From a virus, in IMG/VR virus record IMGVR_UViG_3300043602_000160, positions 1 to 41,834 of that record: a DNA stretch of 41,834 bases, one strand, 5' to 3'. Positions 1-41,834 of this stretch are shown one piece after another; positions within the stretch are counted from its first letter, which is position 1; each line of letters starts with the position of its first letter. The notes beneath the pieces were generated by a model that was not told the origin of the DNA, searched no databases, and was given only the letters and a program-made list of their open reading frames with translations. A program made the translations under genes and the position numbers.

Positions 1-459
1 TAGTACTATCATGTACTGCACCACCATCACGTAGTTCTACGACATGGTCGGCATACATACGGTGCTCAGGCTGTGCCCTACTGCACCTATGCCCATGGTG
101 GTCATGGTACTCACACCTACCACCTGCCCTACCTACTACTGCAGCACGCCATGCCCTGTACTGTGGTGTGGTGTAGGCCTGGTCCTTGACCTTGGGTGGG
201 TGAGGTGTGGTGGCGGTGTTGGTGGTACGTACCAAGGGAGGGAGGGACTTGAGCTTTGGCATGGGAGCACCAGGGCATCAGTACGCTTGGCTAGGATCGG
301 ATGCCCTGGCGTCCATAGCGAAACCCGCACCACAACCCCTTGCACTGCAGGTTTCCATAAACGCGCTGCACGGCACGGAAATCCCTTTTTGTGGGGATTT
401 CTGCGGATAATCAGGTTGTTATGTGCAAGGGGTGAAGTAGCGTCTAACATGATTACTCC
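1..459. other. Gene-free region with odd base composition
   Basis: I see no convincing gene here. Reading frames that stay open give His/Tyr-rich or Val/Gly-rich translations unlike a natural protein. The plus strand is C-rich up to about 165 and then turns G-rich, with GGG runs at 194-196, 198-200, 236-238, 240-242 and 244-246. CATG and GTAC words are frequent. A 7-bp inverted repeat (379-385 with 394-400) lies downstream of the NusG-like gene on its strand, but it has no T-run, so I do not call it a terminator. The stretch is the 3' flank of the left early operon. Confidence 0.6.
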
Positions 460-936
460 CTAGCGCGCAACATGTAGCGGTTCTAAGTCCCTGCTAGGTA
501 GCTCCACTGGTACTTTCTGGCCCATGAGGTTGAGCAGCACCCACACCCGATCCTTGCCGCTCATGCCCTCGCATAGGGCGGTCTGCCCTTCGAAACTGCC
601 GCGGGTGATGCGCACATGCTGGCCCTTGCGCAGGCGGTTGGTCGGAGATGGCAGTTTGACGAAGCCGCCGACCTCGCGCTTGCGGATCTCGGTCATGGTT
701 TTCTCCGGTAGACGTGCCGGCTGATCGCCCGACATGAGCAGGCGCACAACGCCGGCGGTCCACATGACGGGATACCAGCGATCGACGATGCGCACGAACA
801 GGTAGCCCGGAAAGAGCGGCGCAACACGGCCGTGAACCCTGATCCGCGGCATGTAAGTTTCGAACCGAGCTCGCATGAGCAGCAGACGCACGGCATGCTC
901 GCGCTGGGTTTCGGTCTGGACGACCGACCAGGTCAT
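460..936 (-). CDS. NusG/RfaH-like transcription antitermination factor
   Basis: This 158-residue protein has the two-domain plan of NusG and RfaH. The N-terminal NGN-type domain (about residues 1-90) includes a PLFPGYLFVRI segment (residues 39-49), typical of the family. A KOW-like domain follows, starting near GQHVRITRGSFEGQ (about 105-118). Such proteins bind RNA polymerase and change pausing and termination. The ATG overlaps the stop of the preceding 45-residue gene as ATGA. It is the last gene of the left early operon, so it may help the polymerase read through the long late operon. Family assignment is fairly sure; the phage-specific role is inferred. A host-type NusG would be somewhat longer, about 175-180 residues. 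Confidence 0.82.
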   Translation of the reverse strand: MTWSVVQTETQREHAVRLLLMRARFETYMPRIRVHGRVAPLFPGYLFVRIVDRWYPVMWTAGVVRLLMSGDQPARLPEKTMTEIRKREVGGFVKLPSPTNRLRKGQHVRITRGSFEGQTALCEGMSGKDRVWVLLNLMGQKVPVELPSRDLEPLHVAR

Positions 937-1070
937 GCCGGCTCGACCTTCTCGGGTTCGACTTTCTCAGGTATGGGCGGCACATGCTTGGGCGGTGGCG
1001 CAGGCGGCTCGTCCGGCACGGTTTGCGGGATCACAACGCGGCGTCGCACTGGTTTTCCGATCTCGCTCAT
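933..1070 (-). CDS. Small proline-rich protein, 45 residues
   Basis: This short frame starts MSEIGKPVRRR and continues with a tail of Pro, Lys and Glu, including two copies of EKVEP near the C-terminus. It has ATGA overlaps at both ends: its ATG overlaps the stop of the gene at 1067-1375, and its own stop overlaps the ATG of the NusG-like gene. The spacing strongly suggests translation by coupling. No domain is recognisable. A basic N-terminus with a Pro/Glu-rich tail could be an unstructured adaptor, but this is a guess. Confidence 0.6.
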   Translation of the reverse strand: MSEIGKPVRRRVVIPQTVPDEPPAPPPKHVPPIPEKVEPEKVEPA

Positions 1071-1375
1071 CGCAGGATTCCGTTGTTGCGTAGTTCCTCG
1101 CGCAGTTCGATCTGGTGGCGCAGCAGCAGCTCGACGGATTCGATCAGCCAGCGATAGGTCGGCGTGAACTGCGTTAGCTCAGGCTTGCTTGGCTGCGACA
1201 GTAGTTCGGCCACCAACAAGTCGTGAACCCATTGCGTCGATTGGCCGTCAATCAGGGCGTCCTTTGCGCGCGTAACGACTGCCCGCAGCCGCTTGATGGT
1301 GGCGGCGGCCTCCTGCCGTACTTCTCTCGGTAGATAATCAACTTGCTGTAGCAGCCGCTCAACGATGTCGGTCAT
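1067..1375 (-). CDS. Small helical protein of the MTDIVERL type
   Basis: This is a 102-residue protein of unknown function. The start MTDIVERLL is chosen because its ATG overlaps the radical SAM stop as ATGA, and because similar N-termini occur in other genes here (MTDLIERA at 2528 and VTDDIDDIVERLL at 10481). The first half has a pattern of regularly spaced Leu, Ala and Arg that suggests a helix (EAAATIKRLRAVV). No enzyme motif is seen. Such short proteins are common in early operons of tailed phages. A 32-bp sequence shared with the junction at 2521-2552 spans its start. Confidence 0.65.
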   Translation of the reverse strand: MTDIVERLLQQVDYLPREVRQEAAATIKRLRAVVTRAKDALIDGQSTQWVHDLLVAELLSQPSKPELTQFTPTYRWLIESVELLLRHQIELREELRNNGILR

Positions 1376-1399
1376 GGCTTGGTGTCCTTGAGGGCGGCG
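1368..1399. repeat. Gene-junction repeat, copy A
   Basis: These 32 bases match 2521-2552 at 31 positions. The copy covers the stop of the radical SAM gene and the start of the next gene (ALKDTKP stop, then MTD). Confidence 0.85.
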
Positions 1400-2217
1400 C
1401 GGGCATGAATGATGGCCGGTCTGGCCCAGCGTCGCTGGAATGCGCGCCAACCCGGTTCCGGCCGATGCTTTTCTTGCGATGGAGTTTCCGGTTTCCACAA
1501 CATCGCCATTGGCGTAAAGCCAATCGATTGCATCTGCTGCAGCCGATTCTCTGCTAAGGTAAAGGTGTCCTTTGGAAATCCTATAAGGACATAGACCCGC
1601 ATCCGGTGCGAAGCCGCCGTGAAACCAGCCGCTAATAGACGGCGGGCTGCATGTTCCAACGTTTCGAACTTGTCACCGGGATCATAGGCAAAGAACATAT
1701 TCGGTCGTGGCGTCAGGCTCGCCAACAGATCAACCTGATAATCCTCCAGCGCGAGTGCTTCCAAGCCGCCGGTAAACTCGATGCGGCGCTTCTGTTGGCG
1801 CAGCATGGAAAACACTGCTTCGACATGCGGGCGAGGACACGCCAGCAGGTTGTCATCGAGGATGTTCCATCCATTGATGATAGGTAGTAGGCGCGGCACC
1901 GGATCGCGCTTCCACACTGAGCAGAACCAACAGCGCCTAGGACAGCCGCGCGACGTGAATATATATCCCGGTTTGATGTAGCGGCCAGGAATGAAGTCGG
2001 CACCGGCATCACCATAGGCGACGCCACCGACCTTTACTGGAGCGACGGCACGCCACTGTTCGGCCAAGTCCTCGGCGATCGCTTTGTCATAGGTGAACGT
2101 CACCGACACATGGACCTCATCGGCCTCGGCAAAGAAATCCGGCGGCCCGAAATAGGCGAGTGCGTCTACCGGCGTCGCCTTGGTCTTGCGCGGAAATACC
2201 CGGATAAGTTTGGTCAT
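1372..2217 (-). CDS. Radical SAM domain protein
   Basis: This 281-residue protein carries CX3CX2C (Cys92, Cys96, Cys99) inside SRGCPRRCWFC. That is the signature binding a 4Fe-4S cluster which splits S-adenosylmethionine. A GG-containing strand (EFTGGLEA, about 147-154) fits the SAM-contacting motif after the cluster, and an upstream VGGVAYGD segment (63-70) precedes the core. The substrate is unknown. It differs from phage QueE proteins, whose cysteines are spaced differently. The start at 2217 is chosen because the ATG overlaps the previous stop as TAATG. It lies between a coiled-coil gene and a small helical gene in the early operon, so a role in nucleic acid or nucleotide modification is possible but only inferred. 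Confidence 0.8.
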   Translation of the reverse strand: MTKLIRVFPRKTKATPVDALAYFGPPDFFAEADEVHVSVTFTYDKAIAEDLAEQWRAVAPVKVGGVAYGDAGADFIPGRYIKPGYIFTSRGCPRRCWFCSVWKRDPVPRLLPIINGWNILDDNLLACPRPHVEAVFSMLRQQKRRIEFTGGLEALALEDYQVDLLASLTPRPNMFFAYDPGDKFETLEHAARRLLAAGFTAASHRMRVYVLIGFPKDTFTLAENRLQQMQSIGFTPMAMLWKPETPSQEKHRPEPGWRAFQRRWARPAIIHARAALKDTKP

Positions 2218-2528
2218 TATGGCTTGGTGTTCTTGGATGCGAGGGCATCTATCTTCTCTTGTAGCTCCGCATTCCACATCATGAGTTTATGGTTGTCAGT
2301 TCGCAACCGCTCGATCTCAAAGCCCTGTTGTCGGATAATTGCGGCCAAGTCTCCGGCTTTAGCTTCCCTTTTCAGCCGCTCGATCTCGGCAATCAATTTT
2401 GGGTGCTCCTGATCGACAATTTCCGTTAGCCGCTCGATCTCGTCTGCAAGCTGCCACACAAGATAGTCCTGCGGATCGCCGCCTAAGTTGTGGACGTAAC
2501 TGCGTGCCCGCTCAATCAGGTCGGTCAT
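2217..2528 (-). CDS. Coiled-coil early protein
   Basis: This 103-residue protein begins MTDLIERARSYVHNLGGD and is then almost wholly helical, with heptad-like spacing of Leu and Ile (EIERL occurs twice; FEIERLRTDN and LQEKIDALA follow). A coiled coil from about residue 25 to the end is likely. It ends KNTKP, very like the KDTKP end of the radical SAM protein, and the DNA around both ends is a repeated junction sequence. The start has AAGGA about 10 bases upstream. Function is unknown; a small partner or scaffolding protein is possible. Confidence 0.65.
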   Translation of the reverse strand: MTDLIERARSYVHNLGGDPQDYLVWQLADEIERLTEIVDQEHPKLIAEIERLKREAKAGDLAAIIRQQGFEIERLRTDNHKLMMWNAELQEKIDALASKNTKP

Positions 2529-2552
2529 GGCGTGGTGTCCTTGAGGGCGGCG
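2521..2552. repeat. Gene-junction repeat, copy B
   Basis: This matches 1368-1399 at 31 of 32 positions. Upstream of the start at 2528 it still encodes AALKDTTP followed by a stop, a remnant of a gene end that no longer has a gene attached. A shorter relative lies at the TAATG junction around 2218-2234 (16 of 17 bases). Confidence 0.8.
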
Positions 2553-2556
2553 GGTT

Positions 2557-2572
2557 TGCTTCACGTGAAACC
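2557..2572. promoter_or_regulatory. parS-like palindrome, second copy
   Basis: The 16 bases TGCTTCACGTGAAACC match the bacterial centromere parS consensus TGTTTCACGTGAAACA at 14 positions, with the central TTCACGTGAA intact. The site sits in the short gap between the DUF1376 gene and the coiled-coil gene, so it is not constrained by coding. ParB or Noc binding is inferred. Confidence 0.5.
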
Positions 2573-3166
2573 TCATTCCTCGCTGGTGGATCGTTTGGCT
2601 GCGACGAGGTGGGTGGGCTCGAGGACGTTGTCGGATTTCGTGCGTGGCGGGCTGCGATACTCGACGCCTGGATCGCGCCAATTGACCTGCACTTGCACGG
2701 ACGGCGCTTTCCCTACCTTACCATTAAGAGAAGACTCTCTATTGGAAGTGGAAGTGGGATATGGGGTGATTTGGGGGGTGATTTGGGGGGTGTTTTGCTC
2801 AGCACTTGCTGATCGTTTGCTGAGCATTTGCTCAGCCGCAGCCTTGCGATTGTTAGCGATTTTGCCTAAGCGGTGTAACTCATCGGTGACACGCTCATGA
2901 TGGTAACCATGATCACTGGTACCAGTGATCACTGGGCCCACGGCATTCCGCACAAAAAAAGGTTCCAGCGTTTTCCAGACCTCTTTCCAGCGGTCATGGC
3001 GCACATGTGCAATGCGAGAAAGGCGAACTCGATCGCCGGGTATTTGGCCATCGTTCTCCCATGCATGCGCGATCAGAAATAGATATGCGCCAGCCTCTTG
3101 CGCCGAGAGGTGCATAGTATTGGCGAGGAAGTCGCCCCAGAACAATGGCATCCAAGGATATTTCAT
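2573..3166 (-). CDS. DUF1376 (YdaU-like) protein
   Basis: The N-terminal part (KYPWMPLFWGDFLANT..LSAQEAGAYLFLIAHAWE) is the typical DUF1376 or YdaU domain found in phage replication regions. It is followed by a low-complexity tail rich in Ser, Thr and Pro (ITPQITPYPTSTS). The protein has 197 residues from the chosen ATG at 3166, which overlaps the methyltransferase stop as ATGA; another in-frame ATG lies 12 bases upstream. Members are thought to act in replication initiation, often next to helicase loaders, but the biochemical role is not established. No DnaC-like or helicase gene is visible here. Confidence 0.78.
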   Translation of the reverse strand: MKYPWMPLFWGDFLANTMHLSAQEAGAYLFLIAHAWENDGQIPGDRVRLSRIAHVRHDRWKEVWKTLEPFFVRNAVGPVITGTSDHGYHHERVTDELHRLGKIANNRKAAAEQMLSKRSASAEQNTPQITPQITPYPTSTSNRESSLNGKVGKAPSVQVQVNWRDPGVEYRSPPRTKSDNVLEPTHLVAAKRSTSEE

Positions 3167-3864
3167 GGCGGCGTCCATCCTGGCCCGCCGTTGGCCTTGC
3201 GCTCGCGGATGACGCGGTAGGCCTCATCGATCGAGCGGGCGAAGTCGTCGGTCGCGTCGTAGTCGTCGCGCTGCGCAAACTTATCGACTTCATTGCCCCA
3301 CACATCCCAGCCAGGACGCCGTTGCCGCGCAAACAGTTCGAGGTAAGGGCCGGCGACTAGCCGCTCGATTGACGCGTGGACGCCTTCGGGCTTGCGGCTG
3401 TGCTCCCGTTTGGGAGCAATGATGGCTTGCCTAATATCAGCGTTGAGTCGCTTCGGCTGGCCTCGTGTTGCCAGTAAGCATGGCTCAGTGTTGGCGCGCG
3501 TCCAATAACCCAGCCCCATGAAAGGCTCGACATCATCTCGGAACATTTCAATTTGCCGAGCGTCGGCCTTCGTCCACGAAAATGCGCAGGTCTTATAGGT
3601 AAAGCCCCAAGCGTCCAGAATGGCGAATGATCGCCTTAACACCGGCCAGCATGTCCACAAGAATAGAACGCTATTTTCGGCAGCAAGCTCCGCGACAGGA
3701 AGCGCCGCAATAAGTTCGTCCTTCATCATGTCATAGTCCGGTGCTTTCGCACTGGACATGTTCCCAGCGCCGTCGCGTTGCTGACCGGCCCAAACTTGAA
3801 AATGCCACGGCGGATCAGCGAGGATCGCCCCGTAATGCCCGCGCTTGAGCCCATCAAAGATCAT
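3163..3864 (-). CDS. MT-A70 family adenine methyltransferase
   Basis: The protein (233 residues from the ATG at 3864) has the catalytic ADPPWHF motif (DPPW at residues 17-20) of N6-adenine methyltransferases of the MT-A70 type. Further family features are LFLWTCWPVL and EHSRKPEGVH near the C-terminal third, the latter typical of the SAM-binding part. It should transfer a methyl group from SAM to adenine in DNA. No partner restriction enzyme is nearby, so protection from host restriction or regulation is more likely than a complete restriction system. The start overlaps the resolvase stop as ATGA; the in-frame extension upstream lies inside the resolvase gene and is ignored. Confidence 0.85.
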   Translation of the reverse strand: MIFDGLKRGHYGAILADPPWHFQVWAGQQRDGAGNMSSAKAPDYDMMKDELIAALPVAELAAENSVLFLWTCWPVLRRSFAILDAWGFTYKTCAFSWTKADARQIEMFRDDVEPFMGLGYWTRANTEPCLLATRGQPKRLNADIRQAIIAPKREHSRKPEGVHASIERLVAGPYLELFARQRRPGWDVWGNEVDKFAQRDDYDATDDFARSIDEAYRVIRERKANGGPGWTPP

Positions 3865-4397
3865 GCGATCACCCGCAGCCGCTTGTTGAACAGCGGCGAG
3901 ACCTGCAGCGCCCATGTCGGATCGATCAGCGCGCAGGCAAAACTCCAAAGAGCCAAGGCATCGCCGGCGTTGTCGTCCGGGCAGTCCCAGCCCAGCGCCT
4001 TGCAGCGGTCCATGACCGCCTGCTTGGCCTCCTTGCGCTGCAGGCTGCGGTAGCCGATGAAATGCGCGCGGATGTCGCCGACGCTGGCGGTTGCGATCTC
4101 GCCGACGCCATACCGATGCGCCAGGCCCTTGACGATGCCATGCAGCCCGGCGAGCCGATCGCGGACCGCGCGCGAGGTCTCATTCCTCATTGCCAGTGGC
4201 GAGAGCATGTCCTCGATGATCAGCACGTCCGGTAAGTCGTGCTCGAGCAGATCACCGATCCAGTAGATGGCCTCGCCGAAGATCGTGCTATCGCGCGCGC
4301 CGTGCTTGCCGAAGCGGATCGAGGCGCTGATCGGTGTCTCGCCCACGCGCCCGCGCGCATAGCCGGTGCGGGTCGCGAGGTCCAAGGCAAGCACCAT
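3861..4397 (-). CDS. RuvC-like Holliday junction resolvase
   Basis: This 178-residue protein begins MVLALDLATRTGYA, the first RNase H-fold strand of RuvC-type nucleases, with Asp6 as a metal ligand. Glu62 (LIIEDM) and the pair near the C-terminus (DDNAGDALAL, Asp142 and Asp146) complete the expected acidic set. It should cut four-way DNA junctions during replication, recombination or packaging. It is the first gene of the left early operon. The ATG at 4397 is preferred over an upstream TTG, which would add a Pro-rich stretch unlike the family. Confidence 0.8.
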   Translation of the reverse strand: MVLALDLATRTGYARGRVGETPISASIRFGKHGARDSTIFGEAIYWIGDLLEHDLPDVLIIEDMLSPLAMRNETSRAVRDRLAGLHGIVKGLAHRYGVGEIATASVGDIRAHFIGYRSLQRKEAKQAVMDRCKALGWDCPDDNAGDALALWSFACALIDPTWALQVSPLFNKRLRVIA

Positions 4398-4528
4398 GGT
4401 CAATGCGATATACCCCAGCAAAGGAATTGAGGGCGGCGATGGATGATGTACCGAAGGCGGAAAAAAAGGCAAATTAGACGGTTGAAAATGGCCAAAAGGT
4501 TAGTGCTTTGTCATCACTAGCGAAATAG

Positions 4529-4633
4529 CTATTCCGTCCAAGGACGTTTTTCTTTAGCGGCTGTACACGAAAAAAATTGAAGCCACAGCAATTCAACTTG
4601 GCCGCATGCCACGCACATAACTTGTGGCAGCAT
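4529..4633 (-). CDS. Possible small CxxC protein
   Basis: This 34-residue frame (MLPQVMCVACGQVELLWLQF...) contains a CVAC pair that could be half of a zinc ribbon. It lies alone inside the divergent control region. The frame stays open upstream but reads poorly, and no good ribosome site is seen. I list it as doubtful; it may be chance. Confidence 0.2.
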   Translation of the reverse strand: MLPQVMCVACGQVELLWLQFFSCTAAKEKRPWTE

Positions 4634-4651
4634 CCCTGCCCCATCATCATT

Positions 4652-4659
4652 CTGTAAAA
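4652..4659 (-). promoter_or_regulatory. TTTTACAG operator-like word in early region
   Basis: This is an exact copy, on the minus strand, of the 8-base word found three times upstream of the XRE gene (11423, 11549, 11628). The wider AATTTTACAG context is the same as at 11626-11635. It is a candidate repressor site controlling one or both early operons. Confidence 0.45.
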
Positions 4660-4832
4660 TTTTTCCTCTGGACGTTCGCAAACATGTCTCTGTAACGTGG
4701 TTCAGGATCGGACGGCGGTTTGGTGACGCCGTCAAGACCGGACATTTTGAACCCGGCCGAAGAACTAGAACCAAACGAAAAGCCGAAACGAATTCACGCG
4801 GCCGCGCGTCAGTGCGGGAGCACGGTGAAACT

Positions 4833-5234
4833 ATGCCCAAGATCAATCAGCACACCGACAAGCTGTTATCCGCCATGGCCCTGGAAAGATCTTCGCAGTT
4901 GATCGTGTCCGAAACCAAGCGTGCCATAGAGGTGCTCGATCGCTTGCACCGCATCGGCCACACCGGCAAGGCCCGCATCGGCGAGGCCTTCGTGCGCAGT
5001 GTTGCACGTGAAACAAACTCAGGTCGCTCGACCGTCTATACCGATCTGCGCCGCGCGCGTGCGCTTGGCCTCGAGGCACTCAAGGCCATCCAGGGCACGT
5101 CGCTCGACCACGGCCGCGAACTAGACGCCCTGCCCTTGCTCAGGCCGCCGGCGAGGCAGAACCTGATCAAGCGAGCAGTCGCTGGAGAGATCGTCTCTGC
5201 CGTCAAGGCACTCAAAACGGCAGCGCGCTCATGA
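4833..5234 (+). CDS. ParB-type HTH protein
   Basis: This 133-residue protein resembles the DNA-binding half of ParB/KorB-like proteins without the N-terminal nuclease-like domain. The HTH region reads SVARETNSGRSTVYTDLRRA. It is followed by the typical stretch GTSLDHGRELDALPLL and AGEIVSAVKAL. In phages such proteins may regulate transcription or aid replication. It heads the right early operon. The ATG at 4833 is preferred to an upstream GTG at 4812; GGGAG lies about 12 bases ahead. A perfect parS match (5000-5015) sits inside this gene. Family similarity is clear to me, the specific function is not. Confidence 0.6.
   Translation: MPKINQHTDKLLSAMALERSSQLIVSETKRAIEVLDRLHRIGHTGKARIGEAFVRSVARETNSGRSTVYTDLRRARALGLEALKAIQGTSLDHGRELDALPLLRPPARQNLIKRAVAGEIVSAVKALKTAARS
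5000..5015. promoter_or_regulatory. parS-consensus site inside the ParB-HTH gene
   Basis: TGTTGCACGTGAAACA matches the chromosomal parS consensus TGTTNCACGTGAAACA at every defined position. The flanks are coding (SVARET). With 15 fixed bases, a chance match in about 42 kb is very unlikely. Binding by host ParB or Noc is inferred from known parS biology. Confidence 0.6.
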
Positions 5235-5473
5235 CCATCGAGCACCGCACCATCATGCGGCGATGGGCCGACGCCACGCGCTATCTCCGCTGGGACGAGG
5301 CCGAGCAGTTATGGCGGGAACTCATGGTGGAATGGCTGCGGCCGCCAGGTACCGATCAAGGCTACTGGAACGACCTGCTCGCTCGCCGGATGGCTGTGCT
5401 TGAGCGCAAGGAACAGCGCAACACGGTCAGCGATATCGAGTTCGATAAAGCGCACGGAGATATAAACCAATGA
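5231..5473 (+). CDS. Small hypothetical early protein
   Basis: This 80-residue protein is rich in Trp, Arg and Glu (RRWADATRYLRWDEAEQLWREL) and is probably helical. Its ATG overlaps the stop of the ParB-HTH gene as ATGA, and its stop overlaps the start of the recombinase-like gene as ATGA. This places it firmly in the operon. I recognise no family. A small accessory protein to the neighbouring DNA-binding proteins is a possibility. Confidence 0.6.
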   Translation: MTIEHRTIMRRWADATRYLRWDEAEQLWRELMVEWLRPPGTDQGYWNDLLARRMAVLERKEQRNTVSDIEFDKAHGDINQ

Positions 5474-6405
5474 ACGTTCCGGCAAAAGCCGCCGCGCCTG
5501 CAGGCGATGTGATGGAGTCCGTTATTGCCAAGGGTGACCTGGCAAAGCTGACACCGGACGAGCGCGTGCAATACTATCAGGCAGTCTGCAAATCGCTGGG
5601 GCTGAATCCACTGACGCAGCCCCTGTCCTATATGACCTTGAGCGGAAAGCTAACGCTGTACGCTACCCGCACCTGCACCGATCAACTCCGCAAAATCAAT
5701 AACGTGTCCGTGGAAGTTGTTTCGCGTCACATCGCTGACGACATTCTGACGGTTCAAGTCAAGGCGACCACGCCAGACGGTCGCTCGGACGAGGACTTTG
5801 GTTCGGTAGCATTTCCGTCTGCGCTGAAAGGCGAAGCCCGCGCCAACGCTGTGATGAAAGCCGTCACCAAGGCCAAGCGCCGGGCCACATTGAGCATCTG
5901 CGGCCTGGGGTGGCTCGATGAAACCGAGGTCGAGGCCATCCCAGGCACGAAGTTGCCACCGCACAATCCACAAACAGGAGAGATTATCCAATCTGATGGC
6001 GCCGAGCTGGCACCCCCTTCCGACGCCGCAGATGCCGCCCCGTCATCCGAGCTTTCGCCGCGCGAAGTCGGGGCGGCACTTCTTATCGAGGCATTGGCAA
6101 AGGAAGCGGCCATGCGCGGCGAGGCCGTCTTTCGCGAGTTTTACCGCAACCGCACAGAGGCGGAAAAAGCTCGCATCAACGCAATGGGCGACGAGCTGCG
6201 CGGAATTATGGATGGCGACCTGCCGGACGATCACACCGAGCATATGAAACGTATAGAGGCATTCAAGCGTGGCCAAGCGGCGCGGTCTGCCGGCCACAAG
6301 CGTCAGGCCCTCCCGCCTGAATACCGTGAAGACGATCGCGCGCGCGAGGGACTGTGCTGGACGGCCGGTTTTGATGGCAGCGCGATGCCGGAATTCGGAG
6401 ATTAG
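5470..6405 (+). CDS. Putative ssDNA-annealing recombinase with RMF-like tail
   Basis: This protein has 311 residues. The N-terminal two thirds (TPDERVQYYQAVCKSLGLNP..., then NAVMKAVTKAKRRATLSICGLGWLDETE) resembles phage RecT-like and related annealing proteins, including the KAVTKAKRRA segment before a hydrophobic strand. These proteins coat single strands and promote annealing during recombination-dependent replication. A linker rich in Ala, Pro and Asp follows. The C-terminal part (FKRGQAARSAGHKRQALPPEY, later LCWTAGFDG) has the spacing of the ribosome modulation factor fold seen in some phage proteins. The start at 5470 overlaps the previous stop. The recombinase call is moderate; the tail call is tentative. 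Confidence 0.5.
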   Translation: MNVPAKAAAPAGDVMESVIAKGDLAKLTPDERVQYYQAVCKSLGLNPLTQPLSYMTLSGKLTLYATRTCTDQLRKINNVSVEVVSRHIADDILTVQVKATTPDGRSDEDFGSVAFPSALKGEARANAVMKAVTKAKRRATLSICGLGWLDETEVEAIPGTKLPPHNPQTGEIIQSDGAELAPPSDAADAAPSSELSPREVGAALLIEALAKEAAMRGEAVFREFYRNRTEAEKARINAMGDELRGIMDGDLPDDHTEHMKRIEAFKRGQAARSAGHKRQALPPEYREDDRAREGLCWTAGFDGSAMPEFGD

Positions 6406-6407
6406 GA

Positions 6408-7124
6408 ATGATGAATACCGTTGTTCCGATCGGCAGCATAGGCAGTAATTTTCTCACGTCGCTGGCCGCAGACATCCGCGTGCATCACGAAGAAGCCGAA
6501 CGCGCGGCCAAGACGCAAATGGAAGCCGGTCAATCCAAACTTGAGCACAGCATCAAGGCGGGAGAAGCCTTGATCGAGGCAAAGGAAGTGCTCACGCCGA
6601 CCGGCGGCAGTTGGCTCAAGTGGCTGAAAATCAATTTCACTTTCACCACGCGCACGGCCCAGCAATATATGAAACTCGCTATGAATGCCGACAAAATACG
6701 AAGCACTGCTTCGCATCCAAGTATCCGCAGCGCGCTCAAGGTCATAGCCGGTTCGAAGGATGATGCCACACCTTCCCGCTCAAAGGCGCCGCGAACCATT
6801 TCCGACAGTCACAAGAACGCGGTGAAGGCGGCCACCATCGGCCGCATCAAGCCAAAGCGCAAAAGCCCCGGCAGTAAACCAATAAAACAGAATTTCATCC
6901 CCAACATTCCAGGCTATCTCGAAGAGATGCTTTTAACGATGGAACGCTGCGTTGTGGATTATGAAATCACGCCGGTCGAAGCAACCGCGAAGGCAATCAT
7001 AGCGCATCGGATAAGGGTCGAGCACTTCAACGAAATAATAAACTGGCTAACACAGCTAAAGCAGATGGTGCATCAACAACCTCCTGCAGAGGGCGGCGCA
7101 CATGACCATCAAGACAAAGCATGA
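6408..7124 (+). CDS. DUF3102-like protein
   Basis: This 238-residue protein has a segment (about residues 42-95) of the form LEHSIKAGEALIEAKEVL, GGSWLKWLKINF, TTRTAQQYMKLA. This closely follows the DUF3102 pattern of phage and plasmid proteins thought to bind DNA or assist replication. A basic, Lys/Ser-rich middle (residues about 120-165) and a helical C-terminus follow. Two ATG codons stand in tandem; AGGA lies just upstream. It starts three bases after the recombinase-like gene and overlaps the next gene by 23 bases. The family match is good, the role not known. Confidence 0.65.
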   Translation: MMNTVVPIGSIGSNFLTSLAADIRVHHEEAERAAKTQMEAGQSKLEHSIKAGEALIEAKEVLTPTGGSWLKWLKINFTFTTRTAQQYMKLAMNADKIRSTASHPSIRSALKVIAGSKDDATPSRSKAPRTISDSHKNAVKAATIGRIKPKRKSPGSKPIKQNFIPNIPGYLEEMLLTMERCVVDYEITPVEATAKAIIAHRIRVEHFNEIINWLTQLKQMVHQQPPAEGGAHDHQDKA

Positions 7125-8160
7125 CGTGCTCGTAACCAGAGGTGCTTTGGAAGACTCACCGGATGGTCGCATCGTCTTGCGTGGGGTCATTGACGCGGCA
7201 AATCTCCGCAAACTCGGGGTTGGCGACTATCAGAAAAAAACCCACTCGCAAAGCAAACTGCGCCGATTGGGTCATGCTGTCAAAGAGGGTAGTAGGCTTC
7301 CCGACATCGAGCTTGGAATGCGGGGCGAAAACTTTGACAGCATCGACAGTACCACGTTCGTTTTGCATGATCCCTGCTACATCATTGACGGCTTGCAGCG
7401 AAAGATGGCGCTGTGCGCCACAGATGTCCGCTATCCGGGGGAGGTCAACTGCTCGGTTGGAGCAATCATAAACTTCAGCACCACCGAAAAATGGGAACGG
7501 CAACGCTTCGAGAAACTTGCAACCGACCGCACCGCCGTTGCGCCGTCAGTTCTGCTGAGAAATTTTGCCAAGGACGACAAGATTGCAAAGATGGTTCTCG
7601 AGCTGACGCAAGACCCCGACAGTATTTTGTACCGGCGAGTGACGTGGGATCAACACATGCTGTCGGGCGAGCTTATCTATGGCAGCACGTTGTATCACAT
7701 AATTGTCCTTCTGCATTCGTGGAAGATAGCACCGGGATCGCGGAAAGCGTATGCGATGATCGGGCAAGTCAACGAGATTGCCGAGAACATCGGCGATGCC
7801 GTCATGCTGTCCAACACCAAGAAATTCTTTGAACTCGCCGATCACTTCTGGGGCTTCAAGGAAGTTCAGAAGCGCGACGGCGTGATTCATGTCAGCGCCG
7901 AATTCCTGTTCGTCATGGCGGAACTGATGGCAACGATGGGTATCTTCTGGGACGGCTCGTCGCTTGACGATTCGCTAAAGGTTCGCCGCCTTAAACCGAA
8001 ACTTCAAATCAGTCCCAAGCTAAAGGACTGGCTTAAACCCAGTCGCGGCGCTCGCGACCATGTTCTTGTTTACTACAAGCGCGAACTTAACAAAAACCGC
8101 TCCACACCTTTCGCCGAAAGGCCGACCAGAACACGCCGCCCAAAGGAAAAGGCTGCGTAA
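7102..8160 (+). CDS. DGQHR/DndB-like protein
   Basis: This 352-residue protein contains YIIDGLQRKMAL (about residues 93-104), which looks like the DGQHR motif of DndB-type and ParB-superfamily proteins with Leu-Gln in place of Gln-His. A later segment, FSTTEKWERQRFEKLATDRT, resembles the part that follows in these families. DndB proteins regulate DNA phosphorothioation, but no dnd genes are seen here, so that function should not be transferred. The C-terminal third is basic (KLKDWLKPSRG, RPTRTRRPKEK). It overlaps the DUF3102 gene by 23 bases. Fold assignment is tentative. Confidence 0.4.
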   Translation: MTIKTKHDVLVTRGALEDSPDGRIVLRGVIDAANLRKLGVGDYQKKTHSQSKLRRLGHAVKEGSRLPDIELGMRGENFDSIDSTTFVLHDPCYIIDGLQRKMALCATDVRYPGEVNCSVGAIINFSTTEKWERQRFEKLATDRTAVAPSVLLRNFAKDDKIAKMVLELTQDPDSILYRRVTWDQHMLSGELIYGSTLYHIIVLLHSWKIAPGSRKAYAMIGQVNEIAENIGDAVMLSNTKKFFELADHFWGFKEVQKRDGVIHVSAEFLFVMAELMATMGIFWDGSSLDDSLKVRRLKPKLQISPKLKDWLKPSRGARDHVLVYYKRELNKNRSTPFAERPTRTRRPKEKAA

Positions 8161-8161
8161 C

Positions 8162-8707
8162 ATGTCGCGAACAGCATCTAAGCCCCACTTTTACGAAATA
8201 GGACAGGCGCAGGATTCTCCCGGCAAGTGGAGTCGCCGTCATATTCTGCGCTGCGGCAAATGCGACGCCAGCATTGGCTTCAAGGCATTGACTGACGAGA
8301 AAATACGCAAGAGAGCCATCAATCTTGGATGGGATGTTGGCAAGACACAAACTCAGCACTTGTGCCCCAAGCACGCTCACGCCCAGAAATCCTATGCCCA
8401 GCCGCAGCCCCCGCCGCCGCGCGTTACTCTGCAAGAGGCATGGGAGCAAGCCAGCACGAGCGAACGAGTCGAGTTTTGGACTGCTCGGCGTCGAGATTTT
8501 GAACCCGCCGCACGTCTGCACGCCGATGTCGTCTCATCCGAATGGCAGCACGGTCCCCACATCGACAACATGCCAATCGAGCCGTCGCAGCCGATCAACA
8601 AGCATCCGCCTGCTGTCCAACTCGCCAAGCCCGAAGAAAGAACCGAGCCGGACCCAGAAGACATAGAAGTTGCCGACATCATTTTTGGCAAACGCAAATC
8701 AGCATAG
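8162..8707 (+). CDS. Hypothetical zinc-site protein
   Basis: This 181-residue protein has a compact N-terminal part with LRCGKCDAS and HLCPKHAHA, four Cys/His groups that could bind zinc. A Pro-rich linker (QPQPPPPR) follows, and then a helical stretch (LQEAWEQASTSERVEFW). The ATG at 8162 follows the previous stop by one base, so it is likely coupled to the DGQHR-like gene. I do not recognise the family. A nucleic-acid-binding or adaptor role is plausible from the zinc site only. Confidence 0.55.
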   Translation: MSRTASKPHFYEIGQAQDSPGKWSRRHILRCGKCDASIGFKALTDEKIRKRAINLGWDVGKTQTQHLCPKHAHAQKSYAQPQPPPPRVTLQEAWEQASTSERVEFWTARRRDFEPAARLHADVVSSEWQHGPHIDNMPIEPSQPINKHPPAVQLAKPEERTEPDPEDIEVADIIFGKRKSA

Positions 8708-8717
8708 AGGAAGAACG

Positions 8718-9011
8718 ATGATGGCCGATCGACTGGCAGACCTGGTGATGGGATTGCAACGGATGGCGGAGAATGCGCGCATCCGGGGCGACGACCTCAG
8801 ATATACGCAGCAGCAGGAAACCTACGAGCACATAGCCTGGCTCGACCATCTGCTGAACATGGTCGGCAAGGTCAACACCGTGCTGATGGAGGAAAGAAAG
8901 AAGTTCATGCCGGTCGAGCGCCATGCCATTCCAAGCGATGAGCCCATGCCGCGCATCGTAAAGCAGCCACTGCCGCAGCATCTGCGACCCAAGGAACAGG
9001 CTGCCGGATAA
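8718..9011 (+). CDS. Small helical protein MADRLADLV
   Basis: This 97-residue protein begins MMADRLADLVMGLQRMAENAR and is helical over its first two thirds. A conserved-looking AWLDHLLNMVGKVNTVLMEERKK follows, then a Pro-rich tail. The tandem ATG at 8718 has GAGGAAGA about 4 bases upstream, a good ribosome site. It is the last gene of the right early operon before a structured gap. Function is unknown. A very similar start (MAERLGD) appears at 11381, where the frame soon breaks. Confidence 0.6.
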   Translation: MMADRLADLVMGLQRMAENARIRGDDLRYTQQQETYEHIAWLDHLLNMVGKVNTVLMEERKKFMPVERHAIPSDEPMPRIVKQPLPQHLRPKEQAAG

Positions 9012-9148
9012 CGAATGCGGACGCCGTCCTCTAGCAACGGCGTTTCCGTATGGGGCGGGCTACGGCGTCTTGTCATCCCCGGCGACCGTGGCCCGCCGAC
9101 CCGCCGGGGACTTGACCCCAAAATAGGATCAAGGTATCTGGAGGCCGT
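9012..9148. other. Structured gap before the excisionase gene
   Basis: The gap holds ACGCCGT (9021-9027) paired with ACGGCGT (9037-9043), a 7-bp hairpin with only a short T run. It also holds CCCCGGCG (9077-9084) paired with CGCCGGGG (9102-9109). The GGGG of the second stem can instead pair with CCCC at 9116-9119. The first hairpin may end the early operon. An attachment site next to integrase could also lie here, but I cannot identify a core. Confidence 0.4.
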
Positions 9149-9433
9149 TTGGTTTCTTCCAGTAAAATCCAAGATCATTTGGCGTACCCGCCGCGAGGGC
9201 TGAGGGCGCCACGAGCAGCGGCTTATGTTGGTATGTCTGAAACGAGTTTTTTAGGCCTGGTTGCCGAAGGACTCATGCCAAAGCCCAAGCGGGTCAAAGG
9301 CATGAACATCTGGGATCGGCTCGAGCTGGATGCCGCCTTCGAGTCGCTCGCCCCGGAACAGCAGGACGAACCCAAGCGCCGCAACACCTTCGATACAATC
9401 CTAGGAACCAATACAGATGGCGAGCGCTCTTAA
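9149..9433 (+). CDS. Excisionase/AlpA-like HTH protein
   Basis: This 94-residue protein has the short MerR-like winged helix used by excisionases and AlpA regulators: LRAPRAAAYVGMSETSFLGLV, then a KRVKGMNIWDRLELDAAF wing. These proteins bend DNA at attachment sites or switch integrase expression. I chose the TTG start at 9149 because GGAGG lies 4 to 5 bases before it; the first in-frame ATG, at 9233, would cut into the HTH. It overlaps the integrase start by 17 bases, so the two are probably co-expressed. This supports a role in control of integration or excision. Confidence 0.7.
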   Translation: MVSSSKIQDHLAYPPRGLRAPRAAAYVGMSETSFLGLVAEGLMPKPKRVKGMNIWDRLELDAAFESLAPEQQDEPKRRNTFDTILGTNTDGERS

Positions 9434-10484
9434 GCACGTCCAACGGGCGGGCAAATACCATTACGTTCGGTTTCCCGGCCACGACCGCCAGCGTCTACCG
9501 GGCGCGGAAAATTCGCCGGAATATTTGGAGCGCTATGAGCAGTTGCGCGCGGCAGCCGAGAGCAAGCGCGGCGCACCGGCCCTGGCGCTCACCGTTCCTG
9601 CCCTTCCGGCGCGCGTGGCCTTTCTGTCCGGATCGCTCGGCTGGGTGATCGAGCAGTATCTCGGATCGCGGGCATTCCGCGACCTCGCCAACGAGACCAA
9701 GATCGTCTATCGCCGCCAACTCGACATCCTCAAGCGCGACATGGGCGCCGGCCTGATCGCCGACTTGAGACGCAGCCACGTCAACCAGTACAGCGCCGCG
9801 ATCGCCAAGAAGCATGGCAACGCCACCGGCGACGCCATGATCCGCAAGATTTCGATCCTCTGGCAATTCGCGCTCGGGCTCAAGCAGGCCAACATCGACG
9901 ACGAGGCCAGCAACCCGACCAAGCACGTCAAGTTGCAATATAAGGTGCGCAAGCCGCATGCGCCCTGGCCCGACAAGGTCCAGCAACTGTTCCTCAAGGG
10001 CGCGCCCGACTACGCCAAGCTCGCGTTCTATCTCTTGCTCTATACCGGCCAGCGCCGCGGCGACGTGCTGGCCATGACCTGGTCGGCCTATGACAGCGAG
10101 ACCAAGCGCATTCTCGTGGTGCAGGAAAAGACCGGCGTGACCGTACCGCTGCGCGCCCACAAGGAACTCGCCAAGCTGCTGGCGCAGACGCCGCGGGTGA
10201 GCGATCGCATCTGCACCAACTATTTCAAGAAGCCCTATTCCAAGGGCGGGCTGACCCACCTGATCGTGGCCCGGCTGCGCGAGGTGGGTGTCGATCCCAA
10301 TCAGTACACCCTGCACGGCCTGCGCAAGACCGCCGGCGTCAAGCTCGCCGAGGCCGGGGCCACCGTAGATATGATCATGCGGGTGCTCGGCCATTCCTCG
10401 CCGGCGCAGGCCCTCTGGTACACGCGCGAGGCCAACAAGCGGACGCTGATCGATGCCGCCATGGACAAATGGGAGGCGGCGTGA
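9417..10484 (+). CDS. int: Phage integrase, tyrosine recombinase
   Basis: This 355-residue protein has all expected catalytic residues of the tyrosine recombinase family: the first Arg in TGQRRGD, a Lys in EKTG, HGLRKT (His and second Arg), LGHSS, and the nucleophile Tyr in LWYTREAN. The N-terminal part (about residues 70-165) looks like a core-binding SAM-like domain. It would join phage and host attachment sites. It overlaps the excisionase-like gene at its start, and a GTG-started gene overlaps its stop. The length is usual for the family. The target site cannot be read from this window. Confidence 0.93.
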   Translation: MASALKHVQRAGKYHYVRFPGHDRQRLPGAENSPEYLERYEQLRAAAESKRGAPALALTVPALPARVAFLSGSLGWVIEQYLGSRAFRDLANETKIVYRRQLDILKRDMGAGLIADLRRSHVNQYSAAIAKKHGNATGDAMIRKISILWQFALGLKQANIDDEASNPTKHVKLQYKVRKPHAPWPDKVQQLFLKGAPDYAKLAFYLLLYTGQRRGDVLAMTWSAYDSETKRILVVQEKTGVTVPLRAHKELAKLLAQTPRVSDRICTNYFKKPYSKGGLTHLIVARLREVGVDPNQYTLHGLRKTAGVKLAEAGATVDMIMRVLGHSSPAQALWYTREANKRTLIDAAMDKWEAA

Positions 10485-10714
10485 CCGACGACATCGACGA
10501 CATCGTCGAGCGGCTGCTCGCCTGTCAGGGCATACTTTCCGGCGATCCCGAATGCTGTTGCAAAGAGGCCGCCACCAAAATCAAACGGCTGCACGCCGAG
10601 GTCGCGGAATGGAAGGAACGCTGGGCCGCCGAGCGGCGCGACCACGAGGCCACGATCAGGCATTTCGATACGCTGATGAACGAGGTAACGTTACCGACCG
10701 CGACAAATTCATGA
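10481..10714 (+). CDS. Small helical protein with Cys cluster
   Basis: This 77-residue protein starts at GTG (VTDDIDDIVERLLACQ), overlapping the integrase stop as GTGA. Its ECCCKEAATKIKRLHAEVAEW segment is a Cys triplet followed by a helix. The N-terminus resembles the MTDIVERLL protein at 1375, so these may be diverged relatives placed in different operons. Function is unknown. Its stop overlaps the ATG of the next gene as ATGA. Confidence 0.6.
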   Translation: MTDDIDDIVERLLACQGILSGDPECCCKEAATKIKRLHAEVAEWKERWAAERRDHEATIRHFDTLMNEVTLPTATNS

Positions 10715-11379
10715 TGACCACCAACGTCACCATCGTCACCAAGACCGACGCCGAGATGACGCGGCGCTGCGGTGATTGCACGCTGTGCTGCAAGCTAGTG
10801 CCCTTGAGTAAGCGCGAGGGCCATACGACCGCCGCAGCCATGATCGAACACGGCATGCTGTCCTTGCACGACGCTGCAAAAATGATGAAGGATTTTGACA
10901 AACCGGCGGGCGAGCGCTGCCAATTCCAGCGCCATACCGGGTGCAGCGTCTATGAGCGCCGACCGTTGTGCTGCCGAGCGTGGAATTGCAGGTGGTTGGT
11001 CAACGACGACTGCGATGACCTGCGGCGGCCGGATCGTTCGCATTATGTCATCGATCTGGTGCCGGACTTCGTCACCCTGGAGGACAACGAAACCGGCACG
11101 CAAACCAATATCCAGGTGGTGCAAATATGGTGCGATCCCAAACACGCCGACGCGCATCTCGATCCGGCCCTGCGACGCTACCTCGATCGGCGCGGCAAGG
11201 ACGGGATCGCCGCCATCGTCCGCTACAGTTCGGTCAAGGCCTTCGCCGTGTTCGCACCATCCATGGCGAGCGACGGCGAATGGCACGAATTCCACCACGG
11301 CACGGTGCACCCCGAGCGCACGCCGGAAGAGCGCCTCGCCGGCATTGCGGAGGCCCGCAAAGTGGTGATTGGAGATTGA
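10711..11379 (+). CDS. YkgJ-type cysteine-cluster protein
   Basis: This 222-residue protein contains RRCGDCTLCCKLVPL and, later, GERCQFQRHTGCSVYERRPLCC plus RAWNC. Together they match the cysteine cluster of the YkgJ/UPF0153 family, which is thought to bind a metal or Fe-S centre. The substrate and role are not established. A second half rich in charged residues (DAHLDPALRRYLDRRGKD) follows. The ATG at 10711 overlaps the preceding stop; a second ATG follows immediately. It is unusual between integrase and repressor genes and may be an accessory gene expressed in the lysogen, which is an inference. Confidence 0.75.
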   Translation: MMTTNVTIVTKTDAEMTRRCGDCTLCCKLVPLSKREGHTTAAAMIEHGMLSLHDAAKMMKDFDKPAGERCQFQRHTGCSVYERRPLCCRAWNCRWLVNDDCDDLRRPDRSHYVIDLVPDFVTLEDNETGTQTNIQVVQIWCDPKHADAHLDPALRRYLDRRGKDGIAAIVRYSSVKAFAVFAPSMASDGEWHEFHHGTVHPERTPEERLAGIAEARKVVIGD

Positions 11380-11744
11380 GATGGCAGAGCGACTAGGCGA
11401 CGGGCCGACGCCCTTCTGCCTTTTTTACAGCCTGAATCTAGTTTCGCGTTTCGTTCTCAAATTTTCTCCTGTAAACCATTGATATTGCACAGCTCTCCTG
11501 TTGCATTCAGGAACCGCGCATGCTTGCGATATCAAAGGCTTGCGACGATTTTACAGGCCATTTTACAACGATGGGAACCAGGGTTTTGTAAAACGGTAGT
11601 TTTGACGTGTTCCAATCCACAGGACAATTTTACAGACAAGTGCGATCCCTTCCCGGGATCAAGTTGTCTCGCTACAGTGGTACACGTCCTAAGACGGCCC
11701 GGCGATCGGGGGTTCATCCGGCGCATCATCGAGGTGGATTTGCC
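11380..11744. promoter_or_regulatory. Control region with TTTTACA array
   Basis: I see no complete gene in these 365 bases. A frame starting MAERLGDG at 11381 breaks after 33 residues and looks like a remnant. GGGC (11402-11405) pairs with GCCC (11410-11413) ahead of six T at 11421-11426, a weak terminator candidate. TTTTACAG occurs at 11423, 11549 and 11628, TTTTACAA at 11561, and reverse copies at 11469 (one mismatch) and 11586. TTTTACAA at 11561-11568 and TTGTAAAA at 11586-11593 form a perfect inverted pair. TTGACG (11602-11607) is a possible -35 for the XRE gene. Confidence 0.6.
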
Positions 11745-12410
11745 ATGAGAGTACCCGAAGAAAGCGGGTTGACCATCGGTCAGCTAATGCACGCGCAGCG
11801 CCATCGCCTTGGCCTATCGATGAAGAAACTCGCCCAGCAGGTGGGCGTGTGCGAAAAGACGATCTGCAACTGGGAGCACGACGAAGGCTGCCCGCCGGCG
11901 GATAAGTTGCTCCCGCTTTGCCACGCCCTGCACCTGACGCCGAGCCAGATCCTGGGGATCGAGAGCGACCTCGACGCCGCCGTTAACCTGCAACGGGTGC
12001 GGGAGGTCTGCCGGGTCATTCAGGGGATCAATGAGCGGCTGCGCCGCACCCCCGATTTTAACAAGGCCCGCGGGCTGGTGATCGAGCGCGATAGATTGCG
12101 CAAGCAACTGGCCGTGTTCCTGGACCTGACGCCGGCTGACGCCGACCTGGCCGGAGACCTGAAACGCCATCAGGCTTGGCATGCGGCCAACAAGGCCGAG
12201 GAAAAGCCGGCGGTATACAAACGCTATTTCCACGCGCTCAAGGGCCGCTGCCAGGTTCATCGTGAGCGCTTGTTCGGCCGCGGTGGGTTCTGGTCGCGCA
12301 AGCGCTTCACCAGCTTGACCACGTCAAAGCCGATCGCGTCGGCCACGGCGAACAGGTCGACAATGTCGACGCGCCTTTGGCCGGCCTCGGTCTTCGCAAC
12401 CCACGATTGA
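11745..12410 (+). CDS. XRE-family HTH regulator
   Basis: This protein has 221 residues in the longest frame from the ATG at 11745, with GAGGTGG about 8 bases upstream. Residues about 9-70 form an XRE HTH (IGQLMHAQRHRLGLSMKKLAQQ, then VCEKTICNWEHDEGCPP). A helical part follows (VREVCRVIQGINERLRR). The last 51 residues are Ser/Thr/Arg-rich and lie on the other strand of the convergent XRE gene. They may be a genuine but poorly constrained tail. It is a candidate repressor or switch protein acting on the nearby operator array. Which regulator plays the CI-like role is unknown. Confidence 0.75.
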   Translation: MRVPEESGLTIGQLMHAQRHRLGLSMKKLAQQVGVCEKTICNWEHDEGCPPADKLLPLCHALHLTPSQILGIESDLDAAVNLQRVREVCRVIQGINERLRRTPDFNKARGLVIERDRLRKQLAVFLDLTPADADLAGDLKRHQAWHAANKAEEKPAVYKRYFHALKGRCQVHRERLFGRGGFWSRKRFTSLTTSKPIASATANRSTMSTRLWPASVFATHD

Positions 12411-12520
12411 TAGAGGCCTAGACGACGAGCGAGTTCGCGCTGATTGAGTTTTGCTTCTACTCGCGCTTCGGTCAGGAGTTCCACCAGATCACGGTGCAAT
12501 TTGGTGTGAATCGTCCGCAC
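12257..12520 (-). CDS. XRE-family HTH protein, convergent
   Basis: This 87-residue protein is nearly all HTH: LVELLTEARVEAKLNQRELARRLG, then YQSWVAKTEAGQRRVDIVDLF. It begins at GTG, with GAGGA directly adjacent, so the true start is uncertain. It reads against the XRE gene at 11745 and overlaps its 3' end by 154 bases. Small single-domain XRE proteins often act as antirepressors, Cro-like proteins or antitoxins. The upstream gap has the inverted repeat ATCCC-AAACA-GGGAT (12551-12565) that could be its operator. Confidence 0.75.
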   Translation of the reverse strand: MRTIHTKLHRDLVELLTEARVEAKLNQRELARRLGLYQSWVAKTEAGQRRVDIVDLFAVADAIGFDVVKLVKRLRDQNPPRPNKRSR

Positions 12521-12590
12521 TCCTCAGGTGTTTGAACCAATTACCGAATAATCCCAAACAGGGATCACGGCTAAATAATTTGTACCCTAC

Positions 12591-12618
12591 TTGCTTTAAT
12601 TTTCGTAGGTTATATATT
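12591..12618 (+). promoter_or_regulatory. Candidate promoter for the BrnA-like gene
   Basis: TTGCTT (12591-12596) and TATATT (12613-12618) are spaced by 16 bases. A start of transcription about 7 bases further falls on the ATG at 12625, so the message may be leaderless. No ribosome site is seen before that ATG, which fits. Confidence 0.45.
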
Positions 12619-12624
12619 GGCTGC

Positions 12625-12786
12625 ATGAAGAGACCAGTCGGTCGGCCAAGGCTCGCCATTCCCAAGGTCCAGGTGACCATCCGGATCGAGCAGGACGTTC
12701 TGGCCCATTTCCGAGCGAGCGGCCAGGGCTGGCAAACGCGCGTCAATGACGTGCTACGACGCGAGATGAAGAAAGGTAAGAAGTGA
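12625..12786 (+). CDS. BrnA antitoxin-like protein
   Basis: This 53-residue protein reads VTIRIEQDVLAHFRASGQGWQTRVNDVL, close to the ribbon-helix-helix part of BrnA antitoxins (IRI..DVL..FRA.G.GWQTR.N..L). BrnA normally neutralises the BrnT toxin encoded just upstream, but no BrnT frame is present here, so this is an orphan. It may act only as a DNA-binding repressor. A basic tail (KKGKK) ends the protein. Its stop overlaps a broken copy of a downstream gene start at 12783. The call rests on this short motif. Confidence 0.65.
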   Translation: MKRPVGRPRLAIPKVQVTIRIEQDVLAHFRASGQGWQTRVNDVLRREMKKGKK

Positions 12787-12809
12787 CCGAAGTTTCTTTA
12801 GAGTTCTGA
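12783..12809 (+). pseudogene. Broken copy of the start of the 13208 gene
   Basis: GTG followed by codons for TEVSLEF and then a stop repeats the first eight codons of the gene at 13208. Only two bases of 24 differ, both at third codon positions and silent. The overlap with the BrnA-like stop as GTGA is the same kind of junction as at 13208. It looks like a footprint of gene insertion or duplication. Confidence 0.6.
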
Positions 12810-12843
12810 AAGCTCACAACCAACCAAGAACGGAGAATTGAAA

Positions 12844-13008
12844 GTGAAGACTGTTATTGTTGCAATGATATTGGCGACCACCATTGTCAGCCCATCGAAT
12901 GCCGGAAACTGGGCCAAGATTGAGCGGCCTTGCGGCAGCAAAATGCACAGCCCCGCAGCCTACACCGTCACGCCGAACAACGACAACACCGAATTGGATA
13001 TTTCATGA
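12844..13008 (+). CDS. Small secreted protein with signal peptide
   Basis: This 54-residue protein starts at GTG, with GGAG about 10 bases upstream. Residues 1-20 (MKTVIVAMILATTIVSPSNA) form a convincing Sec signal peptide with a likely cut after SNA. The mature part is about 34 residues, contains one Cys and is polar. Its stop overlaps the next ATG as ATGA. It would be exported by the host; the role is unknown. A small secreted protein expressed from a lysogen could alter the host surface, which is inference. Confidence 0.6.
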   Translation: MKTVIVAMILATTIVSPSNAGNWAKIERPCGSKMHSPAAYTVTPNNDNTELDIS

Positions 13009-13211
13009 CCGATATTACCCGCGCTGATTTTGATCAACTGCGAAACGAGATCACCCAGCAATTCACTTCTCTACGGATCGAATGGCGACAGGAAATGCTC
13101 ACGCATATCCGTTGGCTTGTTGGTCTATTCGTTGTGCAATTCATTGCGACCGTGGGTGCGACTGCCGGCATTGTTGGATGGATGCTCAACATCGCAGGGA
13201 GGCACATGTGA
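13005..13211 (+). CDS. Small membrane protein with coiled coil
   Basis: This 68-residue protein begins MTDITRADFDQLRNEITQQF, a short helix likely to form a coiled coil. A single membrane segment follows (about residues 37-60, LVGLFVVQFIATVGATAGIVGW). It overlaps the secreted protein gene before it and the next gene after it, both by four bases. The layout resembles small phage proteins of unknown role anchored in the inner membrane. Exclusion of other phages would be one possibility; there is no direct evidence. Confidence 0.6.
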   Translation: MTDITRADFDQLRNEITQQFTSLRIEWRQEMLTHIRWLVGLFVVQFIATVGATAGIVGWMLNIAGRHM

Positions 13212-13417
13212 CCGAAGTTTCTTTGGAATTCATTGCCCAGCAGATTGAGCGCCTGCTGGCCGAACAGCGGATCACGCAAAATCAATTGGCCCGAGAGCTT
13301 ACGCTGCAACGTGAGCAACTTCGCATGCATGGCTCGGCCATTGCACGGCTCAACGACACCATCACCATGAATATCCTTGATCGGTTGCGCACTCTGGAAA
13401 CCGGGGGCGCGCGATGA
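13208..13417 (+). CDS. Small coiled-coil protein
   Basis: This 69-residue protein starts at GTG (VTEVSLEFIAQQIERLLAEQ), overlapping the previous stop as GTGA, and is helical throughout with heptad-like Leu spacing (LARELTLQREQLRMHGSAIARL). No membrane segment is present. The first eight codons are repeated at 12783. It may partner with the membrane protein before it, whose soluble part is also a short coiled coil. The family is not known to me. Confidence 0.6.
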   Translation: MTEVSLEFIAQQIERLLAEQRITQNQLARELTLQREQLRMHGSAIARLNDTITMNILDRLRTLETGGAR

Positions 13418-13812
13418 TTTCGAAATCTGTAATTGTGTTCTGGTCAGTCGCGTGCTTGACGCTCACTATGCATTTGGTGAGCAAGGATGGCCAAGGCACA
13501 CTCATTTATATTCTTGCAATGGGGCTGACTTGGGCGATCGTGGTCGTGCCAGCAGCATTGATCGGTCAGCTTTTCAAAGCGCGAAAAGTCTATAGTCCCA
13601 AAATGCGAATGATCCGTGGCGGTATCCTCACTGCCGTCGGCTTGTTTGCATTTGTGCTCGCGGTTGGTTCTCAGCGTCCGACAGCGCCAGCCGCATCCCA
13701 GCAACACACGCGGTCAGATTATTTTTGGAGCGATAAGGCGGGCGGTCCCGGCGTTTTCGAACGCGAAGCACAACCGACGGGGCGCGGGTTCCGGCCGTGG
13801 GTTGAGCGATGA
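13414..13812 (+). CDS. Membrane protein of the accessory cassette
   Basis: This 132-residue protein has three likely membrane segments: about residues 5-20, 29-53 and 69-86 (GGILTAVGLFAFVLAVGS). A soluble, Trp-containing C-terminal tail follows (SDYFWSDKAGGPGVF, GRGFRPW). The ATG overlaps the preceding stop as ATGA, so it belongs to the same plus-strand cassette. It converges on the end of the late operon. No family is recognised; a holin or an exclusion protein are both possible but unsupported. Confidence 0.6.
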   Translation: MISKSVIVFWSVACLTLTMHLVSKDGQGTLIYILAMGLTWAIVVVPAALIGQLFKARKVYSPKMRMIRGGILTAVGLFAFVLAVGSQRPTAPAASQQHTRSDYFWSDKAGGPGVFEREAQPTGRGFRPWVER

Positions 13813-13913
13813 AAACCACCCTCACCGACCGCGCCGGCACCAAAAAGCCCCGGCGGGAGGTGCGCCGAGGCTTGTTGGTCCTGGAAAGCGCCTTACGAGC
13901 GGCGGCAGTCTAG
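13809..13913 (+). CDS. Doubtful 34-residue basic ORF
   Basis: A frame overlapping the previous stop as ATGA reads MKTTLTDRAGTKKPRREVRRG and ends after 34 residues. Most of its DNA is the terminator hairpin of the opposite strand (13842-13873), so the frame may be open by chance. The overlap pattern is the only support for a real gene. Confidence 0.25.
   Translation: MKTTLTDRAGTKKPRREVRRGLLVLESALRAAAV
13842..13873 (-). terminator. Rho-independent terminator of the late operon
   Basis: On the minus strand AAGCCTCGGC (13873-13864) pairs with GCCGGGGCTT (13854-13845) at nine of ten positions, with a 9-base loop, and is followed by a run of five T (13846-13842). It stands about 40 bases past the stop of the last late gene. 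On the plus strand the same hairpin lacks a T-run, so it is mainly directed against late transcription. Confidence 0.8.
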
Positions 13914-14201
13914 TCAGTTTTCCCGCATGATGTTAGGCGTCGGCGGCATGACCGCGCCGACCGCCGGGTAGTTGCTCTGACCGTGCCCGATGATGCGCAC
14001 CGACGGGATGCCGAGCAGCAGCGCCACGATCATGTAGAGCGCGATCAACGCCACCACCGCGATGTAGCCCTTCTGCACATTGCCGGGGACAGCTATTCCC
14101 ATCCATCCACAAAACCAAAGAATGATGGCCCCCACCAGCAGGAGGATGGCGACCACGATCGCGATGTTGATGATACCGAGCAGTATTCCACCGAGACTCA
14201 T
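13914..14201 (-). CDS. Small membrane protein at late operon end
   Basis: This 95-residue protein has two clear membrane segments: about residues 8-32 (INIAIVVAILLLVGAIILWF) and 45-66 (IAVVALIALYMIVALLLGI). A polar C-terminus follows. AGGAGG lies 7 bases before the ATG at 14201, a strong ribosome site. As the last gene of the late operon, downstream of the endolysin, it may take part in lysis or in host membrane change. No family is recognised. Confidence 0.65.
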   Translation of the reverse strand: MSLGGILLGIINIAIVVAILLLVGAIILWFCGWMGIAVPGNVQKGYIAVVALIALYMIVALLLGIPSVRIIGHGQSNYPAVGAVMPPTPNIMREN

Positions 14202-14212
14202 GGGTTTTCCTC

Positions 14213-14305
14213 CTATCGCACAAGTGCCAGCACGATCACCACGATGGCGATGATCAGCGCGATCCACGCCACGTTATGGGCGAACTGCCGCCAGGCCTGC
14301 CGCAT
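14213..14305 (-). CDS. Tiny membrane peptide, 30 residues
   Basis: MRQAWRQFAHNVAWIALIIA begins a 30-residue peptide with one membrane helix (residues about 12-29) and basic ends. The ATG overlaps the stop of the Ig-like gene as ATGA. The size suggests either a regulatory membrane peptide or a second small lysis protein. Only the clean overlap and the hydrophobic pattern support it. Confidence 0.5.
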   Translation of the reverse strand: MRQAWRQFAHNVAWIALIIAIVVIVLALVR

Positions 14306-14760
14306 CAAGCTATCGGCTGCGGCTCGCCGACCGGCGTGATGGTGCCGGCGATCGCCTCGCCCGCGACGATGTCGACGTCCATGGTGGTGATGATCTCGCG
14401 CACGCCGCTGCCGAGGTCGGCATCCGCCGTAGCGGTGATCTGCACCTGCCCGATCGGTCCAACCGGCGTCACCGTGGCCTGCGTGGAATCGCCGGCATTG
14501 GACTCGACGGTCGCGATGCTGGCGTCCGACGTGTCCCAGGAGACATCGCCGTCCACCTGCGCGGGATTGCCCTTGCTGTCGACATACGCGACCTGCACTG
14601 CGATCATTTTGTCGTTCGGAAGTTTGTAAGCCATGCCATCTCCCCATGCGGTGAGAGTTAGCCCGTCATAGCGGATGGTGATCCTCGCGCCGGGACGGGA
14701 AGCCGGCTCGTCGATCAGAAATTTGAGCGTGCCGCCAAGCTGGAATTGCAGTGTGTTCAC
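14305..14760 (-). CDS. Protein with bacterial Ig-like (BIG2) domain
   Basis: This 151-residue protein starts at GTG, overlapping the endolysin stop as GTGA. The C-terminal two thirds has the BIG2 pattern: VQVAYVDSKGNPAQV, then VSWDTSDASIATVES, then VTPVGPIGQVQITATAD. Such domains are common on virion surfaces and bind cell-surface sugars or stabilise fibres. The N-terminal part (LQFQLGGTLKFLIDEPASRPG) is beta-rich. Its place after the endolysin is odd for a virion protein; it may decorate the particle or help in lysis. Confidence 0.7.
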   Translation of the reverse strand: MNTLQFQLGGTLKFLIDEPASRPGARITIRYDGLTLTAWGDGMAYKLPNDKMIAVQVAYVDSKGNPAQVDGDVSWDTSDASIATVESNAGDSTQATVTPVGPIGQVQITATADADLGSGVREIITTMDVDIVAGEAIAGTITPVGEPQPIA

Positions 14761-16325
14761 GGCGCATTGCCCGTGATGACCACCCGCGCACTGCCGGGCG
14801 GGTCGATCGCGATGGTGATGGTCGCTATCACCGGCTCTGGTCCGGGCTCTGGCGGTGGTATCGGCTCCACTCCACTCTCGACCAGCAACTGCACCGCCTG
14901 CAGCAACTGATCGGCCTCGTTCTTGAGCTCGACCTCTTTGCGATTGATCGGACCCCAATGCTGCCGCAAATTACGCAACCCGATCCCGGTGACCAGCGCA
15001 TGAAATGCCGGAGCATACTTGCTGAGAAACTGATATTGCGCTCCCGCGCCGCTGCCGAAATTCCCCAGGTCCGACGACTTGAGCGTGACGCCCTTGGCGA
15101 ATTCAGGCCTGAAGCCGCACGGGTTGGCCCAGTACTCCGTCAGCAACGGCGAGATCGTGCCATCGCAGGAACGGATGTTCCAACTGGTTTGGTACATGCC
15201 GGCTTCGGCGGTGTCGGCGCTCACGTTGCTGGCGCTTTGATCCCGGCCTTCGGGGTAACGTCCCGACGATTCCCGCAGCCCGAGCCCCAGCATCAACGCA
15301 AACAGATGACGCAAGGTGTTCTCGCCGTCCTGGCTGTTGTCCATGCCAAGCGCACGGAACTCGGCGGCATAGAAAGCCAGCGCGTCCTTGTCAGAATTGC
15401 CGCTGTCCTTCTTGGCCATCGCCCAGGCGGCGTCGTCTTCGGCGTTAAGCCGGTCGAGCGCCAGGGCAAAGCACAACGCAACGCCCGCGGTGTAGCCCAG
15501 CGGAGCCTTGCCGCGATCCCTCCAACTGTAGGACGCGATTGCTGACCCTTCCGCCGTCTCGACAATGGCGTCGATCAACTCATCCGGTAAGCCGTCGCTG
15601 CCGGCAGCGACCCTGGCGGTCAGCTCGTCGATCTTGGCCCAGGTGGTCGGCCCCACCACGCCGTCGGCGGCAATGCTGCACGCCGCCTGATAGCCCTTGA
15701 CCGCTGCCTCGGTGATCGCACCGAAGTCGCCGTCCGCCGGATAAACGCCAAGCGCGATCTGCAACTCAACGACATCCGGTCCCGTGCTCCCGTTCTGCAG
15801 GTCACGTCGCGGCTGCTCCGGCATCGGCGCATCTTTTGGCCAGAAGTAACCGATTACGCTCGACTTCGGATAGACCGATACGTTGACGGAGTTGCTCTGA
15901 TTGCCGCCCCGGCAATTGATGTTCGCGCCGGCGTCGCTCTCGTACAACGTGACATGGCCGCCGCCACTGCGGGTCATCACCACAATTGCGCCGGGAACCG
16001 GGGTTGCAAGCTCGATGTAGTTGGGATCGTTGGCCCACGATTGTGCCCAGCCGAACTTGTCCGTATCGGTCGCACCGAACGGCGGGATGAAGCCCGCCTC
16101 GGACAAGCAGTACCCTGCCGCCACGCCACACCACGCGGTCTCGTCGCTGTCCCAGGCTGGTTGATCGCAATAAGGTTTCATGCCTGGAACGGCATCGCCC
16201 CAGATGCGCGCAATCTCGGTGGTCATCCCGGTGATGACCGGATTGGCTTCGGCGCCGGAGACCTCCTTGGTCCCCGTCAACGTCCGCATGACCGACAGCC
16301 AGGGAGGAACGTCACCCGCCATCAT
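14757..16325 (-). CDS. Modular endolysin
   Basis: This 522-residue protein has three parts. The N-terminal amidase/endopeptidase of the CHAP or NlpC/P60 type has the catalytic Cys in TAWCGVAAGYC (Cys66) and a His in GGHVTLYE (His124). A peptidoglycan-binding domain follows (about residues 179-232, TGPDVVELQIALGVYPADG, then GVVGPTTW). A lysozyme-like domain comes next, with Glu352 in GLRESSGRYPEG. A Pro-rich linker and a short beta tail end it. It would cut both sugar and peptide bonds in the wall. I chose the tandem ATG at 16325 because GGAG lies just upstream. It follows the holin and spanin-like genes. Confidence 0.78.
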   Translation of the reverse strand: MMAGDVPPWLSVMRTLTGTKEVSGAEANPVITGMTTEIARIWGDAVPGMKPYCDQPAWDSDETAWCGVAAGYCLSEAGFIPPFGATDTDKFGWAQSWANDPNYIELATPVPGAIVVMTRSGGGHVTLYESDAGANINCRGGNQSNSVNVSVYPKSSVIGYFWPKDAPMPEQPRRDLQNGSTGPDVVELQIALGVYPADGDFGAITEAAVKGYQAACSIAADGVVGPTTWAKIDELTARVAAGSDGLPDELIDAIVETAEGSAIASYSWRDRGKAPLGYTAGVALCFALALDRLNAEDDAAWAMAKKDSGNSDKDALAFYAAEFRALGMDNSQDGENTLRHLFALMLGLGLRESSGRYPEGRDQSASNVSADTAEAGMYQTSWNIRSCDGTISPLLTEYWANPCGFRPEFAKGVTLKSSDLGNFGSGAGAQYQFLSKYAPAFHALVTGIGLRNLRQHWGPINRKEVELKNEADQLLQAVQLLVESGVEPIPPPEPGPEPVIATITIAIDPPGSARVVITGNAP

Positions 16326-16339
16326 CGTCTCCTGAATAT

Positions 16340-16681
16340 TCAGCCCGGACAATCCGGCGGGCTCCAGGACGACACCGACCTGCTCGCTCTGAGATAGGCG
16401 GCGATACCGTTGGTCACTCCGGTGCGAGCACGCTCGGGCTGGCCGCGCTCGTCCCGCATCCAGACTTCGAACATGTGAACGATGTGCTGCTTGAGGGCCG
16501 TGTCCAAGGCATCGACCATGATCGTGCGAACCGTCTCGCGTGTTGTGGGATCAGAACAAATCACCGGCGTTGATTCGGCGCTCGCCACCTCGAACCCAAC
16601 ATTCGGCAACTGATGGGCCGGGCAGCACGTCCCCAGCAGCAGCAACGCGAGCGCGCCCGCTACTCCCGCGGCACGACACAC
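16340..16681 (-). CDS. Small lipoprotein, spanin-like candidate
   Basis: This 113-residue protein starts at GTG (VCRAAGVAGALALLLLGTCC) and overlaps the preceding gene by 22 bases. Its signal ends in LLLGTC, a lipobox that would leave a lipid-modified Cys at the outer membrane. The mature part has four more Cys or Pro-rich sites near its N-terminus and a helical middle (VDALDTALKQHIVHMFEVW). The position before the endolysin and the overlap with a small membrane protein recall outer-membrane spanins. That role is inferred; the length is larger than classic Rz1. Confidence 0.5.
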   Translation of the reverse strand: MCRAAGVAGALALLLLGTCCPAHQLPNVGFEVASAESTPVICSDPTTRETVRTIMVDALDTALKQHIVHMFEVWMRDERGQPERARTGVTNGIAAYLRASRSVSSWSPPDCPG

Positions 16682-16893
16682 CTGGTCAGAATGTCGGTCA
16701 CGTGTTTCTGATATTCGTTCTGCTGCGTGATCAACGTGGTGCGAAACTCGGCGGCCGCATGCAGCGCATAGAACATCCATGTCAATAGCCCGATCAGCAC
16801 AACGGTCAACGACAGCGTGGCCGGGCTCTCCTTCAGCCCATCGATGAGACTGTTCGCGGCCTTGCCGGCTTCTTCGGTGATGCCTGGGTTCAT
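16660..16893 (-). CDS. Small inner-membrane protein of the lysis module
   Basis: This 77-residue protein has a single membrane segment (about residues 25-47, TLSLTVVLIGLLTWMFYALH) between a short cytoplasmic N-terminus and a polar C-terminus (EFRTTLITQQNEYQKHVTDI). A start at ATG is clear. Its 3' end overlaps the lipoprotein gene. It could be the inner-membrane partner in a spanin-like pair or an extra holin-like protein. It lies just downstream of the coiled-coil membrane gene. Confidence 0.6.
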   Translation of the reverse strand: MNPGITEEAGKAANSLIDGLKESPATLSLTVVLIGLLTWMFYALHAAAEFRTTLITQQNEYQKHVTDILTRCVVPRE

Positions 16894-16898
16894 GTTGG

Positions 16899-17315
16899 TT
16901 ACTTCGAATCCTCGTCCAACTCTTTTTGGAGTTTGAGTAACGGAGACTTCAGCTTCTCGGGCAGATTATTGATATCGACCGGCGTGCTGAGATCGGACTG
17001 CAGCTTGTAGACCGCCTTCGTCTGCTGGTTCATTTCGACAACCTGCTCCCGCAAGACCGTGACCCGCTCGTCGATCACCGGCAACTTCGTGAGCATTTCA
17101 CCAACGCGCTCCAGGCTGCGCTCCAGATTGGTGATGCGCGCTAACGTGGAATGCACCTGGCGCCCGCCCACGGCATCGAGCGTTTCCACATGCGCCGCCA
17201 GCTCTTTCACTTTTTGATCAATGTGCGCGCCCCACATCAACGCAAGCACGACCTGCCCGAGCAAGAATAGCGTGAACGCTACCGCATTCTTGTTTTCGTA
17301 GATCGTGTCGAACAT
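16899..17315 (-). CDS. Membrane-anchored coiled-coil protein of lysis module
   Basis: This 138-residue protein has an N-terminal membrane segment (AVAFTLFLLGQVVLALMWG, about residues 11-29) followed by a long helical part (VKELAAHVETLDAV, ITNLERSLERVGEML, VTVLREQVVEM). This layout, one anchor and a periplasmic coiled coil, is that of inner-membrane spanins (Rz-like) and of some small tail-assembly proteins. The start overlaps the holin stop as TAATG. The spanin idea is supported by its neighbours, holin and endolysin. Confidence 0.6.
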   Translation of the reverse strand: MFDTIYENKNAVAFTLFLLGQVVLALMWGAHIDQKVKELAAHVETLDAVGGRQVHSTLARITNLERSLERVGEMLTKLPVIDERVTVLREQVVEMNQQTKAVYKLQSDLSTPVDINNLPEKLKSPLLKLQKELDEDSK

Positions 17316-17608
17316 TATCGCTCAGTGACCTTCTCGTGGTCCTTTAGCGCCCCCTCGGCGATCTCTGCCGTCGCCACTACTTTCTTGACCTCGGGCATGT
17401 CCGCCACCTTGGCGATCTGCGCGGTCTTGGAGTTCGCCACGAATGACCAAACCATTGCACCGAGCAGGATGATCCCGACCAGCACATTGATCATCATGTC
17501 CGTCAGCGGTCCGCTCATATCAGCGGCTACCAGACCCTTTGCGCTGAACCAAGCGACGACGCTCGGCACGAAGATGCGCAGCACTCCGGTGAGCTGTTCC
17601 TTGTCCAT
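17315..17608 (-). CDS. Holin
   Basis: This 97-residue protein has two membrane helices (about residues 10-30 and 38-58) and a charged C-terminal tail (VKKVVATAEIAEGALKDHEK). The sequence LVAADMSGPLTDMMINVLVG and the tail ADMPEVKKVV resemble small holins of the Pam3-gp28 type. It would form the inner-membrane lesion that releases the endolysin. It sits upstream of the spanin-like and endolysin genes. Confidence 0.7.
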   Translation of the reverse strand: MDKEQLTGVLRIFVPSVVAWFSAKGLVAADMSGPLTDMMINVLVGIILLGAMVWSFVANSKTAQIAKVADMPEVKKVVATAEIAEGALKDHEKVTER

Positions 17609-18192
17609 TACAGGCTGGTCGAATAATTCACGTTGAGCGTGTCACCGTTCACCACGGCCTTGTCGCCGGTCGAGAACGTCCCAGCCGACCACAGCGTGCC
17701 GGCGGTGTTATCCTTGGTGTTGACCGCACCGCTGCCGTAGCAGAGGAACGCGCCCTTGACGGTGCCGGTGCCGGTGATGGCAAACGACAGCGCCGCCGAC
17801 AGTGCCTTCGCTCCCGATGCGGCCGCCGACCAGACCGCGGTCTTGCGGTTGCCGGTGTAGGTCGGCGCATTGGTGCCACCGGCCTCGAGCCAGCCCGCAT
17901 GCGAGGCCATGGTGTCGCCCGCCGCCACCGCCGAATAGGAGGTTGACGAGATCAGCCCCATGTACGGGCCGGTCACGGTATAGGCCGAGCCGGCGAGGAA
18001 GGTATCAAGCGCCAGGTTCTTGCCGACGGTGGCGACCACGTTCTCGATGGTGTCGCGCCATTTGAGTTTGCCGTCGGCGCCGATACATTCGATCTCATAG
18101 CGGCCATGCGCGTCGGCCTGTTCTCCCAGACCGGAGCCTCGGATCACGGATGCGTCATTGCAATCGCGCGCGGCTGCGCGTTCCTCAGTCAT
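17608..18192 (-). CDS. Structural protein upstream of holin
   Basis: This 194-residue protein contains ECIGADGKLKWRDTIENVV, then VGKNLALDTFLAGS and YMGLIS, a motif set I associate with virion proteins of several tailed phages. The second half is Ala/Gly/Thr-rich and probably beta (GTVKGAFLCYGSG, TLWSAGTF). It starts at ATG with AGGAGA about 8 bases upstream. It lies between the LamG-domain protein and the holin. Its precise role in the particle is unknown. Confidence 0.6.
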   Translation of the reverse strand: MTEERAAARDCNDASVIRGSGLGEQADAHGRYEIECIGADGKLKWRDTIENVVATVGKNLALDTFLAGSAYTVTGPYMGLISSTSYSAVAAGDTMASHAGWLEAGGTNAPTYTGNRKTAVWSAAASGAKALSAALSFAITGTGTVKGAFLCYGSGAVNTKDNTAGTLWSAGTFSTGDKAVVNGDTLNVNYSTSL

Positions 18193-18208
18193 TTAAGTTC
18201 TCCTAGAA

Positions 18209-19150
18209 TTAGCGTGGAAACGCCGAAGTCGGCACGGTAAAGCCGGCATCACTGGCATAGCGCGCGACATTGCTGATGCGCAGCTCGTCGATGAACCCAG
18301 TCATGTTGAAGCCGCCGAAGCCGCCGGGGCTCAAGCTGCCGATCATCAACACGGCCGACGACCCCGTCAGATTGGCATTCCAGCCTGTGGTCTTGGCCAC
18401 CATGGCGCCGTCGACATATTGACGCGTGGTCAGCGAAGCCTCGCGATCAATGGCGATGTGGTACCACTGATTGAGCGTTGGCGTCCAAGTGTACAGAACA
18501 GCATCCGTTCCGAGGCCTGGGCGGATATAGATTCTCCCACTCTCAAACCACCACGCCCAGCCGCCACTCCACTGTGCGACCAGCAGGGCGTTCGTGGGCG
18601 CGGCCGTGAAACGGAAGAACCCTTCCAGTGTGAACGGCCCGAGGCCGAAATCCCAGTCCGCGCTGTCGGGGAACGTGATGCAGGAGTTATTGGCGCCGCT
18701 TACCGTCAGCGACGAGGCACCGAACTTGAACTGCGCCGTACTGATCTGCGCGCCGGCATTTGCGGTTGCGGTGCCGTGGGCGGCCGAACTCTCGTCGGTC
18801 ATTCCAGGCGCGCCGGTCGCACCGTTGCTGCCCTCGAAACCCAGCAGCAGCTTGACGCTGGTGTCGAGCACCGCGCCGTCTAGCGTATCGGCAGCGGTTG
18901 CCGCTTCAGCGATGGTCCCGGTGTAGAGTCCGACGAAGTCGCCATCAACGACATCAGCGGCGCTTGCCGCCTCGAGCATGATCAGCCCGACATAGGCGTC
19001 GACCATCTCTGCAACCGAGGCCGGGTCGTCGACCAGCGTGGCGAACACGACCTGGCCGCTCGCAGTTGCATCCGCCGCCTCGACGGCCTCGGCGAGCGCG
19101 ACCGCGATTGTCCGTCTCGGCGCGCGCAGGCTGACGTTACAGACGAGCAT
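18209..19150 (-). CDS. LamG-domain virion protein
   Basis: This 313-residue protein has a concanavalin-like LamG domain from about residue 100 on: LLLGFEGSNGATG, FKFGASSLTVSG, WDFGLGPFTLEGFF, NQWYHIAIDREA, GFIDELRISNVARY. These are strong LamG landmarks and suggest sugar or surface binding. The first 90 residues contain several imperfect units of the form EAxxAADxxDG (for example EAASAADVVDG, EAATAADTLDG). The protein probably belongs to the tail tip or a fibre. It follows a second lectin-like protein. Confidence 0.8.
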   Translation of the reverse strand: MLVCNVSLRAPRRTIAVALAEAVEAADATASGQVVFATLVDDPASVAEMVDAYVGLIMLEAASAADVVDGDFVGLYTGTIAEAATAADTLDGAVLDTSVKLLLGFEGSNGATGAPGMTDESSAAHGTATANAGAQISTAQFKFGASSLTVSGANNSCITFPDSADWDFGLGPFTLEGFFRFTAAPTNALLVAQWSGGWAWWFESGRIYIRPGLGTDAVLYTWTPTLNQWYHIAIDREASLTTRQYVDGAMVAKTTGWNANLTGSSAVLMIGSLSPGGFGGFNMTGFIDELRISNVARYASDAGFTVPTSAFPR

Positions 19151-19153
19151 TGT

Positions 19154-20425
19154 TCAGGCCGTGGGCGTTTCTGTGAGCGCCGGCTCGGGCTTGTACTTCT
19201 CGATCTTTGCCGTCGGCACGAATTGGCCCGCTGGATGTTCGATCACGTCACCATCTGGGTTGGTCGTGATGCCAAGCGATCCCGTATTGAGTCCCTTCTG
19301 CCAGTTACCATTGCCGTGCAGCATGAGTTCGGGCTTCTTCCCCAGCAACTTTTCCGCCGGCCCTCTGGGATCAGCCTCGGTTCCTTTCGGTTGGACGGGC
19401 TTACCCTTGGCGTCGACGAAGGCGCGCCGGTTGCTCTCGATGCTGGTGTCCAGTGTGACGCCGGTCCACATCTGGAACTCGGCCATCTCGCAATGGTAGA
19501 TGGTCTCGACGTATTCAACGGCGGCCGGGATGCCCACATGGCCCTTGTTGAGCGGAACCGAACCCGACCACTGATAGGATGGCGGCGGAATGTTGCCATG
19601 CAGGTTAGGCGGCGGCGGGGCGGGATTGTAGCTGCCGATCGCGCCGTATCCCGCTTCGCTGATGATGCCGTTGTCGTCTTTCTCGACCCAGTATGCTCCC
19701 ATGTCGTCCTTGCCACTGCGATGCACATCGTCGACCGCATACCAGATTTTGGCATAAGCCGAGGTCGTGTCGCCAACAGGCTGGGTGCCCTTATAATTGG
19801 GAAGCGCCGCGACCGCGCAACCCGCAGTGAAATCGTATGACAACAGCATGTGATGCCACTTGTCGGGAGCGAGGGTGAACTGCGCATCGATCGAGAACTT
19901 TGCAGGCGGGCCGATGCGAACATATGAAATGTCGCTGACATAAGTGTCGGACTTGTAGGTTCCGCTGACAGGATCGATCGACCAGACCACCTTATCGGTC
20001 TTGGTCACATAGCCCCGGGCCTGTTCCGCGGTTTCCATCTTGAACACGATCCTGATCCGGGCCTCGCCCCTTCCTTGCCAAACGCCGTTCACCAAGACGC
20101 CCTGGACAGAGACTCCGATGTGAGACGGTTCGGCTGGCATCCTGGTGACAAATTCTGGCCATGGCACGAACGCGATGAATGGGGGTGGAACGGCGACGTT
20201 GACGCTTTTCGTGCCCCAGACATCATCACTGACTACACGACCGAACGTTATGAACGGGATCGTCCATTGCAAAATCTTGGGCTCCTCGGGATGCACCTTG
20301 AACGTATAGGCTTCTCCGTACGCCTTCGCCGCGTCCAGCGCGTCTTGTGAAAACCTAAACCAGAATGAGATGACTCCCTTGGCATTGTCGACCATGGGAT
20401 TTGCGGCGAGTTGCAGGTAGCTCAT
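19154..20425 (-). CDS. Lectin-fold tail protein
   Basis: This 423-residue protein begins MSYLQLAANPMVDNAKGVIS and has FWFRFSQDA and, later, APDKWHHMLLSYDF. These are typical strands of LamG or concanavalin folds in phage tail proteins. The middle contains a Pro-rich turn (NPAPPPPNLHGNIPPP). The C-terminal part is charged with Pro and Thr. It probably forms part of the tail tip or receptor-binding apparatus, together with the LamG protein just downstream. It overlaps the 49-residue gene as ATGA. Confidence 0.65.
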   Translation of the reverse strand: MSYLQLAANPMVDNAKGVISFWFRFSQDALDAAKAYGEAYTFKVHPEEPKILQWTIPFITFGRVVSDDVWGTKSVNVAVPPPFIAFVPWPEFVTRMPAEPSHIGVSVQGVLVNGVWQGRGEARIRIVFKMETAEQARGYVTKTDKVVWSIDPVSGTYKSDTYVSDISYVRIGPPAKFSIDAQFTLAPDKWHHMLLSYDFTAGCAVAALPNYKGTQPVGDTTSAYAKIWYAVDDVHRSGKDDMGAYWVEKDDNGIISEAGYGAIGSYNPAPPPPNLHGNIPPPSYQWSGSVPLNKGHVGIPAAVEYVETIYHCEMAEFQMWTGVTLDTSIESNRRAFVDAKGKPVQPKGTEADPRGPAEKLLGKKPELMLHGNGNWQKGLNTGSLGITTNPDGDVIEHPAGQFVPTAKIEKYKPEPALTETPTA

Positions 20426-20571
20426 TCGTCCTCGTTCTCCCGAGGCTTCCCCGACCCCGGAGCATCCTCGGCCTTCTTGCCAAACTCGACCGCCAGGCCG
20501 CCGCCCCAGTGGACATTGACGATCCGCTGCAGGAAATCGAGCGCAAGCCCCGGCGGCCCGAAGTCTGCCAT
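20422..20571 (-). CDS. Small tail-module protein, 49 residues
   Basis: This frame reads MADFGPPGLALDFLQRIVNV followed by HWGGGLAVEFGKKAED and an acidic tail. It is flanked by ATGA overlaps at both ends, with the genes at 20571-21374 and 19154-20425. The amphipathic N-terminus and position within the tail tip genes suggest a small accessory or assembly protein. The perfect coupling supports translation. Confidence 0.65.
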   Translation of the reverse strand: MADFGPPGLALDFLQRIVNVHWGGGLAVEFGKKAEDAPGSGKPRENEDE

Positions 20572-21374
20572 CAGATATCCGTCCGGATGAACGGCAGCGT
20601 CACCGACAGGCCACTCGGTTCGGCGTTGTCGGACTGCGTCACCCGCAGCGCATAGCGGTCGCCCTCGGCGAAGTCGGTGGCGGCCGGAATGCTAAAAGCG
20701 CCCACCTGTCCACCGTCGCTATCAATGCCACCGCCGGCCGCAAACGTGATGGTGCCGATCTCAGTCCCATTCTTTTCGATCGACAGGATGACATCGGTGG
20801 CACCAGTGGAATCGTTGCCGACATCAAGATAGGCATAGGCGTGGTCATCGCCGGCCCCGAGTTGCATGGGCCGGTTGTTGATGCCCAGGAACAGCAGCTC
20901 ATCGGCCTCGCGCTGGATGCTGCCGGGTACGAAGATCGCAGCGTCATAATTCAAATACTGCAGCGGCATCCACAGTTGATAGAGCGGGTTTAGATCAGTG
21001 CTCTCGTCCGTGGCGTTTGGATCAAAGGGCGCCGGCCACGGTGGAGTCGTATGAGTTTCCAGAACCTGCCAGAAGCCATTGGCCGCCGTGAACAGATGGC
21101 CAGGGCCATAAGGAGTGTCATTCGTCCACACGCCGACATACTGGAAAGTTGCGACCGGCAGCGGAATGACTTGCGACGTTCCATCGGTGAAATGGAACGT
21201 CATGCTGTTGGGTGTATAGGTGACGGTGTCGATGCGCTTGCCCTCGGCCAGGTCGGCGTTGAGGGTTACAATGCGCTGGTCAACATCGTAAAAGTTGCCA
21301 TCGACCTGCGCCGCGCTGTTCGGCGTGCCGGTGCCAGCTCCCCATGCGCCAGTCGTGACATAGACAATCGTCAT
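20571..21374 (-). CDS. Tail tip/fibre-associated protein
   Basis: This 267-residue protein begins with TTGAWGAGTGTPNSAAQVDG, a motif often found in proteins attached to phage tail fibres. Its middle contains VGVWTNDTPYGPGHLFTAANG, as in carbohydrate-binding tail modules, and the C-terminal part is beta-rich (DDHAYAYLDVGND, IGTITFAAGGG). It is coupled to the 49-residue gene and to the preceding gene by overlaps. A role in binding the host surface is plausible. Confidence 0.6.
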   Translation of the reverse strand: MTIVYVTTGAWGAGTGTPNSAAQVDGNFYDVDQRIVTLNADLAEGKRIDTVTYTPNSMTFHFTDGTSQVIPLPVATFQYVGVWTNDTPYGPGHLFTAANGFWQVLETHTTPPWPAPFDPNATDESTDLNPLYQLWMPLQYLNYDAAIFVPGSIQREADELLFLGINNRPMQLGAGDDHAYAYLDVGNDSTGATDVILSIEKNGTEIGTITFAAGGGIDSDGGQVGAFSIPAATDFAEGDRYALRVTQSDNAEPSGLSVTLPFIRTDI

Positions 21375-21880
21375 GGAGTGACTTTCTCATCATTCCGCAC
21401 AATGCGATTCCGTTTCTTGACCTCAACATTTTTCTTTTCTTGAACAGGTCGATAATACGAAGCTTCGACCTCGTTAGTTTTTCCGTCTTTACTCTTCGGC
21501 ACCAGATCATCACCAGTATACCCACGCCCCGGCACGCTCGGCACTATATCGTCACCATTGAAACCAGGGGATTGCTGAGGCGGACCTTTCATCCAAATTT
21601 TATTTGGAACCTCAATGTCGACAAAGTTTTCCTTGTTGACGGTGCCGTCATCCTCCTCCTGGTAAACGCGCGCATCATCCACGCGGCGCTGGGTTTCTTT
21701 CCGCTTATTTGTTGATGTGCTTGCATTATAGCTGGTTGAAATACCGACCTGATTGGCGCCGTTGCCCCGAATCACGGCAAAGCCCTTCTCGGGATCGTCC
21801 TGCGGCGGCAGCGATCGGGCTGGCGCTGGTCGAATGCTGGGCAAAACAGCAGGCCTGACGACAACTTCGAACCCCGCCAT
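21371..21880 (-). CDS. Hypothetical tail-module protein
   Basis: This 169-residue protein is polar, with charged repeats (KRKETQRRVDDARVYQEEDD) and a GDDIVPSVPGRGYTGDDLVP segment containing two similar GDDxVP units. It has no membrane segment and looks largely unstructured. The DNA here looks lower in GC than its neighbours by eye. It overlaps the large tail protein gene by one base at its start and the next gene by four at its end. Its function is unknown. Confidence 0.6.
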   Translation of the reverse strand: MAGFEVVVRPAVLPSIRPAPARSLPPQDDPEKGFAVIRGNGANQVGISTSYNASTSTNKRKETQRRVDDARVYQEEDDGTVNKENFVDIEVPNKIWMKGPPQQSPGFNGDDIVPSVPGRGYTGDDLVPKSKDGKTNEVEASYYRPVQEKKNVEVKKRNRIVRNDEKVTP

Positions 21881-23817
21881 TAGACTGCCTCCAGATCATA
21901 GCCGGTGGGAATCTGCAAATCGGTAACCGCTATCTGGTAATCGGTCGAGAATTCGCGCGTCATGCTCTTGAGCTTGAATTTGGCGCGGGTCTCGAACCGT
22001 GACCTTACAATTGCAGCGAGATCATCCCCCTCCACAATTATTTCCGGTATATCCACATCCGGTCCCGGCCCGTGCTCAACGACGAGTCCCACCTCGATGA
22101 CATCCTCTGCCGTCAGCGCAGACAGGAAGTCGATGCCGTCATCATTGGGTGAGGCGTCCGGCGGCTGATATCCGACCGATGAATCGAGGAAGGCGTCCAC
22201 CAGGACGGTTCGTCCGACAAATTGCTGATAATCAAAGCCGACATAATCGGTGCTGCAGTAGGTCGGCAATCCATCGTCCGCCACGGCCAGACCACCGTAA
22301 CCGATGGTGCAGCCCATGCGAATCTCGCATTTGATCCGGCCATCCGAACCGTCCAGCGCGATCGAATACCCGATGATCTTGCCCACCGCCTCGCCTACGC
22401 GCGGCTCGGCCAGGAACACGCTCTTGCGCAGTGTCACCTCGGGCATGCGCGACAGCTTGGGTGCGAACGTGATCTCCACGGCCCGCGCCCGCTTCATCAG
22501 ATGCGCCCGCGCCAGTGCGATCAGATGCTCGATGCTTTGGTTCCCGCGCTCGGTCGCAATGTAGGATCGTCGCCGCGGGTCAATGATCGCTGGAATTATC
22601 TCGGTGCCCTCTTCCCCGACGCTCTCGTCGCCGCTGAGATTGACCGAACGGATATCGTCGATCCGTAACGCCTCGCCGTCATCGGGGTCGGTCAAGATCG
22701 GTTGCACATCGGCAAACAACGTCAACGACACCCGCTCGGTGCATTGCCGTTCGGCAGTGTAGCCTGCCACCAAGGTCGCCCTGATGGATTGTATGACCAG
22801 TGCAGAATAAGATGCTGCATAACTGCGACTCGAAGAATAGCTGCCAGTGCCATCCAGATCATGGGTTACACTATAGCTGTCAGTGGTGACTCCGCCTCCC
22901 ACGATGATGTACGCAACGCCGACGGAAGTATTTGAAATCGACCATTCAACCTTGGAGGTAGAGCCGTCAAACTCCACCGAAGTGAGACTGCCTGACGCAG
23001 CGTTGGTTCCGGTCCCCAGGTAGGCCAGATCGGCAGCGGTGGATTCCGCCACTTCCCAGCCATCGCCAAGGCCTGTCCCGTGCTTGGGCCAATCAGCGGC
23101 ATTCAATGACGGGATTTCGCCACGCTCTGACCCCGGCCAATGCGAGATCAGATAGTTGGTCAGATCGACCGTGCCGCGCGCCTGCTGGGTCCAGGTAAAT
23201 TCGGCACTGATATCGACACGGCTCAACGGCCCACTCGCTAGCTTCAGGCCGAGCCCATCCCAGAACACCTTGCCCTCTTCACTGCCGCCGTCGAATTCGA
23301 CCAGGCCGTCCTCGCCGGTGATTTCATCCGAGACGGTGAGCACATGGGTCTCGCGATCATAATGCCAGATCTTGGTGTAGCCTTCGAGCACAACATCGGG
23401 ATCTTTGCGCCGCTCCGGTGTGATGACCGCCTCGTCGTAGTACGGCAGCACCCGCAGCGTTTCGGCCAAGGCCTCCTTCTGCGCCACGACATCGAACGGC
23501 CGCGCCACGAACTCCAGCGTCACCTGCTCCTCGAAGATGCTGGTCGGGATGCCGACGAGCCGGCCGCGGAACTTAATCAGCGCCGGCCCGCAGTCGAGTG
23601 CAAACCAAACCCAAATCTTGCGACCGGGACCGAGCAGCCCGATCGCATTACCGGCTTCGTTGCGCGGGCGACGCACGACCGCAGTCAGGCTCGCCGGGTC
23701 ACCCTCTTCCTGCTTCAGCTCAAACGAAAATACGCTCTCGTCCCAGCGCATATGCTCGGCGCCGAACGTCGTCTCGCTGGCATCGATCCAGGCAAAATAG
23801 GGTAGGCCTGCCGGCAT
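21880..23817 (-). CDS. Large tail protein, possible tail hub
   Basis: This 645-residue protein follows the small tail gene after the tape measure. N-terminal strands (FSFELKQEEGDPASLTAVVR, KIWVWFALDCG, FRGRLVGIPTSI) recall tail-hub proteins in which a base domain binds the tail tube. The middle has Ser/Thr-rich beta repeats. A helical region follows (ERGNQSIEHLIALARAHL), then a beta C-terminal part. It would sit at the tail tip. I cannot exclude a fibre or a cell-wall-cutting role, but I see no hydrolase motif. Confidence 0.55.
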   Translation of the reverse strand: MPAGLPYFAWIDASETTFGAEHMRWDESVFSFELKQEEGDPASLTAVVRRPRNEAGNAIGLLGPGRKIWVWFALDCGPALIKFRGRLVGIPTSIFEEQVTLEFVARPFDVVAQKEALAETLRVLPYYDEAVITPERRKDPDVVLEGYTKIWHYDRETHVLTVSDEITGEDGLVEFDGGSEEGKVFWDGLGLKLASGPLSRVDISAEFTWTQQARGTVDLTNYLISHWPGSERGEIPSLNAADWPKHGTGLGDGWEVAESTAADLAYLGTGTNAASGSLTSVEFDGSTSKVEWSISNTSVGVAYIIVGGGVTTDSYSVTHDLDGTGSYSSSRSYAASYSALVIQSIRATLVAGYTAERQCTERVSLTLFADVQPILTDPDDGEALRIDDIRSVNLSGDESVGEEGTEIIPAIIDPRRRSYIATERGNQSIEHLIALARAHLMKRARAVEITFAPKLSRMPEVTLRKSVFLAEPRVGEAVGKIIGYSIALDGSDGRIKCEIRMGCTIGYGGLAVADDGLPTYCSTDYVGFDYQQFVGRTVLVDAFLDSSVGYQPPDASPNDDGIDFLSALTAEDVIEVGLVVEHGPGPDVDIPEIIVEGDDLAAIVRSRFETRAKFKLKSMTREFSTDYQIAVTDLQIPTGYDLEAV

Positions 23818-23820
23818 CGA

Positions 23821-24207
23821 TCAGGGTGTCCTCTGCTCGGCCTCGAGCTGCCATGCCACCTCGGCCGCCCATTCGTCGCGCGAGGTATTCCAGGCGGTCA
23901 CCTTGGCGAGGATGGTCAGCACGTCGTCAGTACTATTGGAAACGCCGAGGCCAGGAATACAGGTGATGGTGATATCCTGGCCGGGCCATATGTCGGTCAG
24001 CACCGGCGCTTCATGCTCGGTGCAGGTAATCGAGACCTTGTATTGCCGGAACTGCGCGACCGAAATGTCGGCGAGAAAGCCGCGGCAGTCGCGCGCCACA
24101 TTGGCGGCCTGCTCGATCGGCGTCAGCGTCATGGTGATGCCGCGCACGGCATAATCCGAGAAGTCGATATTATCGATCGCCAGCAGTGTGTAGGGAGGAT
24201 GCGCCAT
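23821..24207 (-). CDS. Tail protein downstream of tape measure
   Basis: This 128-residue protein begins MAHPPYTLLAIDNIDFSDYA and is mostly beta (ITMTLTPIEQAANV, KVSITCTEHEAPVL, ITCIPGL). The ATG at 24207 overlaps the tape measure stop as ATGA. A longer frame upstream lies within the tape measure gene and is not used. The position fits a distal tail protein linking tube and tip. Confidence 0.6.
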   Translation of the reverse strand: MAHPPYTLLAIDNIDFSDYAVRGITMTLTPIEQAANVARDCRGFLADISVAQFRQYKVSITCTEHEAPVLTDIWPGQDITITCIPGLGVSNSTDDVLTILAKVTAWNTSRDEWAAEVAWQLEAEQRTP

Positions 24208-26786
24208 CAGGAATATCGGCTTGGCTTGCGGCCACCGGAACGGACCTGCGCCAGCGCTGCCGCCCTGTGCAATTCCTCGACCACCGCAGACGAGGCGCGC
24301 AGCCCACCGATCGCCGGCAGGCCGGGAAACTGGATGGTAACATGGTTCATGCCACCAACTGGGCCGCCGCCGGCAAACGCCGGCATCACTCGCGGCACCA
24401 TCCCGCCGAGCGCAAACCGGCCCATGCCGTCGAGCACGCTGCGCAGGTTGCCGCCGGAACGCCGCAGCGCCTCGAGCAACGCCAGCACGCCGGGCTGCGC
24501 CACTGCGCGCGCGGGCATGATGTGCTCGCCACGCGAAAGCCAGGCCAGGTTGCTGTCCGAGGTGCCGGTGCCACGGCCGCCCAATAGTCCACCGGCGGCA
24601 AAAGGCCACCCGCCCTGGGGAAAGTTGGGGCCTGATGATACGCCCGTCGTGTTTTGCCCCTGTGATGACCGCAAGAGTGCGTCCCAGAATATGTCGATAC
24701 CGTCCTCGATCTTTTTCGCATGTTGCGCGCAGTCGTCGTTCCCTTTGCTAACTTTCTTGTCGAGGTTGCGGATTAGTTGGTTGTTTTCTTTACCCAACTG
24801 CACTGCTTGCTTAGCCTCATCGCCAAATCCGCTAAAAGGCCACCCGCCTTGGGGAAAGTTGGGGCCGCTGCTTAGCCCGCCCTCTTGAAAGCCCGGTATT
24901 CTCCCGGAGCGCCGCAGCGCCTCGAGGAAGGCGAGCACGCCGGGTTGCCGCACCGCTGATGCCGGCATGACGTATTCGCCGCGCGAAAGCCAAGCCAGAT
25001 TGCTGTCGGACGTTCCCGTGCCACGGCCGCCGATCATGCCGCCGCCCGCCTTGCCCGGCGCGCCGCCACCCGTTGCCGGCGCCGACGGCTTGAGTCCGAT
25101 GAACTGCAGCAGCTTGTCGATGGCACTCTGGATCGCGCCGGTGAGCGCATTCCACGCTGCCACGCCGACGCCAGAGATGGCATCCCAGGTGATGGTGCCG
25201 AGCTTGGAAGCAAAATCGGTGATCGCAGTACCGGCATCGATCACGCCCTGTTTGAGCGTCTGCCATACTGATACGTCAGGCGCCGGCGGGGGCTGTGGTG
25301 GCGGTGTGGATGCCAGTTGCTGGTTCTGCGCCTGTATCCTTCCGAGAGTCGCCTCATATGACGCGTACCCCTGCGTCGCCTGCTGCCCTGCCTGCGCTGC
25401 GGCTGGTCCGGTTTGTTGCAGCGCCTGGTTCGTTGTGTTGATGACTTCAGCCATCCCGGTGAAAGGATTGGTCACCAGTTGCAATCCCTGCGCGGCCTGC
25501 TGTCCCGCCTGTCCGGTTTGCTTAAGTGCTTCACTGGCCGTTTGCGCCTTCTGAACTAACGCATCCAATGCGGGCCAGGTGCCTTGACCAAGCGCCGACT
25601 GGATCAATTGGAGGACTGGCAGCCATTTGCTGGCCAGTAAGTTCGGATCAAAACTGATAATCTTTGCCAGCCACGGCATGCTGAAATCTTCCGAAAGCGA
25701 AGCTTTCAGTGTTTGGTATGTCGCCAAAACTCCGTTGAACCCAGCCGTTAAACTTTGGAGTTCCGAAGTCAGGAATTGGAGTGGTGTTGTTAGCGATCCC
25801 CCTAGCGCCGCCTTGAATTCGGTCCATGCGTTGCTGAGTTGATTAAGCGTTTGTTGATACTTGGCTGCCTCAACTATCTGTTGCTGTGTCGCTGGAGTAA
25901 TCGCGCCGAGAGCAGCCGCGAAATTGTTTGCGCTTATAGTGCCTGTTTGCAGGCCGGCAATGACTTGCGCCCCCAGCGAGTCGTCTAGTTTCTCCATTGC
26001 CAGGCTGGTCCGGGCGGCGCCATCTGGCATGCGCTCCAGCTCGGCAATGATATTCCTGAATCCGGTGATGAGATCAGTCTGGAAAAACTCTTTGGACAAT
26101 GTCTTCTTTAATTTCTCCAGGCCAGGCTGGATCGCATCGCCCGACACTCCGGCCTGTAGGAGAGCCTTCTGCAATTTGTCAAAGTTCTGGACGCTCAAAT
26201 CCAGCTTTGCCGATGCCGCAGTGAGCTTGTTGAGTCCATCGGCCGCATCATCGCCGAACTTTACGAACGCCCCGCCCAAGACTCCGAGAGCAATGCCCAC
26301 AGGCCCCAACGCGCGGGCAGCAACACCAAGGATGCCGAGCGATCTTGTCATCCGGGTCGCCATCTTGGTGGCGGCAACACCAAGCGAATCCATCTGTCCC
26401 GACGCCCGTGTGGCCGCCAGCGACAGACCGTCGAAGCCCGCGCCGATGATGGTTGCTGTCTGGGACAGCGGATCGAGCAGGCCCTTTGCTTCGCCTGCAC
26501 TCCCGGCCACGCCATCGAGGGCGGCCTTGGCCTCGTCGGCACCCTCAACCCCGACTTTCACCGTGGCATCGACTTGGCTCAGCTCTTCTGCTGCAGTCTT
26601 GACGCCGTCGATGCTGGTCTTGGCCTCGTCGGCACCCTCAGCTTTGACGTCTACCGTTGCGTCGGTCTTGCCCAGCTCTTCTGCCGCACTCTTGAGACCG
26701 TCGACGCCGCCGACAATCTCCTCGAGCGTCTTGCGGACATCGTCGCCGCCTTCAAGCCCAATCTCGACCGAAATTTTGTCTGCCAT
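24207..26786 (-). CDS. Tail tape measure protein
   Basis: This 859-residue protein is long, Ala/Gln-rich and mostly helical, as expected for the ruler that sets tail length. It includes Ala/Gly-rich hydrophobic parts (LGVAARALGPVGIALGVLGG). The first 95 residues carry two 31-residue units (KSAAEELGKTDATVDVKAEG and KTAAEELSQVDATVKVGVEG begin them). The C-terminal part has a duplicated motif (GTGTSDSNLAWLSRGE and SSGPNFPQGGWPF, each twice). It lies between the DUF6441-like protein and the tail tip genes. Confidence 0.85.
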   Translation of the reverse strand: MADKISVEIGLEGGDDVRKTLEEIVGGVDGLKSAAEELGKTDATVDVKAEGADEAKTSIDGVKTAAEELSQVDATVKVGVEGADEAKAALDGVAGSAGEAKGLLDPLSQTATIIGAGFDGLSLAATRASGQMDSLGVAATKMATRMTRSLGILGVAARALGPVGIALGVLGGAFVKFGDDAADGLNKLTAASAKLDLSVQNFDKLQKALLQAGVSGDAIQPGLEKLKKTLSKEFFQTDLITGFRNIIAELERMPDGAARTSLAMEKLDDSLGAQVIAGLQTGTISANNFAAALGAITPATQQQIVEAAKYQQTLNQLSNAWTEFKAALGGSLTTPLQFLTSELQSLTAGFNGVLATYQTLKASLSEDFSMPWLAKIISFDPNLLASKWLPVLQLIQSALGQGTWPALDALVQKAQTASEALKQTGQAGQQAAQGLQLVTNPFTGMAEVINTTNQALQQTGPAAAQAGQQATQGYASYEATLGRIQAQNQQLASTPPPQPPPAPDVSVWQTLKQGVIDAGTAITDFASKLGTITWDAISGVGVAAWNALTGAIQSAIDKLLQFIGLKPSAPATGGGAPGKAGGGMIGGRGTGTSDSNLAWLSRGEYVMPASAVRQPGVLAFLEALRRSGRIPGFQEGGLSSGPNFPQGGWPFSGFGDEAKQAVQLGKENNQLIRNLDKKVSKGNDDCAQHAKKIEDGIDIFWDALLRSSQGQNTTGVSSGPNFPQGGWPFAAGGLLGGRGTGTSDSNLAWLSRGEHIMPARAVAQPGVLALLEALRRSGGNLRSVLDGMGRFALGGMVPRVMPAFAGGGPVGGMNHVTIQFPGLPAIGGLRASSAVVEELHRAAALAQVRSGGRKPSRYS
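24600..24632. repeat. 33-bp repeat in tape measure gene, copy 1
   Basis: These 33 bases match 24834-24866 at 32 positions and encode the second SSGPNFPQGGWPF segment of the tape measure protein, on the minus strand. Confidence 0.8.
24834..24866. repeat. 33-bp repeat in tape measure gene, copy 2
   Basis: This matches 24600-24632 with one base changed. It encodes the first SSGPNFPQGGWPF segment. The surrounding GGRGTGTSDSNLAWLSRGE motif is also duplicated, near 24975-25030 and 24530-24586. Confidence 0.8.
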
Positions 26787-26792
26787 GGCGTG

Positions 26793-27341
26793 TCACGTGT
26801 CCTTGAAATGCTTGCTGAACAGCTCGGCTAACTTCGCCGCGTGTTCCTTGACGATCTCGCCTATGCGGAACCTCTTCTCGATGCGAACCGACGGCACCCC
26901 GATATAGAGTGGCTTGCGGTCGCGGTCTTTATCATTGGCATCGAACAGCATCGGCTGACCACGAACAGTTGCCGAGGTAAGCTTCTTGCCCGATCGGCTA
27001 GCACGCGGGCCGCCTTCCTGGGTTGGTATCCACAGCAACGGCTTGCCCTGGATCGTAGCACCGTGCTCGAACACGCCCGCAAAACCATACTTATGAAAGA
27101 TTACGGCCGTGGCCTGGAGCGATGGCTCACCATCTTCGACTGCGTCCTTGGTCCGGTATTGCAATCCGCTTTGCCATTTCGGCCCGAATCGGCCGGCCCC
27201 AGCGATGTTGCTGCGCCCTTCCTCCACTGCATTGGCGGCTGTCTCGCGCAGGGCTGCAACCGCCGCTGTGGCCACCAGCCGTTGCTTGTCGCGGATCATC
27301 TTGACCGCGGCCGGTGCGTCGGCCTTAAGCTCAAACTTCAT
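26793..27341 (-). CDS. DUF6441-like minor tail/assembly protein
   Basis: This 182-residue protein has a helical N-terminal part (AAVAALRETAANAVEEGRSNI) followed by VFEHGATIQGKPLLWIPTQ and KPLYIGVPSVRIEKRF, landmarks I associate with DUF6441-type and related phage morphogenesis proteins. It lies between the tail chaperones and the tape measure, a common place for minor tail proteins. The ATG overlaps the stop of the second chaperone frame. Confidence 0.6.
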   Translation of the reverse strand: MKFELKADAPAAVKMIRDKQRLVATAAVAALRETAANAVEEGRSNIAGAGRFGPKWQSGLQYRTKDAVEDGEPSLQATAVIFHKYGFAGVFEHGATIQGKPLLWIPTQEGGPRASRSGKKLTSATVRGQPMLFDANDKDRDRKPLYIGVPSVRIEKRFRIGEIVKEHAAKLAELFSKHFKDT

Positions 27342-27490
27342 CCCGCCAATTCCTTACGCATCTTCTCTATCCCCTTGCTGTCGCCCTGCGCGCCGACAGC
27401 GGCAATCATCAGTGTGTTAGCGCGATCGAGGCGATCAAGCCTGTCACTAAATTCGAGATAGGCTGAAATCTGTCGCGGCGTCAGCGTCAT
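27338..27490 (-). CDS. Second tail assembly chaperone frame (GT-type extension)
   Basis: Fifty residues from the ATG at 27490 (MTLTPRQISAYLEFSDRLDR...) read like the second frame of tail assembly chaperones. No ribosome site precedes this ATG. The same frame continues upstream for about 26 codons with good coding quality (STLEALAINITALVRRGFS, PNYA), overlapping the end of the first chaperone. This suggests that it is reached by a -1 frameshift near 27568-27573, giving a G-GT style fusion that helps tape measure assembly. Confidence 0.7.
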   Translation of the reverse strand: MTLTPRQISAYLEFSDRLDRLDRANTLMIAAVGAQGDSKGIEKMRKELAG

Positions 27491-27957
27491 TGCATAGTTG
27501 GGTGAGAAGCCGCGTCGGACGAGGGCGGTGATGTTGATGGCGAGCGCCTCAAGCGTACTCTGTAGACCTTTGCGTCTTCGCTGGCCCCGCCGATCAGGCT
27601 CGTCAATTCCTGAACGAAGGAGCCGACCCCGTTTGGGAATGTCAGCCCAAAGATTGCCCGCAGAAACTTGAGCTGATACTCGGGTAAGAGCCTGGCGCCG
27701 AGGCGTTCGTATTCTTCATCGCCGAGATGCCCACATCCGGCTGCGATGATGGGACCAGCGGCCGCACCACATCCTTCAATCATACGCAGGATGATATCGC
27801 CGCCGATATCGCCGCTCGCGAGCGCTCTCAATCCCGGAAACCGCGCAACAATAGACGCGATGGCATCGACGGAAATGCCCTGCACCTTGACCCGATGTTC
27901 ACCGATCTTGACGACCTCGACGGCTGTCGAGGGCGCAATATCCAGAAGGTCTGCCAT
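27487..27957 (-). CDS. Tail assembly chaperone, first frame (G-type)
   Basis: This 156-residue protein lies between the major tail protein and the tape measure, where siphophages place chaperone gene G. It starts MADLLDIAPSTAVEVVKIGE and is helical (LRAIFGLTFPNGVGSFVQEL). The last 30 residues (VYRVRLRRSPSTSPPSSDAA) are unstructured and read in parallel with the good -1 frame. AGGAGG stands 4 bases before the ATG. Confidence 0.7.
   Translation of the reverse strand: MADLLDIAPSTAVEVVKIGEHRVKVQGISVDAIASIVARFPGLRALASGDIGGDIILRMIEGCGAAAGPIIAAGCGHLGDEEYERLGARLLPEYQLKFLRAIFGLTFPNGVGSFVQELTSLIGGASEDAKVYRVRLRRSPSTSPPSSDAASHPTMQ
27568..27573 (-). other. Candidate -1 frameshift site
   Basis: In the first frame the codons are GCA AAG followed by GGT in the -1 frame, so slipping back one base after Lys joins EDAK to GLQSTLEAL. 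The site is not a classical heptamer; AAG slipping to AAA in a single step would be needed. Confidence 0.45.
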
Positions 27958-27965
27958 GCGTCCTC

Positions 27966-28493
27966 CTATGCCGATGGGGTCTCGTCGCGGATTGTCCAGA
28001 CGCCGAAGAAGCCGTTGGCATCCTTCTGCACCTCGGCCTCGATCTCGATCACCGTGAAATCATCGTCATCGGTAATGAAACTGAAATCACCAGACGGGAC
28101 AAATGAGACGGTCGCGAGGAAGTCGACTTGCTGGCCGATATCATTGGTGCCGACAACCTTGATCTCACCGGTGAATTCGGTCTTCGACAAACCGCTCAAG
28201 GTCATGTTGCCGTCGGTGTCGGTGCCCTGCTCCGCGAGCGCGAAGAAGGCCAGGTTGTTGCCGGTGATCTCATCGAGCGTCATCTTGATCGTGGCGCCGG
28301 CTTGGGTGATGGCGGTGAAGTCCTTGGTCTTGATGCCCTCGCGCGAGGAGAAGTGCTCCTTCTTCTCGACCTCCGGCGTGTAAACAAACGACGGCGCATT
28401 GCCGAGGTCGGTGAAGGTCGAGCCGCCGGCTTCCTTGAACGAAACGATACCTTTGCCGATGTGGTAGTTGTTGACGTTGGGTGACGTGGGCAT
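27966..28493 (-). CDS. Major tail protein
   Basis: This 175-residue protein has the pattern of tail tube subunits: YHIGKGIVSFKEAGGSTFTDL, YTPEVEKKEHFSSREGIKTK, ATIKMTLDEITGNNLAFFAL. Beta strands alternate with short turns, and a common DGNMTLSGLSKTEFTGEIKV segment follows. It should polymerise into the tube around the tape measure. Its place between the tail completion proteins and the chaperones fits. Confidence 0.8.
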   Translation of the reverse strand: MPTSPNVNNYHIGKGIVSFKEAGGSTFTDLGNAPSFVYTPEVEKKEHFSSREGIKTKDFTAITQAGATIKMTLDEITGNNLAFFALAEQGTDTDGNMTLSGLSKTEFTGEIKVVGTNDIGQQVDFLATVSFVPSGDFSFITDDDDFTVIEIEAEVQKDANGFFGVWTIRDETPSA

Positions 28494-28512
28494 GGCAGAT
28501 ACCTTTCTCCTT

Positions 28513-28968
28513 CTAGAGTTCCTCTGGCCGCATTGAGTACTTGAACAAGAACTGTGCCTTCAGTGCCCCGTGCAGCGAGCGCATCCAGCCGACATCGGTC
28601 TGGCATCCGAGGTAGCGGATCGCGCCGTTGCCCCGTGTGCCGGTCTTGACGATCTGTTCGTTCAACTCCGTATCGAACAGCACCCGTTTGATCAGTTCGC
28701 GCCGCATGACGCTGAGATTGGACCCGACCAGATCGGCCTGATCCGCGATGATGATCTCGGGCATGAACTGAACGACGGTCGGCCGATGCGCCGGGCGCAT
28801 CGACAGGTCGGTGGCGTCGTTGGTTTCTTCGTCGCCATCGAGCACGATCACGGCCGGCAATTCGGTCTCATCAATATTGAGATTGTTGCGATAGGCCGAA
28901 CGGATATTCGGGATAGTGGCGACCACCACCAGCAACCGCGCCAAGATGTCCTCGCGAACATCGACCAT
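28513..28968 (-). CDS. Tail terminator/completion protein
   Basis: This 151-residue protein starts MVDVREDILARLLVVVATIP and contains DETELPAVIVLDGDEE and RPTVVQFMPEIII, an alpha-beta pattern of tail terminator and tail completion proteins that cap the tube below the head. The ATG overlaps the preceding stop as ATGA. It precedes the major tail protein, as in other siphophages. Confidence 0.6.
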   Translation of the reverse strand: MVDVREDILARLLVVVATIPNIRSAYRNNLNIDETELPAVIVLDGDEETNDATDLSMRPAHRPTVVQFMPEIIIADQADLVGSNLSVMRRELIKRVLFDTELNEQIVKTGTRGNGAIRYLGCQTDVGWMRSLHGALKAQFLFKYSMRPEEL

Positions 28969-29312
28969 CACCCGGCGGCCTTCATCAGCAGGAACCGCAC
29001 CTCGCCGAGGTCTTCGCCGTTCGGGCTGCCCTGCACCGGCGCTTCGCGCACGATCCAGCTTCGGCCATTGAACGTCAGCACGGCACCGATGCATTCACCG
29101 ACCGCAATTCCATTCGCGGCAAGCTCGGGGATGCGAGCATAGACGCCAGGGCCGACGCTGCTTGTCTCCACGCCGCCGCTTGTCTGCGTCTTCGATCGGG
29201 TCTTGTCGATCACGGTCAGCGCGATCTCGCCCGCCGTGCCAGCGCTCAGCGTCGCCGGTACGCCCAGCTCGGCATAGACCGGATCATAGAGGTCAGCGCT
29301 ATAGTCGATCAT
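28968..29312 (-). CDS. Head-tail joining protein
   Basis: This 114-residue protein runs from the ATG at 29312 (MIDYSADLYDPVYAELGVPA). It is beta-rich (GEIALTVIDKT, GPGVYARIPELAANG, GAVLTFNGRSWIVREA) like head-completion and stopper proteins of the connector. A TTG 51 bases upstream could extend it, but the added residues look unlike the family. It follows the sugar-transfer cassette and precedes the tail terminator. Confidence 0.6.
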   Translation of the reverse strand: MIDYSADLYDPVYAELGVPATLSAGTAGEIALTVIDKTRSKTQTSGGVETSSVGPGVYARIPELAANGIAVGECIGAVLTFNGRSWIVREAPVQGSPNGEDLGEVRFLLMKAAG

Positions 29313-29363
29313 CGGTTTTCGGCGCTCGCCCAACTTCGTTGATAGTTTGCCATCGCTCTCCAA

Positions 29364-30053
29364 TCATACTTTTCTCCTGAAAGCGAATGTTCCTATATCT
29401 TCACGACCTAGATCAGTTTCCATCTTGTTTTCTGATACTAACGCAAAGCCACAAAAATCCATTGCAAATACAAGTCCATCACGGGAAAAAAACCAATAAT
29501 GTTCCTCGGGCTTGAAGTGCTTCGAGCGCAGCGCATGCTCGGCGTCGCGGAAGATCGGCAGCGAGAGGAACACCCACTCGCGCACGTTGGCGAGCAGCGA
29601 CTGGAAGTCGGGGATGTGCTCGAGCACGTCCCACAGGGTGACCGCATCGAACGAGACCAGATGCGGATCGACCAGCAGCATGCGCTGCTCGAGCCAGGCG
29701 AGACCGGCCGGATTGACATCGTAGCCATAGGTCGATCGTCCGCGTTGGTTGCGCAGTTCGACAAAGGCGCCCGAGCCGATGCCGACATCGATCAGCGTGC
29801 CGCGATAATGCCGCTCGACGAAATTGACCCGCGCCTGCATCAGCGCGCGGCCGAGCTCGGTCTGGGCGTTGCGGTCAAAGCTGTCGAAGTAGTCCTGATC
29901 GTAGGGCGTGTGCCCGGCCTCGACTGGGTAATAGCCGATGCCGTGCTGCAGCCACCAGGTCAGGCAGCGGCGCGAGAACTGCCCCACCAGCGGTAGAACT
30001 GTCCGATCGGGTCCGCGATCCGCTTGTCGCAGGTGTGCAGCATATTCGTGCAT
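29364..30053 (-). CDS. SAM-dependent methyltransferase
   Basis: This 229-residue protein has a class I methyltransferase core: LIDVGIGSGAFVEL (glycine-rich SAM loop, about residues 87-100), YGYDVNPAGLAWLEQR and FDAVTLWDVLEHIP. It would methylate a small molecule or sugar; no DNA-methylase motif is present. The start at 30053 overlaps the upstream gene by 94 bases and has GGAG about 11 bases ahead; a shorter GTG start at 29987 is possible. The last 40 codons look low in GC, unlike the rest of the gene. It belongs to a three-gene cassette. Confidence 0.75.
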   Translation of the reverse strand: MHEYAAHLRQADRGPDRTVLPLVGQFSRRCLTWWLQHGIGYYPVEAGHTPYDQDYFDSFDRNAQTELGRALMQARVNFVERHYRGTLIDVGIGSGAFVELRNQRGRSTYGYDVNPAGLAWLEQRMLLVDPHLVSFDAVTLWDVLEHIPDFQSLLANVREWVFLSLPIFRDAEHALRSKHFKPEEHYWFFSRDGLVFAMDFCGFALVSENKMETDLGREDIGTFAFRRKV

Positions 30054-30850
30054 CGACAGAACTTCTCCGGTTTGGCAAACCCGATGCGGCTGAGATCAAG
30101 CCGCGGGTCGGTGATCTTCTCGGGCGCGTTGTGTCCGCCGTGGCCGCCCAGCACGACGAACGTCTTGACCTTGAGCGCGAGGCCAGCCGGCACGATCCAG
30201 CCGACACCGCCGACGACAATGTCCGCGTCACGGACCAGGGCGAGCAGCTCGCGCACCGTCAGCTCGCCGTGGACGAAGTAGCGGTGTGCCGGCGGCGGAT
30301 CGCCGACGACCCATTCCTCGCCCGGCAGCAGATCGGCGACTGCCACCACGGTGTGCGTCGCCATCAGCTCGGCGGCGATGGCCGCGATGTATTCCGGCCG
30401 CGGGTTGCGCGCCTCGTTGCGCCATTCGGTGCGGACTGTCACCGGACGGATGACCGCGATCGGTCGATCGGGCCTGACCGGCGACGCGCCTAAGTCCGGC
30501 AGATCGAACAGGGCCGGATCAAACCTGACGTTGAGCTTCGACCAGCGTTGTTCGAGCGAACCGATGATCGTCTGCGAGGTCAAATCGCGATAGGCGACCT
30601 TGATCTCCCGCATCGGGATCGGCGCCGGTCGCATCCACCGCTCGGGCGGCTGCCGCGCCATGTTCTTCTGCTGGGTGCGCAGCTTGCGCGTTCCGCAGAC
30701 GAACTTGATATCGAGATCGGCGTATAGCTCGGGCCAAGGCGTCTCGAGATGCAGATCGTAGTCCCTTGCGGCCGCCCGGATGAACGGGCGCGAGTAGCAG
30801 TTATCGCCCAAACCCCACATCCCCCGAACGAGGATGGGCTTAGGCCGCAC
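29960..30850 (-). CDS. Glycosyltransferase family 9-like protein
   Basis: This 296-residue protein starts at GTG (VRPKPILVRGMWGLGDNCYS), with GGGAG about 5 bases upstream. The N-terminus resembles the GT-B fold of heptosyltransferase-like enzymes. A second domain follows with LMATHTVVAVADLLPGEE and LRDADIVVGG-type strands (VRDADIVVGGVGW), then LGGHGGHNAPEKIT. It probably transfers a sugar to a virion or cell-surface target. It overlaps the DUF115-like gene before it. Confidence 0.65.
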   Translation of the reverse strand: MRPKPILVRGMWGLGDNCYSRPFIRAAARDYDLHLETPWPELYADLDIKFVCGTRKLRTQQKNMARQPPERWMRPAPIPMREIKVAYRDLTSQTIIGSLEQRWSKLNVRFDPALFDLPDLGASPVRPDRPIAVIRPVTVRTEWRNEARNPRPEYIAAIAAELMATHTVVAVADLLPGEEWVVGDPPPAHRYFVHGELTVRELLALVRDADIVVGGVGWIVPAGLALKVKTFVVLGGHGGHNAPEKITDPRLDLSRIGFAKPEKFCRCTNMLHTCDKRIADPIGQFYRWWGSSRAAA

Positions 30851-31487
30851 GCCGCTCCCTCAGCATGTCCTGCAGGTCGATGACCGGCCACAGATCGGCA
30901 TAGGCACTGCCGGGGCTGGCGTTCCACAGCGTGATGCCCATGGTTCGCAACGGCTCGACCATGGTGGCGAGGTCGGCGCGGTGGCGATCGTAGCGTGTTG
31001 CCTTCGGCGCCCAGCGATGCGGCTTGTGGTGCCAGGTCCGGCCGTCCGCCGCCGCCTTACCGTCGATGCCGAGCCAGACGATGGCGCCGCCCGGCCCGAT
31101 GAGATGCGCCGCCAGGTTGGTCGCCGCCGTCAGCGAGGTCCACTTCTGCATCAGGCTGTCACGCTCGCGCGCGAGCCCCGGCGGATTGGTCTTGCGGCAG
31201 ACCAGCACGTTCTTGGCTTCCGACACCATGCGCGAGGTGGTGACTGCCCGACCCGGAAAGTTGGCAACCGCCGCCTTGTTCTCCGGCTCGTTCCACCAGC
31301 GCCAGTCGCCGAAATAGAGGAAGTCGGCCCACGGTACTGCGTAGACGCTCGAGTTGATGACGATGACCCGCCGGCCGCGCAGCGCCTCGAGATCGACATC
31401 AAGCACTGACGGCCCGCCGCCGACGATGAAGACGGTCTCGCCCGGCCATTCGCGCGGGACCGGCCAGAAAGCTGGATTACGCGACAT
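30840..31487 (-). CDS. DUF115-like sugar-related protein
   Basis: This 215-residue protein begins MSRNPAFWPVPREWPG and has VFIVGGGPSVLDVDLEALRG, then RRVIVINSSVYAVPWADFLY. This glycine-rich loop and strand pattern are seen in DUF115 and related glycan-linked proteins carried by phages. It is coupled to the glycosyltransferase-like gene by an 11-base overlap. The enzymatic role is not established. The ATG at 31487 lies within the end of the connector gene. Confidence 0.6.
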   Translation of the reverse strand: MSRNPAFWPVPREWPGETVFIVGGGPSVLDVDLEALRGRRVIVINSSVYAVPWADFLYFGDWRWWNEPENKAAVANFPGRAVTTSRMVSEAKNVLVCRKTNPPGLARERDSLMQKWTSLTAATNLAAHLIGPGGAIVWLGIDGKAAADGRTWHHKPHRWAPKATRYDRHRADLATMVEPLRTMGITLWNASPGSAYADLWPVIDLQDMLRERRAA

Positions 31488-32097
31488 GAAGGCGCCGATA
31501 CGGCTTGATGAGATCGACAACGACCGCCGACAGATATCCCGATGAGGCGGTCGACAGCGACGGCGTGAAATAGCTCACGCGGGTATCGCCGTGCTGTACC
31601 TCGCGGATGCCGGGATCACGGGAGCCGGTGGTGCGGCCGTCGTTCACGGCCTGGATCACCGCCTGCTGCAGCCGCGCCGGCGCCCCTTCCGGCAAGTCGT
31701 AGCCGCCCGCATAGACCACGGCGATCGTGTCCCCACCCCACTGGCCGCCGGTCCACAGCCGGCCACTGGCGGGATCAAAGTCGTAGTCGCCCGCCGTTGC
31801 GCCTGCGGTCGAGACCTCGATCACCTCGACCACCGGGTAAAGCGAGAGCGTCAGCGCCTGCCGCGGCAGCAGGTTCTCGTTCCAATCGAAAGTAAATGTC
31901 TCGACCGCCTCGGCGAGCCCGAAACGGCGCTGGCAATACTCTGCAATGATGCGTGACTGCATCGTAATCGCGGCCTGCAGCGCGGCATCCTCATCGGTGC
32001 CCGTGATGGCGAGCGCGAACTTGAGATCGTCGAGGCTGATCAGGTCAGGCCCCGCGCTATCGGTCGCCTCGCTGAGAATTTCGAGGACAGAATGCAT
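31477..32097 (-). CDS. gp6-like head-tail connector
   Basis: This 206-residue protein matches the HK97 gp6-like connector pattern: LISLDDLKFALAITGTDEDA, then ALQAAITMQSRIIAEYCQRR, later LTLSLYPVVEVIEVS and IAVVYAGGYDLPEGAP. The C-terminal part contains PSLSTASSGYLSA. It forms a ring below the portal. It follows the collagen-like genes and precedes the sugar-transfer cassette. Confidence 0.82.
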   Translation of the reverse strand: MHSVLEILSEATDSAGPDLISLDDLKFALAITGTDEDAALQAAITMQSRIIAEYCQRRFGLAEAVETFTFDWNENLLPRQALTLSLYPVVEVIEVSTAGATAGDYDFDPASGRLWTGGQWGGDTIAVVYAGGYDLPEGAPARLQQAVIQAVNDGRTTGSRDPGIREVQHGDTRVSYFTPSLSTASSGYLSAVVVDLIKPYRRLHVA

Positions 32098-32712
32098 TTA
32101 CTTGAACCTTACCGGCTCGAGCGCGCGTTTCTCATCCGTGCGCGCGTCGCGGCCATCGCTGCCACGCTTGACGGCGAGGCGCCAGTCATCGGATTTGCCG
32201 GGCTTGGCTGATGTCTCGGCCTGGGCGATGAAGAACGAGCCGCCCAGCGTGACGCCGTCGCCCGCGGCATAGGTCGCGCCTTCCTTCCACACCCCGGCAT
32301 CGAGCACGAGTGCGGTCTTGATCTCATGCACGGTGTCGCCGATGGCCAAGCGCAAGGTTCGCCCGCCGTCCGGCGTTGTGACTGACGCGGTCTTGAACGC
32401 GCGCCCGACCTGCTCAACGGCGTAATCCTGCAGGAAGGTCAGATCGCTGGCATTGCGGCCGGGCTCGCCCTTCTCACCGCGCTCGCCGTTCTTGCCGTCG
32501 ATCCCAGGCGGGCCGATTGCGCCGGGACTGCCCGGTTCGCCGCGCTCGCCCTTCTCGCCGCGCTCGCCTTGCAGCCCGGTTATGCCCGGCGGTCCCGGCA
32601 TGCGCGCCAGCGCCCGCACCTCGGTCAGCGCCAACTGGCACATGCGCAGACACACGCCGAGCGTCTCGTTGAGGGTGTAGGACGGCGCCGGGATCATCGG
32701 TGTTTCGCTCAT
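32098..32712 (-). CDS. Collagen-like protein with carbohydrate-binding-like end
   Basis: This 204-residue protein contains about 16 Gly-X-Y triplets (residues about 38-86, for example [17 protein letters not shown]), a short collagen-type triple helix. The C-terminal part ([20 protein letters not shown], then [11 protein letters not shown]) resembles short binding modules of phage fibres. An N-terminal helical part may attach it to the virion. It lies between the connector gene and the longer collagen-like fibre gene. Confidence 0.75.
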
Positions 32713-32722
32713 GCCATGGCCC

Positions 32723-33121
32723 CTAGCTAAAAATTTCGTCGGCGCGCGCTTGCGTCAGGATGCCGTCGGTCACGAGGTTGGATTTCAAGGTCTGCGTTTT
32801 TTTCTTGTTCATGTTGATTTGGGGGTCGCTGGTGACGTTGTCCCAATCCTTGGCCATCTTGCCGTTGTCGCTGGTGCGCCGAAGCTGCAGCGCCTTGTAT
32901 TCTGCATTCGTCCAGCGTGCGATAAAGTCGCCTGTTGGCACTGTGCCGAGCGGATCGATTGGAATGGTCACAATGACGTTGTTGCCGGCGACGATCTGCG
33001 GCTGCGTTGCATTTGCCGCCGGTACGAATGACCATGTCGCGCGATCATCAGGATCGCCCACGCGCACGCTGATGACCGGACACACCTCCGCAATGGCGTC
33101 CTGCAGCGTGCCTGCGTCCAT
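32723..33121 (-). CDS. Hypothetical head-module protein
   Basis: This 132-residue protein reads [19 protein letters not shown] and [17 protein letters not shown], probably beta, with an ending [19 protein letters not shown]-like helix. It lies between two collagen-like genes in the head module, a place for a small decoration, fibre-attachment or assembly protein. I do not recognise a family. The start ATG immediately follows the preceding gene's stop. Confidence 0.6.
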
Positions 33122-33122
33122 G

Positions 33123-34946
33123 TCACATCCTCAACCGAAACATCAGGCCGATGCCGAACAAGCTGCCGCCGTCATCGCCTTGCCAGCCGTTGGCTGTTCC
33201 CCATTCCAGCGCTTGGAAGAAATGCGCACCCAGTTGTGCGGCATAGGCGATGTTGCCGACAACGGGGGTTTGATACCCGGCCACGGAGACGTAAGCCGTA
33301 TTCCCTGAAAATGCTGACGTGCTATCGAGCCCCACGCCAGTTATCGAACCGGAGGCATGGCCATTGACGACGACCGAGTAAAGGCAGCTTGGGCTGTCCT
33401 CTGCCAATCCGGCGACGAAGCTCACACGATTGTTGTTCGATGCATTGGCAGCATGCCAAGCATTGACGCCGTAGGTCCACGATGACGTGCTGTCGCTGAC
33501 CTTGGTGCCGACATCGACGCGGTTATAGGCGTTCCAGACATGGAGTGAAGCCGCGCCGCCGCCGGCTGCACGGGTGCCAACAATCCAATCGAGCGTTGCC
33601 GATGCATTGCTGCGCGTGGTGCCGACATAAGTGCCGCGCTGCGCTGCTGGGCCGGTGGTGGTTCCGTTGCCGATCGTGACGTTGTTCAGCCAAATGCCGT
33701 TGACCCGTACTAGCGCGGTACCTGCCGATCGTGTGGTGTCGTTCGTCCAGTCAGGCCCATGAACCAACCTGACGGTCCCACTTCTATTCCAGATGAACCA
33801 GTCGTTGACCTTGTTGGCACCGATGACGCTTGGATTATCGATCGTGTTGTTCATCGCGGTCCCCACCTCGATGAACGTCGTCATGTTCATGCTGACGCCG
33901 TCATGAAGTGGTATTTTGTCCCCGACATAAGGGGTGTACAGGAGCACATTTTGTCCCGACAAAGTTATTGCCATCACGGGCGCACCAGACTGCAACGTCA
34001 GGCGTCCCTGCGGCGGGCTGGGCGTGCCGCCGCTGGCCGCAACCGCCGCCGTCACAAAGGCGGTTGTTGCGATCGAGGTGTCGTTGTCTCCTGCGGTCGG
34101 TGTCGGGGCCTGGGGATCGCCGGTGAATACGGGCGAGGCCAGCGGGGCCGCCCCGATGTCGCTCAACACCGTTGCTGGGGCCACGCCCTGGATCGTGGTT
34201 GCCGTGACCCACTTGCCATATTGCCCGGCAGTAGGCGTTCCGGAATTGCTGACGTTGCCACCGCCGCCGGTCGCAGTCAGGTTGCCGCCCGAGAACGCCA
34301 AACCGGTGCTCACGACCACCGGCGACCAGGTATTGCCGGCCGAGCGGTAATAGATCGTGTTGGTGCCGGTGAGCGCGGCAATCGCGGTGAGGTCGGCGTC
34401 GAGCGGCTGATAGGCCCCCGCGATTACGGCCGTCGTCGAGTAGGCCGACAGGTCGATCGACAGCGTACCCGAGACTAACGATAGCGGCGCATTGGCAGTA
34501 ACAACGCCGGCCGGGCCGGTGGGACCGGGATCACCCTGCGGCCCTTGCGGTCCCTGTATTCCGGGTGTTCCGGGCGGTCCTTGCGCACCGGTGGCGCCGG
34601 GCGACCCTTGCGCGCCGGTGGCTCCTGCTGGGCCTTGCGCACCCGTTGCACCGGGCGATCCCTCGGCTCCCGGATCGCCTTGTGGCCCTGGCGGGCCTTC
34701 CGGTCCTGCTGGCCCTGTCTCGCCCGCAGGACCGGGCGGTCCCGGCGGGCCTTGCTCGCCGTTACCTTCGCCGCTTCCGCTACTTCCGCCGCCGCCGCCG
34801 GGCGCGATCCGAATGCGATCGATGCGCTCGTTCAGCTCGTCGACATCCTCATAAAGCTCGGTGAAATTGTTATTGCACTTGGTGAACGAGATACGAATTT
34901 CATCGTCGTGCGGCAGGTCGTCGATGTTGATAATCTGCTGCGACAT
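33123..34946 (-). CDS. Collagen-like virion fibre
   Basis: This 607-residue protein has four parts. The helical N-terminus ([20 protein letters not shown], coiled coil to residue 45) is followed by a Gly/Ser hinge. A Gly-X-Y region of about 28 triplets comes next (residues about 63-150, [19 protein letters not shown]). Fibre repeats such as [16 protein letters not shown] and [20 protein letters not shown] precede a beta C-terminal head of about 300 residues. This is a trimeric fibre architecture. Its location between portal and connector genes is unusual for a tail fibre, so it may be a head fibre. Confidence 0.75.
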
Positions 34947-35129
34947 TTACGAATTGCTGGGCTCTTGTGGCTTGAGCGGCGGCGACTCGTGCAGCAGCCG
35001 CACGGCAAGGGCCACCTGCTCGGCGAGGTCGGGCGGCACCATGGTCTTGCTGTAGGCCTCGGCGACGCATTCGCGCACGAACGGGACCATACCCTTGGCC
35101 AGCTCGGTGATCTCGTTGTCATCCATCAT
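34947..35129 (-). CDS. Small helical protein after portal
   Basis: This 60-residue protein begins MMDDNEITELAKGMVPFVRE and is helical (DLAEQVALAVRLLHES). Its ATG overlaps the portal stop as ATGA. It may be a small assembly or attachment protein for the fibre gene that follows. No family is recognised. Confidence 0.6.
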   Translation of the reverse strand: MMDDNEITELAKGMVPFVRECVAEAYSKTMVPPDLAEQVALAVRLLHESPPLKPQEPSNS

Positions 35130-36529
35130 GCGGCCTCGCGATGTACGGCCTGCAATGCCCGCGTGAACTGTGCTGCGATGTCGGCCTTTGCGGCGGGCGG
35201 CTTCGGTGCGGGCGCGGCTGGCTTATCCTCTGCAGCCGGTGTTGCTGGCTGCGGCGGTGCTGCTGGCGTTGCCGGCTTGAACGGATCGTCCTGCGCGTCG
35301 CGTTTGGCGAGCGCCTCAAGACTATAATTTTGTTGCTGAAGGTAAGGCGACTTGCCGCCCTCGACCGGCTTGAGATCGAACTTGGCGCGGCCCTCGTTCG
35401 GGCTCATGACGCCAGCGCCGACCGCATCGCGGATGGTGGTCACCAGCGTGATGCTGTCCATGCGCAGCAGGTTCTCGGTGTCGAACTCGGTGCCGATGCC
35501 GGCGCCCCAGCCGATACCGAGCGAGTGGTCGAGCGCCTCCTCGATTTCCTCGATGTGGCTTTGCAGCGCCTGCGAGTAGTACTCGACGTTGAGCGCCTGC
35601 ACATTGTTGTAGGTCGGCAGCACGCCGACACCGACCTTGTATGGGGGTACATGGTAGACGCTGCAGACCACCTCAGCCGACCATTTCAGATTCTCGATCA
35701 GCTGCCCCTCGACGTTGGTCATGGCCATCTTCTCGTACTTGGCGCCGCCGGTCATGACCGCGACGCGGCCGAGATTGCTGCGCGAGAAGCGCTGCTCCCA
35801 TTGCTCCTTGACGCGCTGCTCTTCCTCCTGGGACACCTCGCCGGGCAGCATGAGGAGCCCGCCGGGCGTCGATGAATTCTCGAACAGCAGCGCGGAGGCC
35901 TTCTGCGCGTTGAGGCCGAGCATCGAGGACAGCCCGCTGGCGAACACCGGCGGCGTACCGACGAGCGGATGAAACAAACAGTTGAACCTATCGTGGATGA
36001 TCTCGCGCGCGGGCACCACGATGTCGTCGATGCCGGCGAGGTTGTCGCTGTTCAGGCGATAGAACACCGCGCCGTCGTCGGACACCAGCGGCTGCACGCT
36101 GGTCGGATCGAGCACATGCAGGTCGGTGACAACGTTGCGATCGTCGCGCACCTTCAGGACGTAGGTATTGCCGCGCGACAGCTTCGACAGCAACCAGCAT
36201 TCCCAGAACTGGTTGCGGGTCTGGTAATCGTTCGGCCGCCGCAGCACCGGGCTGAAGGCCGCGCTCGTCGTCTCCGACCAGATCTCGTTCTTGTCCTTCT
36301 CGACCAGCTTGACGCGTAGCTTGGCGATGTCGCGCGCGATCAGGGTCTTGCAGGCGAAGTCGGCATGAAACGATGCTGCGGTATCGACATTGATCTCGAG
36401 GTTGCGCTGCCACGCGCCGGTGAACGGCTCGCGGATCAGCGGATACCAGCCGCCGCGATCCATCGGCAGCGAGTGGAGCGCCTTTTGCTTCTCGCCGGTA
36501 AACGGAATCGGCAACCCGAAAATGCGCAT
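35126..36529 (-). CDS. HK97-type portal protein
   Basis: This 467-residue protein shows the HK97 portal family: LPMDRGGWYPLIREPFTGAW, NQFWECWLLSKLSRGNTYVL, RLNSDNLAGIDDIVVPAREI, FENSSTPGGLLMLPG and VEGQLIENLKWSAEVVCSVY. The C-terminal 60 residues are an Ala/Pro-rich tail. It forms the ring through which DNA enters. The start overlaps the preceding gene as TGATG. It lies between the SAP-like small gene and the fibre region. Confidence 0.9.
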   Translation of the reverse strand: MRIFGLPIPFTGEKQKALHSLPMDRGGWYPLIREPFTGAWQRNLEINVDTAASFHADFACKTLIARDIAKLRVKLVEKDKNEIWSETTSAAFSPVLRRPNDYQTRNQFWECWLLSKLSRGNTYVLKVRDDRNVVTDLHVLDPTSVQPLVSDDGAVFYRLNSDNLAGIDDIVVPAREIIHDRFNCLFHPLVGTPPVFASGLSSMLGLNAQKASALLFENSSTPGGLLMLPGEVSQEEEQRVKEQWEQRFSRSNLGRVAVMTGGAKYEKMAMTNVEGQLIENLKWSAEVVCSVYHVPPYKVGVGVLPTYNNVQALNVEYYSQALQSHIEEIEEALDHSLGIGWGAGIGTEFDTENLLRMDSITLVTTIRDAVGAGVMSPNEGRAKFDLKPVEGGKSPYLQQQNYSLEALAKRDAQDDPFKPATPAAPPQPATPAAEDKPAAPAPKPPAAKADIAAQFTRALQAVHREAA

Positions 36530-36852
36530 CAGCGTTTTGCCTGCGCGATCTCATGCTGCAGCCGCGCCACGCCCCAGCGGCGATCGACATCGATGCCGAG
36601 CTGCGTCGCCTCCAGGCGCAAGCGATCGATGGTGGCCTCGGTCGTGACGGCACCGGCGATGCTATCGTCGGAATCCGGCACGAGCTCAACCCTGGCAGCC
36701 CGAGCCGTCTTCTTGTTGTCGGCAAACTTTGCCTTCTTGCCCGCAACCAGCGCGATCGCATGCCGCGGCGGCACCTCATATTCCTCGCCGGCGGTCAGGT
36801 GCCGGGTGCCATACTTGTGCGGCTTGAGCGCCGTCAAGGAGCGCATTTTCAT
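36529..36852 (-). CDS. Small head-module protein with SAP-like end
   Basis: This 107-residue protein from the ATG at 36852 starts MKMRSLTALKPHKYGTRHL and TAGEEYEVPPRHAIALV, probably a small beta barrel. The C-terminal 40 residues (TIDRLRLEATQLGIDVDRRW, then GVARLQHEIAQAK) resemble a SAP or HeH-type helix-extension-helix. GGGAG lies about 6 bases upstream. It stands between capsid terminator and portal, where head decoration or FI-like proteins often lie. Confidence 0.6.
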   Translation of the reverse strand: MKMRSLTALKPHKYGTRHLTAGEEYEVPPRHAIALVAGKKAKFADNKKTARAARVELVPDSDDSIAGAVTTEATIDRLRLEATQLGIDVDRRWGVARLQHEIAQAKR

Positions 36853-36867
36853 TTGGCTCTCCCTTCG

Positions 36868-36901
36868 AAAAAATGGGGTGGGCGAGGAGGTCACCCACCC
36901 C
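36868..36901 (-). terminator. Terminator directly after the capsid gene
   Basis: On the minus strand GGGGTGGG (36901-36894) pairs with CCCACCCC (36882-36875) around an 11-base loop, followed by ATTTTTT (36874-36868). It begins 15 bases past the capsid stop. It probably reduces transcription into the portal and later genes, so that capsid protein is made in excess. Confidence 0.82.
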
Positions 36902-36915
36902 CAGGCGCGAGCTAC

Positions 36916-38877
36916 TTAGGCGGTGTGGACGGGGCCGCCCCAGTCAGCGCTGGTGAGATACGCAACCGACTGCGTCCTGCCCCTCATCCAGTTAATTATA
37001 CGCTCGGCACGAATCGCCACCGTGTTGGTTTGGAACATCGAGACTAACGATGTCGCGCCGGTCGGCGTGCCCGAGTTGTGCGCCGGGGCATCCGACATTT
37101 CGAGCGAGGCTTCGCGGCTGGCATCGATCTGGATGTCACCGTCATCCGCGACGAAGATGTCGGAGGCGTTGACCAGCACAACGATGTTCATCGCCTTGGT
37201 GATGTAGTCGCTGGCGATCACCGGCATGCCGTTGAGCGAGCCGCCGGTCATGGACATGCTGGGGAATTCCGATTGGCCGAGCGGGTTGGTCATCATCGCC
37301 AGCGCGACCGCGTTGTTGCTCGACATGATCCAGACGCCGCTCGAGACCGGATTATTGGCCGCAGCGAACTTGGCATACAGCGACCGGATGTCGAGCCGGA
37401 TGTCGTCGGCATCGTCGCCCGACGACACCACCGTGGCGGCGCCGTTGGTGATCGAGGCCGGTGAGACTCCCGCCACCGCGGTCTTGGCCGGATCGATGAA
37501 GTCGATGTCGAGACGTTCGCGCAGCGCCTGTGCCAGACTATCGCGAACGATGATGTCCGACTTCGGATTGCTGAAGCGAATCGACTCGTCGGTGAGCGCG
37601 CAGATGTTCGCCACTTTGGTTGGCGGCAGTGTAGTGCGCGAGAAGCTAAACGAGGTGAGCGGCTTGGCCTTACCCTCGCCGACCCAGTAGCCGGCGCCGC
37701 CGCCGGTCTGCGTGACGATCGGCGTGTTGAACATCACCGAGCGCAGCGCCGGAACGCCGCCGGTGCCGAAGCGACCGAGGATGGTCATCGGCCGCAGGTA
37801 TTCCAGGAAAGCAGCAACCGCGGCGCTCTCCGTGCTGTACAGGTTGACGCCCCAGTTGCCGCTGATGTTGGCGCCGGCTGGGACGTTGGCCTTGAACTCG
37901 GCAACGACGGCGCTGTCCGAGCCATACATTTCGGCCGCGATGTCGGACGCGGGGCGAAACACCTTCTGCGACAGCGCCAGGCATTTGACCTTTTGCGCAA
38001 AGAGCTGACCAAGCTCCAGCTTCGGCTGCGGCTTGACGATGATCGATCCGCCGCGCGCCGAGGCACCGTCCTCGGTCTTCTCGACCCTGGTCACCGCCTT
38101 GGCCGCGAATGCCTTGGCCTGCTCGATCTTGCGCAGCCGCACCAGATCCTTGTCGATCGCCTCGACCTCGCTGGAAAGATTGTCGAACTCATCCTGCTCG
38201 CCCGCGTCCGAGGTGCGATCCTCGTCGAGACTCTTCTGCATCACCGCTTCCATGCGCGACGCGCTCGCGGATCGCTTGGCTTCTAAAGCTGTAATCTGTT
38301 CAGCAATGGTTTTCATGGCGCCCTCCAGGGCAGCAGACTTCGGTTGCGATGATCCCGAGGCGCCGGGTGGGTTGAGTTGAACAACACGACGCGGCTTTGC
38401 CTGGCCGGACGCGGCCCGCTGCGCGGTGTCGATCGATTTCACGGTGGCGATGGAGGCTTCGGAGTTGGCCGGAATGGTCACGGCAGATAGCTCGAACCAA
38501 TCCCATTTGATGAAACGGATGCCGTCGGTCTTCTCGATGCGCGCCGTCTCGGTCGCCTTGAACCCGATTGAAAGGCCTTGCACCAAGCCAGCCTTGATCA
38601 ATCTCCATGCGCGATCGATCTCGTCGGTCACGCCCTTGGCGATCTGGGCAACGATCTCGATGCCGTCCTTACCGACCTTGGCCTTCGTGACATGGCCGAT
38701 CGGCTGCTTCGAGTCGTGCTGCCACAGCAGCGGCAGCGGCAACTTGAACTGCGCGCCCATCGGCTCGACGATGTCCTCCAGCCGATCCGGCGTCGGCGTC
38801 GACGCCATACCGGTGATGATGCGCGCGTCGTCGTCCACCGCTTTCACGGTGAGAAGCGAATAAGCCCGGTTCAACAT
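36916..38877 (-). CDS. Fused prohead protease and major capsid protein
   Basis: This 653-residue protein joins two usually separate proteins. Residues 1-150 are an HK97-type prohead protease: LWQHDSKQPIGHV with His54, LVQGLSIGFKATE with Ser103 and the strand WFELSAVTIPAN. Residues about 185-265 form a helical scaffold-like region (MKTIAEQITALEAKRSA, EFDNLSSEVEAIDKDLVRLR). From about 285 on is the HK97-fold capsid, with ISGNWGVNLYSTESAAVAAF and ALREVERLDIDFI-like parts (AQALRERLDIDFIDP). Cleavage would release mature capsid protein. It is followed by a terminator. Confidence 0.87.
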   Translation of the reverse strand: MLNRAYSLLTVKAVDDDARIITGMASTPTPDRLEDIVEPMGAQFKLPLPLLWQHDSKQPIGHVTKAKVGKDGIEIVAQIAKGVTDEIDRAWRLIKAGLVQGLSIGFKATETARIEKTDGIRFIKWDWFELSAVTIPANSEASIATVKSIDTAQRAASGQAKPRRVVQLNPPGASGSSQPKSAALEGAMKTIAEQITALEAKRSASASRMEAVMQKSLDEDRTSDAGEQDEFDNLSSEVEAIDKDLVRLRKIEQAKAFAAKAVTRVEKTEDGASARGGSIIVKPQPKLELGQLFAQKVKCLALSQKVFRPASDIAAEMYGSDSAVVAEFKANVPAGANISGNWGVNLYSTESAAVAAFLEYLRPMTILGRFGTGGVPALRSVMFNTPIVTQTGGGAGYWVGEGKAKPLTSFSFSRTTLPPTKVANICALTDESIRFSNPKSDIIVRDSLAQALRERLDIDFIDPAKTAVAGVSPASITNGAATVVSSGDDADDIRLDIRSLYAKFAAANNPVSSGVWIMSSNNAVALAMMTNPLGQSEFPSMSMTGGSLNGMPVIASDYITKAMNIVVLVNASDIFVADDGDIQIDASREASLEMSDAPAHNSGTPTGATSLVSMFQTNTVAIRAERIINWMRGRTQSVAYLTSADWGGPVHTA

Positions 38878-38898
38878 GGAAGCGCCCTCGATTCAAGA

Positions 38899-39144
38899 TC
38901 ACCTGTTCGCCTTTTGCAGGAACCAAATAAGTCCAAGTAATTTTTCTTTCAGCGTTGAAAAACCAAGGGCACCAGGAATATGCGTGCGCGATAAGTGATA
39001 CGTAATTTCAATTAATTCATGGACAGCTGCAGCATGGGTGCATTTTTGTTCATCGGCAAATTTCTGCACATGCGCCTCAAGTTCAGGTCTCAATCTAGTA
39101 TTGAATTGTTTCTCGCCCTGTTTCTCTTTAGTCACAACCGCCAT
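38899..39144 (-). CDS. Ribbon-helix-helix DNA-binding protein
   Basis: This 81-residue protein reads QFNTRLRPELEAHVQKFADE and then a second helix (HAAAVHELIEITYHLSR), the short strand and two helices of ribbon-helix-helix repressors. A C-terminal helix with several hydrophobic residues ends it. The start ATG at 39144 has GGGG about 5 bases upstream. It lies directly before the capsid gene and faces the HNH gene across a 94-base gap that contains a perfect 16-bp palindrome, a likely operator. Confidence 0.7.
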   Translation of the reverse strand: MAVVTKEKQGEKQFNTRLRPELEAHVQKFADEQKCTHAAAVHELIEITYHLSRTHIPGALGFSTLKEKLLGLIWFLQKANR

Positions 39145-39159
39145 TCACCCCAACATCAA

Positions 39160-39175
39160 GCTAGCAATTGCTAGC
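39160..39175. promoter_or_regulatory. Perfect 16-bp palindrome between RHH and HNH genes
   Basis: GCTAGCAATTGCTAGC is a perfect palindrome made of two GCTAGC words 10 bp apart. It lies 16 bases upstream of the ribbon-helix-helix gene start and about 64 bases upstream of the HNH start. It is a strong candidate operator of the ribbon-helix-helix protein. Confidence 0.65.
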
Positions 39176-39238
39176 AACGGAAGCATTGACGCTGCGCAAC
39201 GCTTTGGCATCATCCGCGCCCGCTGAAAGGAGGCCGCC

Positions 39239-39565
39239 ATGTCGTCCCAGGCTAATACCCGCAAGCTACTCGCCAACGTCATCCACCAAATGCCGACGAA
39301 GCGATACCTGACCTATATCCGCTCGTCGCAATGGGAGCGCATTCGCAACGAGCATCTATTCCTGTGCGACTACTGGTGCGAAATCTGCAACAAGGCCAAG
39401 GCTTGTCAGGTACACCACTGGACCTACGAGAACCTCGGCCACGAGAACGCGCAAGACCTCTGCGCCGTTTGTATCCGCTGCCATTGGAGCATCCACCGCA
39501 ACGTCATGCCCGCGTCCGCAAACGACAATCAGCAGACGAGCTTCACCTTTGAGGAAACGGGGTAG
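39239..39565 (+). CDS. HNH-type zinc nuclease-like protein
   Basis: This 108-residue protein reads YLTYIRSSQWERIRNEHLFL, then YWCEICNKAKACQVHHWTYE and LCAVCIRCHWSIHR. The CxxC, HH and CxxCH arrangement is that of HNH endonucleases with a structural zinc. AAGGAGG lies about 6 bases before the ATG, a strong ribosome site. It is one of few plus-strand genes in the late half. HNH proteins near terminase often take part in packaging; here it stands alone, transcribed away from the capsid gene. Confidence 0.75.
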   Translation: MSSQANTRKLLANVIHQMPTKRYLTYIRSSQWERIRNEHLFLCDYWCEICNKAKACQVHHWTYENLGHENAQDLCAVCIRCHWSIHRNVMPASANDNQQTSFTFEETG

Positions 39566-39581
39566 GAACTTTAGCTAGTCG

Positions 39582-39618
39582 CTCGCTGTTGTCCTGCCAC
39601 AGGCGGGGCAACAGCGAG
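39582..39618 (+). other. Strong 17-bp hairpin before a small ORF
   Basis: Bases 39582-39598 pair with 39602-39618 over 17 positions with two G-U pairs and an ACA loop. No T-run follows, so it is not a classical terminator. Its 3' arm includes part of the GAGGTG ribosome site (39616-39621) of the ORF at 39629. It could be a translation control element, an RNA gene or a DNA-structure signal. Confidence 0.7.
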
Positions 39619-39628
39619 GTGAACAGCG

Positions 39629-39733
39629 ATGGGAAACGACCCCAATAATCCGGGCGACGATCCGAAACCGAACCCGCAAAACCCTAATCCGGGAAAACCG
39701 AATCCCAATCAGCCGCCGCAACCACAGCGATAA
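39629..39733 (+). CDS. Pro/Asn-rich small protein, 34 residues
   Basis: The frame reads MGNDPNNPGDDPKPNPQNPN and continues with GKPNPN and QPPQPQR. GAGGTG lies about 7 bases upstream. Its composition is extreme (Pro and Asn make up over half). No hydrophobic core is possible, so the product would be unstructured. The good ribosome site and clean frame support translation, but low complexity makes a chance frame possible. Confidence 0.5.
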   Translation: MGNDPNNPGDDPKPNPQNPNPGKPNPNQPPQPQR

Positions 39734-39759
39734 CCACCGGCGACAGCGACGGCATGATC

Positions 39760-39794
39760 GTGAGCGGCCTTTGTCCCCCCAGATGGCCGCTCAC
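39760..39794. terminator. Hairpin between converging genes
   Basis: GTGAGCGGCC (39760-39769) pairs perfectly with GGCCGCTCAC (39785-39794) around a 15-base loop. It lies between the end of the small plus-strand ORF and the end of terminase on the minus strand. No T-run is present on either side, so termination is likely but not proven. Confidence 0.5.
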
Positions 39795-39800
39795 TGCATT

Positions 39801-41561
39801 TCAGGCAAAAAACAACCGCACCTCTGGCCGCTTCTGCGCCATCGGATTGGTCGCCATCAATGCACTTGCGTTAAAAAGTGACATTAAGGGGTCAATCTTT
39901 CCATAACCTGAATCGTCTCTGGCAATCCGCATCCCGGTCGGCGTCGGCACGATGCGCGCATTGCCCGCGCACCAAGTCATCAGCGCCTGGCCGCCGTGCT
40001 TGAACGAGCCGTCCACCAGCTTGCGCTCGACCGTCTTGATTGCGCCCATCAACGAGATGCCTTGCCTGACGCCGGCGAGGAGGTTGTTCTCTTGCGTGAC
40101 GCCGATTTTTGCGAGGGCATCGACGATGCCGCCGATCCCGATCGCGTCCACGCCGACACCGGCAAGTTTCTTCGTGCCTTTAATTTTTTCCACGATGTCT
40201 GTGACAAACGAAATGTCATCTGGCAATTCCTCGACAATGGTCAGATCGCCGTCGGCCTGAAACCTTTCATATACTGCGGTATTGGCTTTGCGTCGCTCTA
40301 GCCCCTCGGGCGAAATGAGCGCATGCGTCCACGCCAGATGCGTCTTGGTACCCTTCTCGCGTCCGAGAACGGCAATGCCGAGCAGGTCGTCAAGCCCGCC
40401 GCCGTCGATGCCGACGACCACCGCCTCCGAGCGCGCAAGCACGCCATCAAGCGATAGCCCCTCCTCGACCCCGCGGGACCAATAATGCGCACCAGCCCAA
40501 CCATCGGCACGCAGGCTCATCCCGACTTGGACGTTGAAATGCTGCGACGCAATCAGGGCAACAGCCGCCGGCCCGTCCGCCTCGGCCCGCACGATCTCCC
40601 GCGCGAGGAAGTTCTCGTTGGTCGAGCGCCCGAGGTTGGGATTGACGATCGGCCAGTACCGCCGATCCCGCCAGCCGCCGTCACGCGCCAGCCGATCCGG
40701 CAGCTCGTAGAGGACGGGCAACAACGGCATCCTGATTTTGCCGTCGCGGACGCTGCGAGCCATTTCAAGCTCGGAAGCGAACACACCCGACGGTGGAGCC
40801 TTGGATTGGGTGGTTGTCTGGAACAAAAACCCGTCGCTTCTCTTGGTCAACGCGCCGCGCAGCTCGATGAAGATATCCGCGGCATTGGCCTTCTTGGCGA
40901 AGACATGGGTCTCGTCAATCATCGTCCCGGTCGCCTTCGACCCGGTGATGACATCGGTGTCCGCGGCCTTGATCTGCAGCGTCGCACCCGAACGCCGATG
41001 GGTGATCTTTCGGATGTGATCCTGAACGTGAAAAATCTTCTGTAACTCACTGTCGAGCCGGATGGTCCCCTTGGCCTGTTTGTAGGCGATCGAAGCCACC
41101 TCCATGGTCGGCGCCACGAACAGGAATTCCCCCTCCGGTCGCCGGTTGACGATCAGGGCCGTCAGCATCACCGCACCGCCGTTGGACGACTTACTGTTGC
41201 CCTTGGGGATGAGCTGGAACACCTCCGAAATGCGCCTGACGTTGGTCGCCGGATCCAGGCTGCCGAACAGCGCGGCCACAATCGGTAGGAACCACGGCCC
41301 GCACGCATCCCCCAGCGTCGGCGTCCCGATGACGTCAGGCAGCCGCAGCCGCTTGAACACCCGCAGCGCCTTGGCCGCCTCGGCCGGATACAGCGGCAGG
41401 TCCGGCACCAGGCTCCTGCCGTCCATCAGCCGCTCTTCCCAGTCCAGGCAGCTCGTGTCCCAGGCCTCGACGCCTTCTGGGATGGCCCCAGGAGCCCCCA
41501 GGAAGCCCGCTGGTTGATTTTCCGGGGCGGGGCTAGGGGTAGGGGGAAGGAACTCAAGCAT
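39801..41561 (-). CDS. terL: Terminase large subunit
   Basis: This protein has 586 residues from the ATG at 41561 (a GTG three bases upstream is possible). The ATPase part has the Walker A-like PKGNSKSSNGG (about residues 119-129) and Walker B TMIDETH (213-219). The C-terminal nuclease part has VVVGIDGGGLDDLLGIAVLG and later VGVDAIGIGGIVDAL with acidic residues. It drives DNA into the prohead and cuts the concatemer. The order small subunit, large subunit and then the head genes fits HK97-type phages. The overlap with the small subunit is one to four bases. Confidence 0.9.
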   Translation of the reverse strand: MLEFLPPTPSPAPENQPAGFLGAPGAIPEGVEAWDTSCLDWEERLMDGRSLVPDLPLYPAEAAKALRVFKRLRLPDVIGTPTLGDACGPWFLPIVAALFGSLDPATNVRRISEVFQLIPKGNSKSSNGGAVMLTALIVNRRPEGEFLFVAPTMEVASIAYKQAKGTIRLDSELQKIFHVQDHIRKITHRRSGATLQIKAADTDVITGSKATGTMIDETHVFAKKANAADIFIELRGALTKRSDGFLFQTTTQSKAPPSGVFASELEMARSVRDGKIRMPLLPVLYELPDRLARDGGWRDRRYWPIVNPNLGRSTNENFLAREIVRAEADGPAAVALIASQHFNVQVGMSLRADGWAGAHYWSRGVEEGLSLDGVLARSEAVVVGIDGGGLDDLLGIAVLGREKGTKTHLAWTHALISPEGLERRKANTAVYERFQADGDLTIVEELPDDISFVTDIVEKIKGTKKLAGVGVDAIGIGGIVDALAKIGVTQENNLLAGVRQGISLMGAIKTVERKLVDGSFKHGGQALMTWCAGNARIVPTPTGMRIARDDSGYGKIDPLMSLFNASALMATNPMAQKRPEVRLFFA

Positions 41562-41834
41562 CACTGTGGCCGGTTCTCGACCTCAAGATCATCCGCCCAT
41601 TCGGTCGACGCCCCGCCGGCTGTGGCCGCCGCCTGCTGCAACTGCTCCTTGCGGCCAGGAACCTCGTCCCACGGCTTCGGCTCGACCCATTTGGCGCGGC
41701 ATTTCAGCCAAAAAATGCAGGCCGTTACTGCGCCTTGACCGCTACCTGTCGCCTTCTCGAACAAGCTCTGTGCAACCTTCGAATTCGCCTTGACCATGCC
41801 GGTATCCAGTTCGTACCGGTACCACTTGTGCAAT
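41561..41834 (-). CDS. Terminase small subunit, cut at window edge
   Basis: The 90 visible residues (HKWYRYELDTGMVKANSKVA, then TAACIFWLKCRAKWVEP-like TACIFWLKCRAKWVEPKPW) match the C-terminal part of phage small terminases. The N-terminal HTH lies beyond position 41834. Joining the window end to position 1 gives a stop codon at once, so the gene does not continue at the other end. It binds the packaging site and hands DNA to the large subunit. Confidence 0.75.
   Translation of the reverse strand, partial: LHKWYRYELDTGMVKANSKVAQSLFEKATGSGQGAVTACIFWLKCRAKWVEPKPWDEVPGRKEQLQQAAATAGGASTEWADDLEVENRPQ

Follow-up and report, generated by a model that had tools for sequence, protein, structure and literature searches.

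Protein glycosyltransferases known so far include Maf and TibC. The latter transfers heptose to the autotransporter TibA and contains an iron finger formed by four cysteines at positions 339/342/358/370 (PMC4358343). Sugars on collagen-like triplets have been described for a bacterial spore and a giant virus: the collagen stretches of BclA are densely glycosylated and carry the terminal 2-O-methyl sugar anthrose (PMC10050317, PMC9614988), and mimivirus L230, which belongs to another enzyme family than the proteins considered here, acts in vitro on collagen-like peptides of the virus, which it hydroxylates and glucosylates (PMC9614988). Glycosylation of phage virions is likewise known; according to PMC11256854, where mycobacteriophage Che8 is cited, phage-encoded glycosyltransferases are linked to virion-protein glycans. 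In the related phage Maravista, the glycosyltransferase genes are located near the 3' end of the genome, unlike those described here. No example of a glycosylated collagen-like protein in phages was found in the open-access literature searched. Genes for a DUF115/sialyltransferase-like glycosyltransferase, a GT9-like glycosyltransferase and a methyltransferase (together termed the triad) are already annotated in D3-like phages. They correspond to gp10-gp12 of Pseudomonas phage PAJU2, in the same order as in the present DNA, and to orf7, orf12 and orf13 of phage D3, where the sialyltransferase-like gene is separated from the other two; GT9 and methyltransferase share ~40-50% identity with their counterparts studied here. 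A search of the open-access literature, with subscription literature largely outside its reach, retrieved no paper on the function of the triad, which is composed of ordinary enzyme classes and is uncharacterised but widespread in phages.

The window (the whole stretch of DNA analysed, a viral record 41,834 bases long) showed no DNA-level matches to phages. An integrase gene (9417-10484; phrog_1, E 1.9e-36) indicates that the phage is probably temperate. Genes for morphogenesis are located on the minus strand, beginning with terminase, the protease-capsid fusion and the portal (Table 1). Next come collagen-like A, a gene for a 132-aa protein and collagen-like B, followed by the connector and the three-gene cassette; the joining gene, the likely tail terminator, the major tail protein and the tape measure complete the series. 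The connector gene and the start of the first cassette gene share 11 nt, and within the cassette successive genes share 11 and then 94 nt. Coordinates, overlaps and family assignments thus bear out the earlier note, according to which the three genes are coupled between connector and joining genes. Its further statement that two collagen-like genes lie immediately upstream is right to within one gene, since both lie upstream of the connector gene, separated from each other by the 132-aa gene. Neither promoter-like sites nor terminators were found on the minus strand between positions 28900 and 33200. Ratios of dN/dS versus relatives range from 0.05 to 0.24 over the three genes (0.09-0.23 for the DUF115-like gene, 0.05-0.13 for the methyltransferase gene), indicating that the cassette genes are real and maintained by purifying selection. 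In relatives devoid of the cassette, the joining gene comes directly after the connector gene. Within the capsid fusion, the protease half is conserved in relatives and the capsid half is swapped, at least two types with 20-30% identity being present.

Table 1 Cassette, neighbouring genes and candidate acceptors in the window
Feature	Position	Strand	Size	Basis
Protease-major capsid fusion (alternative acceptor)	36916..38877	-		phrog_617, E 2e-150; capsid half of type A
Collagen-like fibre protein A (candidate acceptor)	33123..34946	-	607 aa	Pfam Collagen, E 1.6e-9; tail-fibre PHROGs
Collagen-like protein B (candidate acceptor)	32098..32712	-	204 aa	Pfam Collagen, E 7.4e-10
Head-tail connector (gp6-like/Ad1)	31477..32097	-		phrog_442 head-tail adaptor, E 1.5e-25; Phage_connect_1 at cut-off
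DUF115/sialyltransferase-like glycosyltransferase (first cassette gene)	30840..31487	-	215 aa	phrog_4603, predicted fold
GT9-like (GT-B fold) glycosyltransferase	29960..30850	-	296 aa	phrog_6804, predicted fold
Class I SAM methyltransferase	29364..30053	-	229 aa	Methyltransf_23, phrog_6564
Joining gene (likely ATG start ~29312)	28968..29363	-		weak Phage_attach PF05354, E 0.03, below cut-off

The first cassette protein matches phrog_4603, annotated as 'alpha-2,3-sialyltransferase' (E 4e-21). It has no match to Pfam PF01973, the former DUF115; its relatives score just below the cut-off of 34.6 bits, with 33.2 and 31.8. The AF2 model (pLDDT 84) was compared with VIA-align and yielded as top match the Maf flagellin glycosyltransferase 5mu5 (Z 15.5; residues 253-516, 188 aligned, rmsd 3.2), i.e., the MAF core fold is predicted to be present. 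The likeness is confined to the central domain of Maf, and a flagellar context is absent from the window. Second in rank were the GT42 sialyltransferases Cst-I and Cst-II (Z 10-11.6, with 11.6 for Cst-I), a predicted likeness of fold only that says nothing on CMP-activated sialic acid as donor, and the model also matches an MptE-type pterin kinase from archaea (Z 11). NCBIfam provides no name for this protein or for the GT9-like one, and searching the PDB by sequence only with the GT and Maf-like profiles returned nothing useful.

The second protein matches phrog_6804 (E 1e-98). No match to PF01075 (GT9) was obtained at E<=1, and the homologue from phage Eowyn reaches 12.9 bits compared to a gathering score of 22. 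The AF2 model (pLDDT 79) displays a GT-B fold of the heptosyltransferase type (Z 15-17), with TibC (4rap; Z 17.2), the GT9 structure 3tov (Z 16.8) and WaaC/WaaF (Z 15.6) as top matches; further GT-B enzymes follow at Z about 10. As judged from the model, these top matches are near ties, the LPS enzymes being almost as close as TibC. A GLGD-type aspartate (Asp16) is invariant in the family even across very distant phages and, counting off the aligned ranges, would coincide with the catalytic Asp110 of TibC. In an alignment of homologues from D3, PAJU2, Psp6, Mulvp2, Eowyn, BUCT-ZZ01 and Bradyrhizobium, a C-terminal motif C-x-C-x4-H-x-C-[DN]-K is invariant in all phage relatives and represents a possible metal site. 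TibC shares the GT-B/GT9 catalytic fold and a Cys-rich C-terminal motif, but its four-Cys iron finger is only reminiscent of, and not identical to, the motif of the window enzyme. Moreover, the model covers solely TibC residues 93-394 and is devoid of the N-terminal beta-barrel, so that the iron finger plus beta-barrel characteristic of BAHT/TibC are absent, and no autotransporter was detected. For both transferases, the closest relatives of solved structure have proteins as substrates. Protein glycosylation is thereby favoured, even though a shared predicted fold does not prove the function of either enzyme. The third protein matches Methyltransf_23 (E 7.9e-14, above cut-off) and phrog_6564 (E 7.6e-62) and is presumably a sugar-capping O-methyltransferase.

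Close relatives in IMG/VR comprise at least 99 for GT9 and at least 107 for the DUF115-like protein, representing over 100 related phage contigs. In PAJU2, the triad occupies nearly the same site as in the window, between head closure and a gp10-like gene, and in D3 it is split around the connector genes. The full triad is furthermore present in Eowyn, and at least the GT9-methyltransferase pair in Psp6, Mulvp2 and BUCT-ZZ01. Profile searches for distant GT9 relatives yielded 80 loci, all 80 of which contain DUF115-like, GT9 and methyltransferase genes, with GT9 always preceding the methyltransferase; about 23 of these loci have a D3-like setting, 8 a PAJU2-like and 48 another context. In two lambdoid-type prophages (L393, 9438-11444; L421, 9399-11456) the triad resides between the Q antiterminator and lysis/terminase genes. 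This post-Q site falls in the late transcript, where accessory genes typically reside. The triad is known from at least four genomic sites and recurs in late or structural operons of numerous unrelated phages; the neck position is one of several, most of them late. As lambdoid prophages have the triad after Q, an essential role of the neck position was rejected. In the Caulobacter jumbo phage CcrColossus (L008, 9001-13554), a DUF115-like gene is located right after a 5-kb tail gene, with genes for a nucleotide-sugar transferase, a methyltransferase and GT9 nearby. Genomes searched from the family around Bradyrhizobium sp. Ec3.3 yielded prophages with related portals, from which an alphaproteobacterial host is inferred for the window phage; one of these prophages also possesses collagen, DUF115-like and GT9-like genes in order.

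Both collagen-like proteins of the window qualify as candidate acceptors: fibre A contains about 29 Gly-X-Y triplets, and protein B has a run of 16 triplets followed by a CBM5/12-like C-terminal domain (CBM_5_12, E 0.0045, below cut-off). The latter domain also matches the C-terminal end in some portal families. The genes for portal, collagen B, connector and capsid served to gather relatives, and near-identical contigs were merged, resulting in 84 groups; the comparison of collagen lengths was limited to those with a readable span from portal to connector (47 with and 17 without cassette). The median number of triplets in this span is 34 in the presence and 9 in the absence of the cassette, and 16 or more triplets occur in 44/47 versus 5/17 groups (Fisher p 6e-7). 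For protein B, the run comprises 15-30 triplets in most cassette-bearing relatives as compared to 8-10 in most others. The cassette-lacking relative L252 has an orthologue of fibre A (6007-7035) without the collagen segment. Exceptions exist in both directions, with 9-11 triplets despite the cassette (L083, L087, L129) and 15-32 triplets without it (L162, L173, L325, L326). Mapped on the connector tree, the data represent 2-5 independent contrasts, nearly all of which agree with the expectation, a number that puts significance out of reach; the trend in a portal group more remote from the window falls short of significance (p 0.18). An enrichment of Ser/Thr in collagen of cassette-bearing phages (7.9% versus 6.1% of X/Y positions) was unconvincing. 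Additional long collagen ORFs inside or beside the cassette were observed in 8/59 groups, compared to 0/25 groups without cassette (p 0.1). In the phages with such an ORF (L099, L100, L104, L107, L078 and L165), the methyltransferase is mostly absent and GT9 diverged or missing.

Linkage to collagen recurs elsewhere. In an unrelated prophage of Bradyrhizobium sp. Ec3.3, the GT9-methyltransferase pair precedes a collagen fibre of 1027 aa (L299, 13053-16136) by ~2.4 kb, and in L421 a collagen-like fibre is encoded directly upstream of the triad. The L299 fibre has several collagen stretches (33 and 44 triplets) and is situated among DNA-metabolism genes. Collagen as a constant partner of the triad was nevertheless rejected: runs of 7 or more triplets are absent within 10 kb of 79/80 distant loci, and runs of 6 or more from the whole genome of PAJU2 and the first 50 kb of D3. 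No collagen run was found in the whole of Psp6 or in most of Mulvp2 either. The many relatives with triad and no nearby collagen imply that a collagen target is not the general rule. Accordingly, the earlier proposal that the cassette decorates phage fibres stands in part: predicted structures agree with the enzyme classes, and late operon and fold neighbours with decoration of virion proteins. Collagen fibres as acceptor are backed by the strong raw association and the Bradyrhizobium case, and opposed by the few independent events, covariation with the capsid and collagen-free triads. Stability without sugar of a recombinant prophage collagen from E. coli (PMC3368898) also counts against collagen.

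Instead of collagen, a capsid, neck or tail protein could be glycosylated, i.e., a structural protein shared by all triad phages. Capsid, connector and joining genes have the triad as neighbour in D3, PAJU2 and the window, most such phages being devoid of collagen, and Che8, as cited in PMC11256854, offers a precedent for capsid glycosylation. Capsid type A is accompanied by the cassette in 28/28 relatives, as would be expected for a capsid acceptor. Type B, however, is about evenly divided between relatives with (10) and those lacking (11) the cassette, which weakens capsid type as sole determinant, and even within type B collagen is longer where the cassette is present (p 0.005). Counterparts of the window's major tail protein share 65-97% identity with it in both cassette states, and this protein is therefore unsupported as covarying partner, and in many lambdoid prophages the triad after Q is remote from capsid, connector and joining genes. 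Overall, a shared structural acceptor of this kind appears rather unlikely.

Alteration of the host LPS core late in infection, e.g., to stop progeny from binding to debris or to stop superinfecting phages, is judged unlikely as well. WaaC/WaaF, LPS heptosyltransferases that classically belong to GT9, come very close to the best fold match, Iyer et al. (PMC7824862) interpreted phage glycosyltransferase clusters as modifying outer polysaccharides, and D3 contains other LPS-modifying genes. The latter (acetylase, Iap, Wzy-beta) are, however, located apart from the triad, the best fold match of the Maf-like partner is not an LPS enzyme, and the triad is retained in phages whose hosts differ greatly in surface. 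A triad in the late operon should furthermore be silent in the lysogen, and association with collagen length also speaks against an LPS target. The association itself might reflect hitchhiking, in that a mobile late-operon unit shares head-module ancestry with long collagen and has no functional tie to it. At least four triad sites, few independent contrasts and covariation with the capsid module would agree with such an origin; purifying selection on all three genes, persistence of the association within capsid type B and its recurrence in Bradyrhizobium and L421 render it very unlikely.

Taken together, the triad likely glycosylates virion proteins, and collagen is a plausible substrate in the window's phage group. 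For the combined reading, a late-expressed unit for glycosylation and capping of virion proteins with collagen-like fibres as likeliest acceptors in this soil group, the chances appear nearly even. According to the proposed mechanism, the GT9-like enzyme would probably transfer the first sugar, plausibly a heptose drawn from the ADP-heptose pool of the host, onto Ser/Thr of a virion protein. Its DUF115/Maf-like partner may add, or extend with, another sugar, for which a CMP-activated acidic one is plausible; capping of the glycan would then fall to the methyltransferase. In the soil phage group, the putative acceptors are the collagen-like stretches of both adjacent fibre proteins, such that neck/head fibres would be glycosylated and possibly become stiffer or shielded. 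More tentative is the specific proposal that a Maf-like and a TibC-like glycosyltransferase together with a capping methyltransferase O-glycosylate virion collagen triple helices, with collagen length of the fibres co-evolving with the cassette, which would constitute the first such system in a bacterial virus. The best reading at present is that the acceptor differs between phage groups, collagen-like fibres being the best candidate in that of the window.

If true, many temperate phages would possess their own protein-glycosylation machinery among the late genes. As the distant relatives show, phage groups must differ in the substrate of the triad, which poses a testable puzzle. The soil group provides natural pairs, the same fibre occurring with collagen and cassette or without either, which would make the purpose of sugar-coating by phages directly testable. 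The triad would furthermore be a source of enzymes, soluble and compact, with which collagen-like and other proteins could be decorated in bacteria.
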